A stretch of DNA of 64,000 nt from Steroidobacteraceae bacterium (lineage in GTDB: Bacteria > Pseudomonadota > Gammaproteobacteria > Steroidobacterales > Steroidobacteraceae). The notes under the pieces were generated by a model that saw only the letters and a program-made list of their open reading frames with translations, searched no databases and was not told the origin of the DNA. Position 1 is the first letter of the stretch; each line of letters starts with the position of its first letter. The position numbers and the translations under genes are program-made. This document shows positions 1 through 64,000 of the stretch, piece after piece. The stretch lies in the NCBI GenBank assembly GCA_019634915.1, contig JAHCAN010000011.1, positions 23,399-87,398 on the forward strand, read 5' to 3'.

Positions 1-1173
1 ATCGCCGCCGCAGCCGAATACGACGCCGAGCCGCCCGGATGCGTGCGTGCGCGCCGCGGCGAGCGCCTTGTCGAGCGCGTCTGGCGTGTGCGCGTAGTCG
101 ACGATCACGAGCGGCGCGCCGGCTTCGCCACCGAAGGACTCCATGCGCCCGGGCGGCGCGCCGCACTCGCCGAGTGCGCGCAGCGCGGTCGCGAACGGGA
201 TCTCCCACGCGAGCAGCACGGCGAGCACCGCGAGCACGTTGTCGGCGTTGAAGTCGCCGACCAGGCGCGTCGCGAGCTCGCCTGCCCCCCACTCGCTCTC
301 GACGTCCAGCTCGAGGCCGCGCGCGACGCGGCGCGTCGCGACCGCGCGCACGCTCGCGCGATCGCGGCGCGAGACGGTGACGAGACGCCCGGCGTCGCGC
401 GCATGCAGGTCGGCGAGCGAGCTGCCGAGCGGATCGTCGATGTTGATCACGCGCGCCGCGAGCGTCGGCCAGGCGAACAGCATCGACTTGGCGGCACCGT
501 ACTCGCTCATCGTGTGGTGGTAATCGAGATGATCGCGCGTCAGGTTGGTGAACACCGCGGTGTGGAAGCGCACGCCGGCGACCCGGCCCTGGTCGAGCGC
601 ATGCGAGGAGACTTCCATCGCGACACAATCGGCGCCGCTGTCGCGCAGCGCCGCGAGCTGGCGATGCACGGACACCGCGTCCGGCGTCGTGTGCGTCGCG
701 GCCTGGAGCGCATCCGGCGTGCCGTAGCCGAGCGTGCCGCTGTAGCTCGCGCGCCGGCCGCAGGCGGTCAGTGCCTGCGCCGTGAGCCAGGCGGTCGTCG
801 TCTTGCCGTTGGTGCCGGTGACGCCGACCAGCGTGATCGCCGCCGACGGCTCGCCGAAGAAGCGGTCGGCGATCGTGCCGAGCCGCGCGTGCAGCTGCGG
901 CACGGGGGCGACGAGGATCTGCGACGGAAAGGCCGGCACGCGCAGTCCCTCGACGGGCTCCCAGAAGATCGCGCGCGCGCCGCGCTCGATCGCCTCGGCC
1001 GCGTGCGCGAGACCGTGTGTCGTGCGGCCGGCGCAGGCGAGGAACGCGCCGCCGGGACGCACCTGGGCGCTCGACACCGTGATGTCGGTGACCTCGACAT
1101 CCGCGGGTAGCGTCGCGAGATCGCCGAGCAGCTCGCCGAGGCGGCGTGGCGGCATGCGGTCCACGCCCGTCAT
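1..1173 (-). CDS. murE: UDP-MurNAc-tripeptide (meso-DAP) ligase MurE, 3' end outside window
   Basis: Cytoplasmic ATP-dependent ligase that adds the third peptide residue, normally meso-diaminopimelate, to UDP-MurNAc-L-Ala-D-Glu. Reading from an ATG at 1173 gives 391 codons without a stop. The Mur ligase nucleotide loop GVTGTNGKTTT lies near residues 117-127 (Lys about 124), followed by SSHAL and TNLTRDHLDYH central-domain motifs. The C-terminal domain begins near GDFNADNVLAVLA and contains VIVDYAHTPDAL. The window ends inside the FGCGGD motif, so the DNPR substrate-specificity motif and roughly the last 100 residues are missing; the choice of DAP is inferred from the lineage. Its ATG overlaps the ftsI stop as ATGA, indicating translational coupling inside the dcw operon. 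It looks intact as far as it runs. Confidence 0.95.
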   Translation of the reverse strand, partial: MTGVDRMPPRRLGELLGDLATLPADVEVTDITVSSAQVRPGGAFLACAGRTTHGLAHAAEAIERGARAIFWEPVEGLRVPAFPSQILVAPVPQLHARLGTIADRFFGEPSAAITLVGVTGTNGKTTTAWLTAQALTACGRRASYSGTLGYGTPDALQAATHTTPDAVSVHRQLAALRDSGADCVAMEVSSHALDQGRVAGVRFHTAVFTNLTRDHLDYHHTMSEYGAAKSMLFAWPTLAARVINIDDPLGSSLADLHARDAGRLVTVSRRDRASVRAVATRRVARGLELDVESEWGAGELATRLVGDFNADNVLAVLAVLLAWEIPFATALRALGECGAPPGRMESFGGEAGAPLVIVDYAHTPDALDKALAAARTHASGRLGVVFGCGGD

Positions 1174-2960
1174 CGCAGCGCCACCTGGCGTCGCGACGGC
1201 GACGGCACGCCCGGGTCCGCGCCTTCGCCGGGCTTGCCGATCCCGGCATCGGGCGCGACCGCCATCAGCCGCAGCGCGCCACCGACCACGCGCGAGAACA
1301 CCGGCGCGGCAACGTCACCGGCGTAGTAACGGCCGGCGCCCGGCTCGTCGATGATCACGACGGCGGCGAGGCGCGGTTGCGTCGCAGGGGCGACGCCGCC
1401 GAACACCGCCATGTAACGGTCGGTCGAATAACCACCCGCGTTCGCCTTCCAGGCCGTGCCGGTCTTGCCGGCGACGCGGTAGCCGGGGATCGCGGCGCGC
1501 AGCCCTGTGCCCTCCGGCGACACGACCGACTCGAGCATGTGCACGAGCTCGCGCGACACCCGCTCGTCGAGCACGCGGTCCGCGGGCGGGATCGCGTCGA
1601 CGCGCAGGAACGACACCGGCCGCGAATTGCCGCCGGCGCCGATCGTCGCGTAGGCATGCGCGAGCTGCAGCGGCGTGACCGACAGGCCGTAGCCATAGGA
1701 CATCGTCGCGATGCCGATCGGCCGCCAGTGCGACCAGTGCGGCAGCAGGCCGGCGGACTCGCCCGGATAGCCGCTGGTCGTCACCTGGCCGAAGCCGAGG
1801 CGCGTCAGCGTGGTCCACATCTGCTCGGGATCGAGCGACAGCGCGATGTGCGTCATGCCGACGTTCGAGCTCTTCGCGAGCACCGTCGCGAGGTCGATGC
1901 GCCCGAGGTTGTGCTTGTCCTCGATCGGCTTGGCGCCGACGCGGATGAAGCCGGGCGAGGTGTCGACGATGCTGCGCTCGTCGTACTTGCCGGACGCGAG
2001 CGCCGCGGCGACCACGAACGGCTTGATCGACGAGCCCGGCTCGAGGATGTCGGTCGCCGCGCGGTTGCGATAGGTGCGCGCGTTGATCTGGTCGCGGTCG
2101 TTCGGGTTGTAGGCCGGCTGGTTGACCATCGCCAGCACTTCGCCGGTCGTCACGTCGAGCACGATCACCGAGCCCGACTTCGCGCGCTGCTCGCGGATCG
2201 CCGCCTTCAGCTCGCGATAGGCGAGGTACTGGATGCGCAGGTCAATCGACAGCACGAGATCCCGGCCCGGGTGCACCGGGCGGATGCTCTCGACGTCCTG
2301 CACGACCCGTCCGTAGCGGTCCTGGATCACGCGCTTCGCGCCGTCCTCGCCGGCGAGCCAGTGATCGAACGCGAGCTCGATGCCCTCCTGGCCGGCATCG
2401 TCGATGTTCGTGAAACCGAGCAGATGGCCGACGACCTCGCCCGACGGGTAGTAGCGGCGGTATTCGCGCACGAGATACACGCCCGGCACGCCGAGCGCCT
2501 TGACCTTCGCGGCCTCCTCCGGCTGCATGTGGCGGCGCAGGTAGAGGAATTCGCGGTCGAGGTTCGACGTGACGCGCCGCGCGAGCTCGTTCTTGTCGAG
2601 CTTCAGCGCGCCGGCGAGCCGCGGCAGCTGATCGGTCGCGAGCGCGAGCTCCTGCGGATTCGCCCACACCGAATCGACCGGCGTGCTGACCGCGATCGGC
2701 TCGCCGTAACGGTCGGTGATCGTGCCGCGGTGGGCGGCGATCGCGGTGACGCGCGAGAAGCGTGCGTTGCCCTCGCCGGCGAGGAACGCGTGATCCATCA
2801 GCTGCAGGTCGACCGCGCGCCACAGCAGGCCGGCGGCCGCAAGCACCAGCACGGCGAACACCACGCGGCTGCGCCAGCGGAACGACTTCGGCGTCGATTC
2901 GCCGCCGCCGAAACGGCTGCCGCCGCGCGTGCCGCCCCTGTCGCGACGATCGCGCATCAT
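1170..2960 (-). CDS. ftsI: Peptidoglycan D,D-transpeptidase FtsI (PBP3)
   Basis: Septal peptidoglycan cross-linking enzyme of the divisome, a class B penicillin-binding protein anchored in the inner membrane. The 596-residue product has a short cytoplasmic N-terminus, one membrane helix near residues 28-48 (VVFAVLVLAAAGLLW), a dimerisation/pedestal region beginning HRGTITDRYGEPIA, and the transpeptidase domain with catalytic SSIK (Ser about 310), SSN (about 362) and KTGTA (about 498). An ATGATG at 2960 whose first four bases overlap the ftsL stop fixes the start; a longer reading frame upstream belongs to antisense of ftsL. Length agrees with the family (about 580-600). It sits between ftsL and murE in the standard dcw order. 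Confidence 0.96.
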   Translation of the reverse strand: MMRDRRDRGGTRGGSRFGGGESTPKSFRWRSRVVFAVLVLAAAGLLWRAVDLQLMDHAFLAGEGNARFSRVTAIAAHRGTITDRYGEPIAVSTPVDSVWANPQELALATDQLPRLAGALKLDKNELARRVTSNLDREFLYLRRHMQPEEAAKVKALGVPGVYLVREYRRYYPSGEVVGHLLGFTNIDDAGQEGIELAFDHWLAGEDGAKRVIQDRYGRVVQDVESIRPVHPGRDLVLSIDLRIQYLAYRELKAAIREQRAKSGSVIVLDVTTGEVLAMVNQPAYNPNDRDQINARTYRNRAATDILEPGSSIKPFVVAAALASGKYDERSIVDTSPGFIRVGAKPIEDKHNLGRIDLATVLAKSSNVGMTHIALSLDPEQMWTTLTRLGFGQVTTSGYPGESAGLLPHWSHWRPIGIATMSYGYGLSVTPLQLAHAYATIGAGGNSRPVSFLRVDAIPPADRVLDERVSRELVHMLESVVSPEGTGLRAAIPGYRVAGKTGTAWKANAGGYSTDRYMAVFGGVAPATQPRLAAVVIIDEPGAGRYYAGDVAAPVFSRVVGGALRLMAVAPDAGIGKPGEGADPGVPSPSRRQVALR

Positions 2961-3241
2961 GGCCGCACGACCTCGATGTCCTGCGGCGCCGGGCTCGACA
3001 TCTTCAGGCGTGCGCGCGCGACGTTCTCGACGAAGGCGTGCGTCGACCAGGCGCTCTGCTCGAGCTGCAGCCGGCCCCACTCGACCTCGAGGTTGTCACG
3101 CTGCGCGTTCAGGCGCTCGAGCTCGATGAACAGCTCGCGCGAGCGGTGCTTGGCCCAGATCGCACCCGCGGCCGAGCCGAGCGCGAGCAGCCACAGCAGC
3201 GGCACCGCGATCGCGAGTGTCCTGCGCGACAGCCCGATCAC
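2957..3241 (-). CDS. ftsL: Cell division protein FtsL
   Basis: Small bitopic divisome protein that forms a periplasmic coiled coil with FtsB and FtsQ. The 94-residue product starts at GTG 3241, which overlaps the rsmH stop as GTGA. It has a basic N-terminus, one membrane helix around residues 8-30 (LAIAVPLLWLLALGSAAGAI), then a heptad-like stretch ELFIELERLNAQRDNLEVEW and a C-terminal tail ending VVRP. FtsL is poorly conserved, so the call rests on size, topology, the conserved ERLN..RD..EVEWG.LQLEQ signature and position between rsmH and ftsI. The reading frame is open far upstream, but that part is antisense to rsmH and is not coding. Confidence 0.9.
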   Translation of the reverse strand: MIGLSRRTLAIAVPLLWLLALGSAAGAIWAKHRSRELFIELERLNAQRDNLEVEWGRLQLEQSAWSTHAFVENVARARLKMSSPAPQDIEVVRP

Positions 3242-4161
3242 GCGACGCGCTCCGCGACGCGCAGCACGGCGCTGCGTGCGCGGGGATTGGCGGCCACCTC
3301 GGCCGCGCCGGCCTTGTGCTTGCCACCGACGAGCCGCAGGCGCGGTGCGGCATGCGGCGGCAGCACGGGCAGTTTCGCGAGCAGCGGATCGACGGCGGAT
3401 TCGCGCTGCATGAAGCGCTTGACCGCGCGGTCCTCGAGCGAATGGAAGGCGATCACCGCGAGGCGCCCGCCGATCGCGAGGACGTCGAGCGCGGCGGCGA
3501 GGCCGCGCTCGAGCTGGCCGAGTTCGTCGTTGACGTGCATGCGCAGCGCCTGGAAGGTGCGCGTCGCCGGATGCTTGCCGTCGCGCGTGCGGACCGCACC
3601 GGCGACGATCGCGGCGAGTTCGCGCGTGCGCGTGAGCGGCGCACGCTCGCGCGCGGCGGCGATCGCCTGCGCGACGCGGCGCGCGTAGCGTTCCTCGCCG
3701 AGCGTCGCGATCACTTCGCGCATCTCGTCGACGCTCGCGCGCGCGAGCCACGCCGCGACAGGCTCACCGCGTGACGGATCCATGCGCATGTCGAGCGGAC
3801 CGTCCTGCGTGAAACTGAAGCCGCGCGCGGCTTCGTCCAGCTGGGGCGAGGACACGCCGAGGTCGAACAGCACGCCCGCAACCGGCCGAGCGCCCGCATG
3901 CCCGGACACGACCTGCCGAAGATCGGCAAACGACGCGTGGACGAGCGCAAGCCGCACCTCGGCCGCAAAGCGCACGCGACCGGCCGCGATGGCCTCTGGA
4001 TCGCGATCGAGCGCGAGCACGCGCCCTTCTCGACCCAGGGTTTCGAGTAACCGTGCCGTGTGTCCGCCGCGCCCGAACGTCGCATCGATGTAAAGACCGT
4101 CCGCTTTCGGAGCGAGGCCATGCAGCACTTCCTCGACAAGCACCGGTATGTGCTCATCCAT
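3238..4161 (-). CDS. rsmH: 16S rRNA (cytosine1402-N4)-methyltransferase RsmH
   Basis: SAM-dependent methylation of N4 of C1402 in the ribosomal P site. The 307-residue protein begins MDEHIPVLVEEVLHGL and has the SAM motif DATFGRGGHT (residues 26-35), LFDLGVSSPQLDEAARGFSF (from about 98) with GPLDMRMD just after, a helical insert, and the C-terminal AFHSLEDRAVKRFM block. Length and motifs match MraW/RsmH. It lies 69 bp after mraZ and overlaps ftsL by four bases. Expression should follow the mra promoter and MraZ. Confidence 0.97.
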   Translation of the reverse strand: MDEHIPVLVEEVLHGLAPKADGLYIDATFGRGGHTARLLETLGREGRVLALDRDPEAIAAGRVRFAAEVRLALVHASFADLRQVVSGHAGARPVAGVLFDLGVSSPQLDEAARGFSFTQDGPLDMRMDPSRGEPVAAWLARASVDEMREVIATLGEERYARRVAQAIAAARERAPLTRTRELAAIVAGAVRTRDGKHPATRTFQALRMHVNDELGQLERGLAAALDVLAIGGRLAVIAFHSLEDRAVKRFMQRESAVDPLLAKLPVLPPHAAPRLRLVGGKHKAGAAEVAANPRARSAVLRVAERVA

Positions 4162-4230
4162 CGCGCCTGGCCCTCACGAAGCGGTCCGACCGCCCCCTTC
4201 CCCGCAAAAATCCTTCGCCAATCCTTCGAG

Positions 4231-4683
4231 TCAGAGCGACAGCGATTCGAGTTCCGCCGGCAGATCCGTCGCGGTCTCTTCGTGCGCGAGCCACGCGTCG
4301 CGCCGCTCGCCCCATCGCGCTTCGTCCCACAGCTCGAAACGGTTGCCCTGACCCACCAGCATCACGTGCCGCGCGAGCGACGCGAATTCACGCAGCTCCG
4401 GCGGCAGCAGCAATCGCCCGTGCCCGTCGAGTTCGAGATCGGTGGCATGACCCACCATCAGCCGCTGCAGCCGGCGCGCCTGCGCATGCAGGCTCGGCAG
4501 GCTCATCAACTTGCGTTCGATCTGCTCCCAGTCGGGCAGCGGGTAGAGGAGCAGGCACTGGTCGCGGTCGACGGTGACGACGAGGTGACCGTCGCAACGC
4601 TCGGCCACGGCCGACCGGTAGCGGGTTGGCAGCGCCATCCGGCCCTTGTCGTCGAGCGTGACTTTTGTTGCACCGCGGAACAT
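4231..4683 (-). CDS. mraZ: Transcriptional regulator MraZ
   Basis: DNA-binding regulator of the dcw cluster, built from two AbrB-like swapped-hairpin domains; this 150-residue product has one at about residues 5-52 (MFRGATKVTLDDKGRMALPTRY type) and one at about 77-124 (GHATDLELDGHGRLLLPPEL). The start chosen is ATG 4683, giving the family N-terminus MFRGAT. An in-frame ATG at 4728 lies at or upstream of the predicted transcription start (about 4730), so it cannot serve; another at 4698 would add five residues and sits inside a palindrome. No strong Shine-Dalgarno precedes 4683. The family is autoregulatory in E. coli through TGGG repeats, which are present just upstream here. Confidence 0.95.
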   Translation of the reverse strand: MFRGATKVTLDDKGRMALPTRYRSAVAERCDGHLVVTVDRDQCLLLYPLPDWEQIERKLMSLPSLHAQARRLQRLMVGHATDLELDGHGRLLLPPELREFASLARHVMLVGQGNRFELWDEARWGERRDAWLAHEETATDLPAELESLSL

Positions 4684-4689
4684 GCCGGA

Positions 4690-4707
4690 TGGGTCCATGT
4701 GGACCCA
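4690..4707. repeat. 18-bp perfect palindrome in the mraZ leader
   Basis: TGGGTCCA and TGGACCCA form an 8-bp perfect inverted repeat around a 2-bp centre, starting 7 bases upstream of the mraZ ATG. It incorporates one intact and one degenerate MraZ box, and in the transcript would form a hairpin where a ribosome site is expected. Role unknown: either an operator extension or a translational hairpin. Confidence 0.6.
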
Positions 4708-4737
4708 TTTCTCCCCACTTTTTCCCACTTGGCGCCA
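4694..4737 (-). promoter_or_regulatory. MraZ operator: TGGG boxes at 10-bp pitch
   Basis: On the minus strand, TGGG boxes lie at 4724-4727, 4714-4717 and 4704-4707, with degenerate boxes TGGC at 4734-4737 and TGGA at 4694-4697, all exactly 10 bp apart. E. coli MraZ is known to bind three TGGGN repeats with 5-bp spacers, the same pitch. The array begins at the -10 element and runs past the predicted start, as expected for repression. Assignment to MraZ is inference from family knowledge. Confidence 0.8.
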
Positions 4738-4765
4738 CTATAGAAACGCGCCGGTGCACTGTCAA
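4737..4765 (-). promoter_or_regulatory. Sigma-70 promoter of the mra/dcw operon
   Basis: Minus strand TTGACA (4765-4760), exactly 17 bp, then TATAGT (4742-4737): a full -35 match and a 5/6 -10 match, exceptional in this GC-rich window. The predicted transcription start is near 4730, about 47 nt upstream of the mraZ ATG and inside the MraZ-box array. Confidence 0.85.
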
Positions 4766-4896
4766 CGCGCGGCGAGGGAAAAAATTGCGGGCCGACAAGA
4801 ACTTACGCTCGATCCGGCCCGCCGTCGAGGGGATTTTTCCGGAGCGACCTCTTAGCTATCAGAGGCTTGGAAGACGAAGCTTATACAGTAGTGAAG

Positions 4897-5235
<339 letters not shown>

Positions 5236-5252
<17 letters not shown>

Positions 5253-6117
5253 GCCGCGAGGATACACCACCGCTCCCCAGATTGACTGCGACGTCGTAGG
5301 CCTCGCTGCGGCGCGCGCCGGTGATCTGCGCGGCGAGCGCCGCGGCCTTGCTCGGCGGCAGTTCCTTCGCGAGCAGCGCGACCACGCGCCCGAGTTCGCC
5401 CGGGGCCACGGCGCTCGCGGCGACCTGCGGCGCGCCGGCGACGACCAGCGTGATTTCGCCGCGCGCGACATTGGCGTCTTCGCGCGCGCGCTGCGACAGC
5501 TCGCCGAGCGAGCCGCGATAGACGGTTTCATGCGCCTTGGTCAGCTCGCGGCCGAGCGCCGCCGCGCGCGCCGCGCCGAATGCAGCGGTGATGTCGGCCA
5601 GGCTGTCGACGATGCGGTGCGGCGCCTCGAAGAACACCAGCGTGCGCGGCTCGTGGGCGAGTTGCGAGAGCCGTTCGCGCCGCTCGCGGCCGCGCGCGGG
5701 CAGGAAGCCCTCGAAGCAGAAGCGCGTGGTCGGGACGCCGGCGATGCTGAGCGCCGCCGTGATCGCCGACGGGCCGGGCACCGCGCGCACGTCGTGGCCG
5801 GCGGCGCGCGCCGCGCGCACCAGTTCGTAGCCCGGATCCGACAGCAGCGGCGTGCCCGCGTCGCTGACCAGCGCGATCACCGCACCGGCGGCGAGCCGCG
5901 CCATCAGCTCGTCGATGCGCGCCGCCTCGTTGTGCTCGTGCAGCGAAATGACCGGGCGCGACAGGCCCATCGCGTTCAGCAGCTGGCCGGTGCGGCGCGT
6001 GTCCTCGGCGGCAACCAGATCGGCCTGGGCAAGCGCATCGCGCGCGCGGGGCGAGAGATCGCCGAGGTTGCCGATCGGCGTGGCGATGACATCGATCCGG
6101 CCCGCACTTGCAGCCAC
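5236..6117 (-). CDS. rsmI: 16S rRNA (cytidine1402-2'-O)-methyltransferase RsmI
   Basis: SAM-dependent 2'-O-methylation of C1402, the nucleotide whose N4 is methylated by RsmH encoded nearby. The start is GTG 6117, five bases after GGGGAGA; the 293-residue product begins just before the tetrapyrrole-methylase-fold motif VIATPIGNLGD (residues 10-20). It contains AAEDTRRTG, LVSDAGTPLLSDPG (near 85-98), the AVPGPSAITAALSIAG loop and FFEAPHR. Its last codons, ending in a TAA at 5236, lie within the rnpB P1 helix. It is divergent from lpoA, as in E. coli (yraL/yraM). Confidence 0.95.
5259..5287 (-). promoter_or_regulatory. Candidate rnpB promoter inside rsmI
   Basis: Minus strand TATCCT at 5264-5259, 17 bp from a weak AGTCAA at 5287-5282. 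A start seven bases beyond the -10 box falls at 5251-5252, exactly the 5' end predicted from the P1 helix. The -35 match is poor, so the support comes mainly from position. Confidence 0.45.
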
Positions 6118-6123
6118 TATACT
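6118..6123 (+). promoter_or_regulatory. Possible -10 box for lpoA
   Basis: TATACT lies directly against the rsmI GTG start in the 79-bp divergent gap. No good -35 element is visible at 16-18 bp, so this is a weak suggestion only. Confidence 0.3.
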
Positions 6124-6196
6124 CTCCCCGATGCGTCGATCCGCTCTCGACAGCTCACCCCGGCATCGTGCCGCCCGGCGAAAGGCGAAGCAACAC

Positions 6197-8065
6197 ATGT
6201 GGACATGGACTGAGGGACGCGCGCACTGGCCCGCACTGCTCGCGACGCTGCTGCTCGCCTCGTGCACGAGCATCGGTCCGCGTTCGGCGCCGGTGCCGAC
6301 CGTCGAGCGTGCGGAGCAGGCGGCGCAGCAGGGCCGCCCGGCCGACGCCGCGCGCAGCTACGAAGCGCTGGCAGCGGCGCGCAGCGGCGCCGAAGTGCTC
6401 GACATGCAGCTGCGCGCCGCGCGCGCCTGGCTCGCCGCGCGCGAGCCCGACGAAGCCGCGCGCGTGCTCGCCGCCGCCGCGCCCGCCGCGAACGCGCGAC
6501 AGGCCCTCGAGGTGCAGCTGGTCGGCATCGAGATCCGCCTCGCGCGCGGCGACGCGCAGCGCGCGTGGGCCGAGCTTGCGGCGCTCACGCAGCCCGCACC
6601 CGGCCAGGGCCTCGCGCGCTACCTCGAAGTGCGCGAGCGCGCGGCCTTCGCGACCGCGCGTTACGCCGAGGGTGTGCGCGCCGAGATCGCGCGTGAACCG
6701 CTGCTCACGACACCCGAAGAGCGCCGCGCGAGCCGCAGCGCGCTGCTCGCCGCGCTGCGCGCCGCGCTCGAAGGCGGCGCGCGGATCTCCCCCGCCTCCG
6801 AGCGTGACCCGGTCGTGCGCGGCTGGCTCGAACTCGCGCCGATCGCGGTCACCGCCGCGACGATGCCGACGACGATCGGTCCGGCGCTGCAGCACTGGCG
6901 CGGCCGCTACCCGTCGCATCCGGCGAACGAGATCATCCGCAGTGACATCGAGATGCAGGGCAGCGGCCCGACGGCACGCCCGGCCGAGCGTGTCTCGCAC
7001 ATCGCGCTGCTGCTGCCGGTCTCGGGCCGGCAGGCCGCGGCCGCCGCGCAGATCCGCGACGGCTTCTTCACGGCCTGGTACGCGATGCCGGTCGCCGAGC
7101 GACCGCAGCTGCGCGTCTACGACACCTCGAGCGGCAACGTGGCTGACTCGATCTCGCGCGCGGCCGCCGCGGGCGCCACGGTGATCGTCGGCCCACTGCT
7201 GCGCGAGGAAGTCAGCGGCGCCGCGCACTACGCGGGCCCGCGCCCGCCGATCCTCGCGCTCAACTTCCTCGCCGCGGGCGAACCCGCGCCGGACAACTTC
7301 TACCAGTACGCGCTGTCGCCGGAGAACGAAGCGCGCTCGATCGCCGAGCGGCTCACGGGCCAGGGCCTGCGGCGCGGCGTTGCACTGGTGCCGGCCGGCG
7401 AATGGGGCACGCGCGTGCTGGCGGCGTTCACCGAGGCGCTGCGCGCATCCGGCGGCGAACTGGTCGGCACGGCGAGCTATTTCCCGGCGGAAGCAGATTA
7501 CTCGGCGCCGATCACCGAGCTGCTGCGCATCGACGCGAGCCGGGCGCGCCACCGGCGCATCGAGCAGGTCACGGGCGTCAAGCTCGCCTTCGAGCCGCGC
7601 CGCCGCGGCGATGCGCAGTTCATCTTCGCGCCGGCCCAGGCGCAGACCGCGCGCCAGCTGCGCCCGCAGCTGCGTTTCCACTACGCCGGCGACCTGCCGA
7701 CCTACTCCACGTCGGACGCCTACGAGCCGCATCCGACTGCCAACCAGGACCTCGACGGGCTCATCTTCCCGGACATGCCGTGGATGTTCGGCGTCGGCGC
7801 ACGCACCGGCAGCGTGCGCGAGGCGCTGCGCGGCGCCTGGGGCGAGAACGGCGCGGCGCGCGGTAAGCTGTTCGCCTTCGGCTACGACGCCTGCCTGCTG
7901 AGCGTCACGATCCCGGCCGGCACGCCGATCGACATCGATGGCCTCACCGGACGCCTGCGCATCGACGACGACCGGCGCGTGCGCCGCGAGCTCGAGTGGG
8001 CGCGCATCGTGAACGGCCAGCCGCGGCTACTCGATGCGGGCAGCGACACGGGCGCTGCCTACTGA
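6197..8065 (+). CDS. lpoA: Penicillin-binding protein activator LpoA (outer-membrane lipoprotein)
   Basis: Outer-membrane lipoprotein that, in E. coli, reaches through the periplasm to stimulate PBP1A. The 622-residue product starts at ATG 6197 with a lipoprotein signal peptide whose lipobox LLASC places the acylated Cys at residue 23. The N-terminal part is a helical repeat (TPR-like) region rich in Ala/Arg, and the C-terminal half, from about SHIALLLPVSGRQAAAAAQI, is a periplasmic binding protein-like fold with ATVIVGPLLREEV and PILALNFL. Upstream in-frame codons would give an implausible signal peptide. The gene is followed 15 bp later by yraN, the E. coli order. Confidence 0.92.
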   Translation: MWTWTEGRAHWPALLATLLLASCTSIGPRSAPVPTVERAEQAAQQGRPADAARSYEALAAARSGAEVLDMQLRAARAWLAAREPDEAARVLAAAAPAANARQALEVQLVGIEIRLARGDAQRAWAELAALTQPAPGQGLARYLEVRERAAFATARYAEGVRAEIAREPLLTTPEERRASRSALLAALRAALEGGARISPASERDPVVRGWLELAPIAVTAATMPTTIGPALQHWRGRYPSHPANEIIRSDIEMQGSGPTARPAERVSHIALLLPVSGRQAAAAAQIRDGFFTAWYAMPVAERPQLRVYDTSSGNVADSISRAAAAGATVIVGPLLREEVSGAAHYAGPRPPILALNFLAAGEPAPDNFYQYALSPENEARSIAERLTGQGLRRGVALVPAGEWGTRVLAAFTEALRASGGELVGTASYFPAEADYSAPITELLRIDASRARHRRIEQVTGVKLAFEPRRRGDAQFIFAPAQAQTARQLRPQLRFHYAGDLPTYSTSDAYEPHPTANQDLDGLIFPDMPWMFGVGARTGSVREALRGAWGENGAARGKLFAFGYDACLLSVTIPAGTPIDIDGLTGRLRIDDDRRVRRELEWARIVNGQPRLLDAGSDTGAAY

Positions 8066-8080
8066 GCGGCGGCGGCCGGC

Positions 8081-8452
8081 GTGGCGGCGGACAGGGACCG
8101 TCTGCAGCGGGGCCGCGATGCCGAGGAGCGCGCGGCGCGCTACCTCGAGGCGCAGGGCCTGACGATACTCGCGCGCAATTTCCGCCGGCGCGCCGGCGAG
8201 ATCGACATCGTCGCGCGCGACGGCGGCACGCTCGCGATCATCGAAGTGCGCTCGCGCGCAACCCGCAGCCACGGCGGTGCCGCGGCCAGTGTCGGCATGC
8301 GCAAGCAGCAACGCCTGATCCGCGCCGCACACCTGCTGCTCGCCGCGCATCCCGAGTGGCGGCGGCTCCCCGCGCGCTTCGACGTCGTGATCGAGGAAGG
8401 CGACGGCGAAGCGGCAAGAATCGAATGGATACGGCACGCGTTCACGACCTAG
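8081..8452 (+). CDS. yraN: UPF0102 family protein YraN
   Basis: Small predicted nuclease-fold protein of unknown cellular role. The 123-residue product starts at GTG 8081. It shows the family blocks GRDAEERAARYLEAQGLTILARNFR, GEIDIVARDGGTLAIIEVRSR (about 39-59, the PD-(D/E)xK-like strand region, here EVRSR instead of the more usual EVK.R) and the basic HGGAAASVGMRKQQRLIRAA helix. It follows lpoA in a probable operon. The diaA and yraP genes that follow in E. coli are absent; repeat copy 1 comes next. Confidence 0.9.
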   Translation: MAADRDRLQRGRDAEERAARYLEAQGLTILARNFRRRAGEIDIVARDGGTLAIIEVRSRATRSHGGAAASVGMRKQQRLIRAAHLLLAAHPEWRRLPARFDVVIEEGDGEAARIEWIRHAFTT

Positions 8453-8510
8453 CAAACGACGAATAGCGGACAGCCATGAGCGTTCGCGCAGGGTTCGCGC
8501 GCGGCCGTAC

Positions 8511-8710
8511 CGGGACGGTGGCGGTCGTCTTGCGGCCGACGACGAGCGTGGAGAGCGCCGAGGCGCGGCGAGCAGCGCGAGGCGTCGCGCAAAGGATTCT
8601 GCTGCCGCAGTTCAAATTCACGCCTCGCGCCGCCGCGCCGAGGGCACGGCGCCGCAGGCGCCGTGCTCGACCCGCGAGGAGTCGGCCGCAAGACGACCGC
8701 CACCGTCCCG
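8511..8710. repeat. Convergent-junction repeat, copy 1: structured core between 30-bp perfect inverted arms
   Basis: The 309-bp gap between yraN and sspB holds no convincing gene. Positions 8511-8540 are the exact reverse complement of 8681-8710 (30/30). Between them lies a core at 8549-8671 shared with copies 2 and 3. Within the core, 8644-8653 and 8657-8666 form a perfect 10-bp hairpin with a 3-base loop, and GGCGCGGCG plus GCGCGAGGCG on the left pair with CGCCTCGCGC plus CGCCGCGCC on the right. The arm sequence occurs nowhere else in the window as far as I can see. A weak open frame runs across it but is broken by a one-base length difference from copy 2, so it is treated as non-coding. 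Confidence 0.85.
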
Positions 8711-8761
8711 CGCGATACGCCCACAGCACCAGCCAGCGCCTCTGGCTGTCAGCTGCGCGCC

Positions 8762-9166
8762 CTACTTGACCACTTTGAGCTGCGGCCTGCGCCCGGTCTC
8801 GTCGGCCGGCGTCGGCTTGGTCGGCGGCGGCTCCGGCCCGCCTTCGTCGGCCGGGAACACCATGCCCTCGCCGCTCTCGCGCGCATAGATGCCGAGCACC
8901 GCGTTGACCGGCACCTTCACGTGGTGCACGACGCCGGCGAAGCGCGCGTCGAACTCGACCCAGTCGTTGCCGAGCACGAGCCGCTGCGTCGCGCTGATGC
9001 TGACGTTCAGCACGATCTTGCCGTCCTTCACGTAGGCGCGCGGCACCTGCACGCCGGGCCGGCTGGCGTCGACGATCACGTGCGGCGTGCCGCCGCTGTC
9101 GCTGACCCAGCCGTGCATCGCGCGCAGCAGGTACGGGCGCCGCGAGAGCTTCGCCCCGCCGCTCAT
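8762..9166 (-). CDS. sspB: ClpXP protease specificity-enhancing factor SspB
   Basis: Adaptor that delivers ssrA-tagged and some other substrates to ClpXP. The 134-residue protein begins SGGAKLSRRPYLLRAMHGWVSDSGGTPHVIVDA, contains the substrate-binding beta domain with VLNVSISATQRLVLGNDWVEFDARF and HHVKVPVNAVLGIYARESG, then a Pro/Glu-rich flexible linker, and ends in RPQLKVVK, matching the XB motif that docks on the ClpX zinc-binding domain. It lies 13 bp after sspA, as in most gammaproteobacteria. Confidence 0.95.
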   Translation of the reverse strand: MSGGAKLSRRPYLLRAMHGWVSDSGGTPHVIVDASRPGVQVPRAYVKDGKIVLNVSISATQRLVLGNDWVEFDARFAGVVHHVKVPVNAVLGIYARESGEGMVFPADEGGPEPPPTKPTPADETGRRPQLKVVK

Positions 9167-9179
9167 GATCCGGCCCGCA

Positions 9180-9803
9180 TCAGGCGACCCTCATCTGCTC
9201 TTCGGCGCCGGTCAGGCTGGCGCGAAAGCCCGGTCGCGGGAACACGCTCGCCGCGTAGCGCGCGATCGGCTGCGCCTCGCGCGGCAGGTCGATGCCGTAG
9301 TGCGGCAGCCGCCACAGGATCGGCGCGGCGCAGGCGTCCGCCAGCGAGAACTCACCCGACAGGATGAACGGCCGGAGCTTGAAGATCCCGACGCTCGCGA
9401 GCACGGCCTCGCGCAGCTGCCGGCACAGGCGCGCCGCTGTGGCGCTGCCGGGATCGGCGTCGATCTGCTGCGCGGGCTCGTACCAGTCGCGCTCGATGCG
9501 GCAGATCACGAGGCGCAGCTGCGCGCGATGCACCGGGTCGATCGGCATCAGCGGCGGATGCGGGAAACGCTCGTCGAGGTACTCGGTGATCACGCGCGCG
9601 TCGTACAGCACCAGCTCGCGATCGACCAGCGTCGGCACGCTGTGGTACGGGTTCAGGTCGAGCAGGTCCTCGGGGAACCGGCCCGCCTCGACGTTCACGA
9701 TGTCGATCGCGATGCCCTTCTCGGCAAGCACGATCCGCACCCGGTGGCTCCACGGGTCGTGGGGCGCCGAGAACAGGATCATCGTGGATCGGCGGCTCGA
9801 CAC
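9180..9803 (-). CDS. sspA: Stringent starvation protein A (SspA, GST-like RNA polymerase-associated factor)
   Basis: GST-fold protein that in E. coli binds RNA polymerase and alters promoter use in stationary phase and acid stress; it lacks glutathione chemistry. The start is GTG 9803 (SSRRSTMILFSAPHDPWSHRVRIVLAEKG), chosen because AGGAGG lies five bases before it; an internal ATG at 9782 has no such site. The thioredoxin-like domain ends near HSVPTLVDRELVLYDARVITEYLDERFPHPP and the helical domain follows. 207 residues is normal. It is 36 bp after petC, so probably co-transcribed with the bc1 genes. Confidence 0.95.
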   Translation of the reverse strand: MSSRRSTMILFSAPHDPWSHRVRIVLAEKGIAIDIVNVEAGRFPEDLLDLNPYHSVPTLVDRELVLYDARVITEYLDERFPHPPLMPIDPVHRAQLRLVICRIERDWYEPAQQIDADPGSATAARLCRQLREAVLASVGIFKLRPFILSGEFSLADACAAPILWRLPHYGIDLPREAQPIARYAASVFPRPGFRASLTGAEEQMRVA

Positions 9804-9839
9804 CTCAGCCTCCTGGCCGGCCGGCCGATGGCCGGGCCA

Positions 9840-10571
9840 CTAACGGACGTCTTTCCAGTACTCCTGCTTCAGCAGCCACGCGATCGCGGTGAACAGCAAC
9901 AGGAACAGCACGACCCAGACGCCAGTCGTCGCCCGCGACAGCTTGGATGGCTCGCCCGCGTAGTCGAGGAAATTGACCGTATCGCGCACGAAGGCGTCGT
10001 ACTCGGCGGCCGACAGATGCCCGGGCACGGCGCTCTCGAAGGACTGGAACGCACCGTGCTCGTCGAACACCGCGCGCTGCACGCCCTGCAGGTCGGACAG
10101 CACGTGCGGCATCGCGGTGCCGGCGAGCACGAGATTGTTCGTGCCGGTGGCCGCGGCCGGATCGGCGTAGAAGGTCTTCAGGAACCGGAACACGTAGTCG
10201 GTGCCCTTCGAGCGCGTGATCAGCGACAGGTCGGGCGGCACGATGCCGAACCAGCTGTTGGCATCGGCCGGCGGCATCGCGGTGACCACGTAGTCGGTGA
10301 TCTTCGCGCCCGGCGGCACGAGATGCTCCTTGACCAGCTCGTCGCTGATGCCGAGATCAACACCGATGCGCTGGTAGCGGACGTACTTCAGCGAGTGGCA
10401 GCCCGAGCAGTAGTTCATGAAATTGCGCGCACCGCGCTGCAGCGACGCGCGATCGCCGAGCTGGTTGCCTGCGTGCCAGGTCTGCCACGCGGCCGCGCCG
10501 CCGCCCTCTTCCGACGCGAAAGCCGCCGGCACGAGCGCCAGCGCGGCGGCGACGATCATCAGCTTACGCAT
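9840..10571 (-). CDS. petC: Ubiquinol-cytochrome c reductase, cytochrome c1 subunit
   Basis: Periplasmic-facing haem c subunit of complex III, passing electrons from the Rieske centre to soluble cytochrome c. The 243-residue protein has a Sec signal (about 1-19, AFA|SEEGGG), the haem-attachment motif CSGCH at residues 55-59, axial Met candidates in TAMPPADANSW and GTAMPHV, and a C-terminal membrane anchor at about 219-236 (VWVVLFLLLFTAIAWLL). It overlaps petB by eight bases. The separate petB and petC differ from the fused form seen in some lineages. Confidence 0.95.
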   Translation of the reverse strand: MRKLMIVAAALALVPAAFASEEGGGAAAWQTWHAGNQLGDRASLQRGARNFMNYCSGCHSLKYVRYQRIGVDLGISDELVKEHLVPPGAKITDYVVTAMPPADANSWFGIVPPDLSLITRSKGTDYVFRFLKTFYADPAAATGTNNLVLAGTAMPHVLSDLQGVQRAVFDEHGAFQSFESAVPGHLSAAEYDAFVRDTVNFLDYAGEPSKLSRATTGVWVVLFLLLFTAIAWLLKQEYWKDVR

Positions 10572-11814
10572 GATAGGTGACCCTTTCCGGCACCGGCTTG
10601 ACCGGGTCGACGCGCGTGTAGAACGGCATCAGCACGAAGAACGCGAAATAGGCGATCGTGAAAATGCGCGCGAGCATCACGTAGGTGCCCTCGGCGGGCA
10701 TCAGGCCGAGATACATCAGTGCGAGGAACGACACCGTGAACACGGCCACCGCGAGCTTCCAGATCCAGCCCCGGTAGCGGATCGACTTCACCGGACTCCT
10801 GTCGAGCCAGGGCAGGAACAGGAACACGAGCACCGACAGCCCCATCAGCAGCGCGCCGAGGCGCTGGTCGGGCACCGCGCGCAGGATCGCGTAGAACGGC
10901 GTGAAGTACCACACCGGTGCGATGTGCTCGGGCGTCGACAGCGCGTTCGCCGGCTCGAAGTTCGGCTTCTCGAGGAACAGCCCGCCGAAGGTCGGCACGA
11001 AGAACACGATGATCGCGAACGCCATCAGGAACACGCCGACGCCCACCACGTCCTTCAACGTGTAGTACGGGTGGAACGGGATGCCGTCGAGCGGCTTGCC
11101 GTCGGGGCCGAGCTTCGCCTTGATCTCGATGCCGTCGGGGTTGTTCGAGCCGGTCTGGCGCAGCGCGACCAGGTGCAGCACGACGAACAGCGCGAGCGCG
11201 AGCGGCAGCGCGATCACGTGCAGCGCGAAGAAGCGGTTCAGCGTCGAGTCGGCGATGCCGTAGTCGCCGCGGATCCACTCGACGAGCCCGGGACCGATGC
11301 CCGGGATCGTGCCGAACAGATTCACGATCACCTGCGCGCCCCAGAACGACATGTTGCCCCAGGGCAGCACGTAGCCGAAGAAGGCCTCCGCCATCAGCGC
11401 GAGGTACAGGCACATGCCGATCAGCCACAGCAGCTCGCGCGGCGCCTTGTACGACCCGTAGAGCAGCGCCCGGTACATGTGCAGGTAGACGACGACGAAG
11501 AACAGCGATGCCCCGGTCGAGTGCATGTAGCGGATCAGCCAGCCCCACTCGACCTCGCGCATGATGTACTCGACCGAGTCGAACGCGGTCAGCTCGCCCG
11601 GCTTGTAGTTCATCGTCAGGAAGATGCCGGTAACGATCTGGATCACGAACACCAGCAGCGCGAGCGAACCGAAGAAATACCAGATGTTGAAATTCTTCGG
11701 CGCGTAATAGCCGACCAGCTGGCTCTGCACGAACTCGTCGACGGGCAGGCGCTTGTTCAGCCAGGCGCGAAAGCCGCCCTTGGTGGCGGCGCCTTCGGCG
11801 GCGTTGGCCATCAT
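10564..11814 (-). CDS. petB: Ubiquinol-cytochrome c reductase, cytochrome b subunit
   Basis: Membrane core of complex III, carrying haems bL and bH and the two quinone sites. The 416-residue protein has about eight helices. Visible landmarks are WYFFGSLALLVFVIQIVTGI, the helix B region RYMHSTGASLFFVVVYLHMYR (haem His ligands), LPWGNMSFWGAQVI (cd1 helix), RFFALHVIALPLALALFVVLHLVALR (second His pair) and the Qo-site PDWY-type element, here written PVWYFTPFYAILR, in which the usual PEWY Glu is replaced by Val. AAGGAG precedes the ATG, which overlaps the petA stop as ATGA. Confidence 0.95.
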   Translation of the reverse strand: MMANAAEGAATKGGFRAWLNKRLPVDEFVQSQLVGYYAPKNFNIWYFFGSLALLVFVIQIVTGIFLTMNYKPGELTAFDSVEYIMREVEWGWLIRYMHSTGASLFFVVVYLHMYRALLYGSYKAPRELLWLIGMCLYLALMAEAFFGYVLPWGNMSFWGAQVIVNLFGTIPGIGPGLVEWIRGDYGIADSTLNRFFALHVIALPLALALFVVLHLVALRQTGSNNPDGIEIKAKLGPDGKPLDGIPFHPYYTLKDVVGVGVFLMAFAIIVFFVPTFGGLFLEKPNFEPANALSTPEHIAPVWYFTPFYAILRAVPDQRLGALLMGLSVLVFLFLPWLDRSPVKSIRYRGWIWKLAVAVFTVSFLALMYLGLMPAEGTYVMLARIFTIAYFAFFVLMPFYTRVDPVKPVPERVTYHA

Positions 11815-12428
11815 GCAACTCCTTCAGACTGCTGGTCGACACCGATCACGATCGTGTCGCCGCGGAACTCGTAGGGCGGCACGACCAGGTTCACCGAGGC
11901 CGGCGAGCCGGCCATCACGCGCCCCGCGAGATCGAACTTCGAGCCGTGGCAGGGGCAGAAGAAGCCGCCCGGCCAGTCGGCGCCGAGCGCCGCCTCGCCG
12001 CGCTCGAAGTGCTGCTTCGGCAGGCAGCCGAGGTGCGTGCAGATGCCGACCAGCACCAGGTACTCGGGCTTGATCGAGCGCATCTCGTTGTGCGCATAGT
12101 CCGGCTGCCGGGAGTCGGCCGACGACGGATCTTTCAGCTTCGAGTCGTTCTGAGTGAGCGCCGCGACCATCTCCGGCGTGCGGTGCACGACATAGATGGC
12201 CTGCTTGCGCCAGGTGACGATCACCATCTGCCCGGGCTCGATCTTGCTGACGTCCACCTCGGTGGGCGCACCGAGCGCGCGCGCGCGCTCCGACGGGTTC
12301 CAGGATTTGACGAACGGGGTGATCGCGAACACCGTGCCGACCGCGCCGGTCGCCACGGTCGCGGCGGTCAGGAAGCGCCGCCGGCTGTGGTCGACTTCGT
12401 CGTCGGCGGTAATCGAGGTCTCGGACAT
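11811..12428 (-). CDS. petA: Ubiquinol-cytochrome c reductase Rieske iron-sulfur subunit
   Basis: Rieske [2Fe-2S] subunit of complex III, exported folded. The 205-residue protein has a Tat-type signal anchor (SRRRFLT followed by AATVATGAVGTVFAI) and cluster motifs CTHLGC and CPCHGS, with GSPASVNLVVPPYEF after them. The start is ATG 12428, with GGAGA nine bases upstream; an earlier in-frame ATG (MFGDAS) has its GGGAGG too close to use, and further upstream codons would precede the likely promoter. First gene of a petA-petB-petC-sspA-sspB run. Confidence 0.95.
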   Translation of the reverse strand: MSETSITADDEVDHSRRRFLTAATVATGAVGTVFAITPFVKSWNPSERARALGAPTEVDVSKIEPGQMVIVTWRKQAIYVVHRTPEMVAALTQNDSKLKDPSSADSRQPDYAHNEMRSIKPEYLVLVGICTHLGCLPKQHFERGEAALGADWPGGFFCPCHGSKFDLAGRVMAGSPASVNLVVPPYEFRGDTIVIGVDQQSEGVA

Positions 12429-12509
12429 CGAAGCGTCTCCAAACATCCCTCCCGGGCCTTCGCGCGCCGTGCGCGGATCGAGCTTGTGACGTGCACCGGG
12501 AAGCGGCGC

Positions 12510-12515
12510 ATTATA
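12510..12515 (-). promoter_or_regulatory. Likely -10 element for petA
   Basis: Minus strand TATAAT, a perfect -10, about 82 bases upstream of the petA ATG; it lies in the 94-bp divergent gap shared with the DegS-like gene. No clear -35 is seen at 17 bp. The opposite strand reads TTATACA and may serve the divergent gene. Confidence 0.5.
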
Positions 12516-12522
12516 CACAGGC

Positions 12523-13674
12523 ATGAGCCAGCAGAGCCTTGGCCGCGCAGCGGTGTTCCTCGCCGGATCGATCGTCGGGGGCCTGGCGCTCGCCTTCGTG
12601 ATCGTTTTCCTGAGGCCCGAGCTGCTGCGCGCACCGCAGCCGCAGGCGGTCGCGGCCCCGGCCGCCGAAGCGCCACCAGCCGTCGTGACGCCGGCCGCAG
12701 CGGGCGTCGTCAGCTATGCCGACGCGGTCGCGCGCGCGGCGCCGGCGGTCGCCAACATCTATTCCGAACGCGTGGTCAAGGAGCGGCTGCCCCCGGCGAC
12801 GCTCGGCGAGCTGTTCGGCGGCGTGATGCCGCGCTACCGGCAGCGCATCGAGCAGACGCTCGGCTCGGGCGTCGTCGTCGACGATGCCGGGCACATCGTC
12901 ACCAACCATCACGTCATCGACAATGCCGAGCGCGTCAGCGTGCAGCTCGCCGATGGCCGCCAGGCGGAAGCGCGCGTGGTCGGCCGCGATCCCGACACCG
13001 ACCTCGCGGTGCTGTATGTCGACCTCGCAGCGATGCCGGTGATGCCGCTCGGCCGCTCCGATCAGCTGCGGGTCGGCGACGTCGTGCTCGCGATCGGCAA
13101 CCCGGTCGGTCTCACCCAGTCGGTCACGCAGGGCATCGTCAGCGGCACCGGCCGCGGCCAGCTCGGCGTCGCGACGTTCGAGAATTTCATCCAGACCGAC
13201 GCGCCGATCAACTTCGGCAACTCGGGCGGCGCGCTCGTCAACAGCAACGGCGAGCTGGTCGGCATCAACACCGCGGTGCTCGCCAAGAGCCTCGGCGTCG
13301 AGGGCATCGGCTTTGCGATCCCGGTGAACCTCGTGCGCGGCGTGATGCAGGAGATCCTCGACCACGGGCGCGTGATCCGCGGCTCGATCGGCGTCGGCCT
13401 CGCCGAGGTCGACGACGCCCAGGCACAGCGCCTCGGCCTGCCGCGCGCCGGCGTCGTGATCACCAATGTGTTCCAGGGCAGCCCCGCCGCCGAAGCTGGC
13501 CTGCAGGCCGGCGACATCGTCCTGACGATCGCCGGCCACGCCGTGCGCGGCCAGCAGGACGCCCTGACGCGCATCGCCGCCTCGAAGCCGGGCGAGCTAC
13601 TGGACGTAGCGGTCGTGCGACGCGACGGCGACCGCACGATCCAGGTCAAAGTGACCGAACGCCGGACAAGCTGA
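12523..13674 (+). CDS. degS: Membrane-anchored DegS/AlgW-like serine protease
   Basis: Trypsin-like protease with one PDZ domain, anchored facing the periplasm. In E. coli and Pseudomonas this family senses misfolded outer-membrane proteins and starts RseA/MucA cleavage, releasing sigma-E. The 383-residue product has an N-terminal anchor (about 11-30), a Pro/Ala linker, and a catalytic triad His130 (TNHHVI), Asp160 (DPDTDLAV) and Ser234 (GNSGGAL), then a single PDZ domain (about 280-375) ending RTIQVKVTER. One PDZ plus an uncleaved anchor favours DegS/AlgW over DegP. It is divergent from the bc1 operon, as algW-type genes commonly are; its role in sigma-E signalling is inferred. Confidence 0.88.
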   Translation: MSQQSLGRAAVFLAGSIVGGLALAFVIVFLRPELLRAPQPQAVAAPAAEAPPAVVTPAAAGVVSYADAVARAAPAVANIYSERVVKERLPPATLGELFGGVMPRYRQRIEQTLGSGVVVDDAGHIVTNHHVIDNAERVSVQLADGRQAEARVVGRDPDTDLAVLYVDLAAMPVMPLGRSDQLRVGDVVLAIGNPVGLTQSVTQGIVSGTGRGQLGVATFENFIQTDAPINFGNSGGALVNSNGELVGINTAVLAKSLGVEGIGFAIPVNLVRGVMQEILDHGRVIRGSIGVGLAEVDDAQAQRLGLPRAGVVITNVFQGSPAAEAGLQAGDIVLTIAGHAVRGQQDALTRIAASKPGELLDVAVVRRDGDRTIQVKVTERRTS

Positions 13675-13695
13675 CGCGAGGTCGCACCACGCCGA

Positions 13696-13888
13696 AGGCG
13701 CCGGCGGCGTCACGCAGCTTGCGCCTCGCGTGGAGAGCGCCGAGGCGCGGCGAGCAGCGCGAGGCGCCGCGCAAGGGTTCTGCTACCACAGTTCAAATTC
13801 ACGCCTCGCGCCGCCGCGCCGAGGGCACGGCGCCGCAGGCGCCGCGCTCGACCCGCGAGGCGCAAGGTGCGTGACGCCCCCGGCGCCC
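13696..13888. repeat. Convergent-junction repeat, copy 2: structured core between 35-bp inverted arms
   Basis: This occupies most of the 298-bp gap between the DegS-like gene and murA. The arms 13696-13730 and 13854-13888 are inverted repeats with about 32 of 35 positions paired. The core, 13731-13852, differs from copy 1 at only about seven positions, including a one-base length change in the loop region. The arms are unrelated to those of copies 1 and 3 except for the innermost CCTCGCG/CGCGAGG, whose right half copy 1 also has. The inner triloop hairpin is retained with one G.U pair when read on the minus strand. No gene is supported here. Confidence 0.85.
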
Positions 13889-13972
13889 GCGACGACGCCC
13901 GACTGCGCGCCTGCGTGTCTGCGCAACCGCCGGACCGCGCGCCCAAGCTCGACCCCGCGATCGCGGCGGCGC

Positions 13973-16537
<2,565 letters not shown>

Positions 16538-16538
<1 letters not shown>

Positions 16539-17062
16539 TGGCGGCGCGCGCTGCCCGGCCGGCCGCGGCGATCCGCCTGCTGGTGCTCGATGTCGATGGC
16601 GTGCTCACCGACGGGCGGCTGTACTACGGGCCGCGCGGCGAGGAGCTGAAGGTCTTCCACGTGCTCGACGGCCACGGCATCCGCGAGCTGCAGCGGCTCG
16701 GCATCCGCGTCGCGGTGATCTCCGGCCGCGATTCGGCCGCGGTGCGCCGCCGCTGCCGCGAGCTCGGCATCGCGCATCTGCACCAGGGCATCGCGGAGAA
16801 GCTCCCGGTGCTCGAGAAACTGTGCCGGCGGCTGCGCATCCGGCTCGCCGAATGCGCGGCGATCGGCGACGACCTGCCCGACGTGCCGCTGCTGCGCGCC
16901 GTCGGACTCGCGTTCGCGGTGCCCGGCGCGCACGCCAGCGCCCGGCGCGCCGCCGGGCGGACGACCCGCGCGGCCGGCGGCGAGGGCGCCGTGCGCGAGG
17001 TCTGCGACCTGCTCGTCGCGGCGGCCACCGGCGCGCGCCGCGCGCAGGATCGCGGCCGATGA
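16538..17062 (+). CDS. kdsC: 3-deoxy-D-manno-octulosonate 8-phosphate phosphatase KdsC
   Basis: HAD-superfamily (C0) phosphatase releasing KDO from KDO-8-phosphate. The 174-residue product starts at GTG 16538, sharing one base with the kdsD stop. Motif I is LDVDGVLTDG (Asp18 and Asp20), followed by KVFHVLDGHGIREL, motif II VISGRDS, a motif III Lys in AEKLPVLEKL, and motif IV IGDDLPDVPLL. No cap domain is present, as expected of KdsC. It overlaps lptC by four bases. Confidence 0.95.
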
Positions 17063-17619
17063 CCCGCTGGCTGGTCGGCTTCGCGGTAATCGTGATGGTG
17101 ATCGCAACGATCCTGATCGGGCGTTCCGCCCGCGCGCCGGACGCCGCCACGGTGGACGCGGCGCCGGCGAACGATCCGGGGTATGCCGCGCGCGACGCCG
17201 AGGTGATCGAGACCGGCGACGATGGCCGGCCGCGCTACCGGCTGCGCGCCGAGCTGATCGAGCAGGCGCCAAACGACCTGACGATCACGCTGACGCACCC
17301 CGTGCTGAACTACACCGATGCGAAGGGCGGCGACTGGCGCGCCAGCGCGCGCACCGGTTCGGTGCCGCCCGACCGCGAACTGGTGCAGCTCGCCGGCGAC
17401 GTCCAGCTCACCGGGCGGCTCGCGGGCGGCGCCGAGCCGGCGCAGGTCACGACCAGCCAGCTGTCGTTCGACACGCAGCGCGAAGTCGCGCTGACCGACG
17501 CCCCGGTAACGATCGACTGGTCGGGGCACCGGCTGGTCGCACGCGGCCTGCGCGCGGACCTCAAGGCCGAGACCCTTCGGCTAGAATCCGCGGTTCATGG
17601 CCGTTTCCTTCCACAATAG
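17059..17619 (+). CDS. lptC: LPS export ABC transporter periplasmic protein LptC
   Basis: Bitopic protein that receives lipopolysaccharide from LptB2FG and hands it to LptA. The 186-residue product starts at ATG 17059 (ATGA overlap with kdsC). It has one N-terminal membrane helix (about 6-22, GFAVIVMVIATILI) and a beta-jellyroll periplasmic domain containing YRLRAELIEQ, VLNYTDAKGGDWRASARTG and VQLAGDVQLTGR. Its 3' end overlaps lptA by 23 bp, a longer overlap than its neighbours have. Confidence 0.9.
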   Translation: MTRWLVGFAVIVMVIATILIGRSARAPDAATVDAAPANDPGYAARDAEVIETGDDGRPRYRLRAELIEQAPNDLTITLTHPVLNYTDAKGGDWRASARTGSVPPDRELVQLAGDVQLTGRLAGGAEPAQVTTSQLSFDTQREVALTDAPVTIDWSGHRLVARGLRADLKAETLRLESAVHGRFLPQ

Positions 17620-18259
17620 CCTGCGCCGCGCGGCCCCGCTGCTCGCGCTCGTTGCGCTCGAAGCCGCCGCACAGCCGGCGGTGCTGCGCGACCTGCCGAT
17701 CAACGTCGACGCGGCCTCGTCGGACGTCGACTACCGCAGCAGCACGGTCGTGTTCCGCGACGTCGTGATCACGCAGGGCACGGCGCGCGTGGCGGCCGAA
17801 AGCGCGCGCGCGACCGGCCTCGACTTCGTCGACTCGACCTGGGTGTTCAGCGGCCACGTGCGCATCGACAAGGACGGCGGCACGCTGCAGTCGGACGAGG
17901 CGCGCGTGCAGTTTCGCGACAACGAGCTGCGCACCGCGACGATCAACGGCTCGCCGGCGCAGTTCGAGCAGCAGCTCGAGCGCACGGCCGGCAAGGCACA
18001 CGGCCGGGCGAGCACGATCGTCTACGACCTCGCCGCGGACCGCGTGACTTTCAGCGGCGACGCCTGGCTCACCGACGGGCGCAACGAGATCAGCGGCCAG
18101 CACCTGGTCTACAGCGTGCGCGACCAGCGCGTGCTCGCCGAGGCGCAGCCCGGCAACGACGAGCGCGTGCGCATCACGATCCGCCCGGGCGAGGCGGCCG
18201 CCGCCCCCCCGCCGAACGATCCCCCGCGAAGCGATCCGCCGCGGGGCGACCCCCCGTGA
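17597..18259 (+). CDS. lptA: LPS transport periplasmic bridge protein LptA
   Basis: Soluble periplasmic protein that polymerises into the lipopolysaccharide bridge between membranes. The 220-residue product has a Sec signal (cleavage around AAA|QPAV), an OstA-type jellyroll with [24 protein letters not shown]-like segments, and [26 protein letters not shown] near the C-terminal side. The last 17 residues form a Pro/Asp tail with three DPP-type units ([14 protein letters not shown]), unusual for LptA. The stop overlaps the lptB GTG. Confidence 0.93.
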
Positions 18260-18981
18260 CGCGTCTGGTCGCCGAGGACCTCGCGAAGCGCTACGGCAAA
18301 CGCCAGGTCATCTCGCGGCTCTCGCTCGACGTCGCCAGCGGCGAGGTGGTCGGCCTGCTCGGCCCGAACGGCGCCGGCAAGACCACCGCGTTCTACATGA
18401 TCGTCGGCCTGGTGCCGGCCGACGCCGGCCACATCCTGCTCGACGGGCGCGACGTCACGCATCTGCCGATGCACAAGCGCGCGCGGCTCGGCATCGGCTA
18501 CCTGCCGCAGGAAGCGTCGGTATTCCGCAAGCTGTCGGTGCAGGACAACGTGCTCGCGATCCTCGAGACGCGCGACGACCTCGATCGCGCCGGCCGCGAG
18601 AGCCGCCTCGAGGAGATCCTCGACGAGCTGCGCATCTCGCACGTGCGCGACAGTGCCGGCATGTCGCTGTCGGGCGGCGAGCGCCGGCGCGTCGAGATCG
18701 CGCGCGCGCTGGCCGCCGAACCGCGCTTCATGCTGCTCGACGAGCCGTTCGCGGGCGTCGATCCGCTCTCGGTGCTCGATATCCAGCGCATCATCCGCGA
18801 GCTGACCGCCAAGGGCATCGGCGTGCTGATCACCGACCATAATGTGCGCGAAACGCTCGGTGTCTGCGACCGCGCCTGCATCGTCAGCTCGGGCACCGTG
18901 ATCGCCGCCGGAAATGCCGAGGAAATCCTTGCCAACCCCCAAGTCCGTGAGGTGTACTTGGGCGAATCGTTCCGCATGTAA
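18256..18981 (+). CDS. lptB: LPS export ABC transporter ATP-binding protein LptB
   Basis: ATPase powering lipopolysaccharide extraction by LptB2FG. The 241-residue product starts at GTG 18256 with a GTGA overlap. Walker [10 protein letters not shown] spans 36-44, the Q-loop lies in YLPQEASVF, the signature is LSGGERRR (about 137-144), Walker B is [13 protein letters not shown] (about 157), and the switch His is in [10 protein letters not shown]. The motif order and length are typical. rpoN follows 38 bp later. Confidence 0.97.
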
Positions 18982-19019
18982 GCCGTGCCAGGGATCCTGA
19001 AAATCCTCATCGAATCAAT

Positions 19020-20456
19020 ATGCTGAAGCCCTCCCTGCAGCTGAAGCTGGGTCAGTCGCTGACGATGACCCCGCAATTGCAGCAGGCCATCCGGTTGCTG
19101 CAGCTGCCCGCGCTCGAACTGCAGGCCCATATCCGCGAGCTGCTCGAATCGAACGTCATGCTCGAGGCCGTCGAGGAGACCGAGCCGACCGGCATCTTCG
19201 AGGCGATCCAGTCCCCCGCGGAGCGCGAAGCGCCGACGCCGCAGCGCGAGGCCGCGCAGGTCGACGTCGAGATCGTCGCCAACAACTGGTCGAGCGGGAC
19301 GGCCGGCCCCGCCGACGCGCCGTGGTCGCCCGACGACGACGAGCGCCAGGAGGAATACGCCGATCACGCCGGGCCGTCGCTGCAGGAACACCTGCTCGCG
19401 CAGCTCGAGGTCGCCGATCTCGATGCGCGGCGGCTCGCGATCGCGCGCGCGATCGTCGATGCGATCGACGACAACGGCTACCTGATCGAACCGGTCGACG
19501 AGATCGCCGCGACGCTGCGTCCCGACGTCGAATGCGACGATGCGGAAGTGCTGGCCGTGCTCGCGACCGTGCAGGCGCTCGACCCGGCGGGTGTCGGCGC
19601 GCGCTCGGTCGGCGAGTGCATCACGCTGCAGCTGAACCAGCTCGACCCCGACACGCCCGGGCGCGCGACCGCGCTCGAGATCGCCGCGCGGCACCTCGAC
19701 ACGCTCGCGAAGAACGAGCTCGCGCTGCTGCGGCGCGAGCTGCGCGTCACCGACGAGGAGCTCGCCGAGGCACTCGCGCTCGTACGCACCTGCCAGCCGC
19801 GGCCCGGCTCGGCCGTCAGCGGCGGTTCACCCGAATACGTCGTGCCCGATGTGTTCGTGCGCCGCACCGAGCGCGGCTGGAGCGTCGAGATCAACCCGTC
19901 GACGCTGCCGCGCGTGCGCCTGAACCAGGGCTACGCGAGCCTGCTCGGCCGCAATTCCTCGCATGCCACGCTGCGTGCGCAGCTGCAGGAGGCGCGCTGG
20001 CTGCTGAAGAGCCTCGAGATCAGGAACGACACGCTGCTGAAGGTCGCGCGCGCGATCGTCGAGCGCCAGAGCGAGTTCCTCGAGCTGGGCGACGAGCACA
20101 TGCGGCCGATGATCCTCAAGGACATCGCCGCGGCGATCGAGATGCACGAATCGACGATCTCGCGCATCACGTCCGGCAAGTACATGCACACGCCGCGCGG
20201 CGTGTTCGAACTGCGCTATTTCTTCTCGAGCCACGTCGGCGGCGGCGACGCCGGCGAGACCTCCTCGACCGCGATCCGCGCCAAGATCAGGAAGCTGATC
20301 CGCGACGAGGACCCGGCCGCACCGCTGTCGGACAGCCGCATCGCCGAGCTGCTGTCCGCCGAGGGCATACCGGTCGCGCGCCGCACCGTCGCCAAGTACC
20401 GCGAGGCGATGCGGATCGCGCCGTCGAACGAGCGGCGCCGCGCGGCCGGCCGATGA
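19020..20456 (+). CDS. rpoN: RNA polymerase sigma-54 factor RpoN
   Basis: Alternative sigma factor recognising -24/-12 promoters and requiring AAA+ activators. The 478-residue protein shows the Gln-rich activator-response region I (LKPSLQLKLGQSLTMTPQLQQAIRLLQL), an acidic region II, the core-binding domain (about 100-290), the HTH block (IAAAIEMHESTISRITSGKYMHTPRGVFELRYFFSS split over about 375-410) and the RpoN box ARRTVAKYRE (about 454-463). It is flanked by lptB and hpf in conserved order. Confidence 0.97.
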   Translation: MLKPSLQLKLGQSLTMTPQLQQAIRLLQLPALELQAHIRELLESNVMLEAVEETEPTGIFEAIQSPAEREAPTPQREAAQVDVEIVANNWSSGTAGPADAPWSPDDDERQEEYADHAGPSLQEHLLAQLEVADLDARRLAIARAIVDAIDDNGYLIEPVDEIAATLRPDVECDDAEVLAVLATVQALDPAGVGARSVGECITLQLNQLDPDTPGRATALEIAARHLDTLAKNELALLRRELRVTDEELAEALALVRTCQPRPGSAVSGGSPEYVVPDVFVRRTERGWSVEINPSTLPRVRLNQGYASLLGRNSSHATLRAQLQEARWLLKSLEIRNDTLLKVARAIVERQSEFLELGDEHMRPMILKDIAAAIEMHESTISRITSGKYMHTPRGVFELRYFFSSHVGGGDAGETSSTAIRAKIRKLIRDEDPAAPLSDSRIAELLSAEGIPVARRTVAKYREAMRIAPSNERRRAAGR

Positions 20457-20485
20457 ACGACGCACAGCACTGACAGGAGATCGCG

Positions 20486-20806
20486 ATGCAACTGACCGTC
20501 ACGGGACATCATGTCGAAGTGACCCCCCCGCTGCACAGCTACATCGAGAAGAAGCTCGGGCGCGTCGTGCGGCACTTCGACAACGTGATCGACGTGCACT
20601 GCGTGCTGACCGTCGAGAAGCTGCGCCAGAAGGCCGAGGCCACGCTGCACGTGCGCGGCGGCTCGATCCACGCCGATGCGATCGACGAGGACATGTACGC
20701 GGCGATCGACGCGCTCGCCGACCGGCTCGACCGCCTGGTGCGCAAGCACAAGGAGAAGGCGCAGGACCATCGCGCCGCCGAGGGGCGCAGGACCACGCGG
20801 CAATAG
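20486..20806 (+). CDS. hpf: Ribosome hibernation promoting factor HPF
   Basis: Short-form hibernation factor that binds the 30S decoding centre and promotes inactive 100S ribosomes. The 106-residue product starts MQLTVTGHHVEVTPPLHSYIEKKLGRVVRHFDNVIDVH, has the conserved basic helix KLRQKAEATLHVRG and ends RLVRKHKEKAQDHRAAEG. There is no C-terminal dimerisation domain, so it is not the long form. AGGAG lies eight bases upstream. Directly followed by rapZ; the ptsN gene that usually intervenes is missing. Confidence 0.95.
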   Translation: MQLTVTGHHVEVTPPLHSYIEKKLGRVVRHFDNVIDVHCVLTVEKLRQKAEATLHVRGGSIHADAIDEDMYAAIDALADRLDRLVRKHKEKAQDHRAAEGRRTTRQ

Positions 20807-20843
20807 CCGCCGCCCGCGATCGCGACCACGCAGCACCGCCACC

Positions 20844-21719
20844 ATGCGCATCGTCGTCGTCAGCGGCATTTCCGGTTCGGGCAAGAGCGTGGCGCTGCAC
20901 ATGCTCGAGGACCTCGGCTATTACTGCATCGACAACATCCCGGCGGCGCTGCTGACGCCGCTGGTCGCGCACACCGTGCGCAGCGCCGAGACGGCCTACG
21001 AGCGCATCGCGGTCGGCCTCGATGCCCGCAACACCGCGGCCGAGATCGCCACGGTGCCGAAGCTGGTCCAGGAGCTGAAGAAGAGCGGCATCCAGTGCGA
21101 GGTGCTGTTCCTGACCGCGAACGACGACGAGCTGCTGCGCCGCTTCGCGGCGACGCGCCGCAAGCACCCGATGAGCCAGGGCAACGTCGGCCTGCGCGAG
21201 GCGATCGCGATCGAGCGTGACCTGCTCGAGCCGGTCATGTACGCGGCCGACCGCGTGATCGACACCTCGCGCATGGGCGTGCACGCACTGCGCGACGTGG
21301 TGCAGAAATCGGCCGAGGAGCGCGCGACGCCGCGGCTGTCGATCACGTTCGAGTCGTTCGGCTTCAAGCACGGCATCCCGGGCGACGCCGACTTCGTGTT
21401 CGATGCGCGCTCGCTGCCGAATCCCTACTGGGAGCCGCAGCTGCGCCCGCTGACCGGGCGCGACCCGGAAGTGATCCGCTTCCTCGAGAGCGAGCCGGCC
21501 GTCGCGCGGCTGGTCGACGACATCACGACGTTCATCGAGGCGCGCATCCCCGAGCACACCGCGGCGAACCGCCGCTATCTGACGGTCGCGATCGGCTGCA
21601 CCGGCGGGCAGCACCGCTCGGTCTACATCGCGAACCGGCTCGTCGAGCGCTTCGCCGCCCATCATCCGCACGTCTCGGCGCGTCACAACGAGCTGCGCGC
21701 GCGGATCGCACCGCCTTGA
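20844..21719 (+). CDS. rapZ: RNase adapter protein RapZ
   Basis: In E. coli, RapZ binds GlcN6P and targets the sRNA GlmZ to RNase E. The 291-residue product starts at ATG 20844 (MRIVVVSGISGSGKS, Walker A at 8-15), has the Walker B-like region FLTANDDELLRRFAATRRKHP, and the C-terminal RNA/ligand domain SITFESFGFKHGIPGDADFVFDARSLPNPYW and IGCTGGQHRSVYIANRL. All segments match full length. No GlmZ/GlmY gene is in the window. Confidence 0.96.
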   Translation: MRIVVVSGISGSGKSVALHMLEDLGYYCIDNIPAALLTPLVAHTVRSAETAYERIAVGLDARNTAAEIATVPKLVQELKKSGIQCEVLFLTANDDELLRRFAATRRKHPMSQGNVGLREAIAIERDLLEPVMYAADRVIDTSRMGVHALRDVVQKSAEERATPRLSITFESFGFKHGIPGDADFVFDARSLPNPYWEPQLRPLTGRDPEVIRFLESEPAVARLVDDITTFIEARIPEHTAANRRYLTVAIGCTGGQHRSVYIANRLVERFAAHHPHVSARHNELRARIAPP

Positions 21720-21735
21720 ACAGGGAGGACGGGAC

Positions 21736-22821
21736 ATGGAACACCGGATCTTGCGCCACACTGCCGGCCCGCTCGCGCTTCTCGCGGCCACGCTGTCACT
21801 GAGCGCCTGCGGCACCGCGCCGGCACCGGACATGGCGAGCGTCTCGGGCACCGCCACTTTCCGCGAGCGCATCGCGCTGCCGCCCGCCGCCGTGTTCGAG
21901 GCGCGCATCGAGGACGTCTCGCGCGCCGATGCCGCGGCCACGGTGATCGCGAGCAGCCGCCTCGAGCCTGCGGGCAACCCGCCGTTCCGCTTCACGATCC
22001 ATTACGCGCCGGCATCGATCAGGCCGCAGGGCCGCTACGTGATTCGCACCAGGGTGATGCTGGGCGAGGAGCTGATGTTCACGTCCGACACCGCGACGCC
22101 GCTGCCGCCGGCCGGCGCCGATCTGCCGGACGAGATCCTGATGGTGCGCGCGCGGCCCGCCGCCGCGCCGGCAGCACCGGCCGCCGCCGCGCGACCGGGT
22201 GAGCTGCGCGGCATGTACAGCTACATGGCCGACGCCGGGCTGTTCACCGACTGCGCATCCGGCGAGCGGCTGCCGGTCGTGCAGGAAGGCGACAACGCGG
22301 CGCTCGAAGCCGCGTATTCGGCCGCGCGCAGCGGGCCGGCCGAGCCGCTGCTCGCCACCGTGGTCGGACGCATCGAGACGCGCGCGCCGATGGAAGGCCC
22401 GCCGCGACCGATGCTGGTCGTCGAGCAGTTCATCAGCGTCGCGCCGGGGCAATGCGGGAACCGCTCGACGGCGACGCTCGAGAACACCTACTGGAAACTC
22501 GTGCAGGTCGGCGGCCAGCCGGTCACGCTCGCGGAGAACCAGCGCGAGCCGTACTTCGTGCTGCATTCCACCGATCACCGCGTCGCCGGCTACGCCGGCT
22601 GCAACCGCATGACCGGCGGCTACGCGCTCGATGGCGGGCGGCTGTCGTTCACGCAGATGGCGGGCACGATGATGGCCTGCGCGCAGGGCATGGACGTCGA
22701 GCAGGCGTTCCACCAGGCGCTGACGCGGGTCGCCGGCTGGCGCATCGACGGCGAGACGCTCGAGCTGACCGATGCGGCGGGCGGCACGCTCGCGATGTTC
22801 GAGTCCCGCTACCTGCGCTAA
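21736..22821 (+). CDS. Lipoprotein with YbaY-like and META (HslJ) domains
   Basis: Predicted outer-membrane or periplasmic lipoprotein of unknown function. The 361-residue product has a signal peptide with lipobox LSAC (Cys about 31). The N-terminal domain (about 36-135, GTATFRERIALPPAAVFEARIEDVSRAD) resembles YbaY/YscW lipoproteins. After an Ala/Pro linker comes a middle segment (about 155-245, GMYSYMADAGLFTDCASGERLPV) similar to the NlpE-like stress-sensor domain, and the C-terminal domain (about 250-361, LENTYWKLVQVGGQPV and AGYAGCNRMTGGY) is META/HslJ. It follows rapZ by 16 bp. The combination suggests envelope stress; that is inference. Confidence 0.8.
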   Translation: MEHRILRHTAGPLALLAATLSLSACGTAPAPDMASVSGTATFRERIALPPAAVFEARIEDVSRADAAATVIASSRLEPAGNPPFRFTIHYAPASIRPQGRYVIRTRVMLGEELMFTSDTATPLPPAGADLPDEILMVRARPAAAPAAPAAAARPGELRGMYSYMADAGLFTDCASGERLPVVQEGDNAALEAAYSAARSGPAEPLLATVVGRIETRAPMEGPPRPMLVVEQFISVAPGQCGNRSTATLENTYWKLVQVGGQPVTLAENQREPYFVLHSTDHRVAGYAGCNRMTGGYALDGGRLSFTQMAGTMMACAQGMDVEQAFHQALTRVAGWRIDGETLELTDAAGGTLAMFESRYLR

Positions 22822-22901
22822 CCAGCCGCGCGCCTGTCCGTCGCTCACCGTTCGCTGTTAGACTCCGCGCCCGCGCGGGGCCCGTTGGATTGCGGTCGGC
22901 A

Positions 22902-24260
22902 ATGAGCGACACCGAAATCACGCCACTGAAGTCAGGTCGCCTGTCGGCGCTGCGGGATGCGCTCGACCAGGGCACGCTGCGCACCGCGCATCGCATGGTC
23001 AACGCGATGCATCCCGCCGACATCGCGCTGCTGCTCGAATCGCTGCCGCCCGCGCAGCGCGAGATCGTCTGGGAGATGGTCGATCCCGAGCTCGAGGGCG
23101 ACGTGCTCGTCGAGCTGAACGAGAACGTGCGCGCCGGTTTCATCGAGGAGATGGGTGCCGAGGAACTGGTCGCCGCGACCGAGGGCCTCGAGGTCGACGA
23201 TCTCGCCGATCTGCTCGATGAGCTGCCCGAGACGGTCACGCAGCAGCTGCTGCACTCGATGGACCAGCGCGACCGGGAGCGGCTGCGCACGGTGCTGTCG
23301 TGGCCCGAGGACACGGCCGGCGGCCTGATGAACACCGACACGGTCAGCGTGCGCGCCGACGTGCCGATCGAAGTCGTGCTGCGCTACCTGCGCATGCGCG
23401 GCGAGCTGCCCGAGGGCACCGACAGCCTGTTCGTCGCCGACCGGCGCAACCGCTACCTCGGCACGGTGCCGCTGACGCGGCTGCTGACCGAGGATCCCGA
23501 GCACCTGGTCGGCGACTGCCTCGACACCGAGGCGCCGCGCATCGACCCGTCGACGCCGGCACACGAGGTGTCGCTGCTGTTCGAGGACCGCGACCTCGTG
23601 TCGGCGGCGGTCGTCGGCCCCGAAGGCAAGCTGCTCGGGCGCATCACGGTCGACGACATCGTCGACGTGATCCGCGAGGAAGCCGAGCATTCGGTGATGT
23701 CGATGGCCGGCCTCGACGAGGAGGAGGACGTGTTCGCGCCGGTCGTGCCGTCGGCGCGGCGACGCCTGGTCTGGCTCGGCACCAACATCATGACCGCCTT
23801 CCTCGGCGCCTTCGTCGTCTCGAACTTCGAGGGCACGATCGAGAAGGTGGCGGTGCTCGCCGCGTTGCTGCCGGTCGTCTCGAGCATGGGCGGCATCGCC
23901 GGCACGCAGACCGTCACGCTGCTGATCCGCGGCCTCGCGCTCGGCAAGGTCGAATGGGCCAATGCGCGCTGGCTGCTGTTCAAGGAAATCGCGGTCGGCG
24001 GCCTGAACGGCATCGTCGTCGCGACCGCCGTCGCGGCGATCACGCTCGTGCTGTTCGGCCGCTGGCAGATCGCCGCGATCATCGCGGCCGCGATGCTGAT
24101 GAACCTGCTGGCCGCCGCTGCCGTCGGCGTGCTGATCCCGCTCGCGCTGCGCCGCCTGCGCATCGATCCGGCGCTGTCGTCCGGCGTGATCCTGACCGCG
24201 TTCACCGACTGCATCGGCTTCGCGACGCTGCTCGGGCTCGGCACCCTCTTCCTGATGTGA
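22902..24260 (+). CDS. mgtE: Magnesium transporter MgtE
   Basis: Mg2+-gated channel of the inner membrane. The 452-residue protein contains the MgtE N-domain (about 20-125, HPADIALLLESLPPAQREIVWEM), two CBS domains (about 130-255, PEDTAGGLMNTD and RNRYLGTVPLTRLL), a connecting helix and five transmembrane helices (about 280-452) with NIMTAFLGAFVVSNFE and SSMGGIAGTQT. ATG 22902 follows a gap with TTAGACT as a possible -10. No ykoK/M-box riboswitch was recognised. The stop is only 4 bp from the convergent patatin gene. Confidence 0.95.
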   Translation: MSDTEITPLKSGRLSALRDALDQGTLRTAHRMVNAMHPADIALLLESLPPAQREIVWEMVDPELEGDVLVELNENVRAGFIEEMGAEELVAATEGLEVDDLADLLDELPETVTQQLLHSMDQRDRERLRTVLSWPEDTAGGLMNTDTVSVRADVPIEVVLRYLRMRGELPEGTDSLFVADRRNRYLGTVPLTRLLTEDPEHLVGDCLDTEAPRIDPSTPAHEVSLLFEDRDLVSAAVVGPEGKLLGRITVDDIVDVIREEAEHSVMSMAGLDEEEDVFAPVVPSARRRLVWLGTNIMTAFLGAFVVSNFEGTIEKVAVLAALLPVVSSMGGIAGTQTVTLLIRGLALGKVEWANARWLLFKEIAVGGLNGIVVATAVAAITLVLFGRWQIAAIIAAAMLMNLLAAAAVGVLIPLALRRLRIDPALSSGVILTAFTDCIGFATLLGLGTLFLM

Positions 24261-24264
24261 GCGT

Positions 24265-25407
24265 TCAGCCGAGCAGGAAGGCGCGCAGCCGCTCGCGCTG
24301 CGCGACGGCGTCGCGGTAGCCGAGCTCGATCAGCTCGCCCGTATAGCCCGACTCGAACATCAGGTAGCTCGCGAGCTGGTGGCCGGCGGGCCCGCGCGCG
24401 CCGATCACGCGCAGGAAGGCGCGCAGGCTGCGCGGCAGCTCGTGCAGATGGCGCGCGGCGACCTCGCGCGGATCGATGCTCGGCGAGACCGCCATGGCAT
24501 CGATGAGCCGCAGGCCCGGCATCGCGCCCGGCGCGGCGCGCACCAGCGTATTCAGGCGGATCATCTGCTCGAGGTCGGAGAAGATGCCGTCGGTGAACAG
24601 CGTGTCGAGCATGAAGCCGAACAGCTGGCCGGGGGTCGGCGAGCGCGGCAGCTGCGCCGTCTGGGTCAGGCCCGCGCCGTTCGCCGAGCGCACGCCGATC
24701 ACGAGCACGCGCTCGGCGCCGAGATGCACGGCCGGGCTCATCGGCGCGAGCTGGCGCATCGCGCCGTCGCCGAAATACTCGGCACCGAGCTGCACCGGCG
24801 GGAACAGGAACGGCACCGCGAGACTGCTCATCAGGTGCGACAGCGTCAGGTCGGTGCGGCGGCCCTCGCGGTGCGCGCGCACCCACTCCTCGATCTGCGG
24901 CGCGCCGTCGAAGAACGCGACCGAATGGGCGCTCGTGTAACCGGTCGAGCACAGCGCGACCGCATGCAGCATGCCCGAGCTGATGCTGTGGCGGATCGCG
25001 CCGAAATCGATATCGCGCCCGAGCAGCCGCGCGAGCGGCGAGTTGTCGAACATCGACCGCGGCGGCGTCGCGAGCATGCCGCCGCTGACCAGCGCTGCGA
25101 GCCAGCGCAGACCGGCGGCGAGCATGTGGCGCGAGCTGACCCGGAACACCTGGTCGCAATGGAAGTTCGACCAGACGTGCTCGAGCGAGGCCACCGCACC
25201 ACGCCAGCGGCGCGCCTCGGCGGCGAGCGCGGCGGTCGCGACCGCGCCGGCCGAGGTGCCGATCAGCACCGGGAACGGAATGCCGCGGCGTGGCAGCATT
25301 TCGGCGAGCGCCCGCAGCACGCCGACCTGGTAGGCCGAGCGTGCGCCGCCGCCCGTCAGGATCAGGCCGTGCATCGGCCGCCCGGCAATGAGGGTATCCT
25401 CGACCAT
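24265..25407 (-). CDS. Patatin-like phospholipase family protein
   Basis: Predicted Ser-Asp dyad lipid hydrolase. The product from ATG 25407 (380 residues) has the oxyanion motif [18 protein letters not shown] (about 14-31), nucleophile elbow GTSAG (Ser about 52) and catalytic DGA in [12 protein letters not shown] (about 214). The C-terminal third holds [23 protein letters not shown] and an amphipathic segment ending RLRAFLLG. No signal peptide is apparent. An in-frame start at 25467 is possible but overlaps the bcp promoter region. Substrate unknown. Confidence 0.85.
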
Positions 25408-25497
25408 CAGGACCGCATTCTGGCCCAGGGCGGCGGGCTGGTAGAATCGACCAGTTCGCGCCCGCACCCCCGCGGCCCGCCAGTCGGAGAAACGCCC

Positions 25498-26046
25498 ATG
25501 CTGCCCGCCCGCACCCTGCTGTATGCCGCCGCCCTCGCGTTCGCCGCCGCCGCCACGCCCGCGCTCGCGGCCGATTCCCCCGCCGTCGGCGCCCCTGCCC
25601 CGGACTTCAAGCTACAGGACCAGAGCGGCAAGTGGCACACGCTCGACGAGCAGAAGGGCAAGTGGGTCGTACTGTACTTCTACCCGAAGGACAACACGCC
25701 CGGCTGCACGACCCAGGCCTGCGAATTCCGCGACAACATCTTCGCGTTCCGCTCGGCCGGCGCGGTGATCCTCGGCATCAGCGTCGATGACGTCGCCTCG
25801 CACGAGGCGTTCGCGAAGGAGCATGGCCTGCCGTTCCCGATCCTCGCCGATTCGACCAAGGCGGTCGCGAAGAGCTACGGCGTGCTCTACAAGGCGATGG
25901 GCGTGATGGAAGTCGCGCGCCGCGACACCTTCATCATCGACCCGCAGGGACGCATCGCGAAGCATTACGAGAAGGTCGACCCGAAGGGCCACTCCGAATT
26001 CGTGCTCGCCGAGCTCAAGAGCCTGCAGGCGGCAGCGGCGAGCTGA
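25498..26046 (+). CDS. Exported peroxiredoxin of the Bcp/PrxQ type
   Basis: Thiol peroxidase. The 182-residue product starts at ATG 25498 with GGAG 11 bases upstream and has a Sec signal ([20 protein letters not shown]), which places it in the periplasm, unlike cytosolic E. coli Bcp. The peroxidatic Cys70 and resolving Cys75 lie in [14 protein letters not shown], after [30 protein letters not shown] closes the fold. A TAGAAT box at about 25443 may be its -10. It overlaps the convergent VWA gene by 32 bp. Confidence 0.92.
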
Positions 26047-27253
26047 CCGCTTCCATCGGCGGCGGCGGTGCGACGCCACGCCGCCGCAGCTCGGCCGTCG
26101 CGCGGTCGAGCCCCTCGAGCGTCAGCGGGAACATCCGCTCCTCGACCAGTTCACGCGTGATCGCGATCGACGGCGTGTGGCCCCAGCGCGCGACCGGCTC
26201 GGGATTGAGCCAGACGAAATGGCGAAAGTGCGCCGTCAGGCGGCGCAGCCAGACCGCGCCGGCTTCGGCGTTCCAGTGCTCGACGCTGCCGCCCGGCATC
26301 GTGATCTCGTACGGGCTCATCGTCGCATCACCGACGAAAATCACGCGGTAGTCGGGCCCGTAGGTGCGGATCAGCTGATCGGTCGCGATGCGCTCGGTGT
26401 GCCGGCGCCGGTTGTCCTTCCACAGCGACTCGTACGGGAAGTTGTGGAAGTAGTAGTGCTCGAAATGGCGGAACTCGCTGCGCGCGGCCGAGAACAGCTC
26501 GTCGCAGACGCGCACGTGATCGTCCATCGAGCCGCCGATGTCGAGCAGCAGCAGCACCTTGACCGCGTTGCGCCGCTCGGGCACGAGCTTCAGGTCGAGG
26601 TAGCCGGCGTTCTTCGCGGTGGCCGCGATCGTGCCGTCGAGGTCGAGTTCCTCGGCCGCGCCCTCGCGCGCAAAGCGCCGCAGCCGGCGCAGGCCCATCT
26701 TGAAATTGCGCGTGCCGAGCTCGAGCGAGTCGTCGAGGTTGGCGAACTCGCGCCGCTCCCAGACCTTGACGGCGCGGCGCTGGCCCCCGCCCTTGCCGAT
26801 GCGTATCCCCTCGGGGTTGTAGCCCAGCGTGCCGAACGGTGAGGTGCCGCCGGTGCCGATGTGGCGGCTGCCGCCCTCGTGGCGTTCGCGCTGCTGCTCG
26901 AGCCGCTCGCGCAGCGCCGCCATCAGCTCCGGCCAGCCGCCGAGCGATTCGATGCGCGCCTTTTCCTCGTCGCTGAAGGTCCGCGCGACGAGCGCGCGCA
27001 GCCACTCGGCCGGGACGTCGGCACTGAGCGCCTCGAAGAGCCGCTCGGCGCCCTTGAAGTGCGCCGCGAACAGCCGGTCGAAGCGATCGTAGTGGCGCTC
27101 GTCCTTGACGAGGCAGAGGCGCGCGAGATGGTAGAAATCCTCCGCCGACAGCCACGCGACGCGCGCGGCGAGCGCCTCGAGCAGCGTCAGGAATTCGGGC
27201 ACGGTGACCGGTATGCCGCCCGAGCGCAGGTCGTCGAAGAAGCGGGTCAGCAC
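26015..27253 (-). CDS. CoxE-like VWA domain protein
   Basis: Partner of MoxR AAA+ ATPases; such pairs act as metal-dependent chaperones for metalloenzyme or complex assembly. The 412-residue protein has an N-terminal helical domain (MLTRFFDDLRSGGIPVTVPEFLTLL), a Gly-rich linker with HIGTGGTSPFG and IRIGKGGGQRRAVKVWERREF, and a C-terminal VWA domain whose MIDAS is DIGGSMDD (Asp238-Ser242), with GDATMSPYE supplying the later metal-site Thr/Asp region. It is 3 bp downstream of the moxR gene. The client is unknown. Confidence 0.88.
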   Translation of the reverse strand: MLTRFFDDLRSGGIPVTVPEFLTLLEALAARVAWLSAEDFYHLARLCLVKDERHYDRFDRLFAAHFKGAERLFEALSADVPAEWLRALVARTFSDEEKARIESLGGWPELMAALRERLEQQRERHEGGSRHIGTGGTSPFGTLGYNPEGIRIGKGGGQRRAVKVWERREFANLDDSLELGTRNFKMGLRRLRRFAREGAAEELDLDGTIAATAKNAGYLDLKLVPERRNAVKVLLLLDIGGSMDDHVRVCDELFSAARSEFRHFEHYYFHNFPYESLWKDNRRRHTERIATDQLIRTYGPDYRVIFVGDATMSPYEITMPGGSVEHWNAEAGAVWLRRLTAHFRHFVWLNPEPVARWGHTPSIAITRELVEERMFPLTLEGLDRATAELRRRGVAPPPPMEAVSSPLPPAGS

Positions 27254-27256
27254 GCC

Positions 27257-28114
27257 TCAGCCCTGGCGTGAGCGCCGCGACAGGAACATCACCTGCTCGA
27301 CGAGGTGCATGTCCTGCTCGTTCTTCAGCAGCGCGCCGTAGAGCGGCGGCAGCGTCTTCTTCGCGTCATCGCTGCGCAGGGCCTCGGCCGGAATGTCCTC
27401 GGCGAGGAGCAGCTTGATCCAGTCGAGCAGCTCCGAGGTCGAGGGCTTCTTCTTCAGGCCCGGCACTTCGCGCAGCCGGAAGAACGCCGCCAGCGCCTCG
27501 GCGAGCAGCTCGCGCTTCAGGCCCGGGAAATGCACGTCGACGATGCTGCGCATCGTCGCCTCGTCGGGAAAGCGGATGTAGTGGAAGAAGCAGCGGCGCA
27601 GGAACGCGTCGGGCAGCTCCTTCTCGTTGTTGCTGGTGATCAGGATGATCGGCCTGTGCTTCGCCCTGACCAGCTGGCGCGTCTCGTAGACGTAGAATTC
27701 CATGCGGTCGAGCTCGCGCAGCAGGTCGTTCGGGAACTCGATGTCGGCCTTGTCGATCTCGTCGATCAGCAGCACCGGCTGCGTGTCGGACTCGAACGCC
27801 TCCCACAGCTTGCCCTTGACGATGTAGTTCGCGATATCGTGCACGCGGCCCTCGCCGAGCTGCGAATCGCGCAGCCGCGAGACCGCGTCGTACTCGTAGA
27901 GTCCCTGCTGCGCCTTGCTGGTCGACTTGATGTGCCACTCGTGGAGCGGCCGGCCGAGCGCGGCGGCGACCTCCTCGGCGAGCTGCGTCTTGCCGGTGCC
28001 GGGCTCGCCCTTGATCAGCAGCGGGCGCGCGAGCGTGACGGCGGCGTTGACGGCCAGCGCGAGTTCCGGAGTCGCGACGTAGCGCTCCGATCCGGCAAAG
28101 CGTGTCTGTGTCAT
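27257..28114 (-). CDS. MoxR-family AAA+ ATPase
   Basis: AAA+ ATPase of the MoxR clade. The 285-residue protein has Walker A KGEPGTGKTQ (about 35-44), the family YEYDAVSRLRDSQLG segment, Walker B VLLIDEIDKAD (about 113-123), sensor I in IILITSNNEKELPDAFLRRCFFHYI, and a helical C-terminal lid. Its start overlaps the acylase stop by four bases and it precedes the VWA gene by three, so the trio is one transcription unit. Function by association only. Confidence 0.92.
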   Translation of the reverse strand: MTQTRFAGSERYVATPELALAVNAAVTLARPLLIKGEPGTGKTQLAEEVAAALGRPLHEWHIKSTSKAQQGLYEYDAVSRLRDSQLGEGRVHDIANYIVKGKLWEAFESDTQPVLLIDEIDKADIEFPNDLLRELDRMEFYVYETRQLVRAKHRPIILITSNNEKELPDAFLRRCFFHYIRFPDEATMRSIVDVHFPGLKRELLAEALAAFFRLREVPGLKKKPSTSELLDWIKLLLAEDIPAEALRSDDAKKTLPPLYGALLKNEQDMHLVEQVMFLSRRSRQG

Positions 28115-30480
28115 TGCAGCGTCAGCTTATGCTGCGCGGGGCCGGGCAGGAAGGGTGTCGGCGCGCCCTGCGCCCAGTCGTCGAAGCCGCTGCGGTAAAA
28201 CGGCGAGAGCGGATGGCCGCTCGGGCCGCCCGGCACCTCGAGATAAGCCTGCGCCTCGTGGCCGGGCGAGACTGCGAAACGCTCCGAGGCGCCGAAGTTC
28301 TCGCCCTGCACGCGCGGCATGTCCTGATCGCCGGGCAGCGGCGGCACGCGCATGTCGAGCCAGCGGCGCGCAAACGGCACCGCGCCCGACAGCGGATGCG
28401 CGACCCGGACCGGCCGGGCGCGACTCCAGCTGCAGCGCGCGAGCGTGCCGCAGCGCTCGCGCAGCCCGGCCTCGGCGGCGTCGATCTGCGCGAGCAGGAA
28501 CGGGCGCCATGCGGCGGGCTGCCCCTGCAGGATCTGCCACGCGGTGGCCGCGAACTGCGGCGGCGCGCCGTATGCGTCCGGTGCGAGCCCCTCCTGCTCG
28601 AGCACGAGCGACCAGAGCGCGGCCACACTCGCCCGCTGCGCGGTGCGCACCAGCGCGTAGGCGACCGAATCGGCCGACGCGCGCGCCATCGGCGCCGCGA
28701 TCAGCCGGCGGAATTCCGCGCGCCGCGGCGCGTCCGCGAGCGCGACGTCATCGAGCAGCCCGAGGAACAGGTCGCGCCACGGCGCAAGGAAATGCGCGCG
28801 GTCATCGAGCTGGATCGCGAGCATGTCGGCGGGAGTCGCGGGGGTGATAAGCGCCGCGAGATCGTCGCGGATCTGGCCGGCGCGCGCGCCGAGGTCGTAG
28901 CCGACGCCGCTCGCCGTCTCGTCATCGCCGATCAGCGCGGCGGCACTGCCGCCGACGACGCGGGCATTGGCACTCCACAGACTGCCCGACGGCGGATCGA
29001 CGATGCGCGGCTGCTGCGCCGGATCGAGGTACGCGCCGCCGGCGGCGCGCAGCGGCCCGCGCGCGGCGGGGATGCGCCCGAGCAATGTCCAGGCGATGTG
29101 GCCGTCGCGATCGCCGACCACCATGTTCTGGTGCGGGATGCCGACCTGCGGGGCAACCGCGAGCGCCTCGGCGACCGACGTCGCGCGCTCGAGCGCGAGA
29201 ATGCCGAGTGAAGTCGCGCCGGGCGCCGCGGCGAGCCAGGTCGCGAGCTGGCATTCGACGGCGCCGCCGGCCTCGCGCGTCGCGAACACGATGCCCTCCT
29301 CGCCGCGCAGGATCCGCAGGCGCTCGGTGCGTGCATCGCGCACGCGGATGCGCGCGGTGTCCGCCTCGAACGCGAGCTCGCGCCCGTCGAGACCCTGGTA
29401 TGTACCGGCATCGGGATCGCAACGGGTCCAGCGCAGGTCGAGCCAGTCGCCGTAGCTGTTGGTGAAGCCCCAGGCGATGTGGCCGTTCGAGCCCGCGACC
29501 AGCGCCGGCACGCCGGCGAGCGTCACGCCGTTGAGGTCGTAGGCACCGTCATCGGTGCGCAGCCGCGCGCGGTACCAGACCGGCGGGACATCGAGACCGA
29601 GATGCATGTCGTTCGCGACCAGCGCCGCACCGCTCGCGCTGCGCGCGCCGGCCAGCACCCAGTTGTTGCTGCCGATGCCGCGCGGGTCGGGTGCATCGTC
29701 GATGACGGCGGCGGTGGGCGGCGCCGTGCCGGCCGCCGGCGGCGCCAGCGACCACAGCTGCGGCGGCGGCAGGGCCGGCACCTCGGGCGGCGGCGCATCC
29801 GGGTCGGCTGGCGCATCCCACTCGCTGCCGGCCGGCAGCAGGAAGGCGAGCACGGTCGCCGCGTCCGCCTCGCCGAGGCGCCGCGTGAGCGCGCCGGCGA
29901 GCGCATCGCGACGCTGCTCGGTCGCGAAATCGTGGTACTGCAGCTGCCACCACATCGCGTGCACGACCAGCAGCGAGTCCTCGTCGCGCCAGATCTCCGG
30001 CGTCACGCGCAGCAGCCAGTACTCCCACGGCCGGCTGCGCAGGCTCGCGAGACCCTCGTTCACGCCGCGCACGTAGGCATCCATCAGCGCGTGCTCGGCC
30101 GGCGTGAAATTCGCGACGATCTCGCGCGCGACGCGCCGGAAGCGGAACAGGCGCGCCTTGCGGTCGTGATCGAGCGCGACCGCGCCGAACAGCTCGGCGA
30201 GTTCACCGGCGGCGAAGCGCCGCGACAGGTCCATCTGGAAATAGCGGTCCTGGCCGTGCGCGAAGCCGAGGCCATAGGCGAGCGCCGTGCGATCGGCACC
30301 GCTGACGGTCGGCGTGCCGCGTGCGTCGCGCTCTATCGTCACAGTGCCGGGCGCGCCTTCGGCGTGATACTCGCCGTCGAGCTGCGGCAGCGAGGCGCGC
30401 AGCAGCAGCCAGGCGCAGGCTGCCGCCGCGATGGCGGCGGCGAGCAGCGCGAGCACGAGACGGCGCAGCAAGCGCAGCAT
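28111..30480 (-). CDS. Penicillin acylase family protein (Ntn hydrolase)
   Basis: N-terminal-nucleophile amidase precursor expected to cleave itself into alpha and beta subunits. The 789-residue product has an N-terminal hydrophobic export segment (about 8-29), an alpha region with YGLGFAHGQDRYFQMDLSRR, a Pro/Ala-rich spacer (about 225-262) and the mature beta-chain start at Ser271 in RGIGSNNWVLAG, followed by DMHLGLDVPPVWY and GSNGHIAWGFTNSYGDWLD. Substrates in the family range from beta-lactams to acyl-homoserine lactones; none can be assigned here. It overlaps the moxR start and abuts the pyk stop. Confidence 0.9.
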   Translation of the reverse strand: MLRLLRRLVLALLAAAIAAAACAWLLLRASLPQLDGEYHAEGAPGTVTIERDARGTPTVSGADRTALAYGLGFAHGQDRYFQMDLSRRFAAGELAELFGAVALDHDRKARLFRFRRVAREIVANFTPAEHALMDAYVRGVNEGLASLRSRPWEYWLLRVTPEIWRDEDSLLVVHAMWWQLQYHDFATEQRRDALAGALTRRLGEADAATVLAFLLPAGSEWDAPADPDAPPPEVPALPPPQLWSLAPPAAGTAPPTAAVIDDAPDPRGIGSNNWVLAGARSASGAALVANDMHLGLDVPPVWYRARLRTDDGAYDLNGVTLAGVPALVAGSNGHIAWGFTNSYGDWLDLRWTRCDPDAGTYQGLDGRELAFEADTARIRVRDARTERLRILRGEEGIVFATREAGGAVECQLATWLAAAPGATSLGILALERATSVAEALAVAPQVGIPHQNMVVGDRDGHIAWTLLGRIPAARGPLRAAGGAYLDPAQQPRIVDPPSGSLWSANARVVGGSAAALIGDDETASGVGYDLGARAGQIRDDLAALITPATPADMLAIQLDDRAHFLAPWRDLFLGLLDDVALADAPRRAEFRRLIAAPMARASADSVAYALVRTAQRASVAALWSLVLEQEGLAPDAYGAPPQFAATAWQILQGQPAAWRPFLLAQIDAAEAGLRERCGTLARCSWSRARPVRVAHPLSGAVPFARRWLDMRVPPLPGDQDMPRVQGENFGASERFAVSPGHEAQAYLEVPGGPSGHPLSPFYRSGFDDWAQGAPTPFLPGPAQHKLTLQ

Positions 30481-31914
30481 CTAACCGCGCGTCACTTCGA
30501 GGATGTGCATCGAATTGGTGCCGCCCGCGACGCCGGTCAGTGCGCCGGACGTGACGATCACGTGATCGCCCGGCTCGACGAGCCGCAGCTCGAGCAGCCG
30601 CGCGAAAATCGAAGCCTGCACGTGCGCGGTGTCCGACTGCGTGACGTCGAAGGCGACCGGGTACACGCCACGATAGAGCGTGACCCGCCGGCTGGTCGCC
30701 GCGTGGCGCGTGAAGGCGTAGATCGGGATGTCGGAACGGATGCGCGACATCCACAGCGCCGTCGAGCCCGACTCGGTGAGCGCGACGATCGCGCGCACAC
30801 GCATGTGGTTCGCGGTGTACATCACCGCCATCGCGATCGCCTCGTCGGTGCGGCTGAAGTGCCCGTCGTTGCGGTGGCGCGCGCGCGCATGCGCCAGCTG
30901 GTACTTCTCGGCCCCGGCGATCACGTGCGCCATCGCCTCGACCGCCTTGACCGGATAGCGCCCGACCGCGGTTTCGGCCGAGAGCATCACGGCATCGGTG
31001 CCGTCCATCACGGCATTGGCGACGTCGCTGACCTCGGCGCGGGTCGGCACCGGGTTCTGGATCATCGACTCCATCATCTGCGTCGCGGTGATCGCGACAC
31101 GGAACTTGTTGCGCGCCTGGTGCAGGATCGTCTTCTGCAGCCCGGTCAGCTCGGCGTAACCCATTTCGACGCCAAGGTCGCCACGCGCGACCATCACGAC
31201 GTCGGTCTCGTCGAGGATGGCCGGCAGGTTCTGCACCGATTCGTGGCGCTCGATCTTCGCGACGATGCGCCCCTGCCCACCCGATTCGCGCAGCCGCGCG
31301 CGGGCCTCGCGGATGTCGTTTGCGTCGCGCGCGAAAGACACCGCGACATAGTCGATCTGCTGCGCGGCGGCGAAGCGGATGTCGTCGCGGTCCTTGTCGG
31401 ACAGCGCCGGCGCCGAGATGCCGCCGCCCTGGCGATTCAGGCCCTTGCGGTTCGACAGCTCGCCGCCGACCCGCACGACCGTCTCGACGCGCGGCCCGTC
31501 GACCGAACGCACGTCGAGCAGGATCTGGCCGTCGGCGAGCAGCAGCGTGTCGCCCGGGCGCACGTCGCGGTGCAGGTTATCGTAGGCGATGCCGACTTCG
31601 CGGCTCGTGCCGGCGTCGGCGCCGAGCCGCGGGTCGAGGGCGAACGCGTCGCCCTCGGCGAGCTGCACGCTGCCGTCGCGGAAGCTCTCGATGCGGATCT
31701 TCGGCCCGCCGAGGTCGGCGAGCAGCCCGACGATCTTGCCGGCGCGGGCCGACGCGGCGCGCACCAGCTCGATGCGGCGCTCGTGGTCCTGCTGCGCGCC
31801 GTGCGAGAAGTTCAGCCGGGCGACGTCGAGCCCGGCCCTGATCATCTCGGTGAGGACCCCGAGGTCGTCGGTGGCGGGGCCGAGCGTGGCGACGATCTTG
31901 GTGCGGCGTTGCAT
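30481..31914 (-). CDS. pyk: Pyruvate kinase
   Basis: Last step of glycolysis, PEP plus ADP to pyruvate plus ATP. The 477-residue protein begins MQRRTKIVATLGPATDD, has ARLNFSHG, the K/Mg site region GGPKIRIESF, VARGDLGVEMGYAEL and the signature AKIERHESVQNL, with the C-terminal domain from about 350. The residue after the R-N-S-K-type loop was not examined for K+ dependence. The short 53-bp gap before it holds TTAACG and ATAACG elements that may be a weak internal promoter. It lies downstream of pgk. Confidence 0.95.
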   Translation of the reverse strand: MQRRTKIVATLGPATDDLGVLTEMIRAGLDVARLNFSHGAQQDHERRIELVRAASARAGKIVGLLADLGGPKIRIESFRDGSVQLAEGDAFALDPRLGADAGTSREVGIAYDNLHRDVRPGDTLLLADGQILLDVRSVDGPRVETVVRVGGELSNRKGLNRQGGGISAPALSDKDRDDIRFAAAQQIDYVAVSFARDANDIREARARLRESGGQGRIVAKIERHESVQNLPAILDETDVVMVARGDLGVEMGYAELTGLQKTILHQARNKFRVAITATQMMESMIQNPVPTRAEVSDVANAVMDGTDAVMLSAETAVGRYPVKAVEAMAHVIAGAEKYQLAHARARHRNDGHFSRTDEAIAMAVMYTANHMRVRAIVALTESGSTALWMSRIRSDIPIYAFTRHAATSRRVTLYRGVYPVAFDVTQSDTAHVQASIFARLLELRLVEPGDHVIVTSGALTGVAGGTNSMHILEVTRG

Positions 31915-31967
31915 AAGCCGGCAACGTTATCACGGCCGCCAGCCGGTCGTTAACGCCAGGCGGCGCG

Positions 31968-33149
31968 TCAGGCGGCGGCGCGCTCCTCGAGCACGGCGAC
32001 CGCCGGTAATGTCCTGCCCTCGACGAACTCGAGGAACGCGCCGCCACCGGTCGAGATGTACGAGATGCCGTCGCCGACGCCGTACTTCTCGATCGCGGCC
32101 AGCGTATCGCCGCCGCCGGCGATCGAGAACGCCTTGCTGCGCGCGATCGCATTGGCGATCGTCCGCGTGCCCTCGCCGAACTGCGGGAACTCGAAGACGC
32201 CGACCGGGCCGTTCCAGATCACCGTGCCCGCGGCCTCGAGGATCGCGGCGAAGCGCTCGGCCGTATCCGGGCCAATGTCGAGGATCAGCTCGTCGGCGCC
32301 GACGTCGTGGACCCCACGCACGTCGGCGTGCGCGGTCGCGGCGAATTCGTGCGCGACGACCACGTCGGTCGGCAGCGGAATCTCGGCGCCGCGCGCGCGC
32401 GCCTGCCCGATCAGGCCGCGCGCGACGTCGAGCATCTCGGCCTCGTGCAGCGACTTGCCGACCGCGACGCCGGTCGCCGCGAGGAAGGTGTTGGCGATGC
32501 CGCCGCCGACGATCAGCCGGTCGACCTTCGCGAGCAGCGACTCGAGCACCTTCAGCTTGGAGGAGACCTTCGAGCCCGCGACGATCGCGACCAGCGGCCG
32601 CGCCGGCTGCTCGAGCGCGCGCTCGAGCGCCTCGAGCTCGGCGGTCAGCAGCGGCCCGGCGCAGGCGACCGGCGCGAAGCGCGCGATGCCGTGGGTGCTC
32701 GCCTCGGCGCGGTGCGCGGTGCCGAACGCGTCCATCACGAACACGTCGCACATCGCGGCCATGCGCCGCGCGAGCGCCTCGTCGTTGGTGCGCTCGCCCT
32801 TGTTGAAGCGCACGTTCTCGCACAGCACCGCCTCGCCGAAGCCGATGTCGACGCCGCCGCCGAGCCAGTTCTCGCGCAGCGGCACCGGCTTGCCGAGCAG
32901 CTCCGACAGGCGCACGGCCACCGGCGCGAGCGAGTTCTCCGCCGAGTAGTGGCCCTCGACCGGCCGGCCGAGATGCGACAGGATGATCACCTTCGCGCCG
33001 TGCTGCATCGCGTAGCGGATCGTCGGCAGCGCCGCACGGATGCGCGCATCGCTCGTGACCACGCCTTTGGCGACCGGCACGTTCAGGTCTTCGCGGATCA
33101 TCACGCGCTTGCCGGCGAGATCGACCTCGCTCATGCGCAGGACCTTCAC
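31968..33149 (-). CDS. pgk: Phosphoglycerate kinase
   Basis: Reversible transfer of phosphate from 1,3-bisphosphoglycerate to ADP. Start GTG 33149 ([15 protein letters not shown]) is chosen because GAGGAG lies six bases upstream and it matches the E. coli N-terminus; ATG 33134 is the alternative. The 393-residue product has [15 protein letters not shown], the ENVRFNKGE block, [17 protein letters not shown] and [13 protein letters not shown]. It is 10 bp after gap and 53 bp before pyk. Confidence 0.96.
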
Positions 33150-33159
33150 GACGCGCTCC

Positions 33160-34173
33160 TCACTTCGCGCGCGACCAGGCGGCGACGACATCGAGCAGGC
33201 GGTTCGAGAAGCCCCACTCGTTGTCGTACCACGAGCAGACCTTGACCAGCCTGCCCTCGATGACCTTGGTCATCGTGTCGTCGTAGGTGGAGGAATGCGG
33301 GTCGTGGTTGTAGTCGATCGACACGAGCGGCTCACTGGTATACGCGAGCACGCCCTTCAGCGGACCGTCGGCCGCCGCGCGCATCAGCGCATTGATCTCC
33401 TCGACCGTCGTGTCGCGGGCGGCCGTGAACGTCAGGTCGACCAGCGAGACGTTGATCGTCGGCACGCGCACCGCGTAACCGTCGAGCTTGCCCTTCAATG
33501 CCGGCAGCACGAGGCCGATCGCCGCGGCGGCACCGGTCTTGGTCGGGATCATCGACATGGTGGCCGAACGCGCGCGGCGCAGGTCCGAGTGGTAGACGTC
33601 GGTCAGCACCTGGTCGTTGGTGTAGGCGTGGATCGTCGTCATCAGGCCGCCGACGATGCCGATGCCCTCGTGCAGCACCTTCGCGACCGGCGCGAGGCAG
33701 TTGGTCGTGCAGGACGCGTTCGAAATCACCTGGTGGCTCGCCTTCAGCTCACCGTGGTTGACGCCGTAGACGACCGTCGCGTCGACGTCGTTGCCGCCCG
33801 GCGCCGAGATCAGCACCTTCTTCGCGCCGCCCGCGAGATGCGCGCTGGCCTTCGCCTTGCTGGTGAACAGGCCGGTGCTCTCGATCACGATGTCGACGCC
33901 GAGCTCGCCCCACGGCAGCTTCGCCGGGTCGCGCTCGGCGAGCACGCGCACGCGGTCGCCATCGACGATCATCGAGTCGCCGTCGACGCGCACTTCGCCC
34001 GGGAACCGGCCGTGCGCGGTGTCATGGCGGGTCAGGTGGGCGTTGGTCTGCGCGTTGCCGAGATCGTTCACCGCGACGATCGCGATTTCCTTCGTGCGCT
34101 TCGCCTCGTAGAGCGCGCGCAGCACGTTGCGGCCGATACGCCCGTAACCATTGATGCCGACCTTGATAGCCAT
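33160..34173 (-). CDS. gap: Glyceraldehyde-3-phosphate dehydrogenase, type I
   Basis: NAD-dependent oxidation and phosphorylation of glyceraldehyde 3-phosphate. The 337-residue protein begins [20 protein letters not shown], with catalytic Cys155 in [10 protein letters not shown] and the activating His in [28 protein letters not shown] and [14 protein letters not shown] are intact. The segment [12 protein letters not shown] replaces the more usual Leu-Lys-Tyr-Asp-Ser form; this resembles the GapB/Epd-like subgroup, so erythrose-4-phosphate activity cannot be excluded. Position next to tkt and pgk supports glycolytic/Calvin-type carbon flow. Confidence 0.93.
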
Positions 34174-34207
34174 GACCTTCGCTTCCTCCTGCCTGCTCCG
34201 TGTGATG

Positions 34208-36205
34208 TCAGCCCAATTGTGCGCTGACCGCGGCCACGACGTGCTCCGCCGTGAAACCGAAATGCCTGAACAGCGCGGCGCCCTTGCCCGAGGCGCCGAA
34301 ACGGTCGATGCCGATCACCTCGCCGTCCGTGCCGACATAGCGCCACCAGCTCTGGCGCGCCGCCGCCTCGACGGCGACGCGGCGCGTGACCGCGCGCGGC
34401 AGCACCGCCTCGCGCCACGCGGCATCCTGCGCATCGAACACGCCGGTCGAGGGCATCGACACGAGCCGTACGCGCCGGCCCTGGGCCTGCAGCGTGTGCA
34501 CCGCCTCGGCCGCGATGCCGACCTCCGAGCCGCTCGCGATCACGATCGCCTCGGGCGCGCCGTCGCAGTCGAGCAGCACATAGCCGCCCCGCGCGATCGC
34601 GGCGACCTGCACCGGCGTGCGTGGCTGCTGCGGCAATGCCTGGCGCGTCAGCACCAAGGCCGTGGGCCCGTCGCCGCGCTCGAGCGCCGCGCGCCACGCG
34701 ACCGCGGTCTCGACGGCGTCGGCCGGCCGCCACAGCGCGAGGCCCGGCATCGCGCGCAGCGAGGCGAGCTGCTCGATGGGCTGGTGCGTCGGGCCGTCTT
34801 CGCCGAGGCCGATCGAGTCGTGCGTGTAGACGAGGATCACCGGCTGGTGCATCAGCGCGGCGAGGCGCACGGCGTTGCGCGCATAGTCGGAGAACACGAG
34901 GAAGGTGCCGCCGTACGGGCGGATCCCGCCGTGCAGCGTGAAACCGCTCATCATCGCGGTCATCGCGAATTCGCGCACGCCGTAGTGGATGTAGTCGCCG
35001 CCCGCATCGTCGGCGGTGAGCGTGCGCGAGGCCTTGCGCTGCGTGTTGACCGAGCCGGTGAGGTCCGCCGAGCCGCCGACCAGCTCGGGCAGGCCCGCTC
35101 CAATCACCTCGAGCACGGCGCCGGAGGATGCGCGCGTGGCCTGCGGCGCGCCGAGCGACTGCGCGGCGGCGAGCGCCGCATCGAGCAGCGCACCGGCATT
35201 TTCCGGCAGCCTGCCCGCCATGCGCCGCTCGTACTCGGCCGCGAGTTCCGGGAACGCCTTGCGGTAGCGGCGAAAGCGCCGCTGCCAGCTCTTCTCGGCG
35301 GCATCGCCCTTCGCGCGGCAGTCCCACTGCGCACGGATGTCTCCGGGCACATCGAACGGGGGCGCACTCCAGCCGAGCGCCTCGCGCGCCGCCGCGACCT
35401 CGGCCGCGCCGAGCGCCTCGCCGTGCGCGCTGCTGGTGCCCTGCCGGTTCGGCGCACCGAAGCCGATGATCGTGCGCGCGAGGATGATCGTCGGCTGCTT
35501 CTTGTGCGCCCGCGCCTTGCGCAGCGCCGAGGCGACCGCCGCCGAGTCGTGGCCGTCGACGTCGCGGATCACGTGCCAGCCGTAGGCGGCGAAGCGCTTG
35601 GCGACATCGTCGGTGCACCAGCCCTGCACCTTGCCGTCGATCGAGATGCCGTTGTCGTCGAACACCGCGACCAGCTTGCCGAGCTTCAGCGTGCCGGCGA
35701 GCGAGGCGGCCTCGTGCGAGATGCCTTCCATCAGACAACCGTCGCCGACGAACACCCAGGTGTGGTGATCGACGACCTCGTGCCCAGGGCGATTGAACGC
35801 CGCGGCGAGCATCTTCTCGGCGAGCGCCATGCCGACGGCGTTGGCGAGGCCCTGGCCGAGCGGACCGGTGGTCGTCTCGATGCCGATGTCGAGGTCGCGT
35901 TCCGGATGGCCCGCGGTGCGCGCGCCGAGCTGACGGAAGTTCCTGATCTCGTCGAGCCCGAGCGGATAGCCGGTCAGGTGCAGCAGTCCGTAGAGCAGCA
36001 TCGATGCGTGCCCGTTCGAGAGCACGAAGCGGTCGCGATCGACCCAGCGCGGATTGCCCGGATTGTGCTTCAGCACGTCGCGCCACAGCACCTCGGCGAT
36101 GTCCGCCATGCCCATCGGCGCGCCCGGATGGCCGGAGCCGGCGGCCTGGACGGCGTCCATGGCGAGTGCGCGCAGGGCATTGGCGAGATCGCGGCGTGTT
36201 GGCAT
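34208..36205 (-). CDS. tkt: Transketolase
   Basis: TPP-dependent two-carbon transfer linking glycolysis and pentose phosphates. The 665-residue product from ATG 36205 ([20 protein letters not shown]) shows [18 protein letters not shown], the TPP-binding [19 protein letters not shown] to [10 protein letters not shown] span (about 152-190), [16 protein letters not shown] (with catalytic Glu) and [20 protein letters not shown]. The frame is open far past the start, but that is antisense of metK. First gene of a tkt-gap-pgk-pyk series; no fba follows. Confidence 0.96.
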
Positions 36206-36241
36206 GGTGACGGGCGGTACCGGGGGGCCAGGGGGGCGGGC

Positions 36242-36270
36242 ATTGTCCAATAGCGCAGCGCGGACGGCAA
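36242..36270 (-). promoter_or_regulatory. Candidate sigma-70 promoter for tkt
   Basis: Minus strand TTGCCG (36270-36265), 17 bp, GACAAT (36247-36242): 4/6 matches at each hexamer with optimal spacing, about 37 bases upstream of the tkt ATG, in the 156-bp gap divergent with metK. Confidence 0.5.
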
Positions 36271-36324
36271 ACGGAAGCTGGCCCGCACGCCGCGCCGAAA
36301 CTGCACCTGGCGCGCGCGGGCCCG

Positions 36325-36330
36325 TATAAT
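36325..36330 (+). promoter_or_regulatory. -10 element for metK
   Basis: TATAAT lies 31 bases upstream of the metK ATG, in the sequence CCCGTATAATGGGC, itself a small palindrome. The -35 region is poor (CTGCAC at 18 bp). The predicted leader is about 25 nt, so no SAM riboswitch fits. Confidence 0.6.
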
Positions 36331-36361
36331 GGGCGTTTTCGCCGACGAGCGCGCCCGGGAC

Positions 36362-37540
36362 ATGTCCAGCAGTTACCTCTTTACCTCCGAGTCGGTATCC
36401 GAAGGCCATCCCGACAAGATCGCCGACCAGATCTCCGACGCCGTGCTCGACGAGATCCTGACCCAGGATCCGCGCGGCCGCGTGGCCTGCGAGACACTGA
36501 TCAAGACCGGCGTCGTGATCGTTGCCGGCGAAGTCACGACCAGCGCCTGGGTCGACCTCGAGGCGCTGGTGCGCAGGACCGTGCTCGGCATCGGCTACAA
36601 CCACTCCGACATGGGCTTCGACGGCGCGACCTGCGGCGTGCTGAACGTGATCGGCAAGCAGTCGCCCGACATCGCGCAGGGCGTCGACCGCAAGAACGAG
36701 CGCAAGCAGGGCGCGGGCGACCAGGGGCTGATGTTCGGCTACGCGAGCAACGAGACCGACGTGCTGATGCCCGCGCCGATCACGTATGCGCACCGGCTCG
36801 TGCAGCGCCAGGCCTGGGTGCGCAAGAAGGGCCGGCTCGAGTGGCTGCGTCCCGACGCCAAGAGCCAGGTGTCGCTGCGTTACGAGGACGACAAGCCGGT
36901 CGCGATCGACGCGGTCGTGCTGTCGACACAGCACTCGCCCGACGTGTCGACGAAGCGGCTGCGCGAAGCGGTGATGGACGAGGTGATCCTGCCGGTGCTG
37001 CCGAAGAAGTGGCTGCACAAGGGCACGAAGTTCCATATCAATCCGACCGGCCGTTTCGTGATCGGCGGGCCGGTCGGCGACTGCGGCCTGACCGGCCGCA
37101 AGATCATCGTCGACACCTACGGCGGCTTCGCGCGCCACGGCGGCGGCGCGTTCTCGGGCAAGGACCCGTCGAAGGTCGATCGTTCGGCCGCATATGCGTG
37201 CCGCTACGTCGCGAAGAACATCGTCGCCGCGGGCCTCGCCGGGCGCTGCGAAGTGCAGGTGAGCTACGCGATCGGCGTCGCCGAGCCGACCTCGATCATG
37301 GTCGAGACCTTCGGCACCGGCAGGCTGGCGCGCGAGAAGCTGACGCAGCTCGTGCGCCACCACTTCGACCTGACGCCCTACGGCCTGCGCGAAATGCTCG
37401 ATCTCGCCCGGCCGATCTACTTCCGGACCGCCGCCTACGGCCACTTCGGCCGCGAGGACGCGGACTTCACCTGGGAGCGCACCGACAAGGCGGCGGCGCT
37501 CGCCGGAGAACTGCGCGGCGCGCGCACGCGCGCCGCCTGA
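36362..37540 (+). CDS. metK: S-adenosylmethionine synthetase
   Basis: Makes SAM from methionine and ATP. The 392-residue protein starts [26 protein letters not shown] at ATG 36362, 31 bases beyond a TATAAT box. The signature [12 protein letters not shown] (about 117-128), the P-loop-like [19 protein letters not shown] and the C-terminal [14 protein letters not shown] are complete. Together with ahcY, 105 bp downstream, it forms the activated-methyl cycle pair. Confidence 0.97.
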
Positions 37541-37552
37541 GGGCCGCACCGG

Positions 37553-37626
37553 CCTGAGGAGCGCTGCGACAGGGGCAAGCCCTGCCAGGCTCAGGCGACG
37601 GTGCAAACATGACAACGGCGCTCGTC
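37553..37626 (+). promoter_or_regulatory. S-adenosylhomocysteine (SAH) riboswitch
   Basis: The metK-ahcY gap matches the SAH riboswitch consensus: GAGGAGCGCTGCGAC, CCAGGCTC and AACGGCGCTC. Pairings are visible: P1 CCTGAG (37553-37558) with CTCAGG (37590-37595); P2 CAGGG with CCCTG around GCAAG; and the long-range helix GAGCGC (37559-37564) with GCGCTC (37618-37623). This class is known upstream of ahcY and turns expression on when SAH accumulates. The ahcY GGAG site lies 11 bases after the last helix. Confidence 0.93.
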
Positions 37627-37645
37627 ATGACATTCGGAGCACGAC

Positions 37646-39070
37646 ATGACCGCAGCAGCCATACCTTCCCCGGGCACGACGCCCGACCATTTCGTCCGCA
37701 ACATCGACGATGCCGACTGGGGCCGCAAGGAGATGGCCATCGCCGAGACCGAGATGCCCGGTCTGATGGCGATCCGCCGTGAGTTCGGCCCATCGCAGCC
37801 GCTGAAGGGCGCGCGCATCGCCGGATCGCTGCACATGACGATCCAGACCGCGATGCTGATCGACACGCTGAAGGCGCTCGGCGCCGAAGTGCGCTGGGCC
37901 TCGTGCAACATCTACTCGACGCAGGACCACGCCGCCGCGGCAATCGCCGCCGCCGGCACGCCCGTGTTCGCCTACAAGGGTGAAACGCTCGACGAGTACT
38001 GGCAGTTCACGCACCGCATCTTCGATTGGCCGGGCAAGCAGTACGCCAACATGATCCTCGACGACGGTGGCGATGCGACGCTGCTGATGCTGCTCGGCGC
38101 GCAGGCCGAGCAGGACCCGGCGGTGATCGCGACGCCGACCAACGAGGAGGAGACCGCGCTCTACGGCGCGATCCGCCGCCAGCTGGCCGCGAGTCCGGGC
38201 TGGTACTCGAAGCGCCTCGCGCAGATCAGGGGCGTCACCGAGGAGACCACGACCGGCGTCAAGCGGCTCTACCAGCTGCAGCGCGAAGGCCGCCTGCCGT
38301 TCCCGGCGATCAACGTCAACGACTCGGTCACGAAGTCGAAGTTCGACAACCTCTACGGCTGCCGCGAGTCGCTGGTCGATGCGATCAAGCGGGCGACCGA
38401 CGTGATGGTTGCCGGCAAGATCGCCGTGGTCGCCGGCTACGGTGACGTCGGCAAGGGCTCGGCCGAATCGCTGCGTGCGCTGTCCGCGCAGGTGTGGATC
38501 ACCGAGATCGATCCGATCTGCGCGCTGCAGGCCGCGATGGAAGGCTACCGGGTCGTCACGATGGAGGAGGCCTGCGACCAGGCCGACATCTTCGTCACCG
38601 CGACCGGCAACCTGAACGTGATCACGCACGAGCACATGCGCCGCATGAAGCACCAGGCGATCGTGTGCAACATCGGCCACTTCGACAGCGAGATCGAGAT
38701 CGCCGCGCTGAAGCAGTACCGCTGGGAGAACATCAAGCCGCAGGTCGACCACGTGATCTTCCCCGACGGCAAGCGCCTGATCGTGCTCGCCGAGGGGCGG
38801 CTGGTGAACCTCGGCTGCGGCACCGGGCATCCGTCGTTCGTGATGTCGAACTCGTTCACGAACCAGGTGCTCGCGCAGATCGAGCTGTTCGCGCACGGCG
38901 CGAACTACCGCAACGAGGTCTACGTGCTGCCGAAGCACCTCGACGAGAAGGTCGCGCAGCTGCACCTCGAGCGCATCGGCGCGAAACTGACCACGCTGAC
39001 GCCACAGCAGTCGGCGTACATCGGCGTGCCGGCGCAGGGACCGTTCAAGCCCGACCACTACCGGTACTGA
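37646..39070 (+). CDS. ahcY: Adenosylhomocysteinase
   Basis: NAD-dependent hydrolysis of SAH to homocysteine and adenosine, removing the inhibitor of methyltransferases. The 474-residue protein has the N-terminal substrate domain ([29 protein letters not shown]), [15 protein letters not shown] region of the long bacterial form, [21 protein letters not shown], the NAD loop [18 protein letters not shown] and the C-terminal tail [12 protein letters not shown] 37646 is preceded by GGAG. Expression is controlled by the SAH riboswitch; an intrinsic terminator follows at once. Confidence 0.98.
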
Positions 39071-39076
39071 GCCGCG

Positions 39077-39121
39077 GCGGGCAGCCGCGCAGCCGGTCCC
39101 GGGCCGCGGCTGCCCGCTTTT
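39077..39121 (+). terminator. Intrinsic terminator of ahcY
   Basis: A perfect 13-bp stem, 39077-39089 (GCGGGCAGCCGCG) with 39105-39117, closes a 15-base loop and is followed by TTTTGTGT. It begins six bases after the ahcY stop. The remaining gap to 39273 holds nothing else I can assign apart from a GGAGG site for the next gene. Confidence 0.92.
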
Positions 39122-39272
39122 GTGTGATCGAGTTGGCAGCGCCGGAACACCGGTGGCCTGCCGCACATAATCCGGCCGCATTCCGTGAAATGGTTCGCGC
39201 CACGTCGCGGGTCGGCGACGGAGTATCCCCGTTGGTCCGCCGCATGGCGGTCACCACGGAGGCGTTACCGGA

Positions 39273-41051
39273 ATGCAAAGTCCAGGGGCGGCCGCGCATA
39301 CGCACTCCCACGTGGAGGGTTCGGGCGGTCAGGCGCGCGCGGCGCGCAAAGACGTCGTCATTTTCACTGCCGACGATGAATTCCTGCTGAGTCTCGGGCC
39401 GGCGATGGACGATCGCCACCGCTCGCGCACGACCGACGGCACCGGCGCCTGGACCGACACGGTCCGCGGCCGCGCGGGTGTCGCGCTCGTCGACGCGGCC
39501 ACGCTCGCGAATGCACCCGAGATCGTGCGCACGATGGAGGCGGAATTCCCCGCCCTCGCCCTCGTGGTCGTCGCACCGGCCGCCGCCCGCGCCCAGTGGT
39601 CGCTCGCGCTGACGCGCGGCTCGATCGCCCGGCTGCTCGATCGCGAGAGCCTGACGACCGAGGCGATCGCCGAGGCGCTCACCGTGGAGCCGCGCGCGCG
39701 TGCCGCGCAGGCCGCCGCAGGTGCGTCCGCGGCCGATGGCTCCCCGCCGGGCCGCGCCCGCGGCCTGCTGATTCCCGGCGCGATTCTCGCGGCCGTCGCA
39801 CTCGCGGGCGTGCTGTGGTTCGCATTCGCCGGCAAGGACGACGCACCGCCTCCGCCAGCCGGACCTGCCGCCAGCGAAGACGGCGCTGCCACGACCGCCC
39901 CGCCGCCGCCCGTCGCGACGGCGCCGGCCACCGAGACGCTGTCGGTCCCCGAACTGCTGTCCGCCGCGCGCGTCGCGTTCGGCGAGCGCCGCTACGTCGA
40001 GCCGGCGGGCAACAGCGCGCTCGATCTCTATGCACGCGCGCTCGCGGCGGACGCGGACAACGCCGAAGCGGATAACGGCGTGCAGCGTGTGGTCGCGATC
40101 GCGGTCGCGCAGCTGCAGGCCACGATCAAGTCGGGCCAGTTCGACGACGCCACCAGCCTGCTCGAGCGTCTGCATGCCGTCGCACCGGACGACCCGGCAC
40201 TCGCCACCGCCGCGCAGGAACTCGCGGCGGCGCGCCCGAAGTGGCTCGCCACGCGCGCGCGCGAGGCGATCGCCGCCGACCAGTTGCAGACCGCCGAGCG
40301 GCTGATCGGCGAGCTCGCCGCGCTCGGCGCCGACAAGGCCACGCTGCAGGAGCTGCGGCGCGGCGTGGACGCCCGGCGCCGTGACTCCGACCTGTCGCGC
40401 GCGCTGGCCGACGCACGCGCCTCGCTGACCGGCGCCTCGTTGCTCGACGGCTCGGCGTCGGGGCCGCGCGCGCGGCTCACAGCACTGCAGCAGATCGACC
40501 GCCGCAATGCGCAGGTCGTCGCATTCCAGCGCGACTACCAGGCAGCGCTGACGCGCGGCGGCCGCGAGGCCATCCGCGCGGGCAATTTCGACGGCGCCGA
40601 AAAACTGCTGGCCGCCGCGGCCGATCTCGGCAATTCGCGCGACGTCGCCGACGCGCGCAAGGAGCTGCAGACCGCGCGCGATGCGAGCGCCGAACGTGAG
40701 CAGCAGCAGCGCGCCGAGGCCGCCCGGCAGCGGGCGGAGCGCAGCACGCAGACGGCCGCGGCACCGCTGCCGCCGCCGAAGATGCCGAAGGCCAAGCGCC
40801 GCAGCGCACCGAAATATCCGCCGGCCGCCGAGCGCGACGGCATCGAGGGGGCGGTCGTCGTCGAGTTCTCGCTGACGCCCGAGGGGCGTACCCGCGACAT
40901 CGCGGTGATCGAGTCGACGCCACCCGGCGTCTTCGACGAGGCCGCCGTCGAGGCCGTGAGCAGCTGGCGCTTCGAGTCGATCAGCGCGGCCGACGCCGCG
41001 CGGCTGCCGCGCAGCTCGGTCCGCCTCGCCTTCAGGATCGGAGAGCAGTGA
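39273..41051 (+). CDS. TonB C-terminal domain protein with pseudo-receiver N-terminus
   Basis: Predicted inner-membrane protein of a signalling module; exact role unknown. The 592-residue product (GGAGG ten bases before ATG 39273) has a cytoplasmic receiver-like domain (about 26-140: KDVVIFTADDEFLLSL, GVALVDAATL, LALVVVAP, ARLLDRE) lacking the usual acidic pocket and Lys, one membrane helix (about 165-185, LLIPGAILAAVALAGVLWFAF), a Pro/Ala linker, helical repeats with coiled-coil (about 215-490, ending AEREQQQRAEAARQRAE) and a TonB C-terminal fold (about 505-592: PKYPPAAERDGIEGAVVVEF and VSSWRFESI). The stop overlaps the kinase gene. A TonB fold coupled to receiver-like sequence is unusual. 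Confidence 0.75.
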   Translation: MQSPGAAAHTHSHVEGSGGQARAARKDVVIFTADDEFLLSLGPAMDDRHRSRTTDGTGAWTDTVRGRAGVALVDAATLANAPEIVRTMEAEFPALALVVVAPAAARAQWSLALTRGSIARLLDRESLTTEAIAEALTVEPRARAAQAAAGASAADGSPPGRARGLLIPGAILAAVALAGVLWFAFAGKDDAPPPPAGPAASEDGAATTAPPPPVATAPATETLSVPELLSAARVAFGERRYVEPAGNSALDLYARALAADADNAEADNGVQRVVAIAVAQLQATIKSGQFDDATSLLERLHAVAPDDPALATAAQELAAARPKWLATRAREAIAADQLQTAERLIGELAALGADKATLQELRRGVDARRRDSDLSRALADARASLTGASLLDGSASGPRARLTALQQIDRRNAQVVAFQRDYQAALTRGGREAIRAGNFDGAEKLLAAAADLGNSRDVADARKELQTARDASAEREQQQRAEAARQRAERSTQTAAAPLPPPKMPKAKRRSAPKYPPAAERDGIEGAVVVEFSLTPEGRTRDIAVIESTPPGVFDEAAVEAVSSWRFESISAADAARLPRSSVRLAFRIGEQ

Positions 41052-43207
41052 TGAAACGCAGGCGCTACGACTTCGATCTCGCACAGCTGCTGCCGGTGGC
41101 GGTTGCGACGACATTCGCCGCGGTGCTGACCGTGCTGCTGACGCTCGGCATCCAGCGCGCATCACAGCTGCAATCGGCCTCGAGCGCGCTGCAGCTCGCC
41201 TCCGAGCTGCGCTCACTGCCGCAGTACTTCGGCACCGAACTGACGCTCGTGCAGCGCGGCCTCGAGTCGCGCACCTTCGTTGGCGAGCCGCTGCAGGAGA
41301 TCGCGACGGCCCGTGACGGTTTCGACAAGGCGCTCGAGCGCATCGACGCCGAGCTGCTGGCGGCCGGCCTCGGCAGCACGGTCGAGATCCAGCGCATCCG
41401 CGGCGCGCTCGACGCGGCCTGGGCGCGGTTCGCGCCGCTGCTCAGCGCGGTGACCGGGCACACCGGCGCGCCGTATGCCGACACGCTGTCCGGCTCGCGG
41501 CTGAACGCGACGGGCCGCGCGCTGAAGGGCGACGTCGACGCCGCGCTCGCCGCGCAGGCCGACTCGGTGCGCGACGTCGGCGGCGCGCTCAAGGATCTCG
41601 CCGCGGGCCTGCAGGACGCGGTCGGCGACCGCGGCCGCAGCTTGCGCAGCTTCCTGCTGATCGGCGCTGCCGTGGCGGGCCTGCTGCTCGTGCTGATGCT
41701 GTACTTCTCGCTGCGCTCGCGGCGTGCCTCGGCGGACGCGCGGCGCGCCGAGCGCCAGGTGGCGGACATCCTCGGCACGGTGCGCGAGGGCCTGTTCCTG
41801 CTCGACCGCAACCTCTCGCTCGGCGCCGTGTACTCGGCATCGCTGCCGCGCATCCTGCACACCGACGCCGTGCGCGACCGCGCCTTCGAGGATCTGCTGC
41901 GCCCGCTCGTGCCGGCCAAGACGCTCGCGACCGCGATGAAGTTCGTCAACCTGCTGTGGAAGGAGAAGGTGCACGAGGACCTGATCGACACGGTCAATCC
42001 GCTGAACCAGATCGAGGTGCAGTTCGCGCGCAGCGGCGGCGGCACCGAGTCGCGCTTCCTGTCGTTCGCGTTCAAGCGCGTCAAGGGCGGCGGCGCGCAG
42101 GGCGAGCATCTGCTCGGCATCGTCACCGACATCACCGACCGCGTGCAGATCGCGCGCGAGCTCGAGCAGTCGAAGGCCGACAACCAGGCACAGCTCGATC
42201 TCGTGATGCAGCTGCTGCGGGTGCCGTTCGCGCAGCTGCAGTCGTTCGTGCAGGACGCGGACATGGCGCTGCGCAAGAGCAACGCGATCCTGAAGCAGCC
42301 GGGGCGCGAGGCGACCGAGCTGCGCGCCAAGCTCAACGGCGTGTTCCGCGAAGTGCACACCGTCAAGGGCGAGGCCGGCGCGCTCGGCCTCGCGTCGATC
42401 GCCGCGCGCCTGCACCAGCTCGAGGAGAGCCTCGCGGCACTGCGCGAGAAGAGCCAGGTCGACGGCAACGACTTCATTCCGGTCGTCGTGCGGCTCGATG
42501 AGCTGATGTCGCATCTCGCCGGCATCGGCCAGTTCGCCGACCGTCTCGCCGAGGTGCAGCCGAAGGGCGACACGATGCGCTCGATCGTGCCGCCGCTGCT
42601 CGCGAACCAGGTCATCGGCGCGGACGCCGAGCCGCCGCTCGAGCAGCTGCTCGCGCAGGTCGTGCGCGACAGCGCCGCGGCGCAGGGCAAGCGCGCCGCG
42701 CTGCAATGCCGGGGGCTGCAGGACATTCCGCCGGCCTACCGCAAGGCCGTGCACGACATCACGATCCACATGGCGCGCAACGCCGTCGTGCACGGCATCG
42801 AGGCCCCCGAGGGCCGCGCGGCGGCGAGCAAGCACGACACCGCGGCGGTGCGCGTGAGCTTCGAGCAGAGCGGCAGCGAAGGTTACGTGCTCACCGTCGA
42901 GGACGACGGCCAGGGCCTGCCGTACGAGCGCATCCTCGACACCGCGCTGCGCAAGGGGCTCGTCTCGCCCGCCGATGCGGCGCGCATGGAGCGCCCCGCC
43001 GTCTACGGCCTGATCTTCCGGTCGGGCTTCTCGACCGCCGAACAGGTGACCGAACACGCCGGCCGCGGCGTCGGCCTCGACGCGGTAAGCCAGACGGTGC
43101 GCGAACTCGGCGGCTCGATCGGCATCGCGACCGCCGAGGGCAAGTTCACGCGCTTTCGCATGAAGCTGCCCCGCGCCGAAACGCCCGCGGCGACGCATGC
43201 GGCGTAG
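41051..43207 (+). CDS. Membrane-bound CheA-like HPt histidine kinase
   Basis: Predicted histidine kinase of CheA-like design. The 718-residue product has a membrane helix at about 12-34, a periplasmic helical region, a second helix (about 200-219), a short coiled coil and a PAS-like domain (about 235-368, ending LLGIVTDITDRVQIAREL). Then comes an HPt domain with His436 in VFREVHTVKGEAGALG and a CheA-type ATPase with N-box HMARNAVVHGIE (Asn577), G1 VEDDGQGL and G2 GRGVGLDAV. No CheW-like P5 or CheY-binding P2 domain is present. ATG 41051 is favoured over GTG 41048 because of its GGAGAG spacing. Confidence 0.85.
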   Translation: MKRRRYDFDLAQLLPVAVATTFAAVLTVLLTLGIQRASQLQSASSALQLASELRSLPQYFGTELTLVQRGLESRTFVGEPLQEIATARDGFDKALERIDAELLAAGLGSTVEIQRIRGALDAAWARFAPLLSAVTGHTGAPYADTLSGSRLNATGRALKGDVDAALAAQADSVRDVGGALKDLAAGLQDAVGDRGRSLRSFLLIGAAVAGLLLVLMLYFSLRSRRASADARRAERQVADILGTVREGLFLLDRNLSLGAVYSASLPRILHTDAVRDRAFEDLLRPLVPAKTLATAMKFVNLLWKEKVHEDLIDTVNPLNQIEVQFARSGGGTESRFLSFAFKRVKGGGAQGEHLLGIVTDITDRVQIARELEQSKADNQAQLDLVMQLLRVPFAQLQSFVQDADMALRKSNAILKQPGREATELRAKLNGVFREVHTVKGEAGALGLASIAARLHQLEESLAALREKSQVDGNDFIPVVVRLDELMSHLAGIGQFADRLAEVQPKGDTMRSIVPPLLANQVIGADAEPPLEQLLAQVVRDSAAAQGKRAALQCRGLQDIPPAYRKAVHDITIHMARNAVVHGIEAPEGRAAASKHDTAAVRVSFEQSGSEGYVLTVEDDGQGLPYERILDTALRKGLVSPADAARMERPAVYGLIFRSGFSTAEQVTEHAGRGVGLDAVSQTVRELGGSIGIATAEGKFTRFRMKLPRAETPAATHAA

Positions 43208-43213
43208 GCGGCC

Positions 43214-43591
43214 ATGAACGCGACGCGCGCACACCGCCTGATGATCGTCGACGACTCGAACGTCATGCGTCGCAAGATCGAGCGCTCGCAGGACATTCCG
43301 AACGTCGAGATCGTCGGCACGGCCGGCAACGGCCACGAGGCGCTCGCATTGCACGCCGAGGCGCGCCCGACGCTCGTGACGATGGACCTGACGATGCCCG
43401 AGATGGACGGCATCGAGTGCGTCGAGCAGCTCGTCGGGCGTGACCCCGACATCCGCATTCTCGTGATCTCGGCGCTCGCCGACAAGGCGACGGCGATCGA
43501 GGCGCTCGAGAAGGGCGCGAGCGGCTTCCTGTGCAAGCCTTTCACCGAGCGGCAGCTGAACGATGCGCTCGTCAAGCTGATCGAGTCCTGA
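43214..43591 (+). CDS. CheY-like response regulator
   Basis: Stand-alone receiver domain, 125 residues. The acidic pair is Asp13-Asp14 (IVDDSN), the phosphoacceptor Asp58 (TMDLTMPEMDG), the switch Ser86 (VISAL) and Lys108 (CKPF), all intact, so it should be phosphorylated, most likely by the kinase encoded 6 bp upstream. No output domain is present, so it acts by protein-protein contact. Confidence 0.92.
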   Translation: MNATRAHRLMIVDDSNVMRRKIERSQDIPNVEIVGTAGNGHEALALHAEARPTLVTMDLTMPEMDGIECVEQLVGRDPDIRILVISALADKATAIEALEKGASGFLCKPFTERQLNDALVKLIES

Positions 43592-43600
43592 GCGGCCGCG

Positions 43601-44050
43601 ATGTCACTGCAACGCGAAATCGGCACATTCGTCTCGGCGGTGCTCAACTACTTCGACACCGCCGTGCAGCAGGCGGCGGTGGTCGGCACGCCCTATCTCG
43701 CGCTCGGCAAGCCGCCCGACATCTTCGACTACACCGGCATGATCCGCATTTCCGGCAAGAAGAAGGGCGTCGTCTATTTCACCGCGCCGAAGGGCATGCT
43801 GTCGGTGATGCTGATGCGCATGCAGGAAACCGACATGAGCGACGCGAACCTGCGCGATCTCGTCGGCGAGGTCGCGAACACGCTGTCGGGCAACGCGCGC
43901 AAGGACTTCGGCCGCAACTTCATCATCTCGACCCCGTCGGTCGTCACCGGCACCTCGACGACGATCGGCCACTCGCCCGACACGCGCCCGATCGTCGTGC
44001 CGATCGACTGGCGCACCTACCACGCGAACCTCGTAGTCTGCCTGAACTAG
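43601..44050 (+). CDS. CheX-like CheY-P phosphatase
   Basis: Predicted phosphatase that resets the adjacent regulator. The 149-residue product carries a D-x3-E-x2-N signature of the CheC/CheX/FliY family in RDLVGEVANTLSGNARKDFG (Asp86, Glu90, Asn93), with the conserved GN following, and beta strands VVYFTAPKGMLSVML and IVVPIDWRTYHANLVVCLN. It follows the CheY gene by nine bases. No methyl-accepting protein, CheW, CheR or CheB is encoded nearby. It is followed by repeat copy 3. Confidence 0.85.
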   Translation: MSLQREIGTFVSAVLNYFDTAVQQAAVVGTPYLALGKPPDIFDYTGMIRISGKKKGVVYFTAPKGMLSVMLMRMQETDMSDANLRDLVGEVANTLSGNARKDFGRNFIISTPSVVTGTSTTIGHSPDTRPIVVPIDWRTYHANLVVCLN

Positions 44051-44076
44051 GGCAGAACCCGCGCGGACCTCAGCCG

Positions 44077-44262
44077 GAGCGCCAGCGCCGCGGCTCCGGG
44101 GGCCGGGCGAGTCGAGCGCGGCTTCTTCGAAGCCGTGCCCTCACCGCGGCGGCGCTCGGCGAAGTGGAACTTCAGTGACGGAGGCCTCGCGGTCGCCTCG
44201 CTTTGCCCGCCGCGGCTCGGCGCTCTCCACGCCCGGCCCCCGGAGCCGCGGCGCTGGCGCTC
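44077..44262. repeat. Convergent-junction repeat, copy 3 (inverted): structured core between 33-bp perfect inverted arms
   Basis: In the 247-bp gap between the CheX-like and methyltransferase genes, 44077-44109 is the exact reverse complement of 44230-44262 (33/33). The core, 44111-44229, is in the opposite orientation to copies 1 and 2 and more diverged, but shares the terminal blocks (TGGAGAGCGCCGAG and GCGCTCGAC read on the minus strand) and the GAGGGCACGGC segment. On the plus strand, 44116-44125 and 44129-44138 form a 10-bp triloop hairpin with one G.U. Positions 44144-44151 pair with 44208-44215. Arms are unrelated to the other copies. Confidence 0.85.
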
Positions 44263-44297
44263 GCGCAGTGATCCACGCAGGCTCGTACCCGGCAGCT

Positions 44298-44963
44298 TCA
44301 GCCGCGCTTGCGCGCGAGCAGCAGGCCGTCGCCGATCGGCACCAGCGAGATGTCGACGCGCGCATCGTCGCGCGCGCGATCGTTCAGGGCCCGGATCGCG
44401 TTGGTCTCGGTATCCTGCACCGTGGGATCCGCGACGTCGCCGCCCCACAGCACGTTGTCGACCGCGAGCAGTCCGCCGGGGCGCAGCAGCTCGACGACGC
44501 GCTCGTAGTAGGCGACATAGTTCGTCTTGTCGGCATCGATGAACGCGAAATCGAACGACGAGCCGTGGCCGTCCGCGAGCAGGCCGTCGAGCGTCGCAAG
44601 CGCGGGTGCGAGCCGCAGGTCGATGCGCGAGTCGACGCCGGCCTCGGCCCAGAAGCGCCGCGCGATCGCGGTCCATTCGGCGCTCACGTCGCAGGCGACG
44701 ATCCGGCCGTCACCCGGCATCGCGAGGGCCACCGCGAGCGCGGAGTAACCGGTGAAGGTGCCGACCTCGAGGCAGCGCCGCGCATCGATCAGGCGCACCA
44801 GCAACTGCAGCAGCTGGCCCTGCTCGGGCGCGATCTGCATGCTCGCCTGCGGCATCTTGGCGGTGAGCTGGCGCAGCCGGGCGAGCACCGCGGCCTCGCG
44901 CACCGTGTTTTCGACGAGATAGCGCTGCAGGCGCTCGTTCATTGCAAGGGTCGTATTGGTCAT
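44298..44963 (-). CDS. O-methyltransferase family protein (CCoAOMT-like)
   Basis: SAM-dependent methyltransferase related to catechol and caffeoyl-CoA O-methyltransferases. The 221-residue protein has MQIAPEQGQLLQLLVRLIDARRCLEVGTFTGYSALAVALAMP split over residues about 53-93 (SAM loop VGTFTGYS), ACDVSAEW, FAFIDADKTNYVAYYERVVELL (metal-binding Asp) and LAVDNVLWGGDV. Substrate unknown. It is divergent from cpdA across 136 bp. Confidence 0.9.
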   Translation of the reverse strand: MTNTTLAMNERLQRYLVENTVREAAVLARLRQLTAKMPQASMQIAPEQGQLLQLLVRLIDARRCLEVGTFTGYSALAVALAMPGDGRIVACDVSAEWTAIARRFWAEAGVDSRIDLRLAPALATLDGLLADGHGSSFDFAFIDADKTNYVAYYERVVELLRPGGLLAVDNVLWGGDVADPTVQDTETNAIRALNDRARDDARVDISLVPIGDGLLLARKRG

Positions 44964-45099
44964 ATGCCGGGGCCTCTGTGGTCTGCTTCACAATATCACG
45001 CACGCACCGGTGCGGCGGCGCACGGCGTCGGCGAACGCCGACGCGCTTTGTCGGAACCCGGTCACTTTGGCACCGTGGGGGCTTTGCTACCATCCGCGC

Positions 45100-45852
45100 G
45101 TGACGGCGCGACTCATCCAGTTGACCGATCCGCACCTGTACGGCGACGCCGCCGCGACACTACGCGGCATCGCGACCCTGCCGGCGCTCGAGCGCGCGCT
45201 CGCGCACGCGCTCGCGCATCACGGGGACGCCGCCGCGATACTCGTGACCGGTGATCTCGTGCAGGACGATCCCGGCGGCTACGCCCACATCCGCCACCTG
45301 TTCGGCCGCCTCGGCAAACCGGTCTACTGCATCGCCGGCAACCACGACCTCGTCGGGCCGATGCACGCTGCGCTCGCCGGCGCGCCGTTCCAGATCGACG
45401 GACACTTCGACATCGGGCGCTGGCGCGTCGTGCTGCTCGACAGCTCGGTGCCCGGCACCGCGAGCGGGCGGCTCGCCGCGGACACGCTCGCCCGCCTCGA
45501 TGCCACGCTCGGCGCCGCGGCCGGTCGCGCCGCGCTCGTCTGCCTGCATCATCATCCGGTCGACATGGACAGCCTGTGGCTCGACCAGGTCGGCCTCGGC
45601 AACCGCGACGAGTTCCTGGCGGTGATCGACCGGCACCCGCAGGTGCGCGCGATCCTGTGGGGGCACGTGCACCAGGAGTACGACGGCGCGCGCGGCGGCG
45701 TGCGGCTGCTGGCGACGCCGGCGACCTGCGCGCAGTTCCTGCCGCACGCGGCGCAGTTCGCGATCGACCCGAAGCCGCCGGCGTATCGCGTGCTCACGCT
45801 GCACGACGACGGGCGGATCGACACGCAGGTCGAGTGGCTGGCGCCGGCATGA
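45100..45852 (+). CDS. cpdA: 3',5'-cyclic-AMP phosphodiesterase CpdA-like
   Basis: Class III metallophosphoesterase predicted to hydrolyse cAMP. The 250-residue product starts at GTG 45100 (TARLIQLTDPHLYGD). Metal ligands are visible: Asp10 and His12 (TDPHL), TGDLVQDD, AGNHDLVGPM, the HHHPVDMDS block and WGHVHQEYD. Upstream TACCAT with TTTGGC at 16 bp could be a promoter. An in-frame ATG at 44956 would overlap the divergent gene and add unrelated residues. Coupled to the following gene by ATGA overlap. Confidence 0.88.
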   Translation: MTARLIQLTDPHLYGDAAATLRGIATLPALERALAHALAHHGDAAAILVTGDLVQDDPGGYAHIRHLFGRLGKPVYCIAGNHDLVGPMHAALAGAPFQIDGHFDIGRWRVVLLDSSVPGTASGRLAADTLARLDATLGAAAGRAALVCLHHHPVDMDSLWLDQVGLGNRDEFLAVIDRHPQVRAILWGHVHQEYDGARGGVRLLATPATCAQFLPHAAQFAIDPKPPAYRVLTLHDDGRIDTQVEWLAPA

Positions 45853-46733
45853 ACCGCCCCGCCCTCGCCGCGCTGGCGGTACTCGCGCTGCTGCTCGCCC
45901 CCGGCGCGCGCGCCGACGGCAGCGGCGGCCCGGTATGGGTCCTGAAGGGATCCGGTGGCGGCACGGTTTACCTCGCCGGATCGGTGCACGCGCTCGATGC
46001 CACGCGCAGCGCGCTGCCGGCCGCGTTCGAGATCGCGTATCGCGATGCCGAACGGCTCGTGATGGAAATCGACTTCGACGACCTCGACGAGACCGCCATC
46101 GCCGCGTTCATGGCGTCGCACGCCGTGTTCGACGGCGAGGAGACCCTGCGCACCGTGCTCGGCCCCGAGCGCTTCGAGCGACTCGACCGCGGGGCGCGTG
46201 CGCTCGGCCTGCCGCTCGACAGCGTAGCCATGCTCGAGCCGTGGGCAGTCGCGATCACGCTGACCCAGCTGCAGCTCGTGCGGATGGGCCTCGACCCGGC
46301 CAAGGGAGTCGAGCAGCAGTTCGTCGCGCGTGCGCGCGCCGATGCGAAACCGATCACCGGGCTCGAAACGGTCGAGGCCCAGCTGGGCACGCTCGACGGC
46401 CTGTCCTACGCCGACCAGGCACGGTTCCTCGAACTGACGATCGACGACATCGACCGGATGCCGGCCGAGCTCGAGCGGATGCTCGCGGCGTGGCAGCGCG
46501 CCGATCTCGCGACGCTCGAGGGCATGCTGCTCGACGAGTACGAGCGCTTCCCCGCGCTGTTCACGCCGCTCGTCGATGCGCGCAACCGGCTCTGGCTGCC
46601 GCAGATCGAGGCGCTGCTCGAGCGATCCGACGACACGCTGGTGATCGTCGGCGCGCTGCACCTCGTGGGTCGCGACGGGCTGCTCGCAATGCTCGAGCGC
46701 GCTGGCCTGAAGCCAACCCCCCTGCCCCCCTGA
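45849..46733 (+). CDS. TraB/GumN family protein
   Basis: Exported protein of the TraB/GumN superfamily, which is related to Tiki-type peptidases; role unproven. The 294-residue product has a Sec signal (LAVLALLLAPGARA|DG), the conserved PVWVLKGSGGGTVYLAGSVHALD opening with a GxxH, YRDAERLVMEIDFDD and a C-terminal second GxxH in VIVGALHLVGRDGLLAML. ATG 45849 overlaps the cpdA stop. The stop codon lies in the loop of a C6/G6 hairpin. Confidence 0.85.
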   Translation: MNRPALAALAVLALLLAPGARADGSGGPVWVLKGSGGGTVYLAGSVHALDATRSALPAAFEIAYRDAERLVMEIDFDDLDETAIAAFMASHAVFDGEETLRTVLGPERFERLDRGARALGLPLDSVAMLEPWAVAITLTQLQLVRMGLDPAKGVEQQFVARARADAKPITGLETVEAQLGTLDGLSYADQARFLELTIDDIDRMPAELERMLAAWQRADLATLEGMLLDEYERFPALFTPLVDARNRLWLPQIEALLERSDDTLVIVGALHLVGRDGLLAMLERAGLKPTPLPP

Positions 46734-46741
46734 AAGGGGGG
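46725..46741. terminator. C6/G6 hairpin shared by convergent gene ends
   Basis: CCCCCCTGAAAGGGGGG is a perfect 6-bp stem whose loop contains the TGA stop of the TraB/GumN gene. A second C6 block (46717-46722) and a G7 run (46747-46753) extend the symmetry on both sides. No U-tract follows. It probably limits read-through from both genes; function is inferred. Confidence 0.5.
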
Positions 46742-46742
46742 A

Positions 46743-47117
46743 TTAAGGGGGGGTAGATACGTAGCGGTTGCGGGTCACGCGCTGTTCAGCGGTGATCCTG
46801 CCCAGCCGCTCGAGGCGTGCCTCGATCGCGGTGAGCGAGCGCTCGTGATGTGTCGCGATCGCGGACAACGGCACTCCGGCCGCGAATGCGGCGATCAGCT
46901 CGCTCTCCTCTTCGGGTGTCCACGGCTGGCCCACCTTGGCGGCGGGCGGCGAGCGCGGCTGTGTGGCGTGCTGCTCGAGCGCGGCGGCTCCGGCGCGCAG
47001 CGCTTCGCTGATCGACGGCTGCTGCCAGATGCCCGTGGCGTCGAGTTCCTCGCCCGAGGACGGATCGACGCCCTTCGCGAGTGCGCTCAGCACTTCGGCC
47101 GGGGATTGCGTGACCAT
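46743..47117 (-). CDS. Small SANT/HTH-like domain protein of unknown function
   Basis: A 124-residue product, not assigned to a named family. ATG 47117 has GGGAGG eight bases upstream. The N-terminal half (SPAEVLSALAKGVDPSSGEELDATGIWQQPSISEALRAGAAALE) resembles a module I recall from other proteobacterial hypothetical proteins; the C-terminal half (about 72-110, QPWTPEEESELIAAFAAGVPLSAIA followed by RSLTAIEARLERLGRI) is a Myb/SANT-like helix-turn-helix. DNA binding is plausible, not shown. It is convergent with the TraB/GumN gene nine bases away. Confidence 0.8.
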   Translation of the reverse strand: MVTQSPAEVLSALAKGVDPSSGEELDATGIWQQPSISEALRAGAAALEQHATQPRSPPAAKVGQPWTPEEESELIAAFAAGVPLSAIATHHERSLTAIEARLERLGRITAEQRVTRNRYVSTPP

Positions 47118-47209
47118 GGCGATACCCTCCCGTGTGTGCGAGGAAGTGTCACGGCGGTCCCGGCAAGGCGCCAGCGCACTATCGCGTGCGTTTGTGCAGA
47201 ATCGGCGCC

Positions 47210-48145
47210 ATGAAATCACTCGCATGGTTCCTCGGCCTGATCGCCGCCGGCCTCGTCGCGATCGCGGTACTCGCCTGGCCCGCGTGGCTGCTGGTCGGGC
47301 CTGCCTTCGGCATTCCGTTCCACCGCGTCGCGAGCCGCGTCGCGATGCTCGCGCTGCTCGTCGGCTTCGTGCTGCTCGCACGCCACCTCGGCCTCGCCGA
47401 CCGCGCGAGCCTGGGTTACGGCCTGCCGCGCCGCCGCTTCGTCGCCGAGACCGCGCTCGGCGTCGTGCTCGGCATCGCGACGATGCTGCCGGTGATCGCG
47501 CTGCTGTTCGCGCTCGACCTGCGGGAGCCGAAGGACCTCGCGTCCGGCACCGCGGTCCTGCGCATCGCGCTCGCCGGACTCGGCAGCGGGCTGGTCGTCG
47601 CGCTGATCGAGGAGACTTTCCTGCGCGGCGCGATGTACACCGGCATCGCACGCGAGTCGGGCGCGCGCGCGGCGATCATCGCCACCGCGCTCGTCTACGC
47701 CGCCACGCATTTCATCGGTCGCTACCGGATCGCGGCCGCCGACGTCGACGCCGGCAGCGGCCTCGACATGCTCGCCGGCGCACTCGCCGCGTTCGCGCGA
47801 CCGCTCGGCATCCTCGATGCGTTCCTGTGCCTCGCCGGCGTCGGCGTGCTGCTCGGCCTCGTGCGCCGCTACAGCGGCCACATCGCCGGTTGCATCGGCC
47901 TGCATGCCGGCTGGGTCGGCGTCATCGCGACGGTACGCGAGCTGTCGGTGCGCGGCACCGGCCATCGTTACGAGTGGCTCGTTTCCGGCTACGACGGCGT
48001 GATCGGCTGGCTCGTGCTCGCCTGGATACCGGTGATCGGCTTTGCGCTGGCGCGCTTCTACGCACGGCGCGCAACCGCGAACGCAGCTGCGGCCTCAGTC
48101 CCCGGTGCGGCGGATCAGCGGCGCGAGCCGCGCCAGCCGCTCTAG
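47210..48145 (+). CDS. CPBP family intramembrane metalloprotease
   Basis: Integral membrane protein of the CAAX-protease/bacteriocin-processing (Rce1-like) family. The 311-residue product from ATG 47210 has about eight hydrophobic segments, the EExxxR motif EETFLRG (Glu134, Glu135, Arg139), a second-motif His in VYAATHFIG and a third in CIGLHAGWVGV. Substrate unknown. Its last 51 bases overlap the convergent LON-domain gene. Confidence 0.9.
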   Translation: MKSLAWFLGLIAAGLVAIAVLAWPAWLLVGPAFGIPFHRVASRVAMLALLVGFVLLARHLGLADRASLGYGLPRRRFVAETALGVVLGIATMLPVIALLFALDLREPKDLASGTAVLRIALAGLGSGLVVALIEETFLRGAMYTGIARESGARAAIIATALVYAATHFIGRYRIAAADVDAGSGLDMLAGALAAFARPLGILDAFLCLAGVGVLLGLVRRYSGHIAGCIGLHAGWVGVIATVRELSVRGTGHRYEWLVSGYDGVIGWLVLAWIPVIGFALARFYARRATANAAAASVPGAADQRREPRQPL

Positions 48146-48682
48146 CGGATCGCCGAGTTCGAGGCAGGCCTGCTTTTCCGGCAGGCCGATCGGCAGCAGC
48201 TCCGCGAGCCGCGCACCGACCCAGGCGGCATCGTCACACTGCCGTGGCACATTCGCGTACAGCTCACCGAGTTGCGGCAACACCGTGCGCAGCAGCTCGG
48301 CCAGATGCGCGAGCGACGCCGGCAGCGGAACCTGCGCCTCGGGCGGGAGCCATTCGACTTCGCCGACGTGCAGGCCGTCCGGCGCCTGTCGCCGGCCGAG
48401 CAGCCTGAAGCGGCGCTCGCCGAGGCAGCGCAGTCCGAGCAGGCCGTCCGGCAGCGCGTCGAAATCGACGATGCGCGCGCTCGTGCCGACCGCCGCCGTC
48501 TCGTCGATCGCCCCGGTCTCGTTGCCGGCGCGGATCCACACGACGCCGAAGCTGCCGTGCGCGCGCAGGCAGCGCCGCACCATGTCGATGTAGCGCGTCT
48601 CGAAGACACGCAGCGGCAGCGGGCCGCCGGGGAACAGCACCGTGGCGAGCGGAAACAGCGGCAGTTCCGCGACTTCGCCCAT
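48095..48682 (-). CDS. LON N-terminal (substrate-binding) domain protein
   Basis: Stand-alone PUA-like LON N-terminal domain without ATPase or protease, 195 residues. Start MGEVAELPLFPLATVLFPGGPLPLRVFE at ATG 48682; RYIDMVRRCLRAHGSFGVVWI and GLLGLRCLGERRFRLLGRRQ follow. Such proteins are common in proteobacteria and of unknown function. It lies 2 bp after the ubiX stop and overlaps the CPBP gene at its 3' end. Confidence 0.9.
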   Translation of the reverse strand: MGEVAELPLFPLATVLFPGGPLPLRVFETRYIDMVRRCLRAHGSFGVVWIRAGNETGAIDETAAVGTSARIVDFDALPDGLLGLRCLGERRFRLLGRRQAPDGLHVGEVEWLPPEAQVPLPASLAHLAELLRTVLPQLGELYANVPRQCDDAAWVGARLAELLPIGLPEKQACLELGDPLERLARLAPLIRRTGD

Positions 48683-48684
48683 GC

Positions 48685-49314
48685 TCAGCCGCGCTCGCGC
48701 CCCCAGGGCGGCATCAGCTGCTGCGCGACCCCGAGCTGGTCGAGGATGCGGGCCACGACGAAGTCGACGACCTGGCCGACCCGCTCGGGCCGGTGATAGA
48801 AGCCGGGGTTGGCCGGCAGGATCACGACGCCGAGCCGGGCGAGCTTCAGCATGTTCTCGAGGTGGATCGCCGACAGCGGCGTCTCGCGCGGCACGAGGAT
48901 CAGCCGGCCGCGTTCTTTCAGCACGACGTCGGCCGCGCGCCCGGTCAGATCCTCGCTCGCCCCGCACGCGATCGCCGACAGCGTCGCCATGCTGCACGGA
49001 CACACGACCATCGTGCGCGGCGCGCCGGAACCGCTCGCGAGCGGCGCGGTCCACTCTTCCTCGCCGCATACGCGCAGCTGCCCCGCACGCGCCCCGAAGC
49101 GCTCTGCGAGGAAGCGGGTCGCCTCCGCGGGGCGCGCCGGCACCGCGCAGTCGGCCTCGGTCGCGAGCACGATGTGCGCGGCGCGGCTCAGCGTGACGAA
49201 CACGGTGCGCTGCGCGGCGATGAGGCATTCGAGCAGCCGCAATCCGTACTGCGCGCCGGATGCGCCGGTCATCGCGACCGTGATCGGCGCCTGCGCGTCC
49301 GGGGCGCCGGTCAC
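48685..49314 (-). CDS. ubiX: Flavin prenyltransferase UbiX
   Basis: Makes prenylated FMN, cofactor of the UbiD decarboxylase in ubiquinone synthesis. The 209-residue product starts at GTG 49314 (GTGA overlap with the mpl stop); an ATG 14 codons later is possible. MTGASGAQYGLRLLE binds FMN; VVCPCSMATLSAIACGASEDLTGRAADVVLKE and LVPRETPLSAIHLENMLKLARLG are the typical central blocks. No ubiD is in the window. Confidence 0.95.
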   Translation of the reverse strand: MTGAPDAQAPITVAMTGASGAQYGLRLLECLIAAQRTVFVTLSRAAHIVLATEADCAVPARPAEATRFLAERFGARAGQLRVCGEEEWTAPLASGSGAPRTMVVCPCSMATLSAIACGASEDLTGRAADVVLKERGRLILVPRETPLSAIHLENMLKLARLGVVILPANPGFYHRPERVGQVVDFVVARILDQLGVAQQLMPPWGRERG

Positions 49315-50708
49315 GCCCGCCCGCCCGCCGGCGGCGCGCCGGCGCGCGCGGCGAGCCCGGCCAGCAACTTGTCGTGCAGGCCGCCGAAGCCGCCGTTGCT
49401 CATGACCAGCAGCTGATCGCCGGGCCGCGCCGCCGCGACCAGCGCGGCGGCCAGCGTGCCGACATCGCCGTGCGCGTGCGCCCTGGCGCCGAGCGGCTCC
49501 ATCACGCCCTCCACGTCCCAGCCGAGATCCTGCGGCGCATACAACCACACTTCGTCGGCGCCGGCGAGCGAGGCCGCGAGCGTGTCCTGGTGCACGCCCA
49601 TCCGCATCGTGTTCGAGCGCGGCTCGAGCACGGCGATCACGCGCCCGGCGCCGCCGTGCCGGCGCAGGCCGTCGATCGTGGTCGCGATCGCGGTCGGGTG
49701 ATGCGCGAAATCGTCGTAGACGCGCACGCCGCCGACCTCGCCGCGCAGCTCCATGCGCCGGCGGATGCCCGCGAAGGCGCCGAGTGCCTCCGCCGCCACC
49801 GGTACCGGCACGCCGGCATGGCGCGCCGCGGCGATCGCCGCGAGCGCATTGTCGACGTTGTGCGCGCCGAACTGAGACCACTCGACGCGCGCGAGCACCT
49901 GGCCGTGTTCGAGCACCTCGAAACGCGAGTCGTCGTTGCCGGCGAGGCGAGCGCTCCACTGCGCGCCATCGCCGCCACCGCGCGCGAAGCCCTCGCACGG
50001 CGTCCAGCAGCCCATCGCGAGGGTCGCCGCGAGTTCCCGGTCGGCCGCATTGACGACGATCCGGCCGCTGCCCGGCACGGTGCGCACGAGGTGGTGGAAC
50101 TGGCGCCGGATCGATCCGAGGTCGGGGTAGATGTCGGCGTGGTCGTACTCGAGGTTGTTCAGCACGAGCGTGCGCGGGCGGTAGTGCACGAACTTCGCGC
50201 GCTTGTCGAAGAACGCCGTGTCGTACTCGTCGGCCTCGATCACGAAGAACGGCGCCGCGCCGAGGCGCGCCGACAGGCCGAAGTTGCCCGGCAGGCCGCC
50301 GATCAGGAAGCCGGGCGACAGCCCCGCGTACTCGAGGATCCACGCGAGCATGCTCGAGGTGGTCGTCTTGCCGTGCGTGCCGGCGACCGCGAGCACCCAG
50401 CGGCCGTCGAGCACCGACTTCGCGAGCCACTCGGGCCCCGACTGGTACGGCAGGCCGCGGTCGAGCACGGCCTCGATCACCGGCACGCCGCGCGTCATCA
50501 CGTTGCCGATCACGACCATGTCGGGTTTCGGCTCGAGCTGCGCGGCGTCGTAGCCCGGCACGATGTCGATGCCGAGCGCGGCGAGCTGCGTGCTCATCGG
50601 CGGATAGACGTTGCGGTCGGAGCCGGTGACACGATGGCCGGCCGCCTTCGCGATCGCCGCGATGCCGGCCATGAAGGTGCCGCAGATACCGAGGATGTGG
50701 ACGTGCAT
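49311..50708 (-). CDS. mpl: UDP-MurNAc tripeptide ligase Mpl (peptidoglycan recycling)
   Basis: Attaches recycled L-Ala-D-Glu-DAP to UDP-MurNAc. The 465-residue protein starts MHVHILGICGTFMAGIAAIAKAAGH at ATG 50708, sharing one base with the upstream stop. It has the nucleotide loop VAGTHGKTTTSSML (about 109-122), VIEADEYDTAFFDKRAKF, NLEYDHADIYPDL and the C-terminal VYDDFAHHPTAIATTI with LEPRSNTM. Full length for Mpl, distinguished from MurC by the FFDKR..HY blocks. Confidence 0.96.
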   Translation of the reverse strand: MHVHILGICGTFMAGIAAIAKAAGHRVTGSDRNVYPPMSTQLAALGIDIVPGYDAAQLEPKPDMVVIGNVMTRGVPVIEAVLDRGLPYQSGPEWLAKSVLDGRWVLAVAGTHGKTTTSSMLAWILEYAGLSPGFLIGGLPGNFGLSARLGAAPFFVIEADEYDTAFFDKRAKFVHYRPRTLVLNNLEYDHADIYPDLGSIRRQFHHLVRTVPGSGRIVVNAADRELAATLAMGCWTPCEGFARGGGDGAQWSARLAGNDDSRFEVLEHGQVLARVEWSQFGAHNVDNALAAIAAARHAGVPVPVAAEALGAFAGIRRRMELRGEVGGVRVYDDFAHHPTAIATTIDGLRRHGGAGRVIAVLEPRSNTMRMGVHQDTLAASLAGADEVWLYAPQDLGWDVEGVMEPLGARAHAHGDVGTLAAALVAAARPGDQLLVMSNGGFGGLHDKLLAGLAARAGAPPAGGRA

Positions 50709-51232
50709 CAGGAGGCGGCCACCGGCGGGAACAGGCCGAGCAGCAGCAGCTGGCCGACGAAGGTCTGCAGCAGCACGATGCCGACGCAGACGGCCATCGG
50801 CTGCTCGAGCGCCGAGCGCAGGATGCGGCCGTTCGCCGCGATCACCCACGCGAGCATGCCGAGCCCGGCGAGCGCGACCGGCACGAGCCACAGCTCGTCT
50901 TCCTGGAAGCGGCCCGCGAGCCAGGCCGTCGCGATCCAGATCGGCGCGAGCACGGTCTGGTAGCCGAACACCGCGGTCGTCGTCTGCAGGAAGCGCTCGC
51001 GCCGCGAGAACACGCGCATCAGCAGCACGTACCAGGCGAGCGTGAACACGACGTCGACGACGAGATGCATGTGCCAGGGCCCGGGGATCGGCGGCAGCAC
51101 GAGGCTCACGGCGAAGTTCACGAGGAAATAGGCGACCACCGTCGCGGCGAGCAGGAACGACGAGGCGGGCAGCTCCTCGGGGCCACGGCGCAGCAGCGCG
51201 ATGTCGGCATACAGGCGCGCGAGATTCAGCAT
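50708..51232 (-). CDS. Small integral membrane protein, unknown function
   Basis: A 174-residue protein starting MLNLARLYADIALLRRGPEELPASS at ATG 51232, with about five hydrophobic segments: LLAATVVAYFLVNFAVSLVL, VVDVVFTLAWYVLLM, TAVFGYQTVLAPIWIATAWL, LVPVALAGLGMLAWVIAA and MAVCVGIVLLQTFVGQLLLL. It resembles compact YIP1-like membrane proteins but I cannot assign a family firmly. It overlaps mpl by one base. Confidence 0.75.
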   Translation of the reverse strand: MLNLARLYADIALLRRGPEELPASSFLLAATVVAYFLVNFAVSLVLPPIPGPWHMHLVVDVVFTLAWYVLLMRVFSRRERFLQTTTAVFGYQTVLAPIWIATAWLAGRFQEDELWLVPVALAGLGMLAWVIAANGRILRSALEQPMAVCVGIVLLQTFVGQLLLLGLFPPVAAS

Positions 51233-51333
51233 CCCGCGCGCGCCTTCCGGGCTCGTGTTTCGGCTCGCATAATGCGGGCCCGATTGTACGGGAGTCTCCG
51301 GGCCCCTTCCGCATCTGCACCACCGGGCGAAAA

Positions 51334-52575
51334 ATGCACACTGAATCCTCTGCCGCGCTGATCCACGAGCCGGCCGCGCTTGACGGGCTCGCGGCCGAGC
51401 TCGCCGCCGCGCCGGCGATCGGCCTCGATACCGAGTTCCTGCGCGAGCGCACCTACCGCGCGCAACTGTGCCTGCTGCAGGCCGCGACACCCGGCCGCGC
51501 GGTCTGCATCGACCCGCTCGCCCTCGACTCGCTCGCGCCGCTCGCCGCGGCCTTCGGCGCCGGCGGGCCGGTCAAGGTGCTGCACGCCGCGCGCCAGGAC
51601 CTCGAAGTGCTGTGGATCGCGACCGGGCGCGTGAGCCCGCTGTTCGACACGCAGGTGGCCGCGGCGCTCGCCGGATTCCCGGCGCAGGTCGGCTACGCCG
51701 AACTCGTCCGCCAGCTGCTCGGGCACGAGCTCGCGAAGGCCCACACGCGCACCGACTGGTCGCGCCGCCCGCTGAGCGCGGCGCAGCTCGAGTACGCGCT
51801 CGACGACGTGCGCTACCTGCTGCCGCTGCGCGACGCCCTGCTCGAGCGCCTCGACCGGCTCGGCAGGAGCGCCTGGCTCGCCGAGGAACTGGATTCGCTC
51901 GCCGACCCCGCGGCCTTCGAAGTGGACCCGGACGAAGCCTGGCGCCGGCTGAAGGGCGTGCAGGCGCTCGATCCGGGCCGGCAGCGACTCGCGAAATCGC
52001 TGGCGGCCTGGCGCGAGCGGCGCGCGATCGACCGCAACCGCCCGCGCGGCTGGATCCTCGATGACGCCTCGCTGAAGGAGATCGTCGCGAGCGTGCCGCG
52101 CGATGCCGCCGGGCTCGCTGCGGTGGAAGGCCTGCCGGCCGGCGTCGCGCAGCGTTCGGGCGCCGAGCTGCTCGAACTCGTGCGCGCCGCGGCGATCGAC
52201 GATCCGCCGCCACCGCTGCCGCGCCGCGCCCGCCCCGACCCCGAGTGGACGGCGGCCGTGAAACGGCTCGGGGAAGTGACCCGCGAGGCGGCCGCCGCGG
52301 CGGACATCAGCGCGGAAGTGCTCGCGCCGCGCCGCGAGCTCGAGCGGCTCGCCGCGGGCGAGCGGGAGGTCGGGGTGCTGCGCGGCTGGCGGCGCGGCGT
52401 GGTCGGGGAGCGGCTGCTCGAGGCGCTGCGGGTCGTTGGCCCCGCGCTACCGGCCTGCTCGCTGACTTCGATCTGCGCGTCGCCGCGCTCGGCGAGCGCG
52501 GCCTCGAGCCGGTGCGTGACTTCGTCCATGTCGGCGTCGGCGTCGATCATGCGCAGCAGGCCCTGCGCGGTGTAA
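51334..52575 (+). CDS. rnd: Ribonuclease D, with a C-terminal overrun antisense to adk
   Basis: DEDD-type 3'-5' exoribonuclease for tRNA and small RNA 3' maturation. Exo motifs are IGLDTEFLRERTY (about 28-40), the HAARQDLEVL block (about 83-93) and ALDDVRYLLPL with the Tyr of motif III (about 155-165). The HRDC domain spans about 205-280. Similarity to RNase D ends near LLEALR (about residue 368, 52437); the frame then continues 45 residues with low-complexity sequence that is antisense to adk before TAA at 52573. Either the stop is truly late or the 3' junction is damaged. Confidence 0.88.
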   Translation: MHTESSAALIHEPAALDGLAAELAAAPAIGLDTEFLRERTYRAQLCLLQAATPGRAVCIDPLALDSLAPLAAAFGAGGPVKVLHAARQDLEVLWIATGRVSPLFDTQVAAALAGFPAQVGYAELVRQLLGHELAKAHTRTDWSRRPLSAAQLEYALDDVRYLLPLRDALLERLDRLGRSAWLAEELDSLADPAAFEVDPDEAWRRLKGVQALDPGRQRLAKSLAAWRERRAIDRNRPRGWILDDASLKEIVASVPRDAAGLAAVEGLPAGVAQRSGAELLELVRAAAIDDPPPPLPRRARPDPEWTAAVKRLGEVTREAAAAADISAEVLAPRRELERLAAGEREVGVLRGWRRGVVGERLLEALRVVGPALPACSLTSICASPRSASAASSRCVTSSMSASASIMRSRPCAV

Positions 52576-53123
52576 TGCGCGATCAGCGGGCGGGTCTGCT
52601 CGTCGTAAACCTCGAGGCGCCTCGCGACCGTGGCCTCGGCATCGTCGGGGCGCTGCACGAGGTGCGGTGCCGCGCAGCAGCCGCCGGGCGGCGGCGGCGC
52701 GGTGTGGATGTTGAACACGCGGCCGCAGTTCGTGCAGCTGCGGCGGCCGGAGATGCGCTGCACGAGCTTCGCGTAATCGACGTCCATCAGCACCACGGCA
52801 TCGAGCGGGGTGCCGAGCTCCCCGAGCAGCGCCGCGAGACCCTCGGCCTGCGCGATCGTGCGCGGGAAGCCGTCGAGGATGAAGCCCTGGCGCGCGTCGG
52901 GCTGCGCGAGGCGCTCGCGGATGATGCCGAGCATCGTCGCGTCATCGACCAGCTTGCCGGCCTCCATGATCGACCTGGCGCGCACGCCGAGCGGCGTGCC
53001 GGCCTTGACGGCCGCGCGCAGCAGATCGCCGGTGGAGATCTGCGGCACGCCGTGACGCTCGACCAGCCGCTGGGACTGCGTGCCCTTGCCCGAGCCGGGC
53101 GCGCCGAGTAAGACGATACGCAT
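51813..53123 (-). CDS. adk: Adenylate kinase with a long frame overrun
   Basis: AMP plus ATP to two ADP. ATG 53123 has AGGA five bases upstream. Residues 1-220 are a complete long-form enzyme: P-loop GAPGSGKGTQ (7-16), TGDLLRAAVK, GFILDGFPRT (80-89), a LID with Cys130-x2-Cys133 and Cys149-Cys150 (atypical spacing for a zinc LID), DAEATVARRLEVYDEQTRPL and RLEAALAERG. No stop follows; the frame stays open to 51813, giving 436 codons, the last 210 or so Ser/Arg-rich and antisense to rnd. The functional protein presumably ends near 52,445-52,460. Confidence 0.85.
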   Translation of the reverse strand: MRIVLLGAPGSGKGTQSQRLVERHGVPQISTGDLLRAAVKAGTPLGVRARSIMEAGKLVDDATMLGIIRERLAQPDARQGFILDGFPRTIAQAEGLAALLGELGTPLDAVVLMDVDYAKLVQRISGRRSCTNCGRVFNIHTAPPPPGGCCAAPHLVQRPDDAEATVARRLEVYDEQTRPLIAHYTAQGLLRMIDADADMDEVTHRLEAALAERGDAQIEVSEQAGSAGPTTRSASSSRSPTTPRRQPRSTPTSRSPAASRSSSRRGASTSALMSAAAAASRVTSPSRFTAAVHSGSGRARRGSGGGGSSIAAARTSSSSSAPERCATPAGRPSTAASPAASRGTLATISFSEASSRIQPRGRLRSIARRSRQAASDFASRCRPGSSACTPFSRRQASSGSTSKAAGSASESSSSASQALLPSRSRRSSRASRSGSR

Positions 53124-53214
53124 GCGTTCCTGAAAGCCTGAACCGGACCCCGTGGAAGCCGCGCACACTACCGGGCGATCCTGCCGCGGTCAAATGAGCT
53201 ATCCTTCCGAAAAT

Positions 53215-54486
53215 ATGCAAAAACCCGGCAAAAAGAACGCGCTGTACGCGCAATCGGGCGGGGTCACCGCTGTCATCAACGCCTCCGCCGCGGGCGTGAT
53301 CGACGCCTGCCGCCGGCACCGCTCGCGCATCGGCAAGCTGTACGCCGGGCGCGACGGCATCGTCGGGGCGCTGACCGAGGACCTGATCGACATCTCGAAG
53401 GAAAACCCGGCGACGCTGCGCGGCCTGCGCCACACGCCCGCCGGTGCCTTCGGCTCGGCCCGCTTCAAGCTGAAGGGCATCGAGCAGAACCGCGCCGAGT
53501 ACGAACGGCTGATCGAGGTCTTCAGGGCGCACGACATCGGCTATTTCTTCTACAACGGCGGCGGCGATTCGATGGACACGGCGCTCAAGCTGTCGCAGAT
53601 CGGCAGCGAGCTCGGCTACCCGCTCGTCTGCGTCGGCGTGCCGAAGACCGTCGACAACGACCTGCCGCTGACCGACTGCTGCCCCGGCTTCGGCTCGGTC
53701 GCGAAGTACGTCGCGGTCTCGACGCGGGAGGCGGCGCTCGACGTCGCGTCGATGGCGCGCACGTCGACGAAGGTGTTCGTGCTCGAGGTGATGGGGCGAC
53801 ACGCCGGCTGGATCGCCGCCGCGGGCGGCCTCGCCGGCCGCAAGGCGGGCGAGCCGCCGCACGTGATCCTGTTCCCGGAGATCGCGTTCGACCAGGCGCA
53901 CTTCCTCGCGCGCGTGCAGCAGTGCGTGACCGACTACGGCTACTGCGTGATCGTCGTGTCGGAAGGCACGCACGACGCGGACGGCCGCTTCCTCGCCGAT
54001 GCCGGCACCCGCGATGCGTTCGGGCATACGCAGCTCGGCGGCGTCGGCCCGCTGATCGCGAACATGGTGCGCGAGCACCTCGGCTACAAGTATCACTGGG
54101 CGGTCGCCGATTACCTGCAGCGCGCCGCGCGCCACATCGCCTCGAAGACCGACGTCGCGCAGGCCTACGCGGTCGGCAAGGCGGCGGTCGAATTCGCGCT
54201 CGCCGGCGAGAACGCCGTGATGGCCGCGATCGTGCGCAAGTCCTCCAGGCCCTACCGATGGGCGGTGAAGGCCGTGCCGCTCGCGCAGGTCGCGAACGTC
54301 GAGCGCAAGATGCCGCGTGATTACATCACGCCGGACGGCTTCGGCATCACCGCGGCCTGCCGGCGCTATCTCGCGCCGCTGATCGCCGGCGAGGACTATC
54401 CGCCGTACCGCGACGGCCTGCCGGACTACGTGCGTATCAAGGGCGCGCGCGTCAGGCGCAAGCTCGCGACCGGCTGGAAGCTGTAG
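53215..54486 (+). CDS. pfp: Pyrophosphate-dependent 6-phosphofructokinase
   Basis: Reversible PPi-linked phosphorylation of fructose 6-phosphate. From ATG 53215 the 423-residue protein opens KKNALYAQSGGVTAVINASAAG. The nucleotide/PPi site is GGGDSMDTA (GGDS rather than GGDG) and VPKTVDNDLPLTDCCPGFGSV carries the Lys typical of PPi enzymes; VLEVMGRHAGWIAAAGGLA and VVSEGTHDADG follow. An ATG at 53194 is an alternative start. It sits two genes from hppA, suggesting shared PPi metabolism. Confidence 0.92.
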   Translation: MQKPGKKNALYAQSGGVTAVINASAAGVIDACRRHRSRIGKLYAGRDGIVGALTEDLIDISKENPATLRGLRHTPAGAFGSARFKLKGIEQNRAEYERLIEVFRAHDIGYFFYNGGGDSMDTALKLSQIGSELGYPLVCVGVPKTVDNDLPLTDCCPGFGSVAKYVAVSTREAALDVASMARTSTKVFVLEVMGRHAGWIAAAGGLAGRKAGEPPHVILFPEIAFDQAHFLARVQQCVTDYGYCVIVVSEGTHDADGRFLADAGTRDAFGHTQLGGVGPLIANMVREHLGYKYHWAVADYLQRAARHIASKTDVAQAYAVGKAAVEFALAGENAVMAAIVRKSSRPYRWAVKAVPLAQVANVERKMPRDYITPDGFGITAACRRYLAPLIAGEDYPPYRDGLPDYVRIKGARVRRKLATGWKL

Positions 54487-54505
54487 GCCGCGAGCCACGC
54501 CGGCG

Positions 54506-54931
54506 ATGAACGCGCTGTCACCCGCCGCGATGCTGATGCCGATGGTCGCGATGGCGGGCCTCACGTTCATCGTCTGGGCACGCATGTACGTCGAGCGTAT
54601 CGGCGAGATGCGCGAGCGGCGCATCCACCCGCAGTCGATCGCGACGTCGCGCGAGATCGCGGCCACGCTGACGCGCACGCAGGCCGCCGACAACCTGCGC
54701 AACCTGTTCGAGATGCCGGTGCTGTTCTACGCGCTGTGCCTCGCGGTCGTCTCGGTCGGGGTCACGAGCCCGTTCCTCGTCAACGGCGCGTGGGCCTTCG
54801 TCGTGCTGCGGGCCGTGCACTCGCTGATCCAGTGCACGACCAACCGCGTGAAGCACCGTTTCCTCACTTATGTCGCCAGCTCGCTGCTGCTCGCCGTGCT
54901 GTGGGCGGCATTCCTCGTCCGTGTGCTATGA
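54506..54931 (+). CDS. MAPEG family membrane protein
   Basis: Four-helix membrane protein of the MAPEG superfamily, 141 residues. Hydrophobic segments are about 8-26, 70-90 (VLFYALCLAVVSVGVTSPFLV), 94-110 and 120-140; the family motif RTQAADNLRNLFEMPVLFYAL and RAVHSLIQCTTNRVKHRF are clear. Bacterial members' substrates are unknown. It lies between pfp and hppA; its last codons contain TATGAT, a possible -10 for hppA. Confidence 0.88.
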   Translation: MNALSPAAMLMPMVAMAGLTFIVWARMYVERIGEMRERRIHPQSIATSREIAATLTRTQAADNLRNLFEMPVLFYALCLAVVSVGVTSPFLVNGAWAFVVLRAVHSLIQCTTNRVKHRFLTYVASSLLLAVLWAAFLVRVL

Positions 54932-55025
54932 TCCGCGGCCTTTCGGAGGGGGCCGCCGCGCCGCGCGCCGGCCGCCAGAACATACATAACATATTGATTT
55001 TCAATTGATTGCTGGAGGTCTCCCG

Positions 55026-57074
<2,049 letters not shown>

Positions 57075-57102
57075 GGCCGCGGTAGGGCACCGGAGGTCAG
57101 AC

Positions 57103-59115
57103 ATGGCGGGGCGCTCACTGTGGTCGGCGGTCTGCACGGTCGCGCTGCTCGCTGCCGCCCTGCCCGCCGCGTTCGCGGCACCGGCGCCCGCCGACCTGAT
57201 CGAGCGTTTCGCGCGCCTGCCGGACATCTGGACCGTGGAGGTCGCCCCGGACGGGCGGCACATCGCGGTCGGCTGCGAGCAGAACGGGCGGCGCGCCGCC
57301 TGCGTCTACGAGCTCGACGCGATCGACAACCCGCCGCTGGTGCTGAACACGCGGCCGGAGCAGCGCCTGTACGGCATCCGATGGAGCAGTCCCGAATGGC
57401 TGCTGCTGTCGGTGTCGATGGTCGATGACATCAGCCGCATCTCCAACCGCGACCTGGTCAGGCTGCGGCGCCTGCTCGCGCTCAACATCCGCACACGCGA
57501 GGGCGCGGTGCTGATGCACAACGCCGAGACGGGTTTCACGGTGAACCTGACCGCCGTCGCCGCCGCGCCGGCCGCCACGCCGAACGAGATCCTGATGCCG
57601 GCGAGCTACTGGCGCGGCCAGCGCGCCAACGATACGCGGATCGGCTCGGCGGTCGGGGGATGGCGCACCGCGCTCTACCGTGTCGACCTGCGCACCGGCG
57701 CGACCCGGCCGGCCGTGGAAGGCAGCGCCGACACCTACTGGTTCGGCGTCGACGCGGACGGCCAGGTGGTCGCACAGGCGGACTACAACGACAGGGCGCG
57801 GCGCGACACGATCTGGCGCGCCGGCAAGAGCGGCCTGACGAAGTTCTTCGAGCTGACCGGCGTCAATTCGGGCGTCCATCAGCTCTACGGGCTGGCGCCG
57901 GGTGGCAAAGCCATTGCGCTCGGCAAGTACGACGAAGCCGGCCTGTACGCCACGTACGAGATCGACCTGGATTCAGGCAAGATCCGACGCAGCGAGATGG
58001 GTCCCGCCGGCGTCGACATCGCCGGGGCGATCAGCGACCTGACGACAGGCTCGGTCGTCGGCGCTTACTATGTCGATGACGTCTGGCGGCAGCATTTCAT
58101 CGACCCGGCGCTGCAGAAGGTCGCGACGACCCTGACGAAGGCACTGCCGGGGAAGAGCGTCTACCTCGACTCGTGGTCGGCCGACCGCAATGTCGTCGCC
58201 GTCTCAGTCGCGGGTGCAGGCGAGCCCGATTCATACTTCCTGTTCGACGCGCGCCAGAAAGCGCTGTCGCCGGTCGGCGAGATGCGTCCCGCGCTGTCGA
58301 AACTGCCGATGGCGCCGATCACGCGCGTACGCTACACGGCGCGCGACGGGCTCGAGATCGACTCCTACCTGACGCTGCCGCCGGGCAAGACCGAGGACGA
58401 CGGCCCGTTCCCGCTGCTGCTGTTTCCGCACGGCGGCCCGTTCGCGCGCGACGATGCCGGATTCGACTGGTGGGCGGGCTATTTCGCGCAGCGGGGCTAC
58501 GCGGTGCTGAAGCCGAACTTCCGCGGCTCGGACGGCTACGGCCTCGAGTTCCGCAAGAAGGGCTACGGTGAGTTCGGCGGCGCGATGATCGACGACATCA
58601 TCGACGGCGCGCACAACCTGGTGAAGGCCGGGATCGCCGATCCGGCGCGCATCTGTACGATGGGCGGGAGCTATGGCGGCTATGCCGCGCTGATGGTGAC
58701 GCTGCACGAGCCTTCGCTCGCGCGCTGCGCGATCGCGGTCAATGCGGTCACGGAGCCGGCGGCGCTGCTGGGCGACGCCATCAAGCGCTGGGGAAGCACG
58801 AACTCGGAAGCATTGCGCTTCTGGGAAGACTACATGGGCAGCCGCTTCCGCGAGACCGGCGAGAAGGCGTCGATCTCACCGGTGCGCAACGCCGAGGCGA
58901 TCAAGGTGCCGGTGCTGCTGCTGCACGGCACGCTCGATGCCACGGTGCCGATCGATGAGTCGCGCACGCTGCAGCGGCGCATGCAGGCGGCCGGCGGCAG
59001 CGTGCGCCTGGTCGAGCTGCCGGGCGCCGATCACCAGCTCGACACGGCCGCGGTGCGCAGCACGCTGCTGAAGGAAATCGACGCCTTCCTCGAAGCCCAG
59101 CTCGCACCGAAATAG
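57103..59115 (+). CDS. Exported S9-family prolyl oligopeptidase-like peptidase
   Basis: Periplasmic serine peptidase. The 670-residue product has a Sec signal (VCTVALLAAALPAAFA|APAP), a beta-propeller-like N-terminal domain (about 30-395) and an alpha/beta hydrolase domain with the nucleophile Ser523 in MGGSYGGYAAL, Asp in LHGTLDATVP (about 604) and His in GADHQLD (about 645). PHGGPFARDDAGFDWWAGYFAQRGY forms the oxyanion region. Similar enzymes act as dipeptidyl or acylaminoacyl peptidases. Confidence 0.92.
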   Translation: MAGRSLWSAVCTVALLAAALPAAFAAPAPADLIERFARLPDIWTVEVAPDGRHIAVGCEQNGRRAACVYELDAIDNPPLVLNTRPEQRLYGIRWSSPEWLLLSVSMVDDISRISNRDLVRLRRLLALNIRTREGAVLMHNAETGFTVNLTAVAAAPAATPNEILMPASYWRGQRANDTRIGSAVGGWRTALYRVDLRTGATRPAVEGSADTYWFGVDADGQVVAQADYNDRARRDTIWRAGKSGLTKFFELTGVNSGVHQLYGLAPGGKAIALGKYDEAGLYATYEIDLDSGKIRRSEMGPAGVDIAGAISDLTTGSVVGAYYVDDVWRQHFIDPALQKVATTLTKALPGKSVYLDSWSADRNVVAVSVAGAGEPDSYFLFDARQKALSPVGEMRPALSKLPMAPITRVRYTARDGLEIDSYLTLPPGKTEDDGPFPLLLFPHGGPFARDDAGFDWWAGYFAQRGYAVLKPNFRGSDGYGLEFRKKGYGEFGGAMIDDIIDGAHNLVKAGIADPARICTMGGSYGGYAALMVTLHEPSLARCAIAVNAVTEPAALLGDAIKRWGSTNSEALRFWEDYMGSRFRETGEKASISPVRNAEAIKVPVLLLHGTLDATVPIDESRTLQRRMQAAGGSVRLVELPGADHQLDTAAVRSTLLKEIDAFLEAQLAPK

Positions 59116-59193
59116 CCGACCACCGGCGGCCGGCCAGCAGGTATGCTGCGCACCAGCCGCTTCCACACCACCCGATCGCACAAGGAGTCCGCG

Positions 59194-59457
59194 ATGTCCT
59201 CCAGAACCCTGGTCCTCGCCGCCGCCGTCGGCGGCCTGTTCACGCTCGGTACCATCGGCGCCGCCGTGGCCGGCGATGACGCCGCCGAGACCGAGAAGTG
59301 CTACGGCGTCGCCGACGCCGGCAAGAACGACTGCCACACCGCGAGCCACAGCTGCGCGGGCATGGCCGCGACCGACAAGGATCCGGCCGAGTGGGTGAAG
59401 GTGCCGAAGGGCACCTGCGAGGAAATGGGCGGCAAGCTGACGGCGCCCGAGGCCTGA
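59194..59457 (+). CDS. DUF2282 (BufA1-type bufferin-like) small exported protein
   Basis: Small Cys-containing exported peptide of the DUF2282 family, recently described as copper-buffering RiPP precursors (bufferins). The 87-residue product has AAGGAG before ATG 59194, a signal peptide ([22 protein letters not shown]) and four Cys in [21 protein letters not shown] and [10 protein letters not shown]. BufB (DUF692) and BufC genes that normally follow are absent here. Metal binding is inferred from the family. Confidence 0.85.
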
Positions 59458-59465
59458 TGCCGCCG

Positions 59466-59494
59466 GACCCGTCGCGCCCGCGGCGGGTCTTCTT
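59466..59494 (+). terminator. Intrinsic terminator between convergent genes
   Basis: GACCCGTCG (59466-59474) pairs with CGGCGGGTC (59481-59489) with one G.U, followed by TTCTTC. It lies 8 bases after the bufferin-like stop and 3 bases before the end of the opposing reductase gene. Confidence 0.65.
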
Positions 59495-59497
59495 CGG

Positions 59498-60958
59498 TCA
59501 GTAGACGTCCCGGCGATAGCGGCCCGCCGCAGCGAGGTCCGCGAGCGTGGCCGCGCCGAGCGCGGCCTCGAGCTCGGCCGCAACGCCGCCAGCCATGCCC
59601 TCGAGGCTGCCGCATACGTAGATCGCGCCGCCGCCGGCGACCCACTCGCGCAGCAGCGCCGCCGATTCCCGCAGCCGGTGCTGAACGTAGATGCGCTGCG
59701 GCTGGTCGCGGGAGAACGCGAAATCCGCGCGTTCGAGCACGCCCGCCGCGAGCCAGGCATCGATCTCGTCGCCGTACAGGCGATCGTGTGCCGCCGAGCG
59801 CTCGCCGAACAGCAGCCAGTTGCGGTGCCGGCCGAGCGCCGCCCGCGCCTTGAGATGGGCACGCAGCCCGGCAATGCCGGTGCCGTTGCCGATCAGGATC
59901 ATCGGGCGCGCATCGGGCGGCGCCGCGAAAGCCGGGTTGCGGTGCACGGTCAGCTGCACCGGCGCACCGATCGGCGCCTGCGTCGTCAGCCAGCCGGAAC
60001 CGGCGCCGAGGCGCCCGTCGGGATGACGCTGCTGGCGCACGACCAGTTCGATCGCACCGTCGGCGGGCACGGACGCGATGGAATATTCGCGGTATGCCGC
60101 CGACGGCAAGTCGGGTGCCGCGGCCGCGTCAGGCGTCTGCGCCGGCGCAGGCTCGACCCCGGGCAGTGCAATCCGCACGAGGTCGCCGGCGTTCCAGTCG
60201 AGCGGCGCGTCGATCGGCCCGAGCGCGACGTGGAACACCGGCGCACCGACGCTGCCGGGATTGAGCACGCGCCGGTGCACGAGCCGCCAGGTCGCGTAGG
60301 TCGGGGCACTCCATCCGGACGAGCCGGACTCGCCGCCCAGCAGGCCGAGGCGCTGCTGCCAGTGGCGCAACGCGGCCTCGTCGCCGTCATGCACCTCGAT
60401 GCGGTCGAACAGCGGCACCGCGTGCTGGCGGCGCAGCCAGCCATCGAGCGCACGGCCGAAGCCGCAGAAGCGCGCGTAGCTGCGATCGCCGAGGGCCAGC
60501 AGCGCATAGCGCAGCGAGGCGAGACCACCGGGCGCGCCGGCATCGCCAGCGGTGCCATGACCCGCATCCGTGTCGGGTTCCGCCATCACGCGCGCGAGGA
60601 AGCGCGCGGCGCTGTCGGGCGCATCGCCCTCGCCGGTCGTGCTGACGATGAACAGCGCGCGCGACGCGGCGGCCAGCATGCCGGCATCGACGGCACCGAG
60701 CGCGACGACCTCGGCGGCGACGCCACCCGCACGGAGCGCTTCGGCGCTGCGCCAGGCGAGCTGTTCGGCGAGGCCGGTCTGGCTCGCATGCGCGACCAGC
60801 ACCGGCGGCGCGCCCGCGACACCGGCGGCGCGCAGCCGACCGGCACTGCGCTGCATGGATCGACGTCGGCGCCGGTGATGCCACGCGATCGCGAGGCACA
60901 GGGTCACCCAGGCGAGACCGACCAGCGCGGCCGCGATGATGCGCACGGGCTCGCCCAT
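59498..60958 (-). CDS. Membrane-anchored flavodoxin/ferredoxin-NADP reductase-type flavoprotein (CysJ-like)
   Basis: Diflavin-type NADPH reductase. The 486-residue product starts MGEPVRIIAAALVGLAW with one membrane helix (about 7-27) and a basic stop-transfer (HHRRRRR). Next are a flavodoxin domain (about 45-195: VLVAHASQTGLAEQLAW, FIVSTTGEGDAPDSA, ALGDRSYARFCGFG), an FAD domain (REYSIASVP with RxYS, GSGWLTT) and an NADP domain (MILIGNGTGIAGLRAHL, LFGERSAAHD, IYVCGSLEGMAGGV) ending RYRRDVY. Anchoring and neighbours suggest it feeds electrons to the PepSY/ApbE system rather than sulfite reductase. Confidence 0.88.
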   Translation of the reverse strand: MGEPVRIIAAALVGLAWVTLCLAIAWHHRRRRRSMQRSAGRLRAAGVAGAPPVLVAHASQTGLAEQLAWRSAEALRAGGVAAEVVALGAVDAGMLAAASRALFIVSTTGEGDAPDSAARFLARVMAEPDTDAGHGTAGDAGAPGGLASLRYALLALGDRSYARFCGFGRALDGWLRRQHAVPLFDRIEVHDGDEAALRHWQQRLGLLGGESGSSGWSAPTYATWRLVHRRVLNPGSVGAPVFHVALGPIDAPLDWNAGDLVRIALPGVEPAPAQTPDAAAAPDLPSAAYREYSIASVPADGAIELVVRQQRHPDGRLGAGSGWLTTQAPIGAPVQLTVHRNPAFAAPPDARPMILIGNGTGIAGLRAHLKARAALGRHRNWLLFGERSAAHDRLYGDEIDAWLAAGVLERADFAFSRDQPQRIYVQHRLRESAALLREWVAGGGAIYVCGSLEGMAGGVAAELEAALGAATLADLAAAGRYRRDVY

Positions 60959-60965
60959 GCCGCCG

Positions 60966-61970
60966 TCAGTCGAGCATCGTGGCGAGCGCGGGACTGAGCC
61001 ACTCGGCGTGGCCTTCCGGCACGCGCAGCACGAAGCGCGCGGCGACATCGCGCGCATCGGCCCACTGCCTGCCGGCCTGCGCACCCATGACCATCAGCGC
61101 GGTCGCGAGCGCATCGGCCTGCATGCAGCTGCGATGCAGGACGGTGACCGATGCGACGTCCGAGGCCGCCGGCGCACCGCTGCGCGCATCGAGCGTGTGC
61201 GAGCGGCGCGTCGTGCCGTCGAGGAAGAACCGGCGGTAATCGCCCGACGTGGCCGCCGCCCAGTCGCTCAGGCCGGCGCGCAGCGGCGCGGGGCTGCGCG
61301 GCATGCGGTCCGCATCCGGCGGCAGCTCGAATCCCACCCACCAGGGCGTGCCGTCGCATTTGACGCCGCGGGCCGTCAGCTCGCCACCGATCTCGACCAG
61401 GTAGTTCGCGACGCCGAGCGCATCGAGGCGGCGCGCGAGCAGGTCGACCGCGTAACCCTTGGCGATTCCGGACAGATCGAGACACAGCCCGCCCGGCTGC
61501 AGCGCCGCGCGCCGCGACGCATCGAGGCGCAGCCGGTGCCAGCCGCAGCGCCGGCTTTCCCGTACGATGTCGGCATCACCCGGGTACTGCGCGGGGGCGC
61601 CCGCGGGACCGAAGCCCCACAGATCGACGAGCGCACCCAGCGTCGGATCGAAGGCGCCGTCCGACTCCTCCGCCAGCGCGACGGCATGCGCGAGCACTTC
61701 GAAGAACTCCGCCTCGAGCACCTGCCAGCTGCCCGCGGGCGCGCGATTGAAGCGGCACAGCGCGGACTGCGGCTCCCAGCCGCTCATCTGCGCGATCACG
61801 CGCGCAAGTTCCTGCTGCACCGCGGCTTCGACCGCGGGCACCTCGAGCGGCGGCGGCAGCACGCACTTGAGCGACCAGCAGGTCCCCATCGTCTCGCCCG
61901 CCAGGCCCCGCATTGGCGCCGGCGGCGGCGGCAACGGTGTCGACGCAAGCGGCGGCAGCAGCACGCGCAT
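60966..61970 (-). CDS. apbE: FAD:protein FMN transferase ApbE family
   Basis: Periplasmic enzyme that attaches FMN to Ser/Thr of target proteins. From ATG 61970 the product is 334 residues; start choice is uncertain (61913 is an alternative) and the N-terminus is Pro-rich without a clear lipobox. Family landmarks are present: ETMGTCWSLK, MSGWEPQSALCRFNRA, DGAFDPTLGALVDLWGFGP, LCLDLSGIAKGYAVDLL, EIGGELTARG and DARSGAPAASDVASVTVLHRSCMQADALATALMVMG. It lies between the DUF4198 gene and the reductase. Confidence 0.92.
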   Translation of the reverse strand: MRVLLPPLASTPLPPPPAPMRGLAGETMGTCWSLKCVLPPPLEVPAVEAAVQQELARVIAQMSGWEPQSALCRFNRAPAGSWQVLEAEFFEVLAHAVALAEESDGAFDPTLGALVDLWGFGPAGAPAQYPGDADIVRESRRCGWHRLRLDASRRAALQPGGLCLDLSGIAKGYAVDLLARRLDALGVANYLVEIGGELTARGVKCDGTPWWVGFELPPDADRMPRSPAPLRAGLSDWAAATSGDYRRFFLDGTTRRSHTLDARSGAPAASDVASVTVLHRSCMQADALATALMVMGAQAGRQWADARDVAARFVLRVPEGHAEWLSPALATMLD

Positions 61971-62010
61971 GCCGCGACTCAGCCGGCCTGCCGCACCGGC
62001 GCGATGCGTT

Positions 62011-62820
62011 TCATGGACGCAGCACTTCGAGCGTCGCGACCCAGGTGAGCGAGCGCCGCGCATTGGCGATCGTGCCGGCCTCATCGCGGACCGATGCGCT
62101 CAACCAGTACATGCCCGGCGCCGGCCAGGTCACCGCGAAGCCGCCGTCCGCGTCGGTGACGAGCTTCAGCTCGTTCAGCCGGTCGCGGTAACGGATGCCG
62201 CCCGGCACGACTTCGACCTCGAGCCCGGCGGCCGGCTTGCCGTCGAGCAGCAGCCGGAACTTCGCTTCCTCGCCCGCATAGAGATCGTTCGGATGCGTGA
62301 CCGGCACGAATTCGAGGCCGACGCCGGTCGGCTCGGTCGCCCGCAGCGTCGGCTTGCCGAGCGTCGCGAAGGTTTCTATCCGGCGCACCGATTCCGACAC
62401 TTCGACGTCGGTCGCGCCCGCCGGGATCGCCGTCGGCAGTTCCGCGGCGCTGCCGCGCCAGCGCTTCGACTCGGTGCCGAGCCGGTAGCGCGCATTCAGG
62501 CCGCTGCTGACGCTCGCGACCTTGTAGGTGCCCTGCTGCGTCAGCTGCACGTCGAACGTCGAGCGGTAGCGCCCGGTCGAGGCGTTCTGCGGCGCGACCG
62601 TCGAGCCGTCCGGTGCCGTGACGACGAGATCGCCGAGCCGCATCGGCATGTGCTCGAAATAGAAGAGATCGTTCGAGATGGCCGCATCGACCGTGAGCCA
62701 CGGATCATTGCCGGAGAGCACGGTCGCCGACGGCAGGAACCAGGCCCGGTGAGCCTGCGCCGACAGCGGCAGGACGAAGATGGCGAGCGCGAGCGCCGCG
62801 CGGTTGAGCATTCTGGACAC
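62011..62820 (-). CDS. DUF4198 domain (NikM-like) exported protein
   Basis: Exported protein of the DUF4198 family, associated with metal uptake. Start GTG 62820 is preferred because GAGGAG lies seven bases upstream; ATG 62811 is alternative. The signal peptide ends AQA|HRAWFLPSATVLSG, giving a mature N-terminal His, typical of this family. Blocks are DLFYFEHMPMRLGDLVVTAP, GLEFVPVTHPNDLYAGEEAKFRLLLDGKPAAGLEVEVVPGG (split) and a C-terminal beta domain ending WVATLEVLRP. 269 residues. Confidence 0.88.
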   Translation of the reverse strand: MSRMLNRAALALAIFVLPLSAQAHRAWFLPSATVLSGNDPWLTVDAAISNDLFYFEHMPMRLGDLVVTAPDGSTVAPQNASTGRYRSTFDVQLTQQGTYKVASVSSGLNARYRLGTESKRWRGSAAELPTAIPAGATDVEVSESVRRIETFATLGKPTLRATEPTGVGLEFVPVTHPNDLYAGEEAKFRLLLDGKPAAGLEVEVVPGGIRYRDRLNELKLVTDADGGFAVTWPAPGMYWLSASVRDEAGTIANARRSLTWVATLEVLRP

Positions 62821-62848
62821 GATGGACTCCTCGGAATCGATGGTGGAT

Positions 62849-63361
62849 CTAGGGTTGTACGGTGAGCGACACGGCGCCGAGCTCGTGCTCGCCGCTCGCG
62901 GCCGCGGTCGATGGCGCCGCTGCGGGCCAGTCGAACGGGATGCGCAGCAGCTCGCGGCCGCCAACCTCGCGCGCGGCCTCGATGACCAGTTCGTAGGACC
63001 CCGGCGCGAGCCCGGCGAGCGGCGCGCGATCGGCAGCGAAAACCAGCTTGTGGGTGCCGGGAGCGCGGGTCGCGGCGGTGACGCCGTCGACCGGCAGCGC
63101 GAGATCCCGTCCGATCCGGCGCCACCACTGGCGCAGATCCTTCAGCCACTTCTCGCCTTCGCGATCCTTCAGTTTCAGGTCGTACCAGACCGCGAGCGTG
63201 CCGACCGCGCCGGCGTCCTTGCGCTCGAGCCACAGTGCGACATAGGGACGGTGATACTCGGCGACATTGAGCCGCGGGATCTCGACCGAGACGGTGAGCT
63301 CGGCGGCGCCCGCCTGTGCGGCGACGACACCCGAGAGCGCGAGAGGAACGACACGACGCAT
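62849..63361 (-). CDS. DUF2271 domain exported protein
   Basis: A 170-residue exported protein with a short Sec signal (MRRVVPLALSGVVAAQAGA|AEL). The conserved region includes VEIPRLNVAEYHRPYVALWLE, AVWYDLKLKDREGEKWLKDLRQWWRR and the C-terminal GSYELVIEAAREVGGRELLRIPF, characteristic of DUF2271. It is regularly found with DUF4198 and PepSY proteins; molecular role unknown. GAGG precedes ATG 63361 by about nine bases. Confidence 0.88.
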   Translation of the reverse strand: MRRVVPLALSGVVAAQAGAAELTVSVEIPRLNVAEYHRPYVALWLERKDAGAVGTLAVWYDLKLKDREGEKWLKDLRQWWRRIGRDLALPVDGVTAATRAPGTHKLVFAADRAPLAGLAPGSYELVIEAAREVGGRELLRIPFDWPAAAPSTAAASGEHELGAVSLTVQP

Positions 63362-63375
63362 GGATATGACCTCGC

Positions 63376-63993
63376 TCAATGTATGAAAAGAAGCACGAGC
63401 AGCACCGGCACGACCAGGCCGAGCGTCACCATCGGCCAGGTCGCCGGCCGCGCGCCCGAATGCAGCACGAGCAACAGCAGGCCGGTCGCGCAGAACACGA
63501 AGCAGGCGACCGCGAACACGTCGAGGAACCAGCCCCACGCGGCGCCGGCATTGCGCCCCTTGTGCAGATCGTTCAGGTACGACACCCAGCCGCGGTCGGT
63601 GCGTTCGTACAGGACCTCGCCCGAGGTCCGGTCGATCGACAGCCAGGCATCGCCGCCGGGGCGCGGCAATCCGACGTACACCTCGTCGTCGGACCATTCG
63701 GCCGCCCGCTCCGCCACGCGCACGTCGAGCCGCTCCGCGATCCACGCCGCGATCTCCGCCGGCAGCGGTGCCCGCTCCTGCCGCGGAGCGGCAAGCTGCG
63801 CCTGCAGCGCCGCCGGCAGCTCGGCCTGCCGCGCGGTCACCCGCGGGCTCGCCTCGATCTGGCCCGCGTGGTTCAACGTGATGCCGGTCGCCGCGAACAG
63901 CAGCATGCCGATCAGGCAGCCCGACGCACTCACCCAGTGCCAGCGATGCAGATGCCTCAGCCAGAATGCACGCCGCTGCGGCGTCGCCGTCAT
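63376..63993 (-). CDS. PepSY-associated membrane protein
   Basis: A 205-residue inner-membrane protein starting MTATPQRRAFWLRHLHRWHWVSASGCLIGMLLF, with a His-rich first helix region (about 14-40), a periplasmic PepSY-like domain (about 75-140: DVRVAERAAEWSDDEVYVGLPRPGGDAWLSID split, TSGEVLYERTDRGWVSYLNDLHKGRN) and helices at about 153-180 and 185-204. The HRWHW and LNDLHKG histidines are positioned like haem ligands of PepSY ferric reductases; that is inference. The gene is complete, 7 bases from the window end. Confidence 0.85.
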   Translation of the reverse strand: MTATPQRRAFWLRHLHRWHWVSASGCLIGMLLFAATGITLNHAGQIEASPRVTARQAELPAALQAQLAAPRQERAPLPAEIAAWIAERLDVRVAERAAEWSDDEVYVGLPRPGGDAWLSIDRTSGEVLYERTDRGWVSYLNDLHKGRNAGAAWGWFLDVFAVACFVFCATGLLLLVLHSGARPATWPMVTLGLVVPVLLVLLFIH

Positions 63994-64000
63994 CGGCGCC

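Follow-up and report, generated by a model that had tools for sequence, protein, structure and literature searches.

How can the copies of one repeat have a core in common and arms that pair with each other within a copy but are unrelated between copies? The question is raised by three long hairpins in a 64,000-nt stretch of the genome of an uncultured Steroidobacteraceae bacterium (the window, by which we mean this whole stretch; the home genome is called G000). The reading that we favour, with a probability of roughly 55%, is that they represent a structured repeat that is interspersed and non-autonomous, behaves like REP/REPIN elements but, at about 200 bp, far exceeds them in size, and has a basal stem that changes in sequence while its pairing is kept. 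The features on which the discussion rests are the following.

8511..8540, plus strand: outer left arm of copy 1, pairing at 30/30 positions with 8681-8710
8533..8687, plus strand: core of copy 1 with 14-nt inner arms, match to covariance model R2 at 139.9 bits
8681..8710, plus strand: outer right arm of copy 1, pairing with 8511-8540
13697..13730, plus strand: left arm of copy 2, pairing at 32/34 positions with 13854-13887
13715..13868, plus strand: core and inner arms of copy 2, R2 match at 130.1 bits
13854..13887, plus strand: right arm of copy 2, pairing with 13697-13730
44077..44109, minus strand: arm of copy 3 (3' arm in core orientation), pairing at 33/33 positions with 44230-44262
44095..44245, minus strand: core and inner arms of copy 3, R2 match at 134.2 bits
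44230..44262, minus strand: arm of copy 3 (5' arm in core orientation), pairing with 44077-44109
44051..44297, unstranded: site 3 insert, present in G000 but not in four congeners; it separates the stop codon of a CheX-like gene from that of an O-methyltransferase gene (genes by Pfam)

The shared core and the pairing of the arms in these copies agree with the figures of the preliminary description. Among the window's inverted repeats with arms up to 1500 bp apart (the 25 longest of 217), the three copies rank 1, 2 and 4 by length, and the remaining 22 are 70-79% complementary. Folded as single-stranded DNA, the copies have z-scores of -11.0, -8.0 and -7.6, with 0/200 shuffles as good each time. 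Their neighbours, named by Pfam, are UPF0102 and SspB for copy 1, a trypsin-PDZ protease and an EPSP-synthase-family protein for copy 2, and CheX and O-methyltransferase for copy 3; only five of the 45 neighbouring gene pairs in the window are convergent, and three of these five hold the copies. Beside copy 1, a hairpin-like sequence at 8731-8747 resembles, by eye, the one in the G006 spacer at site 1, with the loop roughly inverted. Two other structured elements of the window, a bacterial class A RNase P RNA (4895-5251) and a SAH riboswitch (37550-37630), are ordinary.

The three copies, initially described as a three-copy family, are real, but the family is bigger. First recovered by a search of G000 with copy 2, it numbers at least 19 copies there by covariance model (20 candidates scored), and the true number is probably higher because the genome is rated 78.6% complete. 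The element is present in 7/7 searched genomes of the home genus, and its copy number differs between congeners. The wider searches, over more than 40 genomes each, used stricter filters and few candidates per genome, so their counts are lower bounds: 10 of 396 genomes and 3 of 72 genera in the order (model R2), with weaker relatives of the element in two genera beyond the home genus, 9 of 150 genomes in the family-level search (model R1), and 1 of 369 in a sample of the class, which is the home genome itself. The exact element pattern occurs among named genomes in 20 stretches from five MAGs, matching G001 and G003-G006. A pattern search of IMG/VR viral sequences returned 0 stretches with the element, one G000 core had no match to plasmids and phages at E 0.01, and no Rfam family reached its gathering score over the window elements. 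The sole match of six loci to Rfam at E up to 5 was MIR1437, a plant miRNA family, at L172:1474-1677 of G074 (45 bits vs a cut-off of 168), which is probably a generic long hairpin. Three copies are packed into about 4.7 kb at another locus of the same genome, L213, and one of these separates divergent genes. No description of the family was found in the open-licence PMC literature.

From the outside inwards, the unit of about 200 nt consists of a variable outer arm, an inner arm, stem P2 and a three-way junction, which forms a conserved centre of 125 nt. The inner arm has a weak motif in most congeners (approximately TCCGG.GACGAG on the left and GCGAGGA.CCGGA on the right), P2 is the short stem GAGCGC/GCGCTC with compensated variants, P3 is a long stem with a conserved asymmetric bulge and a variable tip, and P4 is a hairpin whose stem varies in sequence with its pairing kept. 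In an alignment of 30 sequences, three of them from other genera, which was fitted to the model and hence leans towards the structure, 32 of the 38 pairs have changed on both sides, and 97.2% of cells are paired; shuffling lowers this figure to 81.0% and sliding to 32-50%.

Mismatches can tell the strands apart, because a G-T pair reads as an A-C mismatch on the complementary strand. Among the non-Watson-Crick cells of the core and inner arms in 55 copies, G-T outnumbers A-C by 34 to 7; the core-plus strand is therefore the folded strand, as RNA or single-stranded DNA. The outer arms of 74 copies have 42 G-T and 37 A-C cells (Fisher p = 0.0014 against the core), and their isolated mismatches 28 and 26 (p = 0.0022 against the core); in these counts, as in those of covariation, related copies are counted repeatedly and are phylogenetically non-independent. 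The outer arms, having no excess of G-T, speak against selection on a single folded strand in this part of the element.

The claim that the arms are private yet paired around a common core was borne out in G000, where the own-arm scores of 18 copies (12-34.5) lie above the maximum of 11.5 for 306 swapped arm pairs. In 18 of the 19 copies, 29-37 of 32-42 positions are paired; L006 is the weak exception, at 20/28. The arms of L004_1268 (33/34), L007 (32/33) and L005 (35/36) are near-perfect. For the 13 G000 pairs with cores at least 90% identical, arm identity is 0.48/0.50, and that of shuffled arms has a mean of 0.45 and a 95th percentile of 0.58 (offsets of 2 were allowed for the shuffles and of 3 for the identities). 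Arm and core identity are uncorrelated over 153 pairs (r = -0.06/-0.04), and copies at L001 and L002 combine cores up to 98% identical with unrelated arms. Compared with the assembly, 19/19 left arms find themselves and 17/19 their own right arm, with no match off their own site better than E 0.03 (all among the best 40 of 144 candidates). The arms had been called unrelated between copies, which is not entirely so: most copies have the short inner motif beside the core in common.

Arms behave differently in some of the other genomes. Over 57 copies from seven genomes, the mean own-arm score is 20.6 vs 1.5 for swaps (the lowest own score, 0, belongs to a degraded copy), and 1.5% of swaps reach a score of 15 because the copies of some genomes share arms. 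The 31 G005 pairs with cores at least 90% identical have an arm identity of 0.76/0.77, arm identity there correlates with core identity (r = 0.76/0.73), and a two-hairpin unit with two arm types has spread. (Core comparisons exclude L066_600 and L069_602, which are degraded; the arm tables exclude L067.) Six copies in G074, a genome of another genus, have outer and inner arm blocks in common and differ in a middle block of about 10 pairs, which still pairs. The search of relatives for common arms, proposed as a check on the original claim, thus found whole or visibly related arms shared by copies in G005, G003 and G074, but not in G000. Since G005 arms follow their cores and G074 copies keep arm blocks, the arms are a heritable stem of the element, of which G000 is the extreme case.

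Where do the arms come from? The preliminary description had proposed a comparison with empty orthologous sites, and site 3 provides it: the genes are separated by 0-2 bp, with abutting stop codons, in G001, G002, G004 and G006, and by about 248 bp, including both arms, in G000 (G005 has the two-copy unit, and the G003 contig ends there). Both arms arrive together with the element at this site, because the empty site of the four congeners holds neither of them. No target-site duplication is evident at site 3 against the empty alleles, and the ends of the element are undefined. No copy was matched at site 1 in six congeners, five of which have 10-106 bp between the aligned flanks and one, G004, 1,441 bp of other sequence. 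Site 2 is empty in G006 (6 bp), filled with copies in G003, G004 and G001, and occupied by fragments in G002 and G005.

Eight sites have copies in two or three species, and 19 of the 23 cores at such shared sites resemble a paralog of their own genome more closely than the same-site copy elsewhere; the nearest core lies in the same genome for 46 of 55 copies. Either gene conversion or insertion more than once at the same places would produce this clustering by genome. The arms at shared sites have identities of 0.36-0.68, for the most part within the range of shuffled arms. Two of seven shared-site pairs, L023/L024 and L022/L065 (the latter with an alignment that lies partly outside the arms), beat shuffles on both arms, and the alignments suggest that these may be sites of descent with fast arm change; 45 cross-site control pairs did not single out either of them. 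Core orientation is opposite between species at two shared sites (L050 vs L023/L024 and L053 vs L001), as would follow from an inversion mediated by the arms or from separate insertions.

When genes were called crudely from GC3, 27 of the 57 copies fell between convergent genes, 16 between tandem genes and 4 between divergent ones; one copy was in a predicted ORF, and nine were left unassigned. The 15 neighbour pairs of copies are 13 (-,+), one (-,-), one (+,+) and no (+,-), where pairs with equal spacing were counted once and those of G005 are consequently under-counted.

For the REP/REPIN-like repeat that we favour, three points are established. The conserved core folds into a three-way junction of basal P2, long P3 and hairpin P4, with one strand folded; the arms are the element's own basal stem, P1, rather than target DNA, because they arrived along with the core at site 3, which is empty in relatives; and P1 varies in sequence from copy to copy with its pairing preserved. 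The further course is inferred. After insertion, P1 would be free to change as long as it pairs, leading to quick drift or rewriting, and the core would be held by structure selection together with recent spread or gene conversion within each genome. Spread itself would be the work of a trans-acting enzyme recognising the folded single strand. Doubt remains over how G000 arms become private: with unrelated arms on cores up to 98% identical, plain drift is insufficient without gene conversion of the core or new arms at insertion.

What could keep the arms paired as they change? An unpaired inner loop next to the core is kept in 37 of 42 copies of G001-G005 and in 1 of 19 copies of G000. Of the other 18 copies of G000, five are paired with the common right side kept and three with the common left (in these eight the loop has become perfectly paired), six are paired with neither, and four are of other kinds. 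Such two-directional loop repair is what arm-to-arm copying would give, and copying is possible. In the part of PMC8794818 used here, a template switch is described as a single replication event in which one arm is copied from its partner and a stem can thereby be newly made or made perfect again; that part concerns rRNA and other RNA genes, and its extension to the arms of the element is possible. We offer it tentatively, as something that may well prove wrong, that one arm continually serves as the template from which the other is rewritten on the folded strand, which would yield a private self-perfecting palindrome around a structure-selected core. The earlier suggestion that arms are kept alike by repair fits the absence of strand bias among arm mismatches, but not the many one-sided changes of G005 arms, which equal or outnumber the two-sided ones there, so that pairing is not maintained strictly in G005. 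SbcD (TIGR00619), a subunit of a palindrome nuclease, was over the cut-off in 0/18 genomes of the family, 10 carriers and 8 non-carriers; a single weak match was seen in the non-carrier G033. That no SbcD is detectable across the family may let such hairpins persist; it is at most permissive, because carriers and non-carriers alike are without a match over the cut-off.

Alternatively, arms might be made anew at each insertion by snap-back synthesis on the element or the target (template switching), giving each copy a private perfect palindrome. The unrelated arms on G000 cores that are 92-98% identical, and the near-perfect arms of L004_1268, L007 and L005, are what this would produce, but we consider it doubtful as the general explanation, given the arms common to copies in G005, G003 and G074, and site 3 arms with no match in the flanks or the assembly better than E 0.03 (among the best 40 of 144 candidates). 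Its proposed variant of an inverted duplication of flanking DNA is rejected at site 3, where relatives have empty alleles, the flanking DNA consists of the ends of coding sequences, and the assembly contains no second match to either arm.

We think it unlikely that the copies are a functional non-coding RNA family with P1 as the terminal stem, which spread by duplication and not by transposition. Covariation, conserved unpaired bases and the excess of G-T over A-C on one strand would suit an RNA; against it, the copies show no preferred orientation with respect to neighbouring genes (at the 16 tandem sites, 8 run with the genes and 8 against them), copy number varies between congeners, sites can be empty, the arms are without the G-T excess, and Rfam gave no family at gathering score.

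The comparison with known systems leads to REPs. REPINs, in the portion of PMC3116915 drawn on here, are paired REP doublets, short non-autonomous intergenic palindromes, and resemble the element in having a poorly conserved paired region with compensatory changes and both conserved and variable blocks in one hairpin. They differ from it in that its conserved 125-nt junction is central and its variable paired part, of 30-45 bp, outside, and in that nine of the ten carrier genomes are without a detectable RAYT. As covered by the sections of PMC3733652 that we used, GTAG and CGTC REPs lie mainly downstream of genes and between convergent genes, with dimers in opposite orientation, their sub-families have alternative complementary stem residues, and CGTC REPs are without a known transposase. 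The element likewise favours gaps between convergent genes and pairs in opposite orientation, and no transposase was found for it; REP stems, according to the same sections, are of 6-13 bp with many copies per stem type, whereas those of the element are of 30-45 bp and each G000 copy has its own.

The element therefore works like a REP/REPIN, with intergenic inverted pairs near gene 3' ends, yet falls outside that class in RAYT and size: it measures about 200 nt, against palindromes of 20-50 nt with a GTAG-type foot, and, as judged from the alignment, the aligned core and inner arms have no such foot. The same terminal inverted repeats in all copies, as expected of a MITE, are lacking in G000 and partly present in G005 and G074. 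Integron attC sites are folded single-strand sites recognised by their structure, with a variable stem, where extrahelical bases set the strand. Compared by description, the element would resemble them in its folded single strand and variable stem sequence; the variable part is the middle and tip in attC, and the basal stem here.

Mobilisation of REP/REPIN elements by a genome-encoded RAYT (Y1) transposase would account for intergenic, palindromic, mostly inverted pairs with a single-strand fold, and G016 has six Y1_Tnp genes; it is nonetheless highly improbable, with no Y1_Tnp match (PF01797, RAYT-type) at E 0.01 in nine of the ten carrier genomes, G000 included, two of which are rated 100% complete. 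In G016 itself, one element copy was detected. Reverse transcriptase (PF00078), which a retron or group II intron would require, is likewise absent from 9/10 carrier genomes, with the sole match in G001, and no transposase or autonomous partner was found in the carrier genus, nor any enzyme gene between element copies. A pair of elements can enclose other genes: at L051:530-1760 of G001, a TacA1-like antitoxin and a PIN-domain gene lie between two inversely oriented copies that are 835 bp apart and whose left arms are identical. Two small ORFs beside a copy with new near-perfect arms (G001 L145:573-1249) resemble, by eye, a further antitoxin/PIN pair.

The idea that the core inserted at the tip of long hairpins already in place, which private and perfect arms had suggested, has hardly any standing left: four of six congeners have 0-2 bp between the convergent genes at site 3 and therefore no palindrome to split, which rejects it there unless these alleles are precise deletions, and copies at different sites have common arms in G005, G003 and G074.

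The hairpins of the window are members of a genuine family of interspersed repeats that are structured and have a variable stem of unusual length. For annotation, they add a structured element that is not listed in Rfam, probably in Steroidobacteraceae. They also provide tens of independent natural hairpins with a common core, different stems and sites with known empty relatives, in which two questions become testable in bacteria: whether selection or DNA synthesis templated by the hairpin maintains the pairing of long stems, and by what route REP-like repeats spread where a genome has no RAYT. The element thus records how pairing survives in a hairpin whose sequence is changing.
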